A stretch of 48,842 nt of DNA, taken from IMG/VR virus record IMGVR_UViG_3300047554_000214, positions 1 to 48,842 of that record. One strand, given 5' to 3'. The notes beneath the pieces were generated by a model. The model had not been told where the DNA came from. It saw nothing but the letters and a program-made list of their open reading frames with translations, and did not search any database. Below are positions 1-48,842 of this stretch, piece after piece; the first letter of the stretch is position 1, and every line of letters starts with the position of its first letter. Position numbers and translations under genes: made by a program. Source of the stretch: a virus.

Positions 1-500
1 ACACACCCAAAAAAAACAACACGACGGTGAATACCCTGAAACGCAGAAACAATATCAGTATCAGCAGGACGACGACCAAACCCAATCAACGTACCATACT
101 CATCATCCAACTTCCACTCCTCAGACTGATTAATATGCCCAGGCAAACTAAACCCACGCACAGCAGCAGCCTTATGATTATCCTTCAACTCACGAAACAA
201 CACACGAGCAATCTGAGGATAAGTAGGAGCAGACGCAATCAACGCCACCTCATACGGATCATGCACAGCAATCCACCACGCACCCAAAATACCAGCCACA
301 GCAGACTTACCAGCACCATTACACGACACAACAGCAGTATGCGTATAATCAACCAAAGAACGACCAATCTCAGCCTGCTTAGACCACAACGTCTTACCCA
401 AAACATCAGAAGCCCACGCCACAGGATCAGTCAAATAAACCGAATTCCTAGAACGCTTACGCAAATCAGCAATAACACCATCAATAACATTATCAATCAT
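1..500 (-). CDS. terL: Terminase large subunit, N-terminal part (gene continues across the contig join)
   Basis: ATPase part of the motor that packages DNA into the prohead. It starts at ATG 500-498 inside the end of the small-subunit gene (ATGATTGA overlap, 8 nt). Residues 58-66 form the Walker A loop (SCNGAGKSA, Lys65). The frame stays open to the window edge and continues at 48842 after closing the circle: codon 118 ends at base 147 and codon 119 is the TTG at 48842-48840. Joined length is 503 residues, usual for the family. Over the first ~24 bases the protein diverges from the clean copy at the other end (HRRVVFF here, HRRFVFVVLDE there), which I read as a noisy contig end and not as biology. 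Nearly every codon ends in T or G. Confidence 0.93.
   Translation of the reverse strand, partial: MIDNVIDGVIADLRKRSRNSVYLTDPVAWASDVLGKTLWSKQAEIGRSLVDYTHTAVVSCNGAGKSAVAGILGAWWIAVHDPYEVALIASAPTYPQIARVLFRELKDNHKAAAVRGFSLPGHINQSEEWKLDDEYGTLIGFGRRPADTDIVSAFQGIHRRVVFFGC
25..146. repeat. Terminal direct repeat, left copy (assembly overlap of a circular map)
   Basis: These 122 bases are identical to 48721-48842. Both lie in the same frame of the terminase large-subunit gene, which becomes complete only when the ends are joined. This is what an assembler leaves when a circularly permuted or terminally redundant phage genome is linearised at an arbitrary point. Bases 1-24 match only partly. Confidence 0.95.
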
Positions 501-987
501 TCAACAACTCAGCCTTCGCCCTAAACAAACCCTCAGCCACCAACTCATCCAACTCATCAGCAGACACCATCGGAAAACGCTCCTTCAACTCCCCCTTCGC
601 AAAACCCAAAGCAGCATCCATAGCCCTCAACAAAACACCCTGCTGAAACTCAGACAAACGCAAAACCTCAACATCCAACTCCACACGCTGAGAATCCAAA
701 CGACGACCAATCAACTCCAAAGTCTTCAACAACAAACGAGCCGAATCAGGATCCCTCAAACGCAAAGCAGCATCAGACAAAGACTCCTTCAACTCCATCA
801 ACTCAAACAACAACAACTGACGCTGCTCAACCTCAGACCAAACATCACGACGCGCCAACAAACCCTTAACATGCGCCAAAGCCTGAGCCGCAGGAATACC
901 AGTCTTCCGCTCCATCTCCTCACCAGACTTACCAGAAGCAGCCAAACTAATCAAAGTCTCATCCAACAAAGACAACTCACCACTCAC
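493..987 (-). CDS. terS: Terminase small subunit (probable)
   Basis: DNA-recognition part of the packaging motor, called mainly from its position directly before the large subunit, with overlapping stop and start. 164 residues. The N-terminal ~60 residues look like a helix-turn-helix (LISLAASGKSGEEMERKTGI, then an Arg-rich segment). The middle is a long charged helical stretch suited to oligomerisation. The end is acidic (SADELDELVAEGLF). It starts at GTG 987, eleven bases after AGGAGG. Codons end almost only in T/G. A pac-type recognition site would be expected in or near this gene. The family is too diverse to name from sequence alone. Confidence 0.75.
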   Translation of the reverse strand: MSGELSLLDETLISLAASGKSGEEMERKTGIPAAQALAHVKGLLARRDVWSEVEQRQLLLFELMELKESLSDAALRLRDPDSARLLLKTLELIGRRLDSQRVELDVEVLRLSEFQQGVLLRAMDAALGFAKGELKERFPMVSADELDELVAEGLFRAKAELLND

Positions 988-1139
988 AGACCAGTCACCC
1001 TCCTCAAACCATCCACCTTAACCTCCAACTCCTTAACAGCAACAAAAACCAAATACACCATATCAGCAACCTCCTTCAAAGAAGGCTCCTTAACCTCATC
1101 CTCAACAACAGGCTCATCATCACTAATCGACCTAGACAC
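984..1139 (-). CDS. Small acidic protein upstream of terminase
   Basis: 51 residues if translation begins at GTG 1139, chosen because a perfect GGAGG lies seven bases before it. An open frame extends to a GTG at 1184 (66 residues, KKIFRVFFGGFW added), but that start has no ribosome site. The body is acidic, then amphipathic helix (MVYLVFVAVKELEVKV). The stop overlaps the GTG of the terminase small subunit, implying coupled translation. It shares the T/G third-base bias of the terminase genes, which supports real coding. No family recognised. Confidence 0.6.
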   Translation of the reverse strand: MSRSISDDEPVVEDEVKEPSLKEVADMVYLVFVAVKELEVKVDGLRRVTGL

Positions 1140-1344
1140 CCAAAAACCTCCAAAAAATACACGAAAAATTTTTTTCAACAACACACCAATAATAACACAA
1201 AAAACCTAAAAACCTTTAAAAAACGCATACGTAGGGAGAGAGCAGGTACGGATGTTGTGTGTGTGAATAAAATGATTTCTTTGGGTGGGCCGTCTTGGGC
1301 AAAAAAAAGCCCCGAGCTTTTGGGCCCGGGGACTTTTGTTTAGG
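1140..1344. other. Intergenic region at the strand-composition switch; origin candidate
   Basis: About 200 non-coding bases between two minus-strand operons. It holds the terminator of the ssDNA-binding-like gene (1301-1334), A-rich runs (1193-1224), a GGGAGAGAGCAGG stretch (1233-1245) faintly like part of the leader RNA element, and a TATTAT -10-like box (minus strand, ~1187-1192) before the terminase operon. To the left the plus strand is A/C-rich, to the right G/T-rich, although genes on both sides point the same way. This suggests a replication origin or other polarity switch. Confidence 0.4.
1301..1334 (-). terminator. Rho-independent terminator after the 1345-1761 gene
   Basis: On the minus strand CCCCG (1331-1327) pairs with CGGGG (1314-1310), followed by C and eight T (A-tract 1301-1308). 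A-rich sequence precedes it, extending the stem. It sits just after the stop at 1345. Confidence 0.85.
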
Positions 1345-1761
1345 TTACTTGAAGGTAACGATTTGGTTTTGTTTTGTGCCTGGCATGTCGCGTCGTTCTT
1401 GGACGCTGATGGTGGCGGTTACTACGCGTCCTGCTAGGTCGTCGAATTTCTGAACTAGGTCTGCGTTTGTGATGCCGAGTGCTCGCACTAGGCTAACTCG
1501 TGACATTTGAACGAACTGTGCTGCACCTTTTGGTGACTGGTCGGTTACTGCGAACAGTGGAATCAGTTTGTAGATGCGTCGGTTGGTTTCTGTCTTGAAT
1601 TGAAAGTTCAATCCTGGTTCGCCTGCGAACTTTGATGTTGCGCCGAACTGTTTGAATTCGATGCTTACGATTTCGAGTTTGTAGTCGCCAGCTGGTAGTG
1701 GCTCGTAGCTTGATGCTACTAGTGCTGAGTCGTCTGGTACTACGATGTTGATGTTTGACAT
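1345..1761 (-). CDS. ssDNA-binding-like protein (DUF669-type), paralogue of 16225-16692
   Basis: 138 residues. The N-terminal half (YEPLPAGDYKLEIVSIE, then an FQFKTE..NRRIYKLIPL stretch) matches in order and spacing the protein at 16225-16692 (YAPLPEGTYVANVFEVEI, then FKVQFKVAEGEFSNRRLFTYVPLY). That protein sits beside a Sak4-like ATPase and is the likely recombination/replication ssDNA-binding protein. The present copy lacks the acidic SSB-type tail and ends in QIVTFK. It starts at ATG 1761 after AAGGAG and forms its own transcription unit: leader RNA element, gene, terminator. ssDNA binding is inferred from resemblance only. Confidence 0.6.
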   Translation of the reverse strand: MSNINIVVPDDSALVASSYEPLPAGDYKLEIVSIEFKQFGATSKFAGEPGLNFQFKTETNRRIYKLIPLFAVTDQSPKGAAQFVQMSRVSLVRALGITNADLVQKFDDLAGRVVTATISVQERRDMPGTKQNQIVTFK

Positions 1762-1783
1762 TACTTTTCTCCTTGTTTGGTTT

Positions 1784-1847
1784 GGGGTCCGAGCAGGCTT
1801 TCACTCTTTCCATAAGATACTTCGAAGAGACAGCCGCGAAGGACCCC
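1784..1847 (-). ncRNA. Structured leader RNA element, copy 1
   Basis: One of three related ~62-nt elements. Read on the minus strand: outer helix GGGGTCC/GGACCCC (1847-1841 with 1790-1784), unpaired TTCGC, inner helix GGCT/AGCC, then invariant GTCTCT, a variable loop, and TGCTC closing the internal loop. It ends about 20 bases before the AAGGAG ribosome site of the 1345-1761 gene. I do not recognise it as a known riboswitch. Transcription direction is inferred from gene position. Confidence 0.6.
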
Positions 1848-1869
1848 TGTTTTGTTTTTTGTGGAAGTT

Positions 1870-2094
1870 TTACAGCTTTGCTGCTTTTAGTATTACAGCG
1901 ATTCCTAGCCCTAAAGTTGCCAGGATTGCTACACTGTAGAACCCTACCATGATTAGTTGGTAGTGGTTGTAGGTTGGGCCGCCCCATTGTAACTGTTGGG
2001 TTACGATGATGTCGGCGTTGAGGGCTAGGTCGTCTTGGATGCTTCGAGCTAGCCACCATGATACTGCTGCGATTGCTACGAGTGCGGTTTTCAT
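1870..2094 (-). CDS. Small membrane protein
   Basis: 74 residues from ATG 2094, preceded by AAGGA. It has a hydrophobic N-terminus (TALVAIAAVSWWLA), a polar middle and a strong C-terminal membrane segment (LIMVGFYSVAILATLGLGI) ending in basic residues. Last gene of the unit begun by leader copy 2; it overlaps the preceding gene (stop 2091) by four bases. Could be an inner-membrane accessory or exclusion protein; nothing in the sequence decides this. Confidence 0.7.
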   Translation of the reverse strand: MKTALVAIAAVSWWLARSIQDDLALNADIIVTQQLQWGGPTYNHYQLIMVGFYSVAILATLGLGIAVILKAAKL

Positions 2095-2402
2095 GCCGTC
2101 CTTCTTTCTTCGTATTTGATTGTCCACCAACGTAGATGTCCGTTGACTTCGTGTATTTCCACTTTGTTGCGTTGTGTTTGTATGTCTTGGATTATTTCTT
2201 CGTTTGACTCTCCGTCTGCTTCTTCGACTGGTTCCCAGTTGTAGTAGCATGAGTGGTCTTTGATTACGAGGTCAAAGCTGACATCGTGTTCTCTTGCGAT
2301 ACGGTTAGCGTCAACTGCCCTTGGGGCGATGATGCTGATGTAGGTTGGCATGTTGTTCACTGTTCTTAGTGATTGGAATTGCCATAGTTTGAGTTGTGTC
2401 AT
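2091..2402 (-). CDS. Hypothetical protein
   Basis: 103 residues from ATG 2402, overlapping the previous stop as ATGA. The open frame continues upstream, but that part lies inside the neighbouring gene and reads as low-complexity basic protein, so I reject it. Middle and end are acidic (VEEADGESNEEIIQDI), closing with a basic KYEERRTA. Codons favour A/C third bases like its neighbours. No family recognised. Confidence 0.7.
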   Translation of the reverse strand: MTQLKLWQFQSLRTVNNMPTYISIIAPRAVDANRIAREHDVSFDLVIKDHSCYYNWEPVEEADGESNEEIIQDIQTQRNKVEIHEVNGHLRWWTIKYEERRTA

Positions 2403-2692
2403 TTTTCGATGTACTCTTTCCATAGTGTTTCGTCTAGCCCCCAGAAGTCCCAAGGGTTTAGTTTTTCGTATTCCCACATCATTGCGTTGCTGTATGCTAG
2501 GAATCTTTTTGTTGTGTTGCGTTGACCTGTGATGCGGATGGTTTTGGGACCCCATTCTGATTCGCGTAGGTCCCAAACGTGTACGACTCGTGTCTTGTAA
2601 GTGACTTGTCGTTTGTGTACGTATTCTTTCTTTCTGCGCATGATGACATAATCGCCTACGCGTATGTCTTCTGCTTTTATTAGCGCACCCAT
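2399..2692 (-). CDS. Hypothetical protein, SH3/KOW-like start
   Basis: 97 residues. The beginning (ALIKAEDIRVGDYVIMRRKK) has the VGDYV turn found in small beta-barrel SH3/KOW-like domains, as does the next upstream gene (IGDWVKFI). The second half is rich in aromatic residues (MMWEYEKLNPWDFWGLDE). It overlaps both neighbours by a few bases, so it is a tight operon member. Function unknown. Confidence 0.7.
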   Translation of the reverse strand: MGALIKAEDIRVGDYVIMRRKKEYVHKRQVTYKTRVVHVWDLRESEWGPKTIRITGQRNTTKRFLAYSNAMMWEYEKLNPWDFWGLDETLWKEYIEK

Positions 2693-2874
2693 GTTATCCT
2701 CTCAATTGGTGTCCAATATTTGCGGCTTGCGCTCGCAAAGATTAATGCTCGTGATCCGTCGTGCGTGAATTGCACGATTCTGAAGATGGTTCCGTATGGT
2801 CCATCATTTATGAACTTCACCCAGTCTCCGATGTCGATGGGCTGTCCAAGTGCATCCTTGTGTGGACTTGGCAT
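2680..2874 (-). CDS. Small SH3-like protein
   Basis: 64 residues, first gene after leader copy 2. It starts at ATG 2874 with AAGGAGA seven bases before. DIGDWVKFI..GPYGTIFRIVQF suggests a small beta-barrel. It overlaps the next gene by 13 bases. Function unknown. Confidence 0.7.
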   Translation of the reverse strand: MPSPHKDALGQPIDIGDWVKFINDGPYGTIFRIVQFTHDGSRALIFASASRKYWTPIERITWVR

Positions 2875-2890
2875 TGCTTCTCCTTTTGTT

Positions 2891-2951
2891 GGGGGCGAGC
2901 AGGCTTACCCACCCTTCGAAAGTTACCTGAGAGAGACAGCCGCGAGCCCCC
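2891..2951 (-). ncRNA. Structured leader RNA element, copy 2
   Basis: Minus strand: outer helix GGGGGC/GCCCCC (2951-2946 with 2896-2891), TCGC, inner helix GGCT/AGCC, invariant GTCTCT, variable loop, TGCTC. The outer helix differs in sequence from copy 1 but keeps pairing (TCC/GGA becomes GC/GC), which is compensatory change. It ends just before the ribosome site of the 2680-2874 gene and lies ~95 bases after the terminator of the previous unit. Confidence 0.62.
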
Positions 2952-3045
2952 TTGCGCCACCTGTACTTTCCCTGCATTCTGCGGTAGGGGCTTTTGTGGA
3001 AAATTTTAGGGTCTTTTTTGTGTCTTGTTAGGGGCGGTGTTGGGT

Positions 3046-3077
3046 AAAAAAAGTGGGCGGTTTTTACGCGCCCACTT
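3046..3077 (-). terminator. Rho-independent terminator after the amidoligase unit
   Basis: Minus strand: AAGTGGGCG (3077-3069), loop, CGCCCACTT (3059-3051), then a T-run. Located directly after the stop at 3082, it ends the unit that starts with the amidoligase. Confidence 0.88.
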
Positions 3078-3081
3078 GTTT

Positions 3082-3297
3082 TTATTGTTCGAAGGGTGTT
3101 AGGTCGTCGCCGTCTAGGATGGCTATGACGTATTTGATTCGTTGCGCGTCTGGGAGTATTGATATGATTTCCCATTGCGCGTCGGTTAGCAGTCTGTCGT
3201 CGAAGAGTAGAACGTTTTCCATTCTGCCCCATTCGCCGTTTTCTGTAACGTATGCTGATACTGCGATGTCGTAGGTTCTATCAAACTTTAGCATCAT
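3082..3297 (-). CDS. Hypothetical protein
   Basis: 71 residues from ATG 3297 (a second ATG follows at 3294). Upstream sequence in the same frame overlaps the real 3281-3427 gene and is dropped. Sequence: beta-rich start (KFDRTYDIAVSAYVTENGEW), then LTDAQWEIISILP and an acidic end. Last gene before the terminator. The ribosome site is weak, so translation may be coupled to the overlapping upstream gene. No family recognised. Confidence 0.62.
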   Translation of the reverse strand: MMLKFDRTYDIAVSAYVTENGEWGRMENVLLFDDRLLTDAQWEIISILPDAQRIKYVIAILDGDDLTPFEQ

Positions 3298-3427
3298 TTT
3301 TATCACCGTCCCATTGGTAGCTTGTATAGATGACGTAATATGCTGGGATTGTGTCGGTGACGTGCACTTCTGCACGTTCATCGATTGTGAGTGCTAGCTC
3401 AACCATTTCGTTGAATGACAGTTCCAT
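3281..3427 (-). CDS. Small hypothetical protein
   Basis: 48 residues (MELSFNEMVELALTIDER..., ending NDAKV). Its ATG overlaps the previous stop as TAATG, and GGAAGAG precedes it. A/C-ending codons match the operon. It overlaps the next gene by 17 bases. Short, but continuous coupling on both sides supports it. Confidence 0.6.
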   Translation of the reverse strand: MELSFNEMVELALTIDERAEVHVTDTIPAYYVIYTSYQWDGDKNDAKV

Positions 3428-3615
3428 TACTCTTCCTCTTCTTCGAAGTACTCAGGATAGGTGACTTTGAGGTGTTCTTGAATTTCTTCTCGTGACGCTT
3501 CGTTCACGATTAGACGGATGAGTTGTGCGTCATCTCTTAGCGTGTACCAGCCGATGTAACTGCTGTCACCTAAGCGTTTGATTCTGTCTTCTAGAAATTG
3601 AAGTGTGATGTCCAT
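3427..3615 (-). CDS. Small acidic protein
   Basis: 62 residues, predicted helical, with a Glu-run C-terminus (YPEYFEEEEE). Stop and start overlap both neighbours by one base. IVNEASREEIQEHLKVTYPEY has the look of a short helical bundle. No family recognised; an acidic DNA-mimic role is possible but unsupported. Confidence 0.65.
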   Translation of the reverse strand: MDITLQFLEDRIKRLGDSSYIGWYTLRDDAQLIRLIVNEASREEIQEHLKVTYPEYFEEEEE

Positions 3616-3914
3616 TAGATCAACTCCTCTTCAATGATTGGCGCTGTTGGCATGTATCGCACATAGACTGTCCACAGTTTCTTGTCTGGATGGTCGATGG
3701 CTAGGTTGTTGCCGCCTCGTAACGCTAGTTCAATGTCTGCGAATCGGTCTTTGATTCGGTACATTGTGGCTGAGTGGCTGACTTGTTCTGGATATTCAGC
3801 CCATTTGCCTGGGTGTTGGTAAAGTTCTTCGATGAAGGTTGTGAACTTTTCCATTGTTTGTCTGCGTCCGTCTGATGCTCGGACTACTGAGTCTTCTACG
3901 AATTTGATTTTCAT
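3615..3914 (-). CDS. Hypothetical protein
   Basis: 99 residues, mixed alpha/beta, ending in acidic IIEEELI. No signal peptide, membrane segment or recognised motif. Three bases separate it from the upstream gene, so it belongs to the amidoligase transcription unit. Confidence 0.68.
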   Translation of the reverse strand: MKIKFVEDSVVRASDGRRQTMEKFTTFIEELYQHPGKWAEYPEQVSHSATMYRIKDRFADIELALRGGNNLAIDHPDKKLWTVYVRYMPTAPIIEEELI

Positions 3915-3917
3915 GGT

Positions 3918-4145
3918 TTACTCGGTGTCGCTTTCTTCTAGCAGGGTTGGGGTTTCGTGTAGTTCTTCGAACCATTCGATTAGTTCGTCGTATGTGATGA
4001 TGTCTTGCACATATTGGCGAACTTTTGATAGTAGTGCTTCGTTTTCGTAGATTGTTGCGTCTGAGATTGCGTAAACATCGCAGAGGTCGTCTACTATTTC
4101 TTCGAGTTTAAGATGGAACTCGAAATCGTCTTCGTTTAGTGCCAT
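3918..4145 (-). CDS. Small acidic helical protein
   Basis: 75 residues, strongly acidic (MALNEDDFEFHLKLEEIVDD..., ending LEESDTE). It starts at ATG 4145 after AGGAAAG. It directly follows the amidoligase gene across a 60-base gap holding a strong hairpin. An acidic peptide next to an amidoligase could be a substrate, but no duplicated C-terminal motif or other sign shows this. Confidence 0.68.
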   Translation of the reverse strand: MALNEDDFEFHLKLEEIVDDLCDVYAISDATIYENEALLSKVRQYVQDIITYDELIEWFEELHETPTLLEESDTE

Positions 4146-4173
4146 GTGTATCTTTCCTTAGGGTTGGTTGTGG

Positions 4174-4198
4174 GGGGGGCCACTGTTTGTGACCCCCC
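4174..4198 (-). other. Intergenic hairpin between amidoligase and next gene
   Basis: Minus strand GGGGGGTCAC/GTGGCCCCCC with loop AAACA; ten pairs including one G-U. On the plus strand that position would be an A-C mismatch, so the structure suits minus-strand RNA. No T-run follows, so it is more likely a processing or stability element, or a partial attenuator, than a full terminator. Confidence 0.55.
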
Positions 4199-4205
4199 AT
4201 CATTT

Positions 4206-5768
4206 TTAGAGCCAGGCGTATTGGTTTACTGTAGTTAGAGGCTTGTCTGCTCTGCTACCGTAAATTACTTCGTCTGGGTTTTCGTTACCGATTTCGTAAT
4301 CGAACTTTTTGAACACGTCAAGGATGCCTTGTAGTGTTGTGATGTTTTTGTAGTCGTGGAATTTTGCTCCACGTTTTGCTACAGTAACAATGCCGCGAAC
4401 GATTGCTGCCCATTTTGTGATGCGCTGCCAGTCGATGTTGCCTTCCATTTGACGGAATTCGATTGTGCCTCGATCATTTTTGAGGTGCATAAGGTTTACA
4501 GCGAATGGTTTAGCGTCGGATAGTTTAGGGTTTTTGCTGCTGATTGCTCCAGCTACTGTTTCTGCTGGAATAACTTGAGCATATCCTACGCCGCGTCGAC
4601 CTGCGATGTGTGTTAGCACATTTTCGATCACTGCATATGTTGCAACTACTTGACCTATTTGTTGCATGTTTAGGTCTCGTGCATATACGTGAATGTGTAC
4701 GCCTGCGGTGTCGTTGATTTCGGCTCCGTTGGCTTCTAGTTCTTCACATAGTTTGATCATTGCAGCGTGTTTGCCTTTGACAATTCCGCCTGTTGATCTG
4801 TATTCTGCACTGTCGCATTGTGCACAGTAACTGTTGCCGCAGTGATCTGGGTCACTGTTTTGTGATTCGCAATAGTCACAGTCACAGTCGTGGTATGTGC
4901 AGTCGTCGCAGTCACATTCGCAGTCGTCTGAGCTTTCGAAGGATCGTAATGATCCGTCTTCGCCTTTTTCGATGCCTGTGCCTGGTGTAACTTCTACACC
5001 TTTAGCGTCTGGTACTTCGATTTCGAAGCCCCAGGTTCTGCCTGCTAGCCAGTTGCTTTTCGGCAACTCTAGTGCTTTGATTTCTTCACGAATGATTGCA
5101 CCGTCAACGTCTTCGGTTCCGCGAATGTTTAGGACAACTTTGCCGAAGTTGCTTCCTGATTTTCTTGGATTTGCGTTGCGTGTGTAATAGTCTACATATT
5201 CGTTGTAGGTTGCTACAGCGTGTGTAATGTCATTCTTTGTGATTTCAGCGTCGCGAAGAATCTCTAACGCCCACATTAGTTTGTAATGTACTGTGGTTGT
5301 TCTAGTGCCATCTTCGTTGTCAACGTTGACTGTTACACGTGGCGTTGATTGGTTGGTTTGCAGCCTTTGGAAACCAGCTGATTGATATAGTGGAATATCG
5401 TATGGGTGTTGAGCGTCTGCAGTTGATACTGCACGACTGTATGCACTCCAGATGATTGCTAGCAAACGGTTGCTTTGCAGCTTTTCTAGCATTGCTTTAG
5501 CGTCGTCTTGATCCATTGGTCGCCACGTTTGCTGTCCGTACACTTCTTTGATGATTGGAATGCCGATGTCAATGTTTAGGCCTGCAGCGTCTGTTGCATA
5601 ATTGCCTAGCACTGTCATTAATAGCGTTTTTAGTTTGTCTATTCGTTCAGCGTTTTGAGCGAGCGTTTCGTCATCTGGTATGATGTGTAGACCTGTAACG
5701 TTTAGCGCATCAATTACATCGCTAACGTTTTGACGAAGCTTTCTTACACTGTAGATTGTTGTTTCCAT
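4206..5768 (-). CDS. Amidoligase-family enzyme (glutamine-synthetase fold) with Cys-rich insert
   Basis: 520 residues. From ~245 on it carries the amidoligase signature: GFEIE (247-251), DGSL (271-274), GVHIHV (356-361) and TIEFR (435-439), the acidic and His residues expected to bind metal and ATP. Such enzymes join an amine or ammonia to a carboxylate. Between the first and third motifs lies an insert with ten Cys in 36 residues (283-318, CECDCDDC.. and C..C pairs), probably zinc-binding. The N-terminal 240 residues are not recognised. It starts at ATG 5768, following a leader with RNA element copy 3 and a broken small ORF. A class II glutamine amidotransferase starts divergently at 6309 and is the natural ammonia donor. 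The substrate (host wall, peptide, nucleic acid) is unknown. Confidence 0.75.
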   Translation of the reverse strand: METTIYSVRKLRQNVSDVIDALNVTGLHIIPDDETLAQNAERIDKLKTLLMTVLGNYATDAAGLNIDIGIPIIKEVYGQQTWRPMDQDDAKAMLEKLQSNRLLAIIWSAYSRAVSTADAQHPYDIPLYQSAGFQRLQTNQSTPRVTVNVDNEDGTRTTTVHYKLMWALEILRDAEITKNDITHAVATYNEYVDYYTRNANPRKSGSNFGKVVLNIRGTEDVDGAIIREEIKALELPKSNWLAGRTWGFEIEVPDAKGVEVTPGTGIEKGEDGSLRSFESSDDCECDCDDCTYHDCDCDYCESQNSDPDHCGNSYCAQCDSAEYRSTGGIVKGKHAAMIKLCEELEANGAEINDTAGVHIHVYARDLNMQQIGQVVATYAVIENVLTHIAGRRGVGYAQVIPAETVAGAISSKNPKLSDAKPFAVNLMHLKNDRGTIEFRQMEGNIDWQRITKWAAIVRGIVTVAKRGAKFHDYKNITTLQGILDVFKKFDYEIGNENPDEVIYGSRADKPLTTVNQYAWL

Positions 5769-5784
5769 TTTTTATTTTCTGCTC

Positions 5785-5909
5785 CTAATTGCAGGTAAAT
5801 GAGTTTGTGCAACTACTTGTTGCAACGGTTGGGATGATAACAAAAGTCATCATTGTGATAATGCTGATTAATAAGATGAATACTACTAAAGATTTACTAT
5901 TTCGGGCAT
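5785..5909 (-). CDS. Small membrane protein, apparently frameshifted
   Basis: After RNA element copy 3, AGGAGTAT leads to ATG 5909, which reads MPEIVNL and stops (TAG 5888-5886). One base back, the -1 frame continues open as VVFILLISIITMMTFVIIP..., a clean membrane segment ending at 5785, with A/C-ending codons like the neighbours. That frame has no start of its own. Either a single-base change (mutation or assembly error) split a ~40-residue gene, or a -1 slip at AAATCTTTAG is used. The heptamer is not a classical slippery site. Confidence 0.4.
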
Positions 5910-5926
5910 ATACTCCTAATATGTCT

Positions 5927-5990
5927 GGGGTCCGAGCCGTTCTCGATCCCTGCAAGAGAACCAGAAGAGAGACAACGGCGAGAGACCCCC
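5927..5990 (-). ncRNA. Structured leader RNA element, copy 3
   Basis: Minus strand: outer helix around GGGGTC/GACCCC, TCGC, inner helix CGTT/AACG (GGCT/AGCC in copies 1-2: covariation), invariant GTCTCT, longer variable loop, GCTC. Here the loop also holds GTTCTC..GAGAAC, which competes with the inner helix and offers an alternative fold. It heads the amidoligase transcription unit. Confidence 0.62.
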
Positions 5991-6129
5991 ATATATTTTT
6001 GTAACAATTTGTAACTATTTGTCCGCAAGCCCCTAAATATGTCCTATATAGGTGGCGTTTTTTCTAGAATTTTGCCCAGGTTTTTCGGCCTCAGCGAACA
6101 AACTGCCTGAAAAATGTTCCCCCATCGAC

Positions 6130-6159
6130 TTGACAAACCCACCCCCAAACCATTAAACT
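6130..6159 (+). promoter_or_regulatory. Possible rightward promoter (TTGACA ... TAAACT)
   Basis: TTGACA at 6130-6135 with an 18-base spacer to TAAACT (TTAAAC at 17). It lies in the ~300-base divergent region between the amidoligase and glutamine amidotransferase units, which holds no gene. The -35 is perfect; the -10 is weak. Confidence 0.4.
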
Positions 6160-6227
6160 AGACATAGACAAACAGTAAAACCCCCACAAGGGGTAAAAAA
6201 AATTCCAAAAATATTTCGCCAAAACAC

Positions 6228-6256
6228 TTGCGCGACCGACGTTTTTGGGGTAGACT
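6228..6256 (+). promoter_or_regulatory. Possible promoter of the glutamine amidotransferase gene
   Basis: TTGCGC at 6228-6233, 17-base spacer, TAGACT at 6251-6256. Transcription would begin ~45 bases before the ATG at 6309. Spacing is ideal and position fits. A short CCCC..GGGG hairpin (6181-6193) lies upstream. Confidence 0.45.
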
Positions 6257-6308
6257 GTAGGTACAAGTTGTTTTAGTGACCTGGATGGGTCGGATTGGTT
6301 TTGATATT

Positions 6309-7373
6309 ATGTGTGGTATTTCTGGTTTTAGTTTGGCTTATGGGTCGAAGATCAATGCTCGTAAGTTGGCTCATGCTTTGTTGTGTGAGATTGAGTCTCG
6401 TGGTAATCAGGCTTCTGGTGTTGCGTGGCAGTCTGTTGATGCGTCTGGCACGTTTAAGGGTGCTGTTCGTGGTTCGCAGTTGTCTTTGCGTGGTTTGCCT
6501 AAGCGTGCTTCGTCTGTGATTTTGCATACTCGTTATGCTACTCATGGTTCGATTGATGTTGCTGAGAATAATCATCCTGTTTCGTCGCCTGATGGCAGGA
6601 TTGCTTTGGTGCATAATGGTGTGATTTATAATCATGAGTTGGTGCGTAAGCAGTTTAGTTTTAAGTTGCCTGAGGTTGATACTTCTGTTATTCCTGCTAT
6701 TTTGCAGAAGTTTGGTTCTGACCGTTTTGATATGTTGGATGGTGATGCGGCTGTTGCGTGGTTGGATGAGTCTGATCGTGGTGTGTTGCGTGTTGGTCGT
6801 GTGTCTCATTCTCCGTTGGTTGTTGCACAGTTGCCTGATGGTTCGTTTGTGTTTGCTTCGACTGAGGTGTTGTTGCGTGATGCTTTGAAGCGTGTTGGTT
6901 TGAAGCCTGTGTGGTTTGAGGTTGCGCCTGAGTATCGTTTGTATACGGTTCGTTTGGGTCGTGTTGATTCGGTGTCTGAGTTGCCTTCTACTTCTGCGGA
7001 TTTTGTTCAGCCTGTTTCTTCGTATTCGTATGGTAAGTATCGTGGTATGACTTCGGGTGGTAGGCGTTCGTCTGGTTATTGGTATGACGAGGGTCAGTCT
7101 GGTGTTTTGGGTTATTCGCCTGTTGAGGAGGAGTTAGAGGAGGACTTTGAGTTGTTCTTGACTAGGTTTGTTGAGCATGATGGTATGTTTTATGATTTTT
7201 CTGGTGTTCCTGTTGGCACGTTGGATGTGTTGCGTGAGGAGTTTGAGGATTATCGTTATAACGAGTATTGGGCGACTAGGCAGTATGGTTATAATCCGTA
7301 TTCGTTTACTGAGGGTTCGTTTGATCCTGAGCGGTTTGAGGGGTCGTATGATGAGTGGGCTGGTTTTAGGTAG
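6309..7373 (+). CDS. Class II glutamine amidotransferase
   Basis: 354 residues. It takes ammonia from glutamine through an N-terminal cysteine. MCGISGF at the start gives the catalytic Cys2 after Met removal, which is why I chose ATG 6309 over in-frame upstream starts that would bury it. Further family motifs: RGNQASG (~31), HTRYATHG and ENNHPV (~73-90), LVHNG (~100). The last ~130 residues are Tyr/Glu-rich and unrecognised. No synthetase partner domain is fused, so ammonia must go to another enzyme; the amidoligase transcribed the other way is the obvious candidate. Codons end almost only in T or G, unlike the next genes. No strong ribosome site is visible. Confidence 0.85.
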   Translation: MCGISGFSLAYGSKINARKLAHALLCEIESRGNQASGVAWQSVDASGTFKGAVRGSQLSLRGLPKRASSVILHTRYATHGSIDVAENNHPVSSPDGRIALVHNGVIYNHELVRKQFSFKLPEVDTSVIPAILQKFGSDRFDMLDGDAAVAWLDESDRGVLRVGRVSHSPLVVAQLPDGSFVFASTEVLLRDALKRVGLKPVWFEVAPEYRLYTVRLGRVDSVSELPSTSADFVQPVSSYSYGKYRGMTSGGRRSSGYWYDEGQSGVLGYSPVEEELEEDFELFLTRFVEHDGMFYDFSGVPVGTLDVLREEFEDYRYNEYWATRQYGYNPYSFTEGSFDPERFEGSYDEWAGFR

Positions 7374-7390
7374 TCCCCCTCGTTCGTATT

Positions 7391-7434
7391 ATCTATATAT
7401 ATATTATTATTATATATAATATTGATATATAGAT
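7391..7434. repeat. AT-only inverted repeat
   Basis: Right after the amidotransferase stop, ATCTATATAT (7391-7400) and ATATATAGAT (7425-7434) are perfect 10-base arms, with inner arms ATATTAT (7401-7407) and ATAATAT (7416-7422). It is the most AT-rich stretch seen, an easily melted cruciform or hairpin. It could be an unwinding element or a transcript-end structure. Confidence 0.7.
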
Positions 7435-7448
7435 GGTAGTGGTTTCTT

Positions 7449-7504
7449 GGTCGGTTTGTTATTGGATATGGGCTGTTTCCATCCATATTTGATGCATTCC
7501 GACC
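7449..7504. repeat. Nested inverted repeat
   Basis: Outer arms GGTCGG (7449-7454) and CCGACC (7499-7504), inner arms ATATGG (7466-7471) and CCATAT (7483-7488), separated by near-equal 11- and 10-base internal loops. It looks like a structured RNA or protein-binding site in the non-coding 7374-7663 region. Confidence 0.5.
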
Positions 7505-7551
7505 AGGGTTGGGTTTTCCAAAAAGTAAAACATGACATTTTTTATTGAAAA

Positions 7552-7597
7552 AAATACTATTTCTGCAGTGTTTCAAAATAGTATTTCAGGATATAAT
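7552..7597 (+). promoter_or_regulatory. Promoter with operator-like inverted repeat
   Basis: Perfect TATAAT at 7592-7597. Immediately upstream, 11-base arms AAATACTATTT (7552-7562) and AAATAGTATTT (7576-7586) form an exact inverted repeat with 13-base spacing across the expected -35 position. This fits a repressor or activator site controlling the 7664-onward operon, which includes an XRE-type HTH gene at 8818. Confidence 0.6.
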
Positions 7598-7663
7598 ACC
7601 TGTTTTGCTAGATGGTTTGGCATTGAATATGTAATTAGTGAATTGAATATGGATGGAGTGGTT

Positions 7664-7897
7664 ATGGTTAAAACACTTAAAGGTGTAGGCTTTTTTGACA
7701 AGCAAACAGGTATGATGGTAAGTTGGAGTGAGCAGTTGAACGCCCCTAAACGTGGCACGCATGGAAGCCTTTTCTATTGGCTTACAGAAGATCAGGTGCG
7801 CATGTTGTCGTTTGACCAAGCAAAAAGCATCGAAATGACATTTGAACAACAGTTCCTAGAAGAGTATTGGAGAGATAAAAATGAAAGCAACAACTAA
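7664..7897 (+). CDS. Hypothetical protein, first gene of the small-gene operon
   Basis: 77 residues from ATG 7664, preceded by GGAG at five bases. An in-frame ATG at 7532 has no ribosome site, and the sequence between holds the TATAAT promoter and inverted repeat, so I reject it. Contains GSLFYWLTEDQVRMLSFDQA and an acidic helical end. It overlaps the next gene by 17 bases. No family recognised. Confidence 0.65.
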   Translation: MVKTLKGVGFFDKQTGMMVSWSEQLNAPKRGTHGSLFYWLTEDQVRMLSFDQAKSIEMTFEQQFLEEYWRDKNESNN

Positions 7898-8201
7898 GGA
7901 CATGACTATTAAAGCGTTAACCGCTAAGAACAATCCTACAGCGACAAGTGATGAACTTATCACTCGTGGCTTGAATGACGGTGTTAAGCATGCAGTGTAT
8001 TTCAGTACTGAAGAGTTGGCGATGTTGGAGAAGATCCTGTACCGTCACGCAACAGTAATGACTTTGATTGCGGATGCACACATGAAAAAGGGTGACAAGA
8101 TGATGATGCAGGCTATGGACGCTAAGGCGCGAGACATTGAAGATCTTGCGTATCGTATCGGATACCCACTAGACCAGCAGTGGATTAAAGGAGAAAACTA
8201 A
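7881..8201 (+). CDS. Hypothetical helical protein
   Basis: 106 residues, mostly helical, Met- and Lys-rich in the middle (MKKGDKMMMQAMDAKARDIE). Its ATG lies inside the previous gene; its stop overlaps the next ATG as TAATG. No membrane segment or known motif. Confidence 0.68.
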   Translation: MKATTKDMTIKALTAKNNPTATSDELITRGLNDGVKHAVYFSTEELAMLEKILYRHATVMTLIADAHMKKGDKMMMQAMDAKARDIEDLAYRIGYPLDQQWIKGEN

Positions 8202-8530
8202 TGAGTAAAGAATATGATTACAACGTGTATTGTGATGGTGAAGAGTTTACTCTCAGCGCATATCAGTTGATGCTTGAGAACGGTGACGTTTATTGCGACA
8301 CCGAAAACTATATTACTCTACATTTACCAATCAATAAAACGACTGTACCTGTTATCGCATATTTGACACAAACGCATCCAGATATTGTACCGTTTGAGGA
8401 TTGGGAGGATTATGATGCGTGGCCTACAGTAGAATATTTGACGCATCCTGATGCGCCAAGCGAAATTAGACGTTTCATTATGCAACTACCAGAATACGAG
8501 ACAAGGATCATTAACTATGGGTACAAGTAA
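8201..8530 (+). CDS. Hypothetical acidic protein
   Basis: 109 residues, acidic and Tyr-rich (EYDYNVYCDGEEF; VPFEDWEDYDAWPTVEYL). Coupled to the previous gene by a one-base overlap, with GGAG upstream. Net negative charge, beta-rich; no family recognised. Confidence 0.68.
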   Translation: MSKEYDYNVYCDGEEFTLSAYQLMLENGDVYCDTENYITLHLPINKTTVPVIAYLTQTHPDIVPFEDWEDYDAWPTVEYLTHPDAPSEIRRFIMQLPEYETRIINYGYK

Positions 8531-8642
8531 ATTTGGTTGGTGTTTAACATCGGCCGGCCAGCATGAAGAGTGCAAAACGGTAATAAACTTTAACGGTAAC
8601 GCAATTAAATGTTCATGCGTATGTCATGAGGGAGAAGCATAG
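8517..8642 (+). CDS. Small Cys-rich protein
   Basis: 41 residues from ATG 8517 (AAGGA nine bases before), inside the end of the previous gene. Cysteines C..(8)..C and CSCVCH near the C-terminus suggest a metal-binding knuckle. One of several tiny Cys-rich proteins in this arm. Confidence 0.6.
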   Translation: MGTSKFGWCLTSAGQHEECKTVINFNGNAIKCSCVCHEGEA

Positions 8643-8821
8643 TGCAGAAAGTTATTGTACGCTTCGACGCTAGTTATGGTGAAGCAATCATTATGGTGTC
8701 GGTAGGCTTCGATGTTCCTAAAGGGACACCAGAGGAACACATTATTGAAACAGCAATGGCTTTTCTAGCGTCGGAGGATGCTAACCAGCCAGCAATTATA
8801 GACGAGGTAATATATTTATGA
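8642..8821 (+). CDS. Small hypothetical protein
   Basis: 59 residues, GTG start overlapping the previous TAG; stop overlaps the next ATG as ATGA. Begins QKVIVRFDASYGEAIIMVSV, which looks like a beta hairpin, then a helical second half. GGGAGAAG lies before the GTG. Coupling on both sides supports it. Confidence 0.6.
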   Translation: MQKVIVRFDASYGEAIIMVSVGFDVPKGTPEEHIIETAMAFLASEDANQPAIIDEVIYL

Positions 8822-9051
8822 GATACAGAACAGCATTAGGTCACGTACTGCGTACGGTGCGTGTAGAACAGGATCGCACACTCAGAAGTGTGTGTGGTAA
8901 ACATATGTCAATTTCTCACCTGTCATCGGTGGAGAGGGGTCGGCAGGAAATCTCTAGCGAGATGCTGGAGCAGGTTTGTGAACGTCTTGGGGTGAAAGTG
9001 TCAATGGTCGTGTCGCAGGCTTCTCAGGTGCTTGAGAGGGCTGAAGCATGA
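8818..9051 (+). CDS. XRE/Cro-C1-type helix-turn-helix protein
   Basis: 77 residues. GHVLRTVRVEQDRTLRSVC..., then ISHLSSVERGRQEISSEMLE and VCERLGVKV are the HTH_3 layout: recognition helix, the S.iERG.. turn, and the fourth/fifth helix. DNA-binding regulator; it may bind the inverted repeat at 7552-7586 upstream of its own operon (inference). No oligomerisation or cleavage domain, so more like a Cro or accessory regulator than a CI repressor. Confidence 0.8.
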   Translation: MRYRTALGHVLRTVRVEQDRTLRSVCGKHMSISHLSSVERGRQEISSEMLEQVCERLGVKVSMVVSQASQVLERAEA

Positions 9052-9272
9052 CACAGGCGGAACTTCGTGACAAACTAGAAACAGCAGTTTTGGAAGAGTT
9101 GGACCGTTTAGAGATGTCTGGACTTGCGGACATGCTCGAGGATGGTTATAATCAGTCAAGTAAAGGCTTGATGATTGCGTCGGATGATGCACGACACGCT
9201 TTGGATGAAGCGTTCCGTAAGATCAGCAGGCTTGCTGTTCGTACAGGATATATTCCTAAGGAGGAAAAATAA
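9048..9272 (+). CDS. Hypothetical helical protein
   Basis: 74 residues, starts ATGA-overlapping the HTH gene. Acidic, all-helical (ELRDKLETAVLEELDRLEMS; DDARHALDEAFRKIS). Could be a partner of the HTH protein because the two are translationally coupled; no direct evidence. Confidence 0.66.
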   Translation: MTQAELRDKLETAVLEELDRLEMSGLADMLEDGYNQSSKGLMIASDDARHALDEAFRKISRLAVRTGYIPKEEK

Positions 9273-9415
9273 TGCTTGACAATTGTACATGTCTTGACCT
9301 AGAATGGATTACATGCGACGGATGCGACGTTTTAGATGAACCGCATTCGTTCCTGATTTGTCAAGAGTGTGGCGAAACAGTGAACAGTATCGTACCAACC
9401 AAAGGAGAGAAATAA
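9272..9415 (+). CDS. Small zinc-ribbon-like protein
   Basis: 47 residues, ATG overlapping the previous stop. Cysteines as C.C, C..C and C..C (ITCDGCD; FLICQECGETV), a probable zinc ribbon. GGAGGAAAA upstream is a strong ribosome site. Function unknown. Confidence 0.6.
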   Translation: MLDNCTCLDLEWITCDGCDVLDEPHSFLICQECGETVNSIVPTKGEK

Positions 9416-9900
9416 TGCAAACATTTTTACCATACACCGACTTTAAAGCGTCGGCACGAGCGTTAGACAACAAGCGTCTCAACAAGCAAATTCTTGAAGG
9501 CTACCAGATCCTTAAGGTGTTATCTAGTGACGACCCTCGCGCAGGTTGGCGTAATCACCCTGCAGTGAAAATGTGGCGTGGCTATGAGAAGGGTTTGTGG
9601 CAGTATGTTACTGCTATGGTTGCTGAAGCGGAGAAGCGTGGCATTCGTGTCGAAAACAATGTGAACAACCTTGTAGCGTTGGCTCAGGCCCACGCAAGCA
9701 GGTGGGGTGTAGGTTTACCTGCATGGCTTAACGACACGCCGACTGTGGCTAGAGTATTAGCGACGCATAAAGCGAACCTGTATCTTAAAGACCCTATCTT
9801 TTATTGGTTCTTTGAACCTGCAGTCTCGGATGAAGACAATCAGCCATGTTGCGAACGGTGCAACTATTTTTGGGTAACACACGTGGAGGGCATGAACTAG
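9415..9900 (+). CDS. Possible pyrimidine-dimer glycosylase-like protein (T4 endonuclease V-related)
   Basis: 161 residues from ATG 9415 (AAGGAGAG upstream; the open frame further up lies inside the zinc-ribbon gene). The start MQTFLPYTDFKASARALD, then NKRLNKQILEGYQIL and NHPAVKMWRGYEKGLWQY recall a small actinobacterial/phage family often grouped with T4 endonuclease V-type repair enzymes. From memory only, so the enzymatic call is tentative. The C-terminus adds a CC..C pattern (QPCCERCNYFW). Confidence 0.5.
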   Translation: MQTFLPYTDFKASARALDNKRLNKQILEGYQILKVLSSDDPRAGWRNHPAVKMWRGYEKGLWQYVTAMVAEAEKRGIRVENNVNNLVALAQAHASRWGVGLPAWLNDTPTVARVLATHKANLYLKDPIFYWFFEPAVSDEDNQPCCERCNYFWVTHVEGMN

Positions 9901-10241
9901 TGAGTAACGATTTGATTCTAGTCAAACAGCCAACGATCTTTTACCATTCGGTTCAAGGTGGGGTTGTTAAATATATGGCGAGGATGCGGTTGAAAGATGC
10001 CATGTCTGAGTATGTGGTAGACTTTATAACCACCAAAGGCAATCCTGTAATGTTTGCTAAAAAAGGCTACACCGTTTACGTGGACGGCGAACAGGATGGT
10101 TTTTTGCGTGTCGGTGGTGGTAGCATTGCACGTATGCTACCTAGGGTTGTTGCAAAGGTTGCAACAGTTAAAGAGATAGCGTCAGACAAGGACTTGTCAC
10201 ACGACTGCTATTGTGTAAATTGTTCAAGAAGAACAGATTAA
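9900..10241 (+). CDS. Hypothetical protein
   Basis: 113 residues from GTG 9900, overlapping the previous TAG; GGAGGG lies eleven bases before. Begins SNDLILVKQPTIFYHS. Gly-rich centre, then a Cys-containing tail (HDCYCVNCSRRTD) that may bind zinc. No family recognised. Confidence 0.62.
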   Translation: MSNDLILVKQPTIFYHSVQGGVVKYMARMRLKDAMSEYVVDFITTKGNPVMFAKKGYTVYVDGEQDGFLRVGGGSIARMLPRVVAKVATVKEIASDKDLSHDCYCVNCSRRTD

Positions 10242-10254
10242 GGAGTATCACCAA

Positions 10255-10539
10255 ATGGAATACATTATTGCTGGAGACCCTCAAGAGGTGGGTCAAGTTA
10301 TGGAAACTGTAGTTAAGGGCAACTTTCTTTCAGATGCGAAGAATGTTGAGAAGTGGGATATGCGTCCACTAACTGAGGGTGTCATTTATGCTACAGTCAC
10401 TACATCTAATGAAGTGCCTGCAGAGGATCTGCAACTGCTAACTAGTGAATACACTTCGCTAACTATTGGTGTTGCGGATGCTGACGGTTTTGTTGGCTCA
10501 GTTGTTGCTGAGGGATCAACCGAGGTGATTAGTGACTAG
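10255..10539 (+). CDS. Hypothetical protein
   Basis: 94 residues, acidic, beta-rich (GVIYATVTTSNEVPAEDLQL; TIGVADADGFVGSVVAE). AAGGAG precedes the ATG at ten bases. It overlaps the next gene by eight bases. No known motif. Confidence 0.65.
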   Translation: MEYIIAGDPQEVGQVMETVVKGNFLSDAKNVEKWDMRPLTEGVIYATVTTSNEVPAEDLQLLTSEYTSLTIGVADADGFVGSVVAEGSTEVISD

Positions 10540-11014
10540 GCTCAATAATCATGCTAGGCAAGCGTTAGAGACGCTCATTGAACGTCACAAAGCGTATGTG
10601 ATTGCTAAAGCAACTATTGAAGCGGAACTTAAGCAGGAACTTCACGAACGCCTATCAGGTTTTCGTGGGGATCGTGACATAGCGATGCGGTTGGCTGCAG
10701 AGGCAGGTGTGCCACGCACACAATTAGGCAAAGCCATTGGCACATCCAACTATCGTACTGTTCAAGAAATTTTGGCAGAAACAGAATCGTTGAGTGTTAA
10801 AGATGGCACGTCTGACGGTAAATGGGCTTTGACTGCTTTACCTGATGGAACTTTTAGTCTATCCATTCATGGAATGGGTGTCGGTTCAGTATCAGGTGAG
10901 GCCACTGTTAGGCTTGTTGGTGACGACTTGGAGTATGTTGCAGGTGACGAATTTGTTATTCCGCAAGTGTTCCGTAACGGTTATGCTGACAAGATTCTGA
11001 ATAGTGTTGGTTAA
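10532..11014 (+). CDS. Helix-turn-helix DNA-binding protein
   Basis: 160 residues from GTG 10532. A long charged N-terminal helix is followed by a clear HTH at ~60-90 (AMRLAAEAGVPRTQLGKAIG), then a beta-rich C-terminal half (WALTALPDGTFSLSIHGMGV). DNA-binding is likely, role unknown. It sits three genes before the helicase. Confidence 0.65.
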   Translation: MTRLNNHARQALETLIERHKAYVIAKATIEAELKQELHERLSGFRGDRDIAMRLAAEAGVPRTQLGKAIGTSNYRTVQEILAETESLSVKDGTSDGKWALTALPDGTFSLSIHGMGVGSVSGEATVRLVGDDLEYVAGDEFVIPQVFRNGYADKILNSVG

Positions 11015-11177
11015 TGTTCTGATATCCTTGACTATAGGATTGGTGGTTCTCACACCCATAATAGTAATTATCGTGGATGTTTTAGAATCTAAAAAAAAGA
11101 GGGTCGATGCGGACCGCCAATCCTATTATGCGTCTTTGGATAGGGAGCATGAAAATTATTGGAGAGAATATTTGTGA
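11004..11177 (+). CDS. Small membrane protein
   Basis: 57 residues if begun at GTG 11004 inside the end of the previous gene. N-terminal membrane segment (VLISLTIGLVVLTPIIVIIV), then a charged Tyr-rich cytosolic tail ending NYWREYL. The stop overlaps the helicase ATG as TGATG. The start is uncertain (a TTG at 11028 is also possible), but the hydrophobic/charged layout and coupling support a real gene. Confidence 0.55.
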   Translation: MLVNVLISLTIGLVVLTPIIVIIVDVLESKKKRVDADRQSYYASLDREHENYWREYL

Positions 11178-12562
11178 TGGACAAGTTAACACCTTATCCG
11201 TATCAGTTGGAAGATATCACTAAAATTGTTGACGCTGGTGGTAACGCTATTGTTGCCACTCAGGTTGGTGGTGGTAAAACTTTGATCGCTGTTGAGGTTG
11301 CTAAACGTTTAGGTTCTAAAGTTAATGTTGTTATTGCACCTAAGGGTACGCATGTGTCGGCGTGGGAGAAAACTATTCACCGCCAACTTGATAACGTGTC
11401 TATCAAGTATTTGAATTCGTCTAAGAATGGTCAGGTTGCGTTTAATCAGTTAGCTCAACGTGTTGATGGTTGGTATATTATTTCGCCTGAAATGTTTCGC
11501 AAGTTTCATTGGGCTGGTATAGTTCCAGACTTCGCGGTGTTTGATGAAGCGCATAGGGCTTCTAATAGGAAGTCTAAGACTGCTTTAATGTTGCACACGT
11601 TGAAAGCGAAGTCTAAACTTGCAATGTCTGGCACTATTGCAGGTAACAGGATTGACGGTTTTTGGTCTATTCTGCGTTGGGTGTTTCCTGATGTGGCTGG
11701 TAGATCTTATTGGTCTTGGGTTGACAAGTATTGTGATACTGAGGTTGATTTTTTTGCTGGCAAGATTGTTACAGGTGAGTTGAATCCTGGCGCGATTGTT
11801 GCTAGTGTGCCATGCTATATTCGGCATTTGAAGCGTGAGAATTGTTGTGAACATCACCCTAATGGTATTGATTCGCAGTTGCCTCCTGTAGTTGAGGAGG
11901 TTCGTATTGTGCAGTTGCTACCTGAACAGCGTCGTATTTATAACCGTCTTGAGGATGAGTTGTGTGTGTGGCTTGGTGATAATCCTTTGATTGTGGATGT
12001 TCCTGTTGCTATGCGTATCAGGTTGCGTCAGATCACTTTGGGTATGCCAACTATTACTGATGATAATGTGGTGACTTTTGCTGACGATTGTAAGTCTTCT
12101 AAGTTGGATGAGTTTTTTGAAATTGTTTCGGACCATCCTGATGGTGAGCAAATGTTGGTGTTGACACATAGCCAAAAGTTTGCTAGACTGACTGTTAACA
12201 GGTTGATCGGTAAAGGTTTCACTGCTTTTGAATGGTCTGGTGCGTCGTCTCAGGATGCGCGTAACAGGGCGTTGGAGGCTTTTAAGCGTGGCGAGATACA
12301 GTTTATTGTTGGTGTTATTTCTGCAATCGGTGAGGGTACTGATGGCTTGCAGGATGCGTGTTCTGTAGTGGTGTGGTTGTCTAAGGATGATAACCGTTTG
12401 CTTAATGAGCAGGCTTCTGGTAGGTTGGATAGGAATGGTCAGAAACGGTCTGTGGTGTCTTACGAAATTTTGGCGGAGGATACTTACGATTTTGGTCAGT
12501 TTTCTAAACTTGTTGCGGATAGGATTAGTATGAATGAGAGTTTAAGGAGAGAGAATGGTTAA
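11177..12562 (+). CDS. SF2/SNF2-type DNA helicase
   Basis: 461 residues from ATG 11177 (GGAGAG ten bases before; GTG 11174 also possible). Motif I ATQVGGGKT (28-36), motif Ia VVIAPKG, motif II DEAH (~122), motif III MSGTIAG, motif V GEGTDGLQ, motif VI QASGRLDRNGQ. The two RecA lobes are complete. Q.. SGRLDRNGQ and the compact size resemble phage SNF2-like helicases used in replication or recombination. T/G-ending codons dominate, unlike the genes after 15 kb. Starts a run of replication genes. Confidence 0.9.
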   Translation: MDKLTPYPYQLEDITKIVDAGGNAIVATQVGGGKTLIAVEVAKRLGSKVNVVIAPKGTHVSAWEKTIHRQLDNVSIKYLNSSKNGQVAFNQLAQRVDGWYIISPEMFRKFHWAGIVPDFAVFDEAHRASNRKSKTALMLHTLKAKSKLAMSGTIAGNRIDGFWSILRWVFPDVAGRSYWSWVDKYCDTEVDFFAGKIVTGELNPGAIVASVPCYIRHLKRENCCEHHPNGIDSQLPPVVEEVRIVQLLPEQRRIYNRLEDELCVWLGDNPLIVDVPVAMRIRLRQITLGMPTITDDNVVTFADDCKSSKLDEFFEIVSDHPDGEQMLVLTHSQKFARLTVNRLIGKGFTAFEWSGASSQDARNRALEAFKRGEIQFIVGVISAIGEGTDGLQDACSVVVWLSKDDNRLLNEQASGRLDRNGQKRSVVSYEILAEDTYDFGQFSKLVADRISMNESLRRENG

Positions 12563-12773
12563 GGTTACTTTGGCTGATGTTGAACAAATGTCAGATAGTC
12601 AGCGTATAATTTTTAAGGCAGGGGTGGCGTTCGAACATGAACGTATCGTGAAACTGCTCCAAAACCATGAGTGGTTTGAGCAGGGCGAAAAAGATGATGT
12701 TTTAGCGATACTAGACGGCAGTTACAAATGTGAATGTGATGGATGTATCACTTTCAAAAGGAAAGGTAAATAA
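12555..12773 (+). CDS. Small hypothetical protein with Cys cluster
   Basis: 72 residues, overlapping the helicase end by eight bases. Begins VKVTLADVEQMSDSQRIIF; ends YKCECDGCITFKRKGK with three Cys close together. No family recognised. Confidence 0.62.
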   Translation: MVKVTLADVEQMSDSQRIIFKAGVAFEHERIVKLLQNHEWFEQGEKDDVLAILDGSYKCECDGCITFKRKGK

Positions 12774-12868
12774 TGACCGAAGACGAGATTAGAGACATGG
12801 AGACCATGTTGCGCGAGTTCGATTTTTTCCAATCGTTGCGTGATAAAGCAAAGGAAAAAGATAAATAG
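12773..12868 (+). CDS. Tiny charged protein
   Basis: 31 residues (MTEDEIRDMETMLREFDFFQ, ending DKAKEKDK). ATG overlaps the previous stop and its own stop overlaps the next GTG. A single amphipathic helix. Its tight fit between two genes is the main support. Confidence 0.5.
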   Translation: MTEDEIRDMETMLREFDFFQSLRDKAKEKDK

Positions 12869-13323
12869 TGAGCATAAACAAAGGTTTGCTTACTTCAAAT
12901 ACAGAAATGTGGGCAACTCCACACTCCGTATTTGAACCGCTAAATGATGAGTTTGGTTTCACTCTTGATGCTTGCGCTGTAGCAGAGAATGCTAAAGTTG
13001 CTAATTATTTTTCACCGTCAGATGATGCGCTCAGTCAGGAATGGACTGGCGTTGTGTGGATGAACCCACCATATGGCAGGACTATTGGCACGTGGATGGC
13101 TAAAGCATTGCTATCTGCTCGCAATGGTGCTACTGTTGTATGTCTAGTGCCAGCGCGAACTGATACTGCTTGGTGGTGGGATTATGCAATGAAGGGTGAG
13201 ATACGTTTCGTTCGTGGTCGGATAAAGTTTGTTGATCAGAATGGTAATGGCAGTCAGGCTGCACCATTCCCTTCGGCTATTGTTGTTTTTAAACATGAAG
13301 CACTTAAAGATGGAGATAAATAG
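12868..13323 (+). CDS. Dam-like adenine-N6 DNA methyltransferase
   Basis: 151 residues, usual for the phage N6-adenine methyltransferase family. EMWATPHSVFEPLNDEFGFT and LDACA form the S-adenosylmethionine site; VVWMNPPYG carries the catalytic NPPY; VCLVPARTDTAWWWD and RFVRGRIKF follow in the typical order. It modifies phage DNA, likely against restriction or for replication control. GTG start overlaps the preceding TAG. Confidence 0.9.
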   Translation: MSINKGLLTSNTEMWATPHSVFEPLNDEFGFTLDACAVAENAKVANYFSPSDDALSQEWTGVVWMNPPYGRTIGTWMAKALLSARNGATVVCLVPARTDTAWWWDYAMKGEIRFVRGRIKFVDQNGNGSQAAPFPSAIVVFKHEALKDGDK

Positions 13324-13601
13324 TGAGTTTTGAGAAAGATCTTGCAGAGAAGTTTAGCGAAGCTGAACTTTTGCTATTGAAGAAGCATCGTGATTATGGG
13401 CCTACAAACATTTCGGGCGCACCTGGCGGTGCGTTGAATGGTTTGCGTGTACGTATGCATGACAAGTTGGCACGTATCAATCATTTGATGGATAACGGTG
13501 CAACTCCTGAGAATGAAAGTTTGCGTGATTCATTCATTGACTTGGCAAACTATTCGATTATCGCGTTGATGGTGATTGATAAGCATTGGCCTGATAAATA
13601 A
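13323..13601 (+). CDS. DUF1599 / nucleotide-modification-associated domain protein
   Basis: 92 residues. KHRDYGPTNIS...GGALNGLRVRMHDKLARI and the closing SFIDLANYSIIALMV are characteristic of the DUF1599 (Nmad1) family, helical proteins related to MazG-type nucleotide pyrophosphohydrolases. The adjacent adenine methylase fits a DNA or nucleotide modification role. GTG start, one-base overlap with the methylase stop. Confidence 0.75.
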   Translation: MSFEKDLAEKFSEAELLLLKKHRDYGPTNISGAPGGALNGLRVRMHDKLARINHLMDNGATPENESLRDSFIDLANYSIIALMVIDKHWPDK

Positions 13602-13771
13602 TGCCAATCTACAATTATGAATGCAAGTTGTGTGATATCGTTTACGAGTTTACTGCGTCAATGACTGACAGTACTGAGCGTGTGTGCGCTGAGTGTGGAG
13701 ATCCTTTGAAGAAAGTTTTCTCTGCACCTGTAATCAACTTTAAGGGAGATGGTTGGGGTAAAGATGCCTGA
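13601..13771 (+). CDS. FmdB-type zinc-ribbon protein
   Basis: 56 residues. MPIYNYECKLC..., CAECG and VINFKGDGWG are the FmdB layout: two CxxC pairs and the conserved Gly-Trp-Gly end. Often found in actinobacteria and their phages; proposed regulatory role, not proven. It overlaps the next gene by eight bases. Confidence 0.8.
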   Translation: MPIYNYECKLCDIVYEFTASMTDSTERVCAECGDPLKKVFSAPVINFKGDGWGKDA

Positions 13772-14045
13772 ATATGAGTTAGTTAATTATGCTACGGGCG
13801 AACTAGAAACTTTCGAAACATCTATTGACTTATCAATACTTAAGGCGTACAATGAATGGGTGGTTGAAAAAAAGTTGAACCCACCAAGTCTTTCACCTGA
13901 AGAGTTCGCTCGAGAGATGGAAGATGTTAGGCAACGCAATACGGTCGCTGAAGTTATCGAATACTTAGAAACCTACACTAAGGGTATGAGTGTTCCTAGC
14001 GACATCGTAGCGCATGCTATCGATCTTTTGAGAGGAGTGAAGTGA
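13764..14045 (+). CDS. Hypothetical protein
   Basis: 93 residues from ATG 13764 (an ATG at 13749 has its ribosome site too close). Helical, acidic: SPEEFAREMEDVRQRNTVAE, then LRGVK end. Translational coupling on both sides (TGATG with the next gene). Confidence 0.65.
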   Translation: MPEYELVNYATGELETFETSIDLSILKAYNEWVVEKKLNPPSLSPEEFAREMEDVRQRNTVAEVIEYLETYTKGMSVPSDIVAHAIDLLRGVK

Positions 14046-14167
14046 TGGAGATTCTGATTCTGCTAGGGGCTATCCTTGTTGGTGGCTTTCTGCTTATGGT
14101 CGGTTTATCGTTTGCCATGTCAATGTTAAACAATCCTGATGCTTTAGAGTATCTGGACGAGGAGTAA
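14045..14167 (+). CDS. Tiny membrane protein
   Basis: 40 residues. One long hydrophobic helix (ILILLGAILVGGFLLMVGLS) with an acidic tail (ALEYLDEE). ATG overlaps the previous stop; GAGGAG within its end serves as ribosome site for the WhiB gene. Confidence 0.6.
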   Translation: MEILILLGAILVGGFLLMVGLSFAMSMLNNPDALEYLDEE

Positions 14168-14169
14168 AA

Positions 14170-14487
14170 TTGTCGTCTTTTGTGCCAACATATTATGGTA
14201 TTAGAAAAGAAGCACAGTCGGCTATGACTAAACTTCTTGACGCACAACGTGAAGCCATCGAAAATAAAGAGTATTGGCCTTGTTTAAATAATCCATATTT
14301 TTATCAAGACTTTGATGCTTTAGGTTTCGATGGTCCGCCACGTAGTCTCACCGAGGACGAGTGCGAAGCGTTATGTTACGGTTGCCCATTATTGAAACAG
14401 TGTTACGATTTTGCGGTAGCGAACAATGAACAACATGGTATCTGGGGTGGTGTAGACTTTACGCCAAAGTTAGATACCTTATTTTAA
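14170..14487 (+). CDS. WhiB-family Fe-S transcription regulator
   Basis: 105 residues from TTG 14170 (GAGGAG ends five bases before). Four cluster ligands: WPC (~38), then ALCYGCPLLKQC with C-x2-C-x5-C spacing. GIWGGVDF is the conserved G[IV]WGG turn. WhiB proteins bind [4Fe-4S] and the host principal sigma factor, and phages use them to reprogramme transcription or block superinfection. The family is essentially confined to actinobacteria and their phages, so this gene sets the host range guess. An extra Cys (DECEAL) sits beside the second ligand. Confidence 0.88.
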   Translation: MSSFVPTYYGIRKEAQSAMTKLLDAQREAIENKEYWPCLNNPYFYQDFDALGFDGPPRSLTEDECEALCYGCPLLKQCYDFAVANNEQHGIWGGVDFTPKLDTLF

Positions 14488-14496
14488 GGAGGAATC

Positions 14497-15228
14497 ATGA
14501 TTGATGATTCAAGGATTAAAGAACTTGCTTTAGGTTTGTTTAAGCAAGAGTCTGCTCGTGATAAGCAGAAAAAAGTTGGGGCTTCAGATTTCAGTGACCC
14601 TTGTGAATATCACCTAGCTAAGAAGTTGCTTGGCGAACCTGTAGGCGAGTTCAAGTATTGGTTGGGCGCAAAGATTGGTACAGCAACTCACGAGTTCCTA
14701 GAGAAGCGTATCGAGACTGCAGATCTTGAGCAGTTCCCTGAATGGGGTTCAGCGATTGTTGAAGAGTCGATTGTGCTTGGTGAACTTGACGGTTATGGTG
14801 TTATCAAGTCTAAACCTGACCTTGTTCTTGTTGAGGGTAAACATTTGGTTGACTGGAAAACAAGTAAGCGTGACAAGTCACGTCACTTGCAAGAGGTTGC
14901 TTACGGTTTGGGTAAAAACACTAAGGTTTATGCCGAAGCCGAATATAGTTTGTCAAAGTATTATGCTCAGGCCCAGATTTATGCGTGGGGCTTGAACAGA
15001 TCTGGCATCGAAATTGATGCTTGTTCGCTAGTGTTCATTAATCGTGATGGCACTAACGATCCTGACGTGTGGACTTACACGTTTCCTTATAGTGAAGAGT
15101 TTGCTGTAGGAATGTGGACTAGGTTGGAAAATATTTGGTCAAGGTTGCAGTCTGGGGAAACCCCTGATGCGTTTGCTAAAGAAGCGCATTGTTTCAATTG
15201 TAAAGTTTTTGAGGAGAATAATGCATAG
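14497..15228 (+). CDS. RecB/Cas4-like PD-(D/E)XK exonuclease
   Basis: 243 residues, AAGGAGG upstream. Catalytic core: His65 in GTATHEF, Asp108 in SKPDLV, Asp119-x-Lys121 in LVDWKTSK, then QEVAYG and AQAQIYAWGL helices. A Cys in the N-terminus (DPCEYHLAKK) and two near the end (HCFNC) recall Cas4/AddB-type Fe-S sites but give three, not four, ligands. It lies two genes before the Sak4-like ATPase and ssDNA-binding protein, so likely resects ends for recombination. Confidence 0.85.
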   Translation: MIDDSRIKELALGLFKQESARDKQKKVGASDFSDPCEYHLAKKLLGEPVGEFKYWLGAKIGTATHEFLEKRIETADLEQFPEWGSAIVEESIVLGELDGYGVIKSKPDLVLVEGKHLVDWKTSKRDKSRHLQEVAYGLGKNTKVYAEAEYSLSKYYAQAQIYAWGLNRSGIEIDACSLVFINRDGTNDPDVWTYTFPYSEEFAVGMWTRLENIWSRLQSGETPDAFAKEAHCFNCKVFEENNA

Positions 15229-15448
15229 AGATATTGCGGTCTTTAAGGTCGCTATGATTGCTGCAACAGTGTTTAGGCTTATTATCGCTGGGATCTTCTT
15301 CATGTTCGGTTTCGATTTGCAAACCGCGTGGATGAAGTTTACAGCGTTCAGCCTAGCAGCTGTATGGTTTGCTCACGCAGGCTACAGAGTTACACAAACT
15401 TTTTCGTTCTTGGCGGACATCCGTCGCGACACGCTAAAAGACCTGTAA
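15221..15448 (+). CDS. Small two-helix membrane protein
   Basis: 75 residues from ATG 15221 (GAGGAG at the end of the exonuclease gene). Two hydrophobic segments (VAMIAATVFRLIIAGIFFMF and FTAFSLAAVWFAHAGY) with basic flanks. Not near the lysis genes, so a holin role is less likely than a membrane accessory function. It overlaps the exonuclease by eight bases. Confidence 0.65.
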   Translation: MHRDIAVFKVAMIAATVFRLIIAGIFFMFGFDLQTAWMKFTAFSLAAVWFAHAGYRVTQTFSFLADIRRDTLKDL

Positions 15449-15494
15449 CATTGAATATGTTACAATGGATATCCAGCACTAAGGAGAGAAATAA

Positions 15495-16220
15495 ATGAGC
15501 GAATTCGCTAACTTGCCATGGCTCAAACATGTGACCAAGGCATCACAACACCAAACCCCTAAAACCATTCTTCTCTACGGAGACCCAAAGCGTGGTAAGT
15601 CGTGGCTAGCCGCGAGCGCATCCGAAATTAAGGAACTGTCGCCTGTACTAGTTATCGATACCGAGGGTGGTTCATCGGCTATTGCACGAGATTGGAAAGA
15701 TGTTGACGTTATGAGCGTTAACAGTCACGAACAGTTGGATGCAATCCTTAACGACTTGGTTTCGAAAGAACACCAATACAAGACTGTGATTGTTGACACG
15801 CTCGGCGTGGCAATGGATCGTGCAGAGAAATTCTTTGGCGAGAAGCCAGAGAACCGTAACAACAAGTTCGGTAAATGGGGCGACTTGAAAGAGTGGGTAA
15901 CGGATATTACTCGCAAACTTCACGCGTCACCGTTCCTAGCAATCCTTGTAGCACACGCTAAGGATGAAAAGGACGACCAGACAGGTGCAGTAAAGACTGT
16001 ACCAATGTTGCCAGGTTCGGCATCTAACACGTTGCCAGCCATCCCTGACATTATCGGTTACATGACCGCTGAAAGCGACAACGAGGGTAACATCCATCGT
16101 GTGCTTTACTTGCAGTCTTCGGACCGTATGGTGACAGGAAACCGTTTCGGTCTACCACCTAAAATGGTTGACCCTAGCATCAAAAAAATCATTACCGCTA
16201 TCAACAATGGAGGAAAGTAA
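15495..16220 (+). CDS. Sak4-like RecA-type ATPase (AAA_24)
   Basis: 241 residues, AAGGAGAG upstream. Walker A GDPKRGKS (29-36), Walker B-like VLVIDTEGG and VIVDTLG, plus ILVAHAKDEKDD as sensor region. This is the phage Sak4-type annealing/strand-exchange ATPase, which works with a phage ssDNA-binding protein; that protein is the next gene, four bases on. From here on the plus strand becomes A/C-rich. Confidence 0.85.
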   Translation: MSEFANLPWLKHVTKASQHQTPKTILLYGDPKRGKSWLAASASEIKELSPVLVIDTEGGSSAIARDWKDVDVMSVNSHEQLDAILNDLVSKEHQYKTVIVDTLGVAMDRAEKFFGEKPENRNNKFGKWGDLKEWVTDITRKLHASPFLAILVAHAKDEKDDQTGAVKTVPMLPGSASNTLPAIPDIIGYMTAESDNEGNIHRVLYLQSSDRMVTGNRFGLPPKMVDPSIKKIITAINNGGK

Positions 16221-16224
16221 AAAT

Positions 16225-16692
16225 ATGAGTAGTATGACTTTTGGAGCCAACGACTTTGGTTCATCAGACTACGCACCACTACCAGAGGGCACTTACGTCG
16301 CTAACGTGTTTGAGGTAGAAATTGTTCAGGTCAAGAACGGCGAAAACGCTGGTAAAGATCAGTTCAAGGTTCAGTTCAAGGTAGCAGAGGGTGAGTTCTC
16401 GAACCGTCGTCTGTTCACTTACGTTCCGCTTTACGCAGGTAAGGCTTCATGGAAGACGGTTGCGTTCTTCAAGGCACTCGGTTACGAACCGAAGCCTGGC
16501 GAGCCTTTCACCATTCCAACCCCTAACGAGTTGTCGGGCAAGAGCCTAGGCATCAAGGTTAAGGTTGTTCCAAGTCAGGATGGTGGGCAGGAGAATAACA
16601 TCTCTGGCTTCACTTCATCCGCAAGTGTGGAGTCGCTACTGTCGGCTGTCACAGCAAAGGCTCCAGCATCGTCTGACGATCTCTGGGCCTAA
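16225..16692 (+). CDS. ssb: ssDNA-binding protein (DUF669-type)
   Basis: 155 residues from ATG 16225 (GGAGGAAA upstream). The beta-rich OB-like body contains YAPLPEGTYVANVFEVEI and SNRRLFTYVPLY. The acidic tail ending SSDDLWA is the SSB-type tip that recruits partner proteins. Next to the Sak4-like ATPase, it probably coats ssDNA in recombination and replication. A divergent, tail-less paralogue lies at 1345-1761 on the other strand. Confidence 0.75.
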   Translation: MSSMTFGANDFGSSDYAPLPEGTYVANVFEVEIVQVKNGENAGKDQFKVQFKVAEGEFSNRRLFTYVPLYAGKASWKTVAFFKALGYEPKPGEPFTIPTPNELSGKSLGIKVKVVPSQDGGQENNISGFTSSASVESLLSAVTAKAPASSDDLWA

Positions 16693-16704
16693 ATCGGGTA
16701 ATCC

Positions 16705-16727
16705 TGAGCATGATGTAAAACTGCTCA
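16705..16727 (+). other. Hairpin before the tRNA cluster
   Basis: TGAGCA (16705-16710) pairs with TGCTCA (16722-16727) around an 11-base loop, just after the ssDNA-binding gene. No T-run follows. It could be a tRNA-precursor processing structure or part of a decayed tRNA. Confidence 0.4.
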
Positions 16728-16730
16728 CAC

Positions 16731-16798
16731 GCCCTAAATGGTTGACACGTTTTATCTCCTTTCACGTGTCGGGTAAGGTTCGATTCCTTGCTAGGGCA
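16731..16798 (+). other. tRNA-like element lacking a D-arm
   Basis: GCCCTAA (16731-16737) pairs with CTAGGGC (16791-16797) except at the last position, and a standard T-arm follows tRNA rules (TAAGG-TTCGATT-CCTTG, 16774-16790). The discriminator is A, followed by CA. In between there is no D-arm, but a perfect 7-bp stem GACACGT/ACGTGTC (16744-16750, 16764-16770) with a 13-base loop where the anticodon arm should be. I cannot assign an anticodon. Degenerate tRNA or tRNA mimic. Confidence 0.5.
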
Positions 16799-16802
16799 CA
16801 AT

Positions 16803-16875
16803 GCCCCAATAACTCAGTTGGTAGAGTGCCATACTTGTAATATGGATGTCGCGAGTTCGATTCTTGCTTGGGGCT
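16803..16875 (+). tRNA. tRNA-Thr (TGT)
   Basis: Full cloverleaf: acceptor GCCCCAA/TTGGGGC, D-arm from ACTC to GAGT, anticodon stem CCATA/TATGG with loop CTTGTAA (anticodon TGT, 16836-16838), T-arm GCGAG-TTCGATT-CTTGC, discriminator T. CCA is not encoded. It reads ACA, frequent in the A/C-ending genes around it. Confidence 0.93.
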
Positions 16876-16879
16876 CGAT

Positions 16880-16951
16880 TGCCCCTTAGCTCAATGGCAG
16901 AGCAGAGAGCTGTTAACTCTAAGGTTGTTGGTTCGAATCCAGCAGGGGCAG
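16880..16951 (+). tRNA. tRNA-Asn (GTT)
   Basis: Acceptor TGCCCCT/AGGGGCA, D-arm GCTC..GAGC, anticodon loop CTGTTAA (GTT, 16912-16914) on a stem with one terminal G-A mismatch, T-arm GTTGG-TTCGAAT-CCAGC, discriminator G. No encoded CCA. Four bases after tRNA-Thr. Confidence 0.93.
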
Positions 16952-16974
16952 CAATAAGGAGAAAAGGAAAACAA

Positions 16975-19170
16975 ATGGAGATTAAAGACTTCCTAGAAAC
17001 AGTACTAGGACATGGCGCAGGATACGCAACTGTTGTGACTAAAGACGGTCGTGGCGTTCCAACTGTGCAAAAGTTTTTCAGCTACCCAGACGAGGTAGAC
17101 GAGATGGCAGAATATGCACGTCAATACAAAAACGAAGACGTATATTTTTCACCAATCCTATATTATGAAGAGCGTCGCATTCGCGAGAACGCTAAGAGCG
17201 TCTCAGCAGTCTACGCTGACGCTGACACTTGCAACCCTGACAACTTTAGAATTGAACCATCAATCGTGGTGGAGACCTCTAAGGATCGTTGGCACGCCTA
17301 TTGGTTGCTTGACGGTGAGCAAGAACCGCATCGTGTAGCAATCCTCGCGAAGCGTATCGCTTACGCACACCGAGACCAAGGCTGTGACGTTTCAGGATGG
17401 AATCCAACTAAACTGTTGCGCATCCCTGGCACTTCAAACATGAAGTATGGTCAGGCCCAGCCAGTCGTTGGCAAGTCTAATGGCGTAATCTACACTATCG
17501 ACGAACTTGAAGCATTGTATGCTGATGTTGAGATTGATAAAGTGCTAGAACTATCGAACGCGCCACTACCAGAGAACACTCCAGAGATTATTAAAGTGTT
17601 GGCTAAGGTGTCAAGCAATCGTGAAATCTTGTCGCTATATATTGACGAGCCAACTCCTGGCGCTGACCTGTCAAAAATGTTGTGGAAACTAGAACTAGAA
17701 CTTTTCCGTCAAGGCCTAACCGCTGAGGAAGTGTTCATTGTCGCTAAGAACGCTAAATGCAACAAGTATCATTCGCCTAACCGCCCGAAGCGTTCAGACG
17801 CTGACGGTGATCTTTGGCGTGAAGTGCAACGTGCTGCTCAAAGTTTCGCACAACCAACACTCACTATCGAACCGCTAGAAGAAGACCCTCAAGATGTTGA
17901 GAAGTCTATCGACTTTCTAACGTTCGAAGAGCGTAAACTGTTGAGCAACGAGCGCACCTTTATTGATGAATACGTTTCGTGGGCTTCAAAGAAAACCGAT
18001 GGCGCAGTGCAATACCAAGAAGCGTCAGCATTCACAATGCTGTCTGCAGTATTCTCAGACATTGGTTGTGCTGTGCCAAAGTATGGTCGCATGGGTTTGA
18101 ACCTTTGGTTCATGCTATTAGGCGAAACTACTAGAAGCCGAAAGTCAACTAGCCGAAGCCTAATGTTGAAAATGTTAACCGCTTACGAAAAGTATGCAGG
18201 CTACCAGATCGACATCGGTTCGAACGCTACAGGTGAAGCACTAGTGAAACACTTGTCAGGTCGTGACAAAATGACTTCACTATTCCATCGCGATGAAGTG
18301 CAGGGTCTGTTTAAAGAGTTTGTAACCAAAACATATATGGCTGCAGCTGCTGACCAATACACTGAACTATATGATGGGCGTGTTCCAGTCATGCTACGTT
18401 CTACAGGCGCAGCCAGCGGTGTTAAAGCGTTGCAAACGGAACGTGCCGAAACAAACTTTATCATGTATCTTATGGGTATTACTTCTAAAGTTGCGGAAAC
18501 ATTGACTATCGACTATTTCCGTTCAGGCTTCCTTGCACGTTTCATTTACGTTGTAGCGGATGCGCCAGGGCGCACACGTGAAAGCGAAGATCTGCAACAA
18601 GCAGAAGAAGATGAAGTTCGTGTCAGAGATGAAGAGATGGAAGAGTTGGTTCGTTCATTGAATGCGTCAGCATTGTATTGGCAGAAAAAGGGTGGACCTT
18701 TTCCTCGCCCAATGTTTATGACTGAGCAGGCTCTGGTACGGTTCAACAGATTCAAGTGGGAGATGGGTGACTACACTACAGGACACCACAACGAGGAATC
18801 TATCGAACCGTCACGTCAGCGTCTAGCGTTGTCTATCTGGAAATGTGCAGTGCTACTTGCAATGTACGACCGTTCAGAAAAGGTTGAAGAGAAGCACATC
18901 CTTATCGCTATCAAGTATGGTGAACAATGGTTCGCCAACCTTGTACGCATGGCTGGCGCAATCTCCGCATCCGAATGGCAGAGAGAAGTTGACAACCTTG
19001 AAACCGTTATTCTTGGCAAGGGTGGACGCATGCGTTATGAAGAAGCGTACAAAAAGTTTGGCAATAAACGTAAACGAGAGTTTGACGAAATGGTGCAAGC
19101 TTTGCAGTCACAGGCCAGACTACACAGTGTGGTTGAGGGTAATAAAGTATTTTTGGAGCTAATAGGATGA
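16975..19170 (+). CDS. Primase/helicase: RepB-type primase domain plus DUF3987-like ATPase
   Basis: 731 residues from ATG 16975 (AAGGAG and AAAGGAAA upstream; longer frames run through the tRNAs and are rejected). N-terminal primase: VYADADTC with Asp82/Asp84, VVETSKDRWHAYWLLDG and the LLRIPGTSN motif. The C-terminal ATPase has GETTRSRKST (383-392) as Walker A, with Arg replacing the Gly before Lys390, and HRDEVQGLF (~438) as the acidic motif. It would prime and help unwind replication forks. The altered P-loop is odd and may lower ATP turnover. Confidence 0.82.
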   Translation: MEIKDFLETVLGHGAGYATVVTKDGRGVPTVQKFFSYPDEVDEMAEYARQYKNEDVYFSPILYYEERRIRENAKSVSAVYADADTCNPDNFRIEPSIVVETSKDRWHAYWLLDGEQEPHRVAILAKRIAYAHRDQGCDVSGWNPTKLLRIPGTSNMKYGQAQPVVGKSNGVIYTIDELEALYADVEIDKVLELSNAPLPENTPEIIKVLAKVSSNREILSLYIDEPTPGADLSKMLWKLELELFRQGLTAEEVFIVAKNAKCNKYHSPNRPKRSDADGDLWREVQRAAQSFAQPTLTIEPLEEDPQDVEKSIDFLTFEERKLLSNERTFIDEYVSWASKKTDGAVQYQEASAFTMLSAVFSDIGCAVPKYGRMGLNLWFMLLGETTRSRKSTSRSLMLKMLTAYEKYAGYQIDIGSNATGEALVKHLSGRDKMTSLFHRDEVQGLFKEFVTKTYMAAAADQYTELYDGRVPVMLRSTGAASGVKALQTERAETNFIMYLMGITSKVAETLTIDYFRSGFLARFIYVVADAPGRTRESEDLQQAEEDEVRVRDEEMEELVRSLNASALYWQKKGGPFPRPMFMTEQALVRFNRFKWEMGDYTTGHHNEESIEPSRQRLALSIWKCAVLLAMYDRSEKVEEKHILIAIKYGEQWFANLVRMAGAISASEWQREVDNLETVILGKGGRMRYEEAYKKFGNKRKREFDEMVQALQSQARLHSVVEGNKVFLELIG

Positions 19171-19574
19171 TTGAACAGATACACAGATTACAAGCAATAA
19201 ATGAAGCGATATGGATTCGCGACAATGCTGAAAAGATTAGTCGCGAACTCCTTATCGAAAGATTACAGGAACTGTCAGAATATGACCTGTTCTCTAACCG
19301 CCAGATGGCTAAGATTTGTGGCAACAAAATAAGCCACAACATTCTTGGTGGTTACGTGCAGAAGAGTGACAAGTCTGGCGGTAACTTTAATCCGACAAGC
19401 CTTGAGGATCTTCGCGAAGCATTGTTCAGTAAAGAACGCAAACGTGTGAACTATAATGCGGTTCTGCGAGCGCTAGAATCTGGAACAAGTCAAGGAATGG
19501 TATCAAAGTTGACTGGTATTAGCCAGTCAGCGATTAGTAGAAAGTTGGTGCAGGATGAAAAACTTGTACGCTAA
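19167..19574 (+). CDS. Helix-turn-helix protein
   Basis: 135 residues, ATGA overlap with the primase. Long N-terminal helices (ELLIERLQELSEYDLFSNRQ), Lys/Arg-rich middle, and a resolvase-like HTH at the end (GTSQGMVSKLTGISQSAISR). DNA-binding, possibly a replication accessory factor. No known family. Confidence 0.68.
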   Translation: MIEQIHRLQAINEAIWIRDNAEKISRELLIERLQELSEYDLFSNRQMAKICGNKISHNILGGYVQKSDKSGGNFNPTSLEDLREALFSKERKRVNYNAVLRALESGTSQGMVSKLTGISQSAISRKLVQDEKLVR

Positions 19575-19737
19575 GAACGCGAATTATGCTGAGGTTGTTA
19601 CTGACCCTGCAGCTGTCAAGTTTCATTCAGACAGATGGGCTAGTGGTCAACGTGATCCTCTAGCGAAACAGTGCTGGCAATATTTGCAACACTTAACACA
19701 AGAGGTTAAAAAAAATGACTCAAATACTTGGAGTTGA
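19555..19737 (+). CDS. Small hypothetical protein
   Basis: 60 residues, starting 20 bases inside the previous gene and ending 23 bases inside the RuvC-like gene. Basic N-terminus (MKNLYAKNANYAEVV), helical end with QCWQYLQHLTQEVKK. AGGATG near the start may serve as ribosome site. Moderate support. Confidence 0.55.
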   Translation: MKNLYAKNANYAEVVTDPAAVKFHSDRWASGQRDPLAKQCWQYLQHLTQEVKKNDSNTWS

Positions 19738-20155
19738 CCCAGGTGGCACTACAGGCTTTTGCGTCATAGAATACACTCCAGAGTCCAGGCCTGAACTTAA
19801 AGAGGCGTGGCAAGAGGCTGGTGGCCTTGGAGGTGTACTTGCGATACGAGAACGGATCGTTAAACACGAAAAAGTTGTATGCGAATCGTTCACGTTAAGG
19901 CCTGGAGTTAAAATGCCAGACCTTTCGCCAGTGTACATTATCGGAGCGTTAGAAGCGTTGATGCCTTTCAGCGAAAGCCTAACATATCAGCAACCATCTG
20001 CTAAAGTTTTATGCCCAGATGAGAAGCTTAAAAAGATCGGCATGTATCAAGTCGCGAAGCCACACGCTAACGATGCGATAAGACACGCTATAATTTACTT
20101 AGTGAAGATAAATCATCAGCCAACTATTGAATGGCTTTGGGACAAGGAAAACTAA
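19715..20155 (+). CDS. RuvC-like Holliday-junction resolvase
   Basis: 146 residues. RNase H-fold catalytic acids: Asp in ILGVDPGGTTG, Glu in VVCESF, and the C-terminal HANDAIRHAI carrying the last Asp. It resolves branched recombination or replication intermediates before packaging. It directly follows primase and HTH genes; ATG coupled to the next gene (TAATG). Confidence 0.85.
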   Translation: MTQILGVDPGGTTGFCVIEYTPESRPELKEAWQEAGGLGGVLAIRERIVKHEKVVCESFTLRPGVKMPDLSPVYIIGALEALMPFSESLTYQQPSAKVLCPDEKLKKIGMYQVAKPHANDAIRHAIIYLVKINHQPTIEWLWDKEN

Positions 20156-20475
20156 TGGCTACAGAATATAGACCACCACAGGGCGTACGAAACGCTGCAA
20201 AACGCGCACTAAAATGGATCGCTGACGGTAAAGCAGGTTCAGGCTTTACATCGGTCGGTCGCAGACGCGCATCACAACTAGCATCAGGTGGCCCAGTAAG
20301 CCGAGACACTGTGGCTAGAATGAAATCATACTTCGCACGTCACGCAGTAGACCGTAAAGCTAAAGGATTCAACGCTGGCGAAGAAGGCTACCCAAGCCCA
20401 GGGCGCGTAGCGTGGGACGCTTGGGGTGGAAGCGCTGGACGAGCATGGGTAAATGGAATTAACCTAGACAAATAA
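20155..20475 (+). CDS. Conserved phage protein of unknown function
   Basis: 106 residues from ATG 20155. PPQGVRNAAKRALKWI, then VGRRRASQLASG, ARMKSYFARHAVD and PSPGRVAWDAWGGSAGRAW are a motif series I recognise from many phage proteins of unknown role, sometimes fused to head proteins. Strongly basic. Coupled to the RuvC-like gene. DNA or RNA contact is plausible. Confidence 0.7.
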   Translation: MATEYRPPQGVRNAAKRALKWIADGKAGSGFTSVGRRRASQLASGGPVSRDTVARMKSYFARHAVDRKAKGFNAGEEGYPSPGRVAWDAWGGSAGRAWVNGINLDK

Positions 20476-20485
20476 AGGGGCAAAA

Positions 20486-21808
20486 ATGAGTCAATGTAAA
20501 CTCTGCACAATGCTACCGAATGAAGAACTGCAAGCAATGCTGCTCACAAAATCGAGCAGATATATTGCAAGCAAATTCGATATCGGTCGCACAACAGTAA
20601 ACAAACATAGAACTAAATGTATGGGCATTCATGTGCCAAAAACTACAGACAACAAAATGTTTGAACAAGAAACGCAATCAATCGAATGGAATGGCAACAC
20701 TGGCGTTTGGAACACTGGCCTAATCGCTAGCGGACTAAGCGACATGTCACCAGAAGCTATCCTAGAACAATTCGGACACGACCCTGAAAAGGTTGCAATA
20801 CGTGGAGTGATCCGCGAATCGCACAAAGAATATTGGAGTCGCGACCTCAACACTATGCTGTGGAAACACAGCTACTCTTTCGCTATCGAACGCAAACAAG
20901 AAAACGCAGACATCGACTTCGATGCAGTTAACTTCTTGAAGGAACTCAACAGCAACGACAAGAAATTTATTAGCAACAATAAAGCTGTCAAATCTTCTTT
21001 CGTGCTTGACTGGGCTGACTGGCAGTTAGGTAAAAAAGAGGGTGGCGGAACGCAAGCACTAATCGAACGCCTAAACACAGCATTCGAACAAGCAGAAGCG
21101 CGAGTTACAGAGCTACGCTCTATCGGGCGTGAACTTGACGAACTTGTTATTTTGGGTGGTGGAGACATGATTGAAGGATGTGTAATCTATCCACAACAAT
21201 CATTCGGCATCGACCGCAATAGACGCGAACAGATACGTGGCACAGTCGCAGCAATCCTTACAGGCATCACTAAACTTGCACCAATGTTTAAAACGGTGCG
21301 AGTAGTTGTAGTCCCAGGAAACCATGGCGAACACCGTATCACAGGCAACAGAACCGAAATTGGTGACAATGACGATCTTCTAGTGTTTGAAATGGCGCAA
21401 CTAGCCTGCGAAAACGATAAACGATTCCAGCACGTCTCATTTGAGATCGCTGAAAAAGAAGTGTCAATGGCTACAAGCATTAAAGGCTGGACATACGGTT
21501 TAACTCATGGTGATGTCTACGGTCGCGGCGGAGGAACAGGTGTGCGCAATAAAGTGTTCAACTGGTTCAAAACTATGGCAGCAAACCGTCACCCTGTAGG
21601 AGCAGCCGATGTGCTAGTAACACACCATTTTCATCACGACGCACAAGAAGATTGGGGTAACACTCTATGGGTTCAATGTCCAACAATAGATGGTGGAAGC
21701 CACTATTTCAAAGAATTTTCGGGCCACGACACGAAGCCAGGAATGGCGAGTTGGGTAGTGACCGAAACTTCAAGGTTCCAAGACAAGCAGATCCTGAATA
21801 CGTTGTAG
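20486..21808 (+). CDS. Calcineurin-like metallophosphoesterase with N-terminal Cys/HTH segment
   Basis: 440 residues, GGGG upstream. Phosphoesterase motifs in order: DWADWQLGK (~175), GGGDMIEG, VPGNHGEH, LTHGD and VTHHFHH, giving the two-metal site. The first ~60 residues hold CKLC, a predicted HTH (SRYIASKFDIGRTTVNKHRT) and another Cys, likely a DNA-binding module. A nuclease or phosphatase of the SbcD/MRE11-like type acting on phage DNA is the best guess. Codons strongly A/C-ending. Confidence 0.85.
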   Translation: MSQCKLCTMLPNEELQAMLLTKSSRYIASKFDIGRTTVNKHRTKCMGIHVPKTTDNKMFEQETQSIEWNGNTGVWNTGLIASGLSDMSPEAILEQFGHDPEKVAIRGVIRESHKEYWSRDLNTMLWKHSYSFAIERKQENADIDFDAVNFLKELNSNDKKFISNNKAVKSSFVLDWADWQLGKKEGGGTQALIERLNTAFEQAEARVTELRSIGRELDELVILGGGDMIEGCVIYPQQSFGIDRNRREQIRGTVAAILTGITKLAPMFKTVRVVVVPGNHGEHRITGNRTEIGDNDDLLVFEMAQLACENDKRFQHVSFEIAEKEVSMATSIKGWTYGLTHGDVYGRGGGTGVRNKVFNWFKTMAANRHPVGAADVLVTHHFHHDAQEDWGNTLWVQCPTIDGGSHYFKEFSGHDTKPGMASWVVTETSRFQDKQILNTL

Positions 21809-21990
21809 TTTTCTTCGACGAAGAAACTAACGAGGAATACGCTGTAACATTAGTTTGTAGTTGCGACAAAAACGTTTCAGGCTTTGGTCAAGATAGCGAA
21901 TTCTTTTACTGCAAACACTGTGACAGGCCATGCAACTTTAAAAACTGTGAAACATGCCAACGTTACAGTATCAACGTAAATTCTAGATAA
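21751..21990 (+). CDS. Small zinc-ribbon protein, last gene of the rightward arm
   Basis: 79 residues from TTG 21751, chosen because AGGAA lies seven bases before; it overlaps the phosphoesterase end by 58 bases. Seven Cys plus His: CSC, FYCKHCDRPC and CETC, probably two zinc sites. The terminator follows four bases after the stop. Confidence 0.55.
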   Translation: MGSDRNFKVPRQADPEYVVVFFDEETNEEYAVTLVCSCDKNVSGFGQDSEFFYCKHCDRPCNFKNCETCQRYSINVNSR

Positions 21991-21993
21991 AAC

Positions 21994-22030
21994 AAAACCC
22001 CCTAAGCATTCAGCTTGGGGGGTTTTATTT
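21994..22030. terminator. Bidirectional terminator between converging arms
   Basis: AAAACCCCC.AAGC, loop ATTCA, GCTT.GGGGGTTTT, followed by TATTTTTT on the plus strand and by GTTTTATC on the minus strand. It stops the rightward early genes (ending 21990) and the leftward lysis genes (ending 22050). Confidence 0.92.
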
Positions 22031-22049
22031 TTTGTCGGGATAATCCTAC

Positions 22050-22292
22050 CTATGGCAGAAAACTTGTAACCAACGACACAACAATTGCCGCAATCGCCAA
22101 CCATAAAGCGATAGTATTAGACTTGTTAGTTCTTTGAGTTTTCAGTTCTTTAACATCAAGTTCAATCTCGTTAATGCGATTATCTTGAGCATCGATCTTT
22201 TTTTCCATACGTTCCTGCGACTCACGCACCGAGCGCATCCCCTCTTCAAGTCTACCTAGTGCTACATATAGTTCTGGCGATTGTTCGGACAT
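22050..22292 (-). CDS. Holin-like protein with coiled coil (XhlA type)
   Basis: 80 residues. Long coiled coil (RLEEGMRSVRESQERMEKKI...) then one C-terminal membrane helix (IALWLAIAAIVVSLVTSFL), the XhlA layout. It follows endolysin and a two-helix membrane protein, so it probably helps lysis. Last gene of the late operon, before the terminator. Confidence 0.7.
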   Translation of the reverse strand: MSEQSPELYVALGRLEEGMRSVRESQERMEKKIDAQDNRINEIELDVKELKTQRTNKSNTIALWLAIAAIVVSLVTSFLP

Positions 22293-22570
22293 TACTTTTC
22301 TTTATCCTCAATGTGTTTCTGAACAGCATCCTGAGTTGCCTTAGCAACATCAGCCACTGTCACTGAACCAGTAACCGCAATGGCGTAACCTACTGCACCG
22401 ATAATACCGAGCATTAGAGTTACCCAAGCAATCAAGATACCAGTCATAGGATTACCTGTAATTACAGCACCCGAACCTGCAGCTCCACCTAGAATGAAAA
22501 GAAAAACACCAAAGCCTCGCCAGGCCAAAGTCCCCACGACGGCCAAAATTTCATTAATACGCTCTCGCAT
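22292..22570 (-). CDS. Probable holin
   Basis: 92 residues, two membrane segments (FGVFLFILGGAAGSGAVIT and GILIAWVTLMLGIIGAVGYA) and a charged cytosolic tail (HIEDKEK). Directly downstream of the endolysin and coupled to the XhlA-like gene. A TATAAT box lies ~40 bases before its ATG. Confidence 0.72.
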   Translation of the reverse strand: MRERINEILAVVGTLAWRGFGVFLFILGGAAGSGAVITGNPMTGILIAWVTLMLGIIGAVGYAIAVTGSVTVADVAKATQDAVQKHIEDKEK

Positions 22571-22605
22571 AATTTCCTATTCTCGCCGTTTTTAATCTAT
22601 AAACT

Positions 22606-22611
22606 ATTATA
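22606..22611 (-). promoter_or_regulatory. -10-like TATAAT before the holin gene
   Basis: Minus-strand GGTTATAATAG between endolysin stop and holin ATG. No recognisable -35 at 16-18 bases. May give extra holin expression. Confidence 0.35.
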
Positions 22612-22613
22612 AC

Positions 22614-23213
22614 CTATTCAGCTTTAGCAGTTGTTACTGCATTTCCGCCTGAATGTGAAGGAGCGGCAGCTACAGGAGCGTCTTCAGGTGTTGCCTTGTG
22701 AGCGTTCGCTGCTGCACGTTCTGACAAGATTAGAGCCTTGCAGAACTCGAATGGGTCAACAAAACCTTTACCGTCAGCTGACCAGCCATGAGTTTTACCC
22801 TGCCAGATCTCCCAATGCAAGTGCTTGCCTGTAGAGTCGCCAGTTGTTCCCATAACACCGAGCACTGTGCCTGCTGTAACCTTCTGGCCCACCTTAACCT
22901 TTAGTGAGCCTTCGCGCATGTGAGCGTAGCATGAGGTGTAAAACTTGCCATTGATCTTGTGAGCAATGATTACGTGGTAGCCGAAGCCTCCAACTGAACC
23001 ATCTTCTTTGCGACGCTTTGATGGGCCAGCGAAAATAACCTTGCCATCGTGAAATGCTTCTACATAGATTGTGTTAGCTGCACCCCAGAGGTCTACACCG
23101 TTGTGGTGCTTTTTTGGTGCGCGACCTAGTGGGTCTACTCGCCAACCAAACTCTGAAGTGGTTTTAAAGTCTGCCCCGAATTTGCCATCAATTGGCCATT
23201 GAGTTTTTGCCAT
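22614..23213 (-). CDS. Endolysin, M23 peptidase
   Basis: 199 residues. Zinc site of LytM/M23 enzymes: HNGVD (His37, Asp41), YAHM (His98) and HLHWEI (His131, His133), all present. It cuts peptide bridges of the host wall. No separate wall-binding domain; the last ~45 residues are an Ala/Pro/His-rich tail. No signal peptide, so export depends on the holin. Confidence 0.9.
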   Translation of the reverse strand: MAKTQWPIDGKFGADFKTTSEFGWRVDPLGRAPKKHHNGVDLWGAANTIYVEAFHDGKVIFAGPSKRRKEDGSVGGFGYHVIIAHKINGKFYTSCYAHMREGSLKVKVGQKVTAGTVLGVMGTTGDSTGKHLHWEIWQGKTHGWSADGKGFVDPFEFCKALILSERAAANAHKATPEDAPVAAAPSHSGGNAVTTAKAE

Positions 23214-23234
23214 TATTTTTTCCTTACCTATTTA

Positions 23235-23690
23235 TTAGCCTGCTGCTGAACCGATAAGCATCTGCGTAGCGGTCCAGTAGTAGGAGTATGTTGTTCCTGT
23301 TGCGCCAGAGTTGTTGCGCACAGTTAGAGTGAAACCTGATGTTGTGATTGAGCTTACTGCTAAAGTATATCTTACAGATGTGGATGTTGCGTTTACGATT
23401 GGTGCGTAGCTGAAACGGCCCACAGGGAAGGTGATGTTGAAAGTTTCCGAGCTTCCGTCTGGTAGTGCAGCTCCATCGCTACCTGATCCTGCAGCCATGC
23501 GGAATGGCACACCAAGCTCACCAGCAGTTGCTTTAGTGTCTACATCATCTTGCACAGCTTGAATATCTGAATCGATATTGTTTAAAGCGGTTTCGGTACT
23601 GCTAGCCAATGTGCTAAACACAGACTCTAGTGGTGAAATGCTTGTTGCTGAGTCTGGGTAATATATACTGTGGTTAGTTGTGTTAGGCAT
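23235..23690 (-). CDS. Tail fibre/tip protein, possible H-type lectin end
   Basis: 151 residues. Begins PNTTNHSIYYPDSATSISPL with a short coiled segment, then a beta domain (SETFNITFPVGRFSYAPIVN ... SSITTSGFTLTVRNNSG...YYWTATQ) resembling H-type lectin domains. Last fibre gene before the endolysin; likely host-surface binding. Confidence 0.65.
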   Translation of the reverse strand: MPNTTNHSIYYPDSATSISPLESVFSTLASSTETALNNIDSDIQAVQDDVDTKATAGELGVPFRMAAGSGSDGAALPDGSSETFNITFPVGRFSYAPIVNATSTSVRYTLAVSSITTSGFTLTVRNNSGATGTTYSYYWTATQMLIGSAAG

Positions 23691-23871
23691 TTAGTGCTCC
23701 AATCAAATTTTCGGCATCCTCTTCAGAAAACCCCAAAGAGATTAAAGAGTCTGAAAGATTATTTCCAGAAAGAATATAAGACGTTACTTGTCCATTATCC
23801 ATTGTAACAACATAATGATAAGTGTCAAAACGTGTTATTGGATCGACTATTTTAATTATTTCCTGCTTCAT
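23683..23871 (-). CDS. Small tail-module protein
   Basis: 62 residues, overlapping genes on both sides by one to eight bases. Begins KQEIIKIVDPITRFDTYHYV (beta), ends in helix SEEDAENLIGALNA. May be a fibre chaperone, judged only from position. Confidence 0.6.
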   Translation of the reverse strand: MKQEIIKIVDPITRFDTYHYVVTMDNGQVTSYILSGNNLSDSLISLGFSEEDAENLIGALNA

Positions 23872-24962
23872 TATATCTCCGCGTTCAATTCAACATATGA
23901 AGACGTTCCAAGTCTTATAAAATATGGCCTGTTGGCAGTATCATTAAGTACGTGCGTAGCATTTAACACAACAGTGTTTGGTGTGCATGTTCCAAGCGCA
24001 AGAGCTGTAACTTGAAGCGAGTTTCCAGCACCGTCAACAATATCAGAGCCAGAAGTGGAAACTGAAGTTGGCGCAACTCTAAAAGGAACAGAGATTGGAA
24101 CAAAAATTGATGTTACTGTTGTTCCAGAACCAGCTCCAAATCCATAAAATGCGGTAGTACCGTCAATGCGTTGAAAATATCTCTGGCATGATGCGAGCTC
24201 TTCACCATAGTTTTGGGCGTTACGCCTAAAAGTCGATGCTATATTACCGACTTCAAGCTGAACGCCAGCAACTTCAAACCAGTCATCAATGCCAGCTGTT
24301 CCTGTTGGGGTGTATTGAAAATATATACCAACCTGTGTAGCGGTTGATGGTATCGTTGCTGTTGCAGTGTATCTAACAAATGATGCAGTTGGTGTAATTG
24401 TTGAAGACAAGAAAGTGTTTGCGCCAGTGTAAGTTGACGAAATTCTTTGATCTGTTCCAGTTCCAGACACTGCTCGCATCAGGATTGTTCCACCGCTAAA
24501 ATCAGCTCCAACTTTAATCCAGGCGCTTAAAGTTACAACATCTCCAGCAAGTGCAATAGAGTTTACTGTTTCAAACCCATTAGAAAAGTTGATAGTGGTA
24601 AGACCTGTATTTCCAGAAGTTCTTTGAACACGCGCAGAGTATTGTATACCTGGGATTACTGATGATACTGTTTGTCGTGAACAAGTCACGCCTGCTGCAT
24701 AAGAGCCTCGCCATAATTGCCAGCGATCCGCAGTGAAGCCAGTTAAAGCATTTGTTGCTGTCGCCAGGCTTGTGGTTCCTCTTTGCCAAATATCGAAAGC
24801 GCCATTAATAACATAATTAGTGTTTTCAATATCAGTAGCATGTTTTCCATCAAGCAAATCAGCGTTGAGATTAGTTATTGCTGTAGTTGAAGTTAAAGTT
24901 AGCGGCGCAGTCCCAGTTGGGATGCTTGTCATATCTAAGGGTGTTAAAACTTTGCGTGGCAT
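23871..24962 (-). CDS. Tail fibre protein with carbohydrate-binding-like domain
   Basis: 363 residues. N-terminal part (LTSTTAITNLNADLLDGKHA) is typical of fibre shafts. Then NYVINGAFDIWQRG and a jelly-roll-like domain (ADRWQLW..., VTLSAWIKVGADFSGG, AGVQLEVGN) as in phage receptor-binding proteins. The last ~100 residues are beta-rich. Likely contacts host glycans. Confidence 0.75.
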   Translation of the reverse strand: MPRKVLTPLDMTSIPTGTAPLTLTSTTAITNLNADLLDGKHATDIENTNYVINGAFDIWQRGTTSLATATNALTGFTADRWQLWRGSYAAGVTCSRQTVSSVIPGIQYSARVQRTSGNTGLTTINFSNGFETVNSIALAGDVVTLSAWIKVGADFSGGTILMRAVSGTGTDQRISSTYTGANTFLSSTITPTASFVRYTATATIPSTATQVGIYFQYTPTGTAGIDDWFEVAGVQLEVGNIASTFRRNAQNYGEELASCQRYFQRIDGTTAFYGFGAGSGTTVTSIFVPISVPFRVAPTSVSTSGSDIVDGAGNSLQVTALALGTCTPNTVVLNATHVLNDTANRPYFIRLGTSSYVELNAEI

Positions 24963-24983
24963 TATTATCCAATCCTCCTAGTA

Positions 24984-26120
24984 CTAGGATAGCACAACAA
25001 CCTTATACACGCCGCTAGAAATAGTGTTGTTATTTAGGGTGTTCCAAGTCAAAGTTACCACGCTAGTGCTAGTGATTGTTACATCAACTTCAATGCTTCG
25101 GCTAGTAGAAACTTCATAAACCGCAACAATAACATCAGTTGTTCCCAAGTTGTGTGTTACAGTCCATGTTGCAAGGTTAGATGAAGGCGTGATTGGTGAC
25201 GGATTACTTTGTGCAAATTTGCGTGTAACTTCTGAGTAAGCTGTAACGCGACCATAAACGTCAACTGTAATATCCTGCACAATCGTTGCAGCAGGGGTAG
25301 AGGTGGCAGTGATTGTTGGCTGACCTAGATCGATGCTGTCAGCATTTACAACAATTCTGTTAGTGCTTGCGGTAATGACGTTGAGAGTGTTGCCAGTCTT
25401 TGTCATACCTGCGCCAGCAGTAATTTGCCCAGCGCCAGTAAACTGTGTAAACGTTAGAGATGTAGTATCTAGAGTGATTGTGCCATCGGTTGTCAAAATC
25501 CATCCACTGTCAGCGTTGGCAGTTCCAGACTCAACAAAAACAAACATTCCAGAAGTGACTTTTGCCGATGTATCAGCATCAGAAGATCTTGTAAAACTAT
25601 ATATTGTTCCACTACGAGAATAATCATAAATACCATTCTCAGAAGCTATGCTTTGATTTTTAAGAAGCACACGAACACTCTGGCCATCAGTCAATGTTCT
25701 TGATGCCCCATCAATAGTAGCAACAGTTAAAACGCTAAGATCAATATTTTCAGAGTTAGTTGCGTATAAAACAGAGTCTTTAACATCTAACCCCTGTTTT
25801 GCTGCTGATACAGCGGAGTCTACATAAGATTTTGTTGTTGCATCTGCGCTAGAAGTTGGCGTTGCCAAGCCAGTAAGTTTAAAGTTTGCCATGTCATAAT
25901 TGCCACCGTTAGTGCCAAGGCTATTTAGACCGCTTGCGTCAGAAAGTAAAGCAATCCATGAAGTGCCATTCCAAACCTTCAAGCGGTTAACGCCAGAGTT
26001 ATTGTCATAATAAATCTGTCCAGTGACTGGGCTTGATGGGGCTGTTGTCGAGTTTTGAACGCGAGCGTTTTCGAGTTGATTCTGGCTCAAATCGATATTA
26101 GTTAAAAATTTCTTTGACAT
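24984..26120 (-). CDS. Tail fibre/tip protein
   Basis: 378 residues. Starts KKFLTNIDLSQNQLENARVQ, a common fibre N-terminus, then GQIYYDNNSGVNRLKVWNG. Middle beta-repeats. The C-terminus WTVTHNLGTTDVIVAVYE recurs in the next gene (WTITHNLGYNPNVTIIDA), so the two share a terminal domain. Confidence 0.72.
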   Translation of the reverse strand: MSKKFLTNIDLSQNQLENARVQNSTTAPSSPVTGQIYYDNNSGVNRLKVWNGTSWIALLSDASGLNSLGTNGGNYDMANFKLTGLATPTSSADATTKSYVDSAVSAAKQGLDVKDSVLYATNSENIDLSVLTVATIDGASRTLTDGQSVRVLLKNQSIASENGIYDYSRSGTIYSFTRSSDADTSAKVTSGMFVFVESGTANADSGWILTTDGTITLDTTSLTFTQFTGAGQITAGAGMTKTGNTLNVITASTNRIVVNADSIDLGQPTITATSTPAATIVQDITVDVYGRVTAYSEVTRKFAQSNPSPITPSSNLATWTVTHNLGTTDVIVAVYEVSTSRSIEVDVTITSTSVVTLTWNTLNNNTISSGVYKVVVLS

Positions 26121-26129
26121 TCATCTTCC

Positions 26130-26543
26130 TTAAGAAAGGTATGCTGTTCCATAAACAGATACGCTAAAAGTTATTGTAAGCTCGTTAATACTATTATACT
26201 GTATATCTCCCTCAATGTTATTTAATGCAGCATCAATAATAGTGACGTTAGGGTTGTAACCTAAATTGTGTGTTATGGTCCACACAGTATCAGGGCTTGT
26301 TTGGGTGTGTGTGTAAGTGCCGCCAGAACCTGTAGTTCCACCGCCAGCTTCAAGAACAACAACTCTAGCCCATAAAGCACTCAAAGATGCAGAGGCCACA
26401 CGAGAAGAACTGCTACTATTTGTTATTGATGTTTTAGCGTTAGCGTTAGCAGACTCTAAATCTTTAATTCTTTTTTCAACTTCGCGACCCCAGAAAGTTG
26501 ACTGAGGTGGAAGATTATTTTTAGGGAAAACTTTATTTGCCAT
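26130..26543 (-). CDS. Small fibre-like protein sharing its N-terminus with the head fibre
   Basis: 137 residues. N-terminus (FPKNNLPPQSTFWGREVEKR) matches the start of the collagen-like protein at 41002-43614 ([20 protein letters not shown]). A coiled segment, a Gly-rich hinge and a WTITHNLG beta domain follow. Probably an attachment module plus binding head. Confidence 0.65.
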   Translation of the reverse strand: MANKVFPKNNLPPQSTFWGREVEKRIKDLESANANAKTSITNSSSSSRVASASLSALWARVVVLEAGGGTTGSGGTYTHTQTSPDTVWTITHNLGYNPNVTIIDAALNNIEGDIQYNSINELTITFSVSVYGTAYLS

Positions 26544-28135
26544 TAGTTAGCCTCCAATAATGGTATAACAGTAAACTCGTTGAACTTTAAAGCTGGCGCA
26601 AAGTTGGCAAAAGTTTTGCCAGACCAAATAGTATCAAACTGTGCAAATGTTGCAGCACCAGCAGAAGCTGTAACATTTATAGAATCTTGCGAATGTGTTA
26701 CAGAAGTAATCCTGTACTTGTTTGAACTTTCAGTCAGCACACCACCAATAAGCGCGCCAAAGTCGGTCAGGTCTGATGCTGTAACCGAAAGATCAACAGC
26801 AGGCCCACAAGCAGCCTGCGCCGCCTTAACTCCAGCATTATATAAAGTGTTCACGTCATTGATGAAAATGTTTTCAATGGCAGTGATTGATTCGTCAGCG
26901 TTGAAAGTGTTTGCTGCGCCACTAACAATTTTGTGTTTCTCTAGCTCGTAAAATGTGCCAGTTCCAACAATCCAAATAGCGGGGTAAATATCCTCAATAC
27001 CTACAGCATATGATGTGGTTTTAACTTCTTCGCCAGTTTCTGGATCGATCCTACCAGTGAAGTCTTCAGGGGGGCCAACAAGAGTGATTTCGATTTCGCC
27101 AACCTCTAAAGGCTCACCATTTTCGTCATTAAGGCTTACAGTTAAACTACCGCCAGCATCAAGCCATTGTTGCGGAACAACAGGCAAACCATCATCAGCC
27201 ATGATTACATACTGGCCAGTAGTACCAGTGTAAGGCTCGTTAGGTAGCTTATCTGTGATGGCTTCAACAAGCACAGGCTGTAAAACACCAGAAAGAGTAG
27301 CATTGATTTTAAATCTTTGGCGCACAGTCTCTCCAGCCTGAACAGCCATCGAGCTTTGAATAGTCGACTTAAACCTTTCCTTCTTAGGTAGGCTACCATC
27401 AATATTTGCGATTTCGTAAAAAACTTTATTTGCAGCATAATCAGTCTTGTAAAGACTTATTTCAAAGCTTTGAGCAGTCCTGTCAGCGTTTACTGAAAAA
27501 GATTCTGAAACAACACTGTCTAATGTTACTGCAGTTTTGTTTGCTAGACGGACATGAAGCTCACTATTGGTGTAGTAAAGTTCAATGTTTCTTTTAACTC
27601 CAGAAACGGTGACGAAAGTTACAGCACACAGCTCTTTAAGCTTGTTCCAAACGTTGTCTTCCCAGCCAAGATAATCCGCTGGAATAGCGGCAAGCAAAGT
27701 GGATAAGCTATCGTCAAAATAGATTGGAGCGGTGCTGTCTTTAGGGCATAGGCCAGTGTAATACAGTAAAGCTCCAGCGACTGTGCCAGTGTAAGGTGCT
27801 GCTCTGCGGATAACGTTCAAGTTGCGTTGTGAAGTTTCGCCACTTACGCTTACAACGTCAGAGTTGTTTAAGTTGCTGCTTTTGACTTTGAAGCTGACAG
27901 AGCCGCGATCATCATCTGTGAGCGTCATATTGTTGTTAATCAGCAACAGGCTGTTAACGTATGTCGAGCCAGTCTTGTTTGTTGAAGTGCCGATAGCTGA
28001 AAAGCTGACAGAACCAGAACCACCATCCAAAGAAGTTGGCGTGATAGAAGTTGCTTGCTCGTCGTAGCTGTATGAGAAGATTGTGCCATCAATGATAGAA
28101 CCTGAAGTTCCGTCGTTAGTTACCTTAAAGCCCAT
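26543..28135 (-). CDS. Minor tail protein (tip/hub)
   Basis: 530 residues. Beta-rich start; a segment with DYLGWEDNVWNKLKELCAVT like the hub domain of tail-associated proteins; C-terminal SSNKYRITSVTHSQDSINVT. Its place, second after the tape measure, fits a baseplate hub or tail-associated protein. No lysozyme or peptidase motif seen. Confidence 0.72.
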   Translation of the reverse strand: MGFKVTNDGTSGSIIDGTIFSYSYDEQATSITPTSLDGGSGSVSFSAIGTSTNKTGSTYVNSLLLINNNMTLTDDDRGSVSFKVKSSNLNNSDVVSVSGETSQRNLNVIRRAAPYTGTVAGALLYYTGLCPKDSTAPIYFDDSLSTLLAAIPADYLGWEDNVWNKLKELCAVTFVTVSGVKRNIELYYTNSELHVRLANKTAVTLDSVVSESFSVNADRTAQSFEISLYKTDYAANKVFYEIANIDGSLPKKERFKSTIQSSMAVQAGETVRQRFKINATLSGVLQPVLVEAITDKLPNEPYTGTTGQYVIMADDGLPVVPQQWLDAGGSLTVSLNDENGEPLEVGEIEITLVGPPEDFTGRIDPETGEEVKTTSYAVGIEDIYPAIWIVGTGTFYELEKHKIVSGAANTFNADESITAIENIFINDVNTLYNAGVKAAQAACGPAVDLSVTASDLTDFGALIGGVLTESSNKYRITSVTHSQDSINVTASAGAATFAQFDTIWSGKTFANFAPALKFNEFTVIPLLEAN

Positions 28136-28136
28136 G

Positions 28137-29015
28137 TTACACCTCGATAAACTTGGTGCTCATACCTACCTGGCCATTGTTGATGTTAGCCGAATAGTAT
28201 TCAATAGTTGGCGGATTGCCAAACTCTAGCCCTGTAGTGCCTCGGCCGGCAAGGAAGCCGCCAGAAGCTACGCTAGTTCCAGTCGGCAGAACTTGTCCGA
28301 TCATTGCAACAATATTTAATGAAGCAGTTGTTCCACCACCGTTAGCAATAAAGATCTCAACTTTAGAGTAGCTTGAACCTGCAAAAGTTTGGTTAGTTCT
28401 TGTAGTGCCACCAGCAAGTAAGCTGCTTGGGTTTACAGCAGTTTGAGCAACGTTAGAAAGGTTGTAAGGAATGATTCGCACACCAGCAGAAGTTGCTGCT
28501 GAAACACCAGACGCAGTTGCGTGCCAACCGAAATGGAAAGTGTATCCAGTTGGGATGATGATAGTCAGTTTGCGAGTGTCAGCATGCCCAGACGTTAGCG
28601 AATATGTTGCACGACGTTTAGGGTAGTTATTATTGTAAGCTGCAGCAGCAAAAGTTGGAGTGATAGTTGCAGAAAGTTTTGACCAATCTTTTTCAGCGAT
28701 CCCTGGGGCAGCCCATTGCGGAGGCATAATGTTGCTAGTCATGGCGTAAGGGTCAAGCCAGTAGAAAGGCCCATCACCATAAATGCCATCATAATAGTCT
28801 TTAATGGTTTGCAAACTAGTCTCTGTAGAGTTTAGCGAACCAAGCCAGTTCATGTTGAATTCGCGGTGAGAGGCGCGAGAACGCTTCACAAACGCTCCAC
28901 CATTCAACAGTTGCTGAGTCGATGACCAGCCCACAGGTGAGGCGTTCAGCCCCGAAGAGGGGGCTTTAATCCACTGCTGTGAACTTCCGTTACCGAAATA
29001 TACCCCAGTAGCCAT
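28137..29015 (-). CDS. Distal tail / minor tail protein
   Basis: 292 residues, directly after the tape measure with a one-base overlap. Conserved-looking start (FGNGSSQQWIKAPSSGLNAS), then YYDGIYGDGPFYWLDPYAM and a beta-sandwich end. In siphoviruses this position codes for the Dit-type adaptor between tube and tip. Confidence 0.75.
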   Translation of the reverse strand: MATGVYFGNGSSQQWIKAPSSGLNASPVGWSSTQQLLNGGAFVKRSRASHREFNMNWLGSLNSTETSLQTIKDYYDGIYGDGPFYWLDPYAMTSNIMPPQWAAPGIAEKDWSKLSATITPTFAAAAYNNNYPKRRATYSLTSGHADTRKLTIIIPTGYTFHFGWHATASGVSAATSAGVRIIPYNLSNVAQTAVNPSSLLAGGTTRTNQTFAGSSYSKVEIFIANGGGTTASLNIVAMIGQVLPTGTSVASGGFLAGRGTTGLEFGNPPTIEYYSANINNGQVGMSTKFIEV

Positions 29016-32000
29016 TAACGCATACCCCTTTGAGCTAGAATAAGATTGCCTGCATTTGCGGACTGTGCAATCTTAGTGTTCTCAGTGTAAAGTTCCACTG
29101 GGCGGTCAACAGCCGCACGAAGAAGAGCACGATCCTCTGGAGACAAGTATACCATTGTTGGGCTGTTATTGCTATTCTGCGCAAACGTTTGTGGCTGTGC
29201 AAATGTTACACGCTGCTGATTAAGCGCATTCATAAAGTCTGCACCGTAAGCCGATGTTGCTTTAGCAGTTATAACATATTCACCATTCGAAAGATACGCT
29301 GGAATGCTGTCGCTAGTGCCAGTGCCAGGTCCAGAAACGTAACCACCAGTAGCAAAATAAGGAGAATCTTTTTTATTCCATTGGATTGACTGTAAGTATT
29401 TCAACCATGTCAATAGGCCCATCTGGTTATCTACAGGTCTTCCAGTAGTTTTAGCTAACCCTAGCTTTACAGCAGAGGCGAAAGCTTCATTAGTGTTTAT
29501 GTTATCTTCAAAACCAAAAGCAGGATCCCAAGTTTTTAAAAGCTCTTGCAATACTCTTGGTGAGTATTTAGAACCCCATTCGCGGCCCTTAGCTGCCAGT
29601 TCAGGGCTGATCGTTGCTCCAGTATCAGACTTAAACCATTCAGGTCCCTGAATGAAAGAGCCGTTTGTTGGTGATCCTGGGATTCCAGGTTTGACAAAAC
29701 GAGGGTCTCCGTAAAGGATTGGCTTACCGTTTGCATCAACGTTAGCGGAAGGATTAGCTCCACCCAAATCTGGCAATTCAGCATCAATTTTAACGGTAGC
29801 TTTAGAAGAGTTAGCCTTAGCGATAAACTCACGCAAAGCATTATCTGCGGCAGACATTTCCGCAATAAACTCAATCGTAACATTGCGTGGAGTTTTCTTT
29901 ACAGCCTTCAAGAACTCATCAAACATGTTCACATACTTATCAAGCTGATCCTTAGAGAAGCCAACGCTTTCACCATTTTTAATAAAACTATCCTTAGCTT
30001 TATCAACAGCGTCCTGCAAATCCTTACCCTTAACGCCAGCGCGAACAAGAGCAAGCACATAATTCTGATAACCATCAACCATTCCACTAAGAGTTGCGCG
30101 ATTAGCGATAGCGGCCTTAGAGCTGCCAACAAGAGTCATGCTAGCCTGATCTTCAGCCTCATTACGAGCCTTAGTTGCATCAGCAAGTTTCTCTTGATTA
30201 GCTGTCATCTTGCCTTGCAAAATGGCCATACGACGCTCATCACCATAACGCTTTGCAACATCATACTGATATTGCAGCATCGCCTGGTCTGCACTTAAGT
30301 CATTGATCTCTTTGTTGGCATCCTTAACTGCTTGTTGAGCAGCCTTTGCAGCGTCTCGAATATTGCGCCAACCATTAATAACAGTGTCACGTGCAGTTAA
30401 ACGTTCAAGGCTGATCTGTTGAATACGTTCAAATACGCTAGACAAATCGTTAGCATAGTCGATAACTGTTCGCACAGTTGCACCAACGCCATCAACGGTG
30501 TCATCAAGATTTTCAGCCAGTCCAAGCATTTTTCTAATACTGCTAACAAGTTTACTCTGTGACAAAGCATCATCAATACCATTTTTAGTATCTTTAATTG
30601 CTTGCTGCAAAATACTCAAAGCATTTGTAAAAGCTATAGGATCTGTCGTGTTGACTGTGGTTTTTATTTTCTCAAGTTCAGCAACTAACTCATCACCAGA
30701 AACATTAGGATCAAGCATTCTTTCAAGCAAGCCAGAAACATTAATGCCAGCAGCTTCAATGGTAGAGAAAATCTCTGGATACCTGTTAAAGGCTTCCTGA
30801 ATTTCTTTGTTCTCGTAAAGAGCTTTAGCTAAAAGTTCTTTAGTGTTTTGACCAATAGCAAGAGTTTGCTCTTCAATCTTATCTGTAGCATCTTCAGTTG
30901 CTGTCTTTAAAGTTTCCTGGCCTTTAGCGGCTGCAGTCAAAGCAGTTTTATAAGCAGGGATCTCTTTTCTATTATCAACAACTTTAGAAGTGGCAGTTGC
31001 GATTGCTTCGCCATTTTCTTTCCAAGCCTGAGTGTCTTTGTAGATTGCTTCGCGGATTGCCGCTGTGCCGCCCTGGTCTTCGAATAGGTGCACAGTGTTG
31101 GCTTCTTCAATAGCTGTTGCAATAGCTTCATAAGCCATAACAAGAAGGGTGATAGCTGCAATAGCAATCGATATTGGTCCAAGCATTGCGCTAATTGTTG
31201 CTCCGAAACCTAAAGCGCCCTTAGAGGCTAAAGACTGCGCCTTTGTTTGTGTATTAATCGCTGCAGCACCAGCTTTATTTGCTTGAGCATTTGCAATGTT
31301 TGCTTGAGCAGCTTTCAACTCTGCGCTAGCTTCAATCTCTGCAGCTGTGGCATTCTTCAACTTCATTTGGGTGTCAAGATCAACAGCCTTAATACCATCT
31401 TTAGTTGTGTAAATGTAAATCTGTTCAGCTTTTGCAGCCTCAAGAGTCGCAAGAGATGCTGCCCTGTTTGCTTCATCCCAAGGAAGTTGATCTTCCATGA
31501 CTTGCAAAAGTTGCTTACGATTCTCAACAACACGTGCTACAGCCTGGGCTTCATCTCTGGCATATTTCGCACGACCTGATTCACCAATGTCTTTGAAAGA
31601 CTTTCCAGTATCTTCTGGTTTTGGCGCTGCGGCAAATAATGCAGAACCGCTAGATAGATAAATATTGCTCTCTTCAAGTAAAGAAGAAAATACCTTGGTA
31701 GTATCTCCGCGTAGTTTAGACCAAGCTTCACTAACACCAAAAGTAACATTTTTAAGTTCACCCATTTTGCCATTCAAGGCAGTTAGCCCTGTGTGGTCTT
31801 CTACAAGAGCTGAACCAAAACCAGAAAGGTTTTTAATATATCCACCAAGTCCACTAACAATGTTAGGGTCATTCGCTGTATTTACCATCGCGACTCGGAA
31901 AGCATAAATCTGTGCAAGCACCTTAGAGATTACAGCACCAACTCCAGTAAAAGCACCAGCAATAGTTGTAGTAGCATAAATAAAATTCATTAGCGGACCA

Positions 32001-35000
32001 AGAATACTGTCATCGGCAATATTCTTGAAAATCTTTAACACATAAGAACCAGCATCTACAATAGCGCCAAGACCAGATGCGGCACTTAGCGAAATCGATT
32101 GCATTGCAGATTTGAAGTTATTTTGGAAAAGGATAATCTTAGAATCAAGATTATCTACAGTCTTCTCAAACGAATCACCCAAGAATGTTGCATCCTCAAA
32201 AGCTGTGCTAGCGTCGCTCATCGAGTTTTGCACAACATCCAAGTTTTCAGCCAGACGAGTCAAAGTGTTGACTTCGCGAGTCTCAGTAATGTTCAAAGCG
32301 TCAAAAGCTTTAGTCATGTTGCCTGTAGCTTTCAAACCTGCAAGCATAGACTGGAAGGCTTTAGAAGCACCGCCGTCAGGGTCAGACCATGTAGCTTTAA
32401 ACTCTTCAGAACTCATGCCAGCGATCTTAGCAAAGTTTTGCAACTCTGCGCCTCCACGACTTACAGCTCGGTTAATGTCAGCAAAAACACGAGTAAACAC
32501 ACCACGAGCCTGTTCAGGAGCAATACCCAGCGAAGCGATAGCTGTCGATAGACCGACAATTTCGTCAGGCGCAAAACCAGCCTGCTCGGAAACTGCAGCG
32601 ATAGATTCAGTAAGTGCAAGAATTTCAGATTCTGTAGCTACAGCGTTAACACCAGCATAAGCAATAGCGGAACCTAGGTTTTCAAACTGTGCATAATCTA
32701 CGTTTGCAAGTTCAGCAATACGACCAAACTTTTGTGCAGTAGTTTCGGCGCTAATGCCAGTAACGGATGAGAACTTTGCAACAACTTCAGTAAAGTTCTT
32801 AATACCGTCAGCAGTAACACCCATCTGCGCACCAAGCGTACCAATAGCGGTAAGCTGTTCAAAGCTGATAGGCATAGTCTCTGAAAGTTTAACAAACATG
32901 ACAGCCATGCCCTGCGTCTCGTCACCAAGAAGCTGCATTGCACGATCTACTGAAGTGAACGCTGTTTCATAGTTGCGGAAAGCATCAGTGAACTGGAAAA
33001 TGGTTTTGCTGAAACGGAAAAGGTTTTGCGAAACATTTTGGAAAGCATTGCCAACGTCATAGAGGGCGTAGCGTCCGCTAATCCATGTGCTGACTAGAGA
33101 CTTGGTTGCCTTTTCTGCTTCACGCGAAGCTTCAACTTGGTCTTTAAGTTGGCGTTTAATTTCCTCGCTAGCGTCGCGAGTCTTTTTCGGATCTGGGCCG
33201 AACATTTCTCCGCCACGCTCAGTTATATAACCGCCACCTGGTGGGCGACCTGCGCCACCAAAACCGCCACCTACACCACCGCCTACAGCGTAAGATTTGT
33301 CTTCACCGCTTACGTCCTTAACTGTAACAACTTGTCTGTCAAGATTACGCACAGCAGAACCGCCGCCAGTTTTAAGCTGAGTAGCAAGAGTGTCATAAGG
33401 GGCGCGTCTAATTTCCTTGAGGTAATCTTTTTCAGAAACAACATCAGAAGCCATCTTTTTAAGTTTATCTTGAGCCTCTTTAGCGTCATAAGCAGCCTCT
33501 GCATACATTTTGCGTTCAACAAGAAGAGCACTCTTCTCTTCGCGTGAAAGGTCCTTGTTTTCTGCCAAAACCGTATTAAGCTTTTCAATAGCAACCTTGC
33601 TATCAATAATAGTTTGCTCAAGCTTTTTGTATTCTTTAGTTGCTACAATAGCTTCATCACTTTGCTCTCGCAAGCTCTTAACAGCTTTAGCTTCAGCAAC
33701 AGTTTTTTTCTCTTGAGCATCAGTAACCGCTTCAACAGCGACAACTTCTGCAGCCGCAGCGGCACGATCCTGAGCGTTGAACGACGCTTCTGGAATTGTT
33801 AGCTCTGGCTGCGATGGTGCTGGATTGCCGAAAGCTGTAGGATATTTTCCTCTAGTCTTAGTACTGTATGGTAGAAGATGTCCACCAGCGCCATAACCAG
33901 GGCCAGCCCAGTTAGCTTGAGAAGAAGACATTGCAGCATACTGCGCAAACATACCCTTCAAGAAATCGTGCACAAGCAAAGAAAGAGCAGCATCCGTTTG
34001 AGCTGTGTGAGGAGGTAGGCCATTAATGCCCTGAACCTTACCATCATTAAACTGCACACCAGGAAGAGCGCCAGGATAGTTTTCCTGAATCTTAGAAGCA
34101 AGCTGAGTTAATGTAAGACCAGCAACTTCTTTCTCTTTTTTAACATCATATATAGAAGCAAGAATATTGTTTAGCCCAGAATCGGTGCTACCACTTTTTT
34201 TAAGCTTTCTTGTGACCAGCAAAACGTCAATAAGGTTTTGCAAAGAATTAGTAACCACAGTAGGCTCAAGGTTAAACTCTTCAGCAAACTTATTTAAAGT
34301 ATCTGCAGATCTTGAAAGCCTTGAAAAGTCTGCTGATAGCATCTGATTACCAGCGACACCAATTTCTAAATCATTAAGCAAAGAGAAAACTGTATCCAAG
34401 CCAGTAATCTTTTTGCGGTAAAGTTCAAGGTTTTGTTTAATCTGTTCATCTGAAGAACCAGTTTGTCCAAGCTTAGTTAAATCAAAACCAGACTTGAGAG
34501 CTGTTGCCGCAAGGCTACTTATAGAAGCTGCACCTGCTTTACCGTCTTGGCTTTGCATTCTCATAGCTTCGTTCACAGAAATTTCACCCATGCGTGAACC
34601 AGTAGAACTCATACCAACAGGGGCGTGGAAGAACTTGTAAAGATCCCTAATCTCGCCCATAGGTGTTTTAAGCTTGATAGCAGCTTCAGTAAATGGTGTC
34701 GCGACAGCATCAACAAACTCGGTATCAAAACCTGCTAGAAGTTTTGAAACATCACCCTCAGCTTGGTCAATAGCGATCTGAAGTTCACGAATAACTCCAC
34801 CAATACCTAGGCCTTCATATTTCGCAAAGATTGCTTGAAACTTTTGGCGATAGGCTGGAACTTCAGCTTCAGCTTCTTGAGCTTGCTGTTCAACATTTTC
34901 AGTAAGAGTTTCCATAGCTTTAGCCATAAGGTCTTGAATTCCTCGACCATAACCAGCCTGCTTCAAAAACTCTGGACGTGACTTAATTTGTGCGGCGATA

Positions 35001-36619
35001 CTATTGTTGTAATCGAAAGCCAAAGATGGATCAAGTCCACCAACTTCCATGCCAGTAGCAGAATCACGATAAGGCTTTTGTAATGCTCCACGAATATTTG
35101 ACGCTTCGATTTGAGAATTAATTTTAGGATCAGTTGAAGACCCTAGGCTACTAAATATTGAACCATAATTTAGACCAAGTTGCATTTCGTATTGAAAAAC
35201 TGCATTATTAATAGCATCCATGATGTAGCCCATGCCATGCTGCACATCATCATCACTAAAATCTTGACCAGCAAGCTGCTCAATTTGTGCTATTTCAGCA
35301 TCAACAGCTACTTCTATTGCTCGAGCCAAGATTTCATTTTGAACTTGCTCAGTAAATTTTTTCATAGCTTCTGGATTTTGTGCACCAAAGTTATTCCATT
35401 TACGCATAGAATCTGCGCTATAAGGCGCAGCACCACTAGGAAGTTCACCTGGAGTGTAGGCAGATGTTGGAGATCCCCAAACCCTACCACTATTAGGATT
35501 CTCTATATTTGCATCAAAAAGACTAGCGTTCACCTTGTCTAGCACAGGAGCAATACGCTGCAATGCGTCTGCAAGTTTAGCTTCAACAATGTCAGAACCA
35601 GGTTCCCTGCTGCCAGGGGCAATCTTTTCTACAACACGCTGAAAAGCGGTTTCAAGCAATGCTGGGGATACAAGAATAGAGCCACCTTTTCCAGGTGCAA
35701 AATCAGCGAAATCTTTTGGATTAAATTTTTGGCCATTAATTTGACCACCTTTCAATGCTGAGTAAAATGAGCGCAAGTCTTCTACTTGAGTGTTATCAAA
35801 TTCACCAAACGCTGCACGTGGATCAAGTTTTGTAGGTGCTACTCTAATGCCAAGTATTTTTGCAAGATTTGCAGCGTCGGTATTTAAAGCAGAAATAACT
35901 GCGCGAACTTCATCGCTAAGACCTTCAAGATCATCAGCAACATCATATATAACCGCTGTAAGCCCAGCTTCGCTTTCTTCAATTCTTGTAATGCCAGCTT
36001 GGCTTGGCGAAATGTATTTTGCTAGCCCAGAAACTTTAACGCCAGCGTTAGCTGAGCCACCAACAATCTGGTTAATTTCCTGAAGCACAAGTTGACGTAT
36101 GCCTTCGATTTGCATGTTGCCACGAGCAGCGGAACCTGCGCCAGTGTAGTATTTGTCCTGGCCCCTGACTTCTTTAACTGCGCGAACTAGCTTGTCAAAG
36201 TCTGCTGTAGTTACATTTCGATCATTGTATACGTTAGTTTTAGTTGGACGACCCTGCCCAAGTGGAGTCTGCACATAGCGAGCAGAACTTTTATCATATT
36301 TAATTTGCTGACCAACATCACGCAGTTGATCTTTAACATCTTTAAAAATGTTAACCATTTGCCCAGCTGCTGCCTTAAGTTCAGCAGTTGGCAAAATATC
36401 AATAAGTTGTTTAGTAGTTAGTGGACTTTTTTTGTTGAAGAAAGATTCAAAAAGTTTTGCGCTAAACTGCTCCGCAGTTACGGGTTGGTTCTTTACGCCA
36501 ATCTTAATAGAATTTTTTGAAAGCTCCGCAATTTGTCGAGTAACATCATCAACCGAGCGCTTGTTAAGCTCAACGTCAATACCAATTTTAACGTTTTTAC
36601 TGAGATTGTTGTCCGCCAA
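29015..36619 (-). CDS. Tape measure protein
   Basis: About 2,534 residues, the largest gene. Sets tail length and enters the cell during DNA ejection. I favour TTG 36619 (AGGTGG five bases before) over GTG 36628, which lies inside that ribosome site. A TP901-type tape-measure core lies late, around residues 1170-1480 (FADINRAVSRGGAELQNFAK, SMLAGLKATGNMTKAF). Two membrane segments follow near 1555 and 1820, long coiled coils near 2100-2200, and a terminal GYVSGPGTGTSDSIPAYLSN motif near 2440. A Gly-rich linker (~1125) divides off an unusual ~1,100-residue N-terminal region. Confidence 0.92.
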   Translation of the reverse strand: MADNNLSKNVKIGIDVELNKRSVDDVTRQIAELSKNSIKIGVKNQPVTAEQFSAKLFESFFNKKSPLTTKQLIDILPTAELKAAAGQMVNIFKDVKDQLRDVGQQIKYDKSSARYVQTPLGQGRPTKTNVYNDRNVTTADFDKLVRAVKEVRGQDKYYTGAGSAARGNMQIEGIRQLVLQEINQIVGGSANAGVKVSGLAKYISPSQAGITRIEESEAGLTAVIYDVADDLEGLSDEVRAVISALNTDAANLAKILGIRVAPTKLDPRAAFGEFDNTQVEDLRSFYSALKGGQINGQKFNPKDFADFAPGKGGSILVSPALLETAFQRVVEKIAPGSREPGSDIVEAKLADALQRIAPVLDKVNASLFDANIENPNSGRVWGSPTSAYTPGELPSGAAPYSADSMRKWNNFGAQNPEAMKKFTEQVQNEILARAIEVAVDAEIAQIEQLAGQDFSDDDVQHGMGYIMDAINNAVFQYEMQLGLNYGSIFSSLGSSTDPKINSQIEASNIRGALQKPYRDSATGMEVGGLDPSLAFDYNNSIAAQIKSRPEFLKQAGYGRGIQDLMAKAMETLTENVEQQAQEAEAEVPAYRQKFQAIFAKYEGLGIGGVIRELQIAIDQAEGDVSKLLAGFDTEFVDAVATPFTEAAIKLKTPMGEIRDLYKFFHAPVGMSSTGSRMGEISVNEAMRMQSQDGKAGAASISSLAATALKSGFDLTKLGQTGSSDEQIKQNLELYRKKITGLDTVFSLLNDLEIGVAGNQMLSADFSRLSRSADTLNKFAEEFNLEPTVVTNSLQNLIDVLLVTRKLKKSGSTDSGLNNILASIYDVKKEKEVAGLTLTQLASKIQENYPGALPGVQFNDGKVQGINGLPPHTAQTDAALSLLVHDFLKGMFAQYAAMSSSQANWAGPGYGAGGHLLPYSTKTRGKYPTAFGNPAPSQPELTIPEASFNAQDRAAAAAEVVAVEAVTDAQEKKTVAEAKAVKSLREQSDEAIVATKEYKKLEQTIIDSKVAIEKLNTVLAENKDLSREEKSALLVERKMYAEAAYDAKEAQDKLKKMASDVVSEKDYLKEIRRAPYDTLATQLKTGGGSAVRNLDRQVVTVKDVSGEDKSYAVGGGVGGGFGGAGRPPGGGYITERGGEMFGPDPKKTRDASEEIKRQLKDQVEASREAEKATKSLVSTWISGRYALYDVGNAFQNVSQNLFRFSKTIFQFTDAFRNYETAFTSVDRAMQLLGDETQGMAVMFVKLSETMPISFEQLTAIGTLGAQMGVTADGIKNFTEVVAKFSSVTGISAETTAQKFGRIAELANVDYAQFENLGSAIAYAGVNAVATESEILALTESIAAVSEQAGFAPDEIVGLSTAIASLGIAPEQARGVFTRVFADINRAVSRGGAELQNFAKIAGMSSEEFKATWSDPDGGASKAFQSMLAGLKATGNMTKAFDALNITETREVNTLTRLAENLDVVQNSMSDASTAFEDATFLGDSFEKTVDNLDSKIILFQNNFKSAMQSISLSAASGLGAIVDAGSYVLKIFKNIADDSILGPLMNFIYATTTIAGAFTGVGAVISKVLAQIYAFRVAMVNTANDPNIVSGLGGYIKNLSGFGSALVEDHTGLTALNGKMGELKNVTFGVSEAWSKLRGDTTKVFSSLLEESNIYLSSGSALFAAAPKPEDTGKSFKDIGESGRAKYARDEAQAVARVVENRKQLLQVMEDQLPWDEANRAASLATLEAAKAEQIYIYTTKDGIKAVDLDTQMKLKNATAAEIEASAELKAAQANIANAQANKAGAAAINTQTKAQSLASKGALGFGATISAMLGPISIAIAAITLLVMAYEAIATAIEEANTVHLFEDQGGTAAIREAIYKDTQAWKENGEAIATATSKVVDNRKEIPAYKTALTAAAKGQETLKTATEDATDKIEEQTLAIGQNTKELLAKALYENKEIQEAFNRYPEIFSTIEAAGINVSGLLERMLDPNVSGDELVAELEKIKTTVNTTDPIAFTNALSILQQAIKDTKNGIDDALSQSKLVSSIRKMLGLAENLDDTVDGVGATVRTVIDYANDLSSVFERIQQISLERLTARDTVINGWRNIRDAAKAAQQAVKDANKEINDLSADQAMLQYQYDVAKRYGDERRMAILQGKMTANQEKLADATKARNEAEDQASMTLVGSSKAAIANRATLSGMVDGYQNYVLALVRAGVKGKDLQDAVDKAKDSFIKNGESVGFSKDQLDKYVNMFDEFLKAVKKTPRNVTIEFIAEMSAADNALREFIAKANSSKATVKIDAELPDLGGANPSANVDANGKPILYGDPRFVKPGIPGSPTNGSFIQGPEWFKSDTGATISPELAAKGREWGSKYSPRVLQELLKTWDPAFGFEDNINTNEAFASAVKLGLAKTTGRPVDNQMGLLTWLKYLQSIQWNKKDSPYFATGGYVSGPGTGTSDSIPAYLSNGEYVITAKATSAYGADFMNALNQQRVTFAQPQTFAQNSNNSPTMVYLSPEDRALLRAAVDRPVELYTENTKIAQSANAGNLILAQRGMR

Positions 36620-36647
36620 AAGATCCACCTAACTTAAGTATGTATCT

Positions 36648-36653
36648 ATTATA
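36648..36653 (-). promoter_or_regulatory. -10-like TATAAT before the tape measure gene
   Basis: Minus-strand GTGTATAATAG between the chaperone stop and the tape measure start. No clear -35. Possibly a weak internal promoter. Confidence 0.3.
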
Positions 36654-36659
36654 CACTAT

Positions 36660-37094
36660 TTAGGTCTCCTGCTCTTTCTGCATTTGCTCGGCCAAATAAG
36701 CAAAATAAGAGCTACGAGAGGGCATGTCGCCATCATCGTAAGTGTAAGCAACTACATAATCGCTTTCACCAAAAGTCTTTTTCTTAGACTTCTTCTTCTC
36801 TTTCATTTCGTTGTGGCGTTCAAGTTCAGCCTTAGCGAAACAGACAGTAGTCTTAATTTTAAAGCCAACATTGGTAGCGTTCTCGTTACGACAAATCCAG
36901 ATAGGGTTGCCACACTGTGAGCAAGTCTCATCCTGCAAAGTTTGATAAGCCTCAAGCAAAAGAAAATCAAATTTTGTCCAAGGATCAAACGGCTGCTCAT
37001 GAAAAAGCATGGCAGTAGGACGGATCTTGTTTTCGATGGCAACCCTAATCTTAGTCACATAAGGACGGTTATGTGCCCAAGTTAGGACTTCGGT
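36660..37094 (-). CDS. Tail assembly chaperone, -1 frame extension
   Basis: 144 residues made only by -1 frameshifting from the 37082-37678 gene. After the slippery site the frame reads ACC GAA GTC ... and joins KIRVAIENKIRPTAMLFHEQ without a stop. A GTG at 37058 is an unlikely independent start (no ribosome site). Contains a zinc-ribbon-like CSQCG...C motif and a Lys-rich stretch. The fused product (~339 residues) guides the tape measure during tail assembly, like lambda gpGT. Confidence 0.82.
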   Translation of the reverse strand, partial: TEVLTWAHNRPYVTKIRVAIENKIRPTAMLFHEQPFDPWTKFDFLLLEAYQTLQDETCSQCGNPIWICRNENATNVGFKIKTTVCFAKAELERHNEMKEKKKSKKKTFGESDYVVAYTYDDGDMPSRSSYFAYLAEQMQKEQET

Positions 37095-37678
37095 AAAAAA
37101 CCTGCATCAGTCAATTCGTCAAAATATCCTCCAGCAAGTGTCAAAACTTGCATAGATTCAACAAGCTTATTCCACTCGGTGAGCGGAAGGTTAACGCGAA
37201 GCTCTTCAGCTTTGTCATAATCGAAAACATCTTCTTCAACATTACCTTCACTGTCACGCACAGAAACAATGTTTAGGCCAACAAGTGTAGTAATGTAGTC
37301 GCGCATCCAGCCAGGAACCTCGGTAGGGTTCTCGTCCTTTGCAACATTGTGCAGCTTGTTAGTCTGCTCAAGCACAAGCTCGACAGTCTTCTGATTAACT
37401 CCGCGCATAGTAAAAGTGATAGCGCTAGACTTGATCTGTTCAGCAAGCTGATTAGCTTCAACCTGCAAAGCCTCAAAAGCATCAACATCAGTGGTTGCTT
37501 TCATAACTTCGTCAAGCTCACGCAGGCGGTGTGCCGCCTCAGCGTTCAAATAGATAGTTACGTCACGCTGCGGATACGCGCGACCCTTAATAGCGTCGAC
37601 AAGGCTAAAAACCTTCTTCGACTGTGACTCCTTGACAAGTTCCAAAGCTTCAGTAGCTTGGTCAATATTTTCGCTCAT
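37082..37678 (-). CDS. Tail assembly chaperone
   Basis: 198 residues, the normal-frame product. Helical and acidic (NIDQATEALELVKESQSKKV; RELDEVMKATTDVDAFEALQ). Lies between the major tail protein and tape measure, the conserved chaperone position. A slippery T-TTT-TTA stands three codons before its stop. Confidence 0.85.
   Translation of the reverse strand: MSENIDQATEALELVKESQSKKVFSLVDAIKGRAYPQRDVTIYLNAEAAHRLRELDEVMKATTDVDAFEALQVEANQLAEQIKSSAITFTMRGVNQKTVELVLEQTNKLHNVAKDENPTEVPGWMRDYITTLVGLNIVSVRDSEGNVEEDVFDYDKAEELRVNLPLTEWNKLVESMQVLTLAGGYFDELTDAGFLPKS
37094..37100 (-). promoter_or_regulatory. -1 programmed frameshift site (T TTT TTA)
   Basis: Minus strand GG[T TTT TTA] CCG AAG TCC TAA: a classical X-XXY-YYZ heptamer in the correct frame, three codons before the stop of the chaperone. 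Slipping back one base leads into the 36660 frame. Confidence 0.85.
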
Positions 37679-37724
37679 TTTAGCGCCTTTCTAAAACAGT
37701 GTTTCACCCATTAGAGATTGAAGA

Positions 37725-37761
37725 AAGGGGGAGAGCAAATGGGCGCAAATCTCTCCCCCTT
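37725..37761 (-). terminator. Strong hairpin after the major tail protein
   Basis: Minus strand AAGGGGGAGAG (37761-37751) pairs fully with CTCTCCCCCTT (37735-37725), 15-base loop, then TCTTC. The weak T-run suggests partial termination, which would lower tail chaperone and tape measure output relative to major tail protein. Confidence 0.7.
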
Positions 37762-37772
37762 CCAGCCTGTTA

Positions 37773-38882
37773 CTAAGCTACGAGAGCCTTGTTGGCTCCA
37801 ACCTTACCCTGCTGGGTGAAGTTGACCATAAACTTAACGCTGTCTTCACCCTCAGTGTTGTCCATGAAGGCATCAGCGATGACCTTGAAAGACGACACGA
37901 TTTGAGTGGCGGCTGCAGCAGTAGTCTTAGGGTAGCCTACACGCATAACAAGGAATCCTTCAGGACGCGAACCATCGGTTGCAGCCTTGAAAGCCTCGTA
38001 AGCGTTGTAGTATGCACCAGTGGTCTCCGAGGTAATACCGCGGAAGAATGTTAGTGATGCATTGTAGTTTGCGAATCCGCGAGTCTGTACTAGACCCTCG
38101 TCAACGATTCCTCGGTCTTCGATCTTGTTCGAGTCAGTCGAACCAAGGTCAAAACCATCCCACGCGATAGCGTCGGTTAGTTCGAGGCTGCCAGACTTTG
38201 TTAGGTCAGTGATGTCTGGAGCGTTGATCCAAGTGTCTTCAGCGGTTGTAAGGTTAGCGGTTGGAACCCACCAGACCTTGATCTTACCGTTTGAGGTGCT
38301 CTTGGTTCCAATTGACGAAGCAAGTAGTGGGCCTGCACCAGCAGTACCTGCTGCTACTTCAACGTTAACCTTAACTTCACCAGTGGTTAGGAAGCGAGCG
38401 CCGAGGCGAATCATCTGTCCGTCACCAATGATGTGTACAGGGAAGTCGGTCTCAACACCAAAGATGCTGATTTCGTCACCCTCAGCAAAAGCTGCGTTGT
38501 GAGTCTTACCGACACGCTTGATTAGGAAGTACTTTACGCCTTCTTTTTCAAACAGTTTACGGAAGTTGTTGAACGAGTTGTCGTCTGTACGGTTTTCGTG
38601 AACGAAACCATCTAGCGAAGCCTCGTAGCTGTGGTAGGTTGGTGTGTTAACAGTTGCGTTGTCAACGATGCTTAGTGAGCTGTCAGACTGCGAAGCGGTC
38701 TGGTTTAGCGTGTAGTCGTCGGTAACAGCCTGCGAAATGTTTACAACACCAGCAGTTAGAACACCAGAGGTGAATGTTCCAGCTGTAGTAATTTCACTCA
38801 GTGTAGGAGCGGTCCAGTCAGCGAATGCATCCTTGTGGGCTACATAAAGACCAACGTTAGGACGAAGCATTTTAGTTGCCAT
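37773..38882 (-). CDS. Major tail tube protein
   Basis: 369 residues, abundant-protein look: followed by a strong hairpin, preceded by head-tail genes, before the chaperones. Beta-rich, with AYYNAYEAFKAATDGSRPEG and FKVIADAFMDN late. An extra ~60-residue stretch in the centre (SNGKIKVWWVPTANLTTAED on) may be a surface domain. Confidence 0.85.
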   Translation of the reverse strand: MATKMLRPNVGLYVAHKDAFADWTAPTLSEITTAGTFTSGVLTAGVVNISQAVTDDYTLNQTASQSDSSLSIVDNATVNTPTYHSYEASLDGFVHENRTDDNSFNNFRKLFEKEGVKYFLIKRVGKTHNAAFAEGDEISIFGVETDFPVHIIGDGQMIRLGARFLTTGEVKVNVEVAAGTAGAGPLLASSIGTKSTSNGKIKVWWVPTANLTTAEDTWINAPDITDLTKSGSLELTDAIAWDGFDLGSTDSNKIEDRGIVDEGLVQTRGFANYNASLTFFRGITSETTGAYYNAYEAFKAATDGSRPEGFLVMRVGYPKTTAAAATQIVSSFKVIADAFMDNTEGEDSVKFMVNFTQQGKVGANKALVA

Positions 38883-38885
38883 CTT

Positions 38886-39116
38886 CTATTCCTTATTCTC
38901 TTCAATTTCGGTTACAGGTTCAGGCAGGATTGCCTTGTCCTTTGGAGCAAAAAACTCCTTCTTGTTGTTTTTCTTTGGAGCTTCAACAGCCTTCTCCTCA
39001 GCAGCAGGAACATAGTCTTCTGCGAGAACAAGATTTTCGCCCAAAACAGGGTGGCCTAGGTAATGGCGCGGAACGGCCATGCTCTTGCCAGTGATTGTGT
39101 TAATTACAATAGGCAT
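38886..39116 (-). CDS. Small hypothetical protein
   Basis: 76 residues. The first half, VINTITGKSMAVPRHYLGHP, resembles a short domain seen in capsid or tail accessory proteins; the second half is Lys/Glu/Pro-rich and disordered. Placed between the tail terminator-like gene and major tail protein. Confidence 0.65.
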   Translation of the reverse strand: MPIVINTITGKSMAVPRHYLGHPVLGENLVLAEDYVPAAEEKAVEAPKKNNKKEFFAPKDKAILPEPVTEIEENKE

Positions 39117-39140
39117 AAGAATCCTCTCTTAATCTATACT

Positions 39141-39572
39141 CTATAATACCACATTTGTATTTACTGGATATCGGAAGGATACTTCAGCAATATACTTTGC
39201 AGGTCTGGAACTAAAGTCAGGTGTAACATATCTGCTGTTTGATACTGGCACAAGTTCTCCAGCATCAGAAGGTATATATCCCATCAGTTTTGCGCGTACA
39301 AGATCAGCAACTTGACGTGCTGATCGTTCGGTCGGTCCGACGCATTGAACGATAACAAAACTCTCGCCTAGATCATATCTGGATGATACGATTCCTTTTG
39401 AGTCTAAACTTGGCGACCATCCGCCAAAAAACGGTACAATAAATGGTAGCATGGTTCCGTTAGAGTATTCTAACGCTGAATCATCTGGCACACCATTCTC
39501 GTAAACTGTTTGAGAAAGCTCTTTAAGTTTTGTAACGATTTGGTCTTGAATCGGTATAAGTGACAATCCCAT
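39141..39572 (-). CDS. Probable tail terminator protein
   Basis: 143 residues. QDQIVTKLKELSQTVYENGV start, beta core with ESFVIVQCVGPTERSARQVA, and a C-terminal YIAEVSFRYPV. Size and position (after the gp10-like gene, before the tube protein) match tail terminators that cap the tube. Confidence 0.68.
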   Translation of the reverse strand: MGLSLIPIQDQIVTKLKELSQTVYENGVPDDSALEYSNGTMLPFIVPFFGGWSPSLDSKGIVSSRYDLGESFVIVQCVGPTERSARQVADLVRAKLMGYIPSDAGELVPVSNSRYVTPDFSSRPAKYIAEVSFRYPVNTNVVL

Positions 39573-40120
39573 TATTTATATCCTCGTTTCTTCCAATATT
39601 CGTCAAGGTTAGTTTTAAAGGCTTCTACACCAGCCTGCTGCGCATGCATTCCTGGAACGAAATCGCCATCGAGATCGAAACCATATTCTTGCATCATAAA
39701 ATATTTAGGGTCAGTGCGCCAGTCACCGTCAGGGTCTGCCTGTGAGCGTCGACGTGGTGAAGCATCCTTAATGTTACCATTAGCATCAGCTGGCCAACCA
39801 AAACCGCCAACAACAGCAGACTGTCTGCGCCTGTCAGCGTTCTCAACAATCTTTGGCTCCATAGATGCTACAGCGTCATACATTGTGCCAGTCTCTAAAC
39901 GCGCACCGTCAGGATTGCCGCGCATGCTGTTAATTGCTGAATGCCATTTAGAACCTGTAGGGCTGTCAAGGATTTTGTCTTTCATTGCGCGAGCAGCAGC
40001 TCGCGAAGCGAATCTTACAGCTTTGCGCACATTCTGCGCCTCTTCCTCCAAGATAGCATTTTTACGCCGAGCTACAGCGTTAGCGACGGCAATCTCAATA
40101 GGAAGGTTACGGTTAGCCAT
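39572..40120 (-). CDS. Head-tail joining protein (HK97 gp10-like)
   Basis: 182 residues from ATG 40120, overlapping the previous gene by eight bases; the frame upstream of that is inside the neighbour. A long Ala/Arg helix (AVRFASRAAARAMKDKILDS) and a C-terminal YWKKRGYK. Family by position and helical start; call is moderate. Confidence 0.65.
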   Translation of the reverse strand: MANRNLPIEIAVANAVARRKNAILEEEAQNVRKAVRFASRAAARAMKDKILDSPTGSKWHSAINSMRGNPDGARLETGTMYDAVASMEPKIVENADRRRQSAVVGGFGWPADANGNIKDASPRRRSQADPDGDWRTDPKYFMMQEYGFDLDGDFVPGMHAQQAGVEAFKTNLDEYWKKRGYK

Positions 40121-40598
40121 TGTTCGGGTTAAGCTCCTGATTAACTTCGCACAAAAGCATTCTGTGCCAAGGGTTTGAACTGTTAATAACTGAGCGCACA
40201 ACAAAGTCAAAGTTTACAAGGTTAGCGTCAAGTGGTGATGCTGTGACCTTCATGCGGTGTCCTGGGCGGATGTCAGCCATCTCTCCATTAGAACCAATCA
40301 GTTGGTTCTCTCTCATGCCGATATGTACTTCAACGATTTGTGAAGCGCCAGGATCGATAGCTTTAACTACGCTTGAACCGTCAGACATGCGGACAGATGC
40401 AGAGCGTGGCTGGATACGTGCGCGACCCTGCCAGAGGGTTACGGTGTTATTAGTCCAAGTATTTGTTGTTGGGTTATATGTGCTGTCTGCGCTCGCAGGG
40501 TTATAGATCTCGATTGTTGCAAGATGCAGAGCTTTTTCTGCAAGATTGTTGTGCGTAAACCATCTAGGGTCTACAGCTGGGCGAGTGTTTAAAGCCAT
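40113..40598 (-). CDS. Head-tail connector (head closure) protein
   Basis: 161 residues, beta-rich (TLWQGRARIQPRSASVRMSD; RPGHRMKVTASPLDANLVNF). WQGRARIQP with the VVRSVINSS end fits head-closure proteins of siphoviruses. Overlaps neighbours on both sides. Confidence 0.7.
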   Translation of the reverse strand: MALNTRPAVDPRWFTHNNLAEKALHLATIEIYNPASADSTYNPTTNTWTNNTVTLWQGRARIQPRSASVRMSDGSSVVKAIDPGASQIVEVHIGMRENQLIGSNGEMADIRPGHRMKVTASPLDANLVNFDFVVRSVINSSNPWHRMLLCEVNQELNPNNG

Positions 40599-40981
40599 TC
40601 GTTATCCCACTTCTTTAGTGGTGCAACAATGAAAGTTTCGTAAGAATCATACATCTCGTCTTTGTCGGCTTCATCTTGTAACTGTTTCGCTTGCGCTCTC
40701 AACTCTGCACCAAGTTTCGCACCATCAGTCTTGAAATCGTAAGTTGAAATAACTTTGTTAATCAACGCTTCAGACGTGGCGAGCACAAGCTTGGCCTGGG
40801 CAGCAGCACGTTTAACGTTGTCACTGTAAAGACTTAGGAATGCTTGAATCTGTGAGTCGTTAAAAATGTAAGCATCCGCCGCTGAAGGGTCGGCAGTGTT
40901 TTCCAACTGCTCTGTGTCAGGGATTAGCAGTCGGACTTGACCTATAGCTGTGCTATAGTTTGGCGGTGTGATATCTGGCAT
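40589..40981 (-). CDS. Head-tail adaptor protein
   Basis: 130 residues, helical. The motif IGQVRLLIPDTEQLENTADP plus YIFNDSQIQAFLSLYSDNVK is typical of head-tail adaptors (gp6/gp15 type) that bind below the portal. First connector gene after the fibre. Confidence 0.78.
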   Translation of the reverse strand: MPDITPPNYSTAIGQVRLLIPDTEQLENTADPSAADAYIFNDSQIQAFLSLYSDNVKRAAAQAKLVLATSEALINKVISTYDFKTDGAKLGAELRAQAKQLQDEADKDEMYDSYETFIVAPLKKWDNEWL

Positions 40982-41001
40982 ATTACTATTTTACCTTATC
41001 T

Positions 41002-43614
41002 TTATTTATTTTCTAAATTTTCAATGCGTGTTGTTAAATCTTTAATAATGGCATCCTGATGTTTCAATGCCGAGACTAGTGCAGAAACCATTTCTCCATA
41101 GTTAATACCGTCAGGTATTTTTGTGCCATCTTCTAGAGTCATATAGTTTACAAAAACTTTTAGACTCTCAATTTGATCAACTTCTTCAGCAATAAAACCG
41201 CCATAAGTTCTAGCATTTTCATCATCTTCAAGTTCTGATTTAAGTTTATAAGTTTTTGGTCCCAAAGCAAGCACATCTTCATAGGTGAAGTTTGCCTCTT
41301 GGATTTGATCCTTGTAACGCTCAGACGAAGCTGTTCTTACCAAGTTTCCAGAGTTATCAAAAGTTGCTGTAGTTGAACCTCCACCAGAAAGAACAGATCG
41401 AGTTAAAGCACCAGTTGAGGTTATACCTGCAGCTTGCAAAACGGCACTACTTGTAAGTGCTCCAGTTGTTCCGCTAATTGTCAAGTTTGAAACATATAAA
41501 GTTCCAGTAAGTGTTCCACCAGAAAGTGGAAGATAAGAGTGAGTGTGGCTTGCTGCGGCATAGGCAGTAGATGCAGTATAAGCGGCGCTACCAAGACCAA
41601 AAATTGATACAGCCTGAGCAGTGCCACCAGACGGTGTTACAGAGAAAGCTCCATTAGTTGAACCAGAACCAAAAGTGTATGTCGTATTAGTGTCTGGTGT
41701 CGTTACAGTTCCTCCAAGAGAAATTGCAGAACCGTTAATCGTAATAGAAGAGTTTGTTAGCTTGTTGTTTGCAATAGAGCCAGCTAGCATTGCGTTTGTT
41801 ACTGTGCCAGTGTCCGAAGTTGTTACGTAGCCAGCGTGACTGTGATTTCCAAGCGCTACAGTTGTCGCTGTAGTTCCTGTTGGAATCCTTGCAATATCGA
41901 AAGTCCCAGAAGTGATATCGGCAGCTGGATGAGTGTGTGAAGCTGCTGCTACACCAGCCTCCGCGATGGTGTTATTGACCCATGCGGTTCCATTCCATTT
42001 TAGAAGCTCACCAGATGTATTGCCAGTTATAGTAACATTTGACAGTGAATCTAAGGAGTGATTGTGACTTGTGCTAGATTTACCAGACAACGCGCTATCA
42101 ACTGCAGTTTTAGTGTAAGCATCAGTAATACCATAACCTGCAAGTGTGGTAGCATCATCAGCTTTATCATCAAGAGCAGACTGTAGACCTGTAACATTCG
42201 CAATAGTGTGAGTATGCCCAGTGTCTGACTTACCTGAAAGCAATGTTGTGATTTCAGCTTCTGTATAGTATCGATCATCGTGAGTGTGCCCCACAGCAGA
42301 AATGCCAGCCTCAGCAAGCGTCTTGTTTTCCCACAAGTTGTCCACTGTGCGCTGGATAACCTCACCAGTCACAGGAGACGAAATAAGCACATCATGAATT
42401 TCGTTAAGCTCAAAGCCATTTTGTGGACGAACAAAAATTTCACCATTATTGGCGTTCACGCGAGTAACAACACCAATGAAAACAAGATGCGCAGGAGCGA
42501 CAGGTTTAGATGCTAAACCATAAATAAGATTGCCTGAAGTTCCCAACCACACAGGCACACCAGCATTCACAGCTGCAGTAGTGTCTAGGCCTGCGAGCAA
42601 ACCTTCAGTGATGACGTTCACTTGCGCGTTTAATGCGCCTCCAGTCTCAAGCAAGCCCATCGTCTTAGAAGAAGTAGCTTCAGAAGCGTTAGAAGCTTTA
42701 GAAACAATCATGTTTGTACCATCAGCAGATGAGACGTAAACAGCTTGACCCTTAGCGATAGTTTCACCAAGCTTAACCTGATGCTTTACTACAGAAGTAT
42801 AAGCAGCTGCAGGAGCAGTGCTAACCCATTCAGTATTGTAATCTGCGCCATCAACCTTAGACAGAATCTGTCCAGCAGTACCACCAGCCGCAACGCCAGG
42901 ACCTGCAGGACCAGTCGCACCATCTGCTCCATCAGCGCCAGGTTCGCCTTGAATACCCTGCGGACCCTGATCACCTTCCAAAGAAGCCAACCATTCAGCC
43001 TCAGTGCCAGTAAAACCATTAAGCTGCGCAACCTGATAAGCGGACAAACCAGTTAAACCCTGATCGCCCTTATCGCCCTTCGGGCCAGTCGCTCCAGTTG
43101 CACCAGTTGCACCAGTAGCACCAGTGTCACCCTTAACACCTTGAATTCCTTGTTCGCCCTGTGGGCCTTGAGGTCCAGTAGCACCAGTATCACCCTTAAC
43201 GCCCTGGACACCCTGAACACCCTGAATGCCTTGCTCGCCAGTGTCACCTTTAGGGCCAGTCTCGCCCTGAGGGCCTTGCGGACCAGTCTCTCCCTGAATT
43301 CCTTGAACACCTTGAGGACCTTGAGGACCAACCTCACCCTGAGCGCCATCAGCGCCGTCAACGCCGTCTAAACCAGGCTCACCCTGAACACCTTGAGGGC
43401 CAGCCGGCCCAGGCTCACCTTGAGGCCCCTGAGGTCCAGCAGGACCAGCAGGGCCAGCAGGACCAACGCCTCCAGAACCAGAACCCCCACCGCCACCGCC
43501 AGAAACATCGACAGTAACAACAGCCCGCTTATCTAAACGCTTAATCTCATACTCAACCTTATCCGTCCAATCCTCAGATTCGCGCGGCAGGTTAGTGTCA
43601 GGAAAAATTATCAT
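41002..43614 (-). CDS. Collagen-like fibre protein with C-terminal S74 chaperone, in the head module
   Basis: 870 residues. N-terminal anchor (1-35, [20 protein letters not shown]) shared with the 26130-26543 protein. Gly-rich linker, then Gly-X-Y collagen repeats (~50-188 and 214-240) interrupted by a [11 protein letters not shown] segment. Beta-rich and repeated ASHTH/GHTH motifs in the middle. From ~764 the peptidase S74 intramolecular chaperone: SERYKDQI with Ser-Lys, [12 protein letters not shown], and a closing coiled coil. S74 domains trimerise fibres and cut themselves off. Its position between major capsid and adaptor genes, with its own control region, suggests a head fibre, though use on the tail is possible. 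Confidence 0.85.
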
Positions 43615-43622
43615 AATACCTA

Positions 43623-43708
43623 ATTATAACGCATAAATTAAAACCCACCCTGGAGCAAGCTCAACAGGGTGGGCGGTCCCAAAGGAGGGGTGGGACAAAA
43701 CAATTATA
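43623..43708 (-). promoter_or_regulatory. Control region of the fibre gene
   Basis: Reading minus: TATAAT (43708-43703), hairpin GTCCCA/TGGGAC (43696-43676), terminator hairpin CCCACCCTG/CAGGGTGGG then TTTT (43673-43636), second TATAAT (43628-43623) only nine bases before the ATG. The second box would give a near-leaderless mRNA. The order suggests attenuation plus a separate late start. Confidence 0.45.
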
Positions 43709-43712
43709 GCAA

Positions 43713-43743
43713 ACAAAAAACCCCCCACCGAAGTGGAGGGTTT
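43713..43743 (-). terminator. Terminator after the major capsid gene
   Basis: Minus strand CCCTCCAC-TTCG-GTGGGGGG with flanking AA/TT pairs, then TTTTTTGTTT. Eight-pair stem with stable TTCG loop, 15 bases after the capsid stop. Confidence 0.9.
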
Positions 43744-43758
43744 CTTGACGAACTACTA

Positions 43759-44868
43759 TTAAGCAGCTGCACCAGTCGAAGCAATGGTTCCAGCAGGAAG
43801 CATGAATCCACCAGTAGCAATGTGACGAATACGCATTTCGAAGTCGTCATTGTCGAACGAGCCATCGCGAGCAGGAACTGCACCGCCACCGAGGTAAAGA
43901 CCACCGTTAGCCTTGACACGAAGCTCTGGAGTCTCGTAACCACGAAGGAAACCAAGAACAACACCAGGGTTGATAGTGTCAGCAGGAACTGGAAGCAAGA
44001 ACCAGAACTTGTCAGCTGCAGAGTTGTTGTAAATCTTCTTGATCCAAGGGTTAACAACAATCTGAATCTGCGAACCGATAGGGTTGCCCGAAACAGTCGA
44101 AGTAACAGTCGAACCAGCAGTAACCTCTGTACGAACCTGCTGAATAGCAAGGATCTTCTTAGCGGTCAACTCTAGAGCCTGTGGCACAACGAGAACAAAG
44201 CGGCTAAAAGGTGAAACCTGGTTGCCGTTGTAAGTTGCTACGTTGATAGCCTGAATAGCTGCCTCAAGAGCCTCTAGTGTAAGCTCAGGGTTGCCTGCAA
44301 GCAGGTTCTGGTTTGCTGTCTTGAAGTTAGCGGTGTTCAGACCTGAAGCGGTAACAAGCTGCTTGGTAACTTCTTCATCTTCCTTGCCTGCAGCCTTACG
44401 AGCAAGCTCGATAGGTAGACGCTCAAGAAGCGAAATGTTGCCATCGTTAACGATCGACTCCCAGCTGAAACGTACACGTGAACCAGCCTTCTTGACCTTG
44501 AACTCGTGCTCAGTTACAGAGAACCAACCAGCAGTCGGGTACTCGTCGTACTCGCCAACGGTAGGAAGCGAACCTTCGCGGAAGGTGTCTCCCTGGTTGT
44601 TCTTGCCTTCGTCTTCATAAGCTAGGTTCATGTAGTTGACAGGACGGAAGTCGTCAACAACTAGACGCTGTGCAAATGTCGACCAGATCTTAGGCTGTTC
44701 AGCATAGTTAGCAAGCATGATCTTGTTAATGGTAGGAGCAAGCTGAACTGGTAGGTCGCTCGTAGAGATACCTTCCTGAAGCTTAAGCTTGTCCTGACGG
44801 TCGCCGCGAAGCGCACCTTCGAGAAGCTTTGCAGCCTCTACTTGACGTGATGTAATGTTTTCAGTCAT
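43759..44868 (-). CDS. Major capsid protein (HK97 fold)
   Basis: 369 residues. Order protease-decoration-capsid and the sequence (IWSTFAQRLVVDDFRPVNYM; FSVTEHEFKVKKAGSRVRFS; PIGSQIQIVVNPWI) fit an HK97-like shell protein: N-arm, E-loop region and beta-rich P domain. No separate long delta domain; scaffold function seems to come from the nested product of the protease gene. Followed by a strong terminator. Confidence 0.88.
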   Translation of the reverse strand: MTENITSRQVEAAKLLEGALRGDRQDKLKLQEGISTSDLPVQLAPTINKIMLANYAEQPKIWSTFAQRLVVDDFRPVNYMNLAYEDEGKNNQGDTFREGSLPTVGEYDEYPTAGWFSVTEHEFKVKKAGSRVRFSWESIVNDGNISLLERLPIELARKAAGKEDEEVTKQLVTASGLNTANFKTANQNLLAGNPELTLEALEAAIQAINVATYNGNQVSPFSRFVLVVPQALELTAKKILAIQQVRTEVTAGSTVTSTVSGNPIGSQIQIVVNPWIKKIYNNSAADKFWFLLPVPADTINPGVVLGFLRGYETPELRVKANGGLYLGGGAVPARDGSFDNDDFEMRIRHIATGGFMLPAGTIASTGAAA

Positions 44869-44880
44869 TTTAACCTATCC

Positions 44881-45225
44881 TTACGCGGCCGACGGAACTA
44901 GACGAACGTAAACGTCGCCAGCCGAAGTGCCAGCCTTAGCTGTCACAGCGTGACCAATAAACTTGTTACCCGAAGCAGTAACGTTGATAACACCAGCAGA
45001 TGTAACATACATCGCTGCACCAACAGTTACAGCTACCGAAGTAGTGAACTTGAAAACGCCATTCATTTTGAGAGTAGCATAAGTGTTGCCATCCTCGCCT
45101 GTAACTGCGTCATTCTGTGCGACACCGATAATTTGACCAACCTGAACCAAGTCGCCTGAGTTAACAGTGCTGGCTACAGGAAGGACAAGCTCGTTGCCAT
45201 CTTTGTAAATCTCATTAAGAGCCAT
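44881..45225 (-). CDS. Capsid decoration protein (DUF2190-like)
   Basis: 114 residues, beta-barrel pattern: LPVASTVNSGDLVQVGQIIG, MNGVFKFTTSVAVTVGAAMY and FIGHAVTAKAGTSAGDVYVR. Small Ala/Val/Gly-rich proteins directly before the major capsid gene usually decorate the shell or cap the hexamers. Confidence 0.8.
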   Translation of the reverse strand: MALNEIYKDGNELVLPVASTVNSGDLVQVGQIIGVAQNDAVTGEDGNTYATLKMNGVFKFTTSVAVTVGAAMYVTSAGVINVTASGNKFIGHAVTAKAGTSAGDVYVRLVPSAA

Positions 45226-45237
45226 GATTTACCTTTC

Positions 45238-45675
45238 CTATTTTCTAATGCCGCTGATACGAGCGATAATGTCGTCGTAATCGTTAGCTGGGTTAGAAGC
45301 TGACTTACCAGCCTCGTGAACAACACCAACAACCTCAGTTGCTGGGGTGGCAATTGCTTCGCGCAAAGAATCAGCATAAGCCTTCTCTGCCTCGATAAGC
45401 TCCTCAACACTCTTAGTGTTAGTTTCTGATTTTAGAGTCTCTGCGACACGCTGAAGCGCAATCTTAGGTAGACCCGACTCGTTGAACTTCTCAGCAACCT
45501 CAACAGGGTCAAGGGCAGGAGCCTCTTCACCATCAGTTTCAGTCTCTTCACCCTCAACAGGAGTAGCCGCCACAACAAGAACCGAAACCGACTCTACAAG
45601 CGGACTGATAGCCTCAACAAGGGTAGCCTTAAGGTCAGCAACAGCAGCCTCAAGCTCTTCCTTAGTAATAGACAT
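45238..45675 (-). CDS. Nested scaffold protein (internal start in the protease gene)
   Basis: 145 residues from ATG 45675, preceded by GGAAGGAAATAGT, a better ribosome site than most in this region. Begins SITKEELEAAVADLKATLVE. Same frame as the protease, like lambda Nu3 within gene C. Expected to build the prohead core. Confidence 0.6.
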   Translation of the reverse strand: MSITKEELEAAVADLKATLVEAISPLVESVSVLVVAATPVEGEETETDGEEAPALDPVEVAEKFNESGLPKIALQRVAETLKSETNTKSVEELIEAEKAYADSLREAIATPATEVVGVVHEAGKSASNPANDYDDIIARISGIRK

Positions 45676-46227
45676 ACTATTTCCTTCCATGACGGATTCT
45701 GTAACCAAGTCGGCCACAAAACCTTTACCAATGTAACTTTCGTACAGGGAAATAAACTTTCCACCAGCACCAGCTACAGTCACAACATCAAGGCTAGTCA
45801 AAGGATCTTCAACCAACGACTCAACAATGTGACCTTCACGACCCTCAGCCTCACCCATGCGAGTGTTACCTAGAGCGCTAATTGACAAACCCACATCACT
45901 AGCCATCTCACGAATGATAGGCGCATAATGCGAATAAAACTCAACATCTGCATACAACGCATTTTCCATGAAAATCGCATCAGAAACCAGCTTACCAGCC
46001 AACTGATGCACATCACGCTCAGGACGATCCGAAGACTCCGAACGTGAAGGATGATTCATAAAAACTTTAGTACCAGCTTTAAAAACTTTAGGACCATAAG
46101 ATTCAAGCATTTGAGAACCATAATAGCCAGAAGAACCCCAGCCAGACTCAATAACCTTCACACGCCACTTATTACCAGCAGACAAAGGCGCACTAAAATC
46201 TACACTCTCATTAAGCGCAACAGTCAT
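45238..46227 (-). CDS. Capsid maturation protease with C-terminal scaffold
   Basis: 329 residues. N-terminal ~165 residues are protease-like (KVFMNHPSRSES, DVGLSISALGNTR, SLDVVTVAGAGG); the catalytic His/Ser are probably in MNHP and GLSISA. From ~185 the sequence is an acidic helical scaffold (EELEAAVADLKATLVEAIS, DGEEAPALDPVEVAEKF). An internal ATG with a strong ribosome site allows the scaffold to be made alone. Codon third-base bias fades from T/G-only to mixed along this gene. Confidence 0.85.
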   Translation of the reverse strand: MTVALNESVDFSAPLSAGNKWRVKVIESGWGSSGYYGSQMLESYGPKVFKAGTKVFMNHPSRSESSDRPERDVHQLAGKLVSDAIFMENALYADVEFYSHYAPIIREMASDVGLSISALGNTRMGEAEGREGHIVESLVEDPLTSLDVVTVAGAGGKFISLYESYIGKGFVADLVTESVMEGNSMSITKEELEAAVADLKATLVEAISPLVESVSVLVVAATPVEGEETETDGEEAPALDPVEVAEKFNESGLPKIALQRVAETLKSETNTKSVEELIEAEKAYADSLREAIATPATEVVGVVHEAGKSASNPANDYDDIIARISGIRK

Positions 46228-46278
46228 TCAAACTCCATCCAAATATCCTATATGTTATGATACCACATTTACAAAATC

Positions 46279-47655
46279 CTACAACTGCGGATCATTACTC
46301 ATATCACGCAAATCATTCGAATTATCTTGCATAGAACCCACAGCACCAGAATTACCCTGCGAAGGAACAACACTAGGACCAGAATCCATGCCATCCATCA
46401 CAGGCGGCTCAGTGTGCATAGACATAACATCCAACTCATCCAAAACAGCCTCACGATACTCATCAGCCCAAATCGCATTCGACTCCTTAGCCAAAGCCAA
46501 AGACTGCAACTGACGGAACGAAGACTCATTCTCCATCTTCGGCCACTTAATAGTCGCCTTACGCTCACCAAAAAACTTCAACACACGCATCAAATAAATT
46601 TCCCACAACTTTTGACGAGCCTGCATCGCCTTAGTAGTCGGCACATCCAAAGTCTGTGCAACACCATAAGCACCAGAAGTACCAGGATCCGACAACAAAG
46701 CCACAACCGACAACTCCAAAGCAGAAGCCACCATCGCAGCCAAAGGCTTACCATTACCCAAATCAACACTATTCGAAGTACGCGGCAAAGCCGACAACTC
46801 CATATCAGCACCCATAATAGCCATCGAACCAGCCTGAGAAGGAGTAGCAATAGTCGCAGCAGCAGCCTGAGCGCCACTCTTAGTCTTCGCCTTCAACTGC
46901 CAAGCAAACATCGACAAAGCCTTCAAAATACGCGACCCATCCTTCAAATACTCATTATAAGCATTCGCCCAAGGAAAAGCCGACAAACAATCAGGAACAC
47001 CCCAAACCGTACCAACACGCTTATTAACAATAAACGGAAACATAGTCTTAGAAAAATCGACAGGCTGATTCTGAATCGAACGAACCAACATCGGATTCTC
47101 ATACATATCCACAGGATACCAAACATGCATCGCCTTCGACGTGCCATCCAACTCAACACGAGACCAAGACCTACGAATAAACCTCAAAGACTCAGAATCA
47201 TCAGGATCAGTCACCCAACCAGTGATCTCCTTAAAAGGAATACGCTGCAAACGCTTCGAACTGTTATCACCCAAAATGAAAAACTGGCCAGAAGTAAAAT
47301 TAGCACGCTCATTAATAACCATCGCCTCATTCGAAAACAAAGCCGCCTGATTATAAGCATCATCAATCAAAGACTGAACCCGACGCGAAGAAACATTCTG
47401 AACCTGCACACCACGCCCAAACACATACGACGTGCGCAAACCCAAACCACGCTTCAACAAAGGATTACCATCAGTCTTCTCCGACAACTTAGCCGAAACC
47501 GAATGCAACTCCTCCAAAGTAAACGCATCAGGCAACGCGCCACCCATACCCAACAGAGACCAACCCTCATCCTCAATACTCAACAAAGAACGAGACATAT
47601 CAGCATAAGACTCAGCCAAACGATCCTGCTGCTCAAAATCATCAAAATTATTCAC
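46279..47655 (-). CDS. Portal protein
   Basis: 458 residues, between terminase and protease. Features of the family: early LGLRTSYVFGRGVQV, a beta clip around MHVWYPVDMYENPMLVRSIQ, long helix region LKALSMFAWQLKAKTKSGAQ, and an acidic Ser-rich tail. The dodecameric ring through which DNA passes. Codons almost only T/G-ending. Confidence 0.88.
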   Translation of the reverse strand: MNNFDDFEQQDRLAESYADMSRSLLSIEDEGWSLLGMGGALPDAFTLEELHSVSAKLSEKTDGNPLLKRGLGLRTSYVFGRGVQVQNVSSRRVQSLIDDAYNQAALFSNEAMVINERANFTSGQFFILGDNSSKRLQRIPFKEITGWVTDPDDSESLRFIRRSWSRVELDGTSKAMHVWYPVDMYENPMLVRSIQNQPVDFSKTMFPFIVNKRVGTVWGVPDCLSAFPWANAYNEYLKDGSRILKALSMFAWQLKAKTKSGAQAAAATIATPSQAGSMAIMGADMELSALPRTSNSVDLGNGKPLAAMVASALELSVVALLSDPGTSGAYGVAQTLDVPTTKAMQARQKLWEIYLMRVLKFFGERKATIKWPKMENESSFRQLQSLALAKESNAIWADEYREAVLDELDVMSMHTEPPVMDGMDSGPSVVPSQGNSGAVGSMQDNSNDLRDMSNDPQL

Positions 47656-47684
47656 AAAAACTCCTAAAATACGTTAAAACCATT

Positions 47685-48842
47685 CTACCACGACCAAGAA
47701 CCATAAAAAGGAAACGCCCCATCAACATCATCCACATCAACCCACAACTTATCACCAGGCTTCGCATCACCAAAACGCGAACCCAACAAACGAGACATAT
47801 CCAAAACAGCATACATCGCAGCATCCAAACGGTCAGGAGACTTCATCCCACGAGCACGCATATCATCCTTAGACTCAATCTGAATAGAACCCTTAGCCGA
47901 AAACTTATACTTAATCGCCATCATCTCATCCAACAAATCCTTATCATACAAATCCAAATCCAACTTACCCAACACCATCGCCTCCCTAAAAGAATCATAA
48001 CCAGCAGCACGAGCATTCAACCAACGAGTATTATCAGGAGAAGCAGCAGCACCCACAACAGAAATCACCACATACTTACCCTCACACATCGCCGCCAACA
48101 TATCCACAATCGGCGCACCCAAACCAGTACCATCCACACGAACCTCAACAGCCGACAAACCAACCGCCAACTCATGAATCCTATTCGCAGACTCCACAGC
48201 ATTAGCCTTCGACCAAGTAGCAACATGCCTCAAACGACCACCACGATTCGAATAAACAACCGAATCATCCCCACCAAAACGAGCCACATCCACACCCAAA
48301 ACAACAGGCACAGCCAAATCCTCAACAATATCACAATCCACAGCAGAATCAATCGCCTGCTGACTAAAAAACGTAGTATCATCCTCATCAGGAAACTCAG
48401 CCAAAATCTTAGACTTATAACGAGCCGAATCCACACCCCAAGCAACCGCCTGCCTCTCAACCCAAGACGGCTGAATAAGTAAAGGCTTCAAATCATCAGG
48501 AACAAACTCACCAGTAAAATTCGGCGTATCAAACGCAGAAATCTTAATCTTATTCCAAGTATCATCCTCACGAAAAATCCGATGAAACTCCGTACCACGA
48601 CGATCAGGATTCCCAATCGCCAAAACACGCGAATCAGCAGTAGTCGTAACAGCCTCAGCAGCAGTATACAAATCAACAGGAATACCACCAGCCTCATCCA
48701 ACACCACAAAAACAAAACGACGGTGAATACCCTGAAACGCAGAAACAATATCAGTATCAGCAGGACGACGACCAAACCCAATCAACGTACCATACTCATC
48801 ATCCAACTTCCACTCCTCAGACTGATTAATATGCCCAGGCAA
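47685..48842 (-). CDS. terL: Terminase large subunit, C-terminal part
   Basis: 385 of 503 residues (119 onward). Walker B FVFVVLDE (catalytic Glu168 of the joined protein), coupling motif LAIGNPD, then the RNase H-like nuclease: Asp303 in LGVDVARFGGDD, Asp354 in VRVDGTG, and DRLDAAMYAV near 478. The nuclease cuts concatemers and the ATPase packages. The gene begins at 500 on the other contig end. Ends WSW just before the portal gene. Confidence 0.95.
   Translation of the reverse strand: MPGHINQSEEWKLDDEYGTLIGFGRRPADTDIVSAFQGIHRRFVFVVLDEAGGIPVDLYTAAEAVTTTADSRVLAIGNPDRRGTEFHRIFREDDTWNKIKISAFDTPNFTGEFVPDDLKPLLIQPSWVERQAVAWGVDSARYKSKILAEFPDEDDTTFFSQQAIDSAVDCDIVEDLAVPVVLGVDVARFGGDDSVVYSNRGGRLRHVATWSKANAVESANRIHELAVGLSAVEVRVDGTGLGAPIVDMLAAMCEGKYVVISVVGAAASPDNTRWLNARAAGYDSFREAMVLGKLDLDLYDKDLLDEMMAIKYKFSAKGSIQIESKDDMRARGMKSPDRLDAAMYAVLDMSRLLGSRFGDAKPGDKLWVDVDDVDGAFPFYGSWSW
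48721..48842. repeat. Terminal direct repeat, right copy
   Basis: Identical to bases 25-146. The join through this repeat restores an unbroken terminase gene. Confidence 0.95.

Follow-up and report, generated by a model that had tools for sequence, protein, structure and literature searches.

Three short elements of similar layout lie near the start of the window (the whole stretch of viral DNA analysed here, 48,842 nucleotides of IMG/VR record IMGVR_UViG_3300047554_000214), each of them shortly before a gene. This raises the question of whether they are copies of one structured RNA, on which strand that RNA is made, how far it extends among related phages, and what it does in front of the genes that it precedes. 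An original prediction, made from the letters of the DNA, had read the elements on the minus strand as a leader RNA heading three transcription units, and had considered antitermination and riboswitch roles among others. In this study we compared the elements with each other, with their counterparts in a second phage (L004), and with the leaders of the same genes in a wider group of relatives.

Results

Position and fold of the elements

The three minus-strand elements that had been claimed are present (1847-1784, 2951-2891 and 5989-5927), and covariance model R1, described below, scores them as follows.

1784..1847, minus strand: leader element copy 1, before the DUF669 gene, intercistronic; 82.4 bits with model R1
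2891..2951, minus strand: leader element copy 2, before the 64-aa SH3-like gene; 67.1 bits, with the model made without copy 2
5927..5989, minus strand: leader element copy 3, before the small membrane ORF and the amidoligase gene; 79.3 bits

Each element consists of an outer helix (P1) of 6-7 bp, an internal loop, an inner helix (P2) of 6 bp, the strand GUCUCU, and a 26-nt upper part. The layout of two paired helices given by the original prediction is found again, but the inner helix is longer than the 4 bp proposed: it has 6 bp when GC is counted with the four variable pairs, and copies 1 and 2 carry a bulged nucleotide in it. Three single strands are invariant in the window-type element, namely UC ahead of P2, GUCUCU following it, and UC ahead of the outer helix, and in each of the six known copies (window and L004) GUCUCU and the returning P2 strand are separated by exactly 26 nt. 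The elements do stand upstream of a Shine-Dalgarno (SD) sequence, at a measured gap of 4-9 nt in the window instead of the 15-20 bases first estimated. Compared with dinucleotide shuffles, the folding stability of the window elements is moderate (z -2.0 to -3.1), so the case is built on conservation and covariation and not on energy alone.

The features surrounding the three copies are the following.

1310..1331, minus strand: terminator after the DUF669 gene, found by the terminator scan
1345..1761, minus strand: DUF669 gene, 138 aa, possible ssDNA-binding protein; Pfam DUF669 at E 0.006, below the family cut-off
2680..2874, minus strand: 64-aa gene, SH3-like according to the original prediction, first of the middle unit; 94% identical in L004, no match in a Pfam search
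3003..3031, minus strand: promoter-like CTAACA-17-TAAAAT, upstream of copy 2; a consensus match only, conserved in L004
3042..3077, minus strand: hairpin with a U run that resembles a terminator, where the amidoligase unit ends; read from the letters and absent from the terminator scan list
4174..4198, minus strand: extra simple intercistronic hairpin GGGGGGTCAC..GTGGCCCCCC, before ORF 4145-3918; changed yet paired in L004
4206..5768, minus strand: amidoligase gene, 520 aa; Pfam Amidoligase_2 at E 3e-9
5785..5910, minus strand: conserved small membrane ORF, downstream of copy 3 and upstream of the amidoligase gene, start codon unclear; a similar frame is present in 12 other contigs, and no slippery site for a frame-shift was found in it by eye
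6043..6080, minus strand: promoter-like block CCTGGGCAAAATT-N-CGCCACCTATATAGG; 53 nt separate its end from copy 3, which lies downstream

The proposal that the elements head transcription units is supported for copies 2 and 3, which have promoter-like motifs about 45-55 nt upstream. Upstream of copy 2, the terminator-like hairpin (3077-3042) is followed by the CTAACA-17-TAAAAT motif, while a block like that at 6043..6080 recurs upstream of the amidoligase leaders in most related contigs. In the relative L194, one promoter-like block accompanies the DUF669 leader and a second one the middle-unit leader; promoters are assigned throughout by sequence likeness only. The proposal is not supported for copy 1, which begins about 22 nt past the stop codon of ORF 2094-1870 with no terminator between them; judged from this arrangement, copy 1 is intercistronic in this phage and not clearly a transcript head.

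Covariation and strand

L004 is a second phage whose DUF669 protein is 72% identical and which carries all three copies at the same places (copy 1 at 7915-7978, copy 2 at 7114-7175, copy 3 at 4056-4117). Model R1 was trained on five copies, that is window copies 1 and 3 and the three of L004, window copy 2 being held out. On the window minus strand it gives 82, 67 and 79 bits for copies 1, 2 and 3 and only 12 bits for the next best match; the held-out copy 2 is thereby recovered at 67.1 bits, with an E-value of 7e-12 over 1.17 Mb. For copy 1, the minus strand scores 82 bits against 10 bits for the plus strand.

In the five-sequence alignment, which comes from two phages, paired cells amount to 94%, and five pairs have changed on both sides: two in P1, two in P2 and one in a weak upper helix. 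The copy 1 orthologue in L004 provides an example at the same gene, GGCU/AGCC having become CGCU/AGCG. The covariation score over the five sequences is 0.371, a value reached by none of 500 shuffles, with the reservation that related sequences can beat shuffles without any structure and that the structure was drawn from these same five sequences. The slid controls, at 0.05-0.18, and the recovery of held-out copy 2 argue against an artefact. Covariation, as the original prediction had claimed, thus shows the fold, and the homologues with compensatory changes that a covariance model was to look for exist in L004. The strand follows from the model scores and from the direction of the genes 3' of all three elements, which lie on the minus strand as the elements do. 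We conclude that the three structured elements are real and belong to the minus strand.

Extent of the window-type RNA

The window-type RNA was found only in this phage, in one near-identical fragment, and in L004. Viral contigs were scanned with two patterns that demanded exact core letters and could therefore miss diverged members: the rigid one gave true matches only in the near-identical fragment and L004, and the looser one returned 107 stretches, among which model R1 was strong only on the three copies of L004 (66-79 bits). The remaining stretches scored at most 19.9 bits (L291, E 0.33; L367, E 0.085), which is chance level given their preselection for core letters. When genome contigs were scanned, those passing the structural filter among the matches listed looked like chance. 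Model R1 likewise found no match in 300 genomes of the family of a Microcella-titled genome, the source of L122, an empty outcome that is weak evidence.

In agreement with the statement that the element is not a known riboswitch family, Rfam 15 at gathering score returned only two tRNAs from the whole window and did not match the elements; sub-threshold matches at 1-7500 belong to unrelated families and do not single the elements out, and six related loci gave no Rfam match. Neither the window DNA nor the DUF669 protein of the relative L002 had a match in phage records, and the closest cultured terminases are those of Arthrobacter phages, at about 45%.

Leader hairpins in related phages

Relatives were gathered as 80 loci by terminase search and 14 by amidoligase alignment, and their DUF669, SH3-like and amidoligase genes were placed by protein similarity; relatives of the DUF669 gene are present in other contigs of the phage group. 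In about 15 related uncultured phages, hairpins stand at the starts of the DUF669 gene, the SH3-like unit and the amidoligase unit, with a sequence that varies by lineage. The DUF669 gene is preceded by a hairpin in nearly all relatives, L208 having none that is clear and L227 a weak one. At 19 DUF669 starts, taken in a fixed interval, the median structure z is -2.37, compared with -0.49 at 260 control starts (p ~3e-7, which is optimistic since several of the 19 starts are related to each other). This gene-defined test superseded noisy genome-wide hairpin listings.

Middle-unit hairpins were found in 12 contigs (the window, L004, L194, L196, L211, L002, L209, L189, L190, L192, L207 and L215), and one of similar kind is visible in L195. 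The amidoligase leaders are hairpins by eye in contigs that include the small membrane ORF and extend far enough upstream; the distant L198, L199 and L201 lie outside this reading, as do contigs in which another gene stands before the amidoligase gene, among them L213, L229 and L232. The distance from hairpin end to SD is 1-20 nt in the 34 leaders with a recognisable SD, which is mostly unpaired; it is predicted to be paired in two L004 leaders, and in two more leaders the script found no SD.

Hairpins at different positions of one genome resemble each other more than do those of different lineages, with mean likeness of 14.3 within genomes and 7.0 between lineages. Indeed, 15 of the 30 within-genome pairs score above all 378 between-lineage pairs, a comparison that is indicative given that hairpin limits and lineage grouping were set by eye. 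Lineage D (L189, L190, L192) departs from this pattern: its hairpins are unlike each other, and all its within-genome pairs fall inside the between-lineage range. Simple hairpins occupy the leaders in some lineages (L190, L192). Two other lineages show compensatory changes of their own, lineage E (L207, L215, L195) over five sequences with a score of 0.200 and lineage B (L194, L196, L211) over four sequences with a score of 0.412, each reached by 0 of 500 shuffles, in small alignments whose structures were derived from those very sequences. Fold and position, and not the letters, seem to have been preserved by evolution across the group.

In lineage B, UCG and UCUC strands flank the outer helix in a manner reminiscent of the window type; we do not claim homology.

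Discussion

The elements form an RNA family absent from Rfam. The new and wider finding is that hairpins stand at the same gene starts with lineage-specific sequence: in this uncultured, actinobacterial-type phage group, the leader hairpins are fixed in place before the same genes, but from one lineage to the next their sequence turns over. Such a pattern suggests that early or replication genes are controlled post-transcriptionally in these phages, which lack a close cultured relative. Family searches based on sequence miss elements of this kind by design, and the gene-start structure test of this study is applicable to other phage groups as well.

The explanation that we favour, as a tentative one that falls somewhat short of probable, is that the element is a cis-acting leader hairpin that protects the mRNA and enables its translation, perhaps read by a lineage-specific factor. 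From fold and position we infer all of the further steps. The hairpin, which sits in the untranslated leader and ends a few nucleotides before a mostly free SD, would keep host nucleases (decay of the RNase E or RNase J type) away from the ribosome-binding segment and from the message that follows, also where it is intercistronic, and would hold the start region open. The outcome would be a high output of a few early or replication-type genes, and copies within a lineage may stay alike through copying between positions or through one shared reading factor. The distance of 1-20 nt to a mostly unpaired SD fits both protection and opening of the start region, and the simple hairpins of L190 and L192 fit a structural rather than a ligand role.

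By likely action, the nearest parallel is that of protective 5' UTR stem-loops, leader hairpins near the ribosome-binding site whose sequence is largely free; such stem-loops are known to protect bacterial messages, and one actinomycete is reported to have a degradosome that contains both RNase E and RNase J (PMC7509114). A leader hairpin upstream of the ribosome-binding site, as in these stabilisers, is what we find here; the phage elements differ from them in occurring in several copies per genome, before the same genes across the group, and with a shared sequence specific to the lineage. Three observations speak against the protective hairpin. A classical stabiliser sits at the very 5' end, whereas copies 2 and 3 lie some 45-55 nt in; the invariant UC, GUCUCU and UC strands together with the fixed 26-nt spacing exceed the needs of a plain barrier; and the SD of two L004 leaders would, according to the folding prediction, be closed.

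The invariant loop letters in the window type also speak for a shared protein-binding site, at which a phage or host RNA-binding protein would act on all three units together, as an RNA regulon, coordinating their translation or their stability. This is a possible explanation, and a less likely one than the protective hairpin. It draws on the likeness of copies within a genome in most lineages and the difference between lineages, as a co-evolving partner would give (15 of 30 pairs above all 378), and on the UCG and UCUC strands common in lineage B. Copying between positions accounts for this likeness equally well, however, and the dissimilar hairpins within lineage D genomes mean that a sequence-specific partner is not universal. 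A more specific proposal, which we regard as rather improbable, is that one factor per lineage reads its own hairpin at the amidoligase, SH3-like and DUF669 units, and that factor and hairpin change together, the leaders being swapped wholesale while place and fold stay fixed.

Bacteriophage T7 has, near its gene starts, a number of irregular hairpins with internal loops that serve as RNase III sites, and by this description the irregular two-segment hairpins studied here, which have an internal loop and occur several per genome and near gene starts, would resemble them. They would then be cut into separate protected messages, which agrees with one copy being plainly intercistronic and with the extra intercistronic hairpin at 4174-4198. 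The window helices (7 and 6 bp) are nevertheless shorter than those of T7 and interrupted, and a terminator or a promoter-like block precedes copies 2 and 3, where intergenic cutting is needless; we consider them candidate cleavage sites only, and the explanation unlikely. Antitermination is more doubtful still. HK022 put and lambda nut are multi-copy phage leader RNA hairpins with phage-specific sequence, and the elements share with them their presence in multiple copies, their place at unit heads and a lineage-specific structured RNA before phage non-structural genes; they would modify RNA polymerase so that it passes downstream terminators. Here, in contrast to an early leader position, the hairpins lie beside the SD, 1-20 nt from it across lineages. 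Moreover, the amidoligase unit and the DUF669 unit each close with a terminator, and the terminator-like hairpin that parts the amidoligase unit from copy 2 is followed by a separate promoter-like motif and element, so that the put-like role first suggested is disfavoured.

A metabolite riboswitch controlling translation, for example through a pseudoknot between GUCUCU and the SD, is the explanation to which we give the least credence. The fold is compact, with invariant loop letters and a core conserved between the two window-type phages, and GUCUCU is able to pair with the SD in most copies; the complementarity of this region to the SD is, however, no better than that of shuffled letters in most copies (fractions 0.05-0.55), and there is no Rfam match. 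Above all, the leaders of the same genes in related phages do not conserve an aptamer sequence but bear hairpins with unrelated letters, and a ligand aptamer should not give way to unrelated sequence at the same genes, which makes this second role raised by the original prediction unlikely.

By position, the nearest published parallel to the leader hairpins is found in another actinobacteriophage group. The ESAS elements of Cluster K mycobacteriophages are imperfect inverted repeats that immediately precede the ribosome-binding sites of several non-structural genes; their consensus is subcluster-specific, their function unknown, and they go together with a 13-bp SAS motif located at the start codon (PMC3203893). 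This motif, GGGATAGGAGCCC, is absent between each of our elements and its start codon when the letters are read directly. The authors of that study saw little evidence that the repeats pair as RNA and favoured DNA-binding sites (PMC3203893). The elements described here, of which there are three copies, differ in this respect, as the repeat arms do covary as RNA: pairing is kept by compensatory changes in the window type and in lineages E and B.

Leader surroundings and the small membrane ORF

Copy 3 of the leader hairpin element, which lies on the minus strand at 5927-5989, is followed by a small ORF ahead of the amidoligase gene, and a further hairpin of simple form was found on the other side of that gene:

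5785-5910, minus strand: small conserved membrane ORF, 3' of copy 3
4174-4198, minus strand: additional simple hairpin, immediately 3' of the amidoligase gene and 5' of ORF 4145-3918

No ATG, GTG or TTG start of the small membrane ORF is present 3' of its Shine-Dalgarno (SD) sequence in the window, in L004 (the relative with all three element copies) or in the compared contigs L195, L196 and L208. Several relatives have a GTG or ATG start nearly on top of the SD. In the window and the other contigs without such a start, a very short ATG ORF occurs at the SD in a different frame, with 7 codons in the window (5909-5886).

At the place matching the simple hairpin, L004, L192 and L194 carry hairpins of different sequence. 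Upstream of DUF669, a tiny hairpin encloses the SD in L190 (ACCUGAAAGGU) and L192 (AUCCUGAAAGGAU); the letters differ and the pairing is kept.

The covariance model R1, built from five element copies, gave two weak matches of 19.9 bits each, both from stretches chosen beforehand for core letters:

L291, 8035-8098, minus strand: weak match
L367, 4658-4721, minus strand: weak match

Other genes and contig ends

Two further genes of the window were identified through Pfam:

16168-16692, plus strand: second DUF669 protein, Pfam DUF669 match above the cut-off
6276-7373, plus strand: gene matching Pfam GATase_6, glutamine amidotransferase-like

The second DUF669 protein shares 26% identity with the first across 130 residues. 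The glutamine amidotransferase-like gene and the amidoligase unit are divergently oriented, and relatives of its product include Arthrobacter phage proteins.

The terminase frame is open past the right end of the window, and contig L003 continues through that end. It is possible that the window contig represents an almost complete circle. Both ends carry a 142-bp direct repeat of 97% identity (5-146 and 48701-48842).
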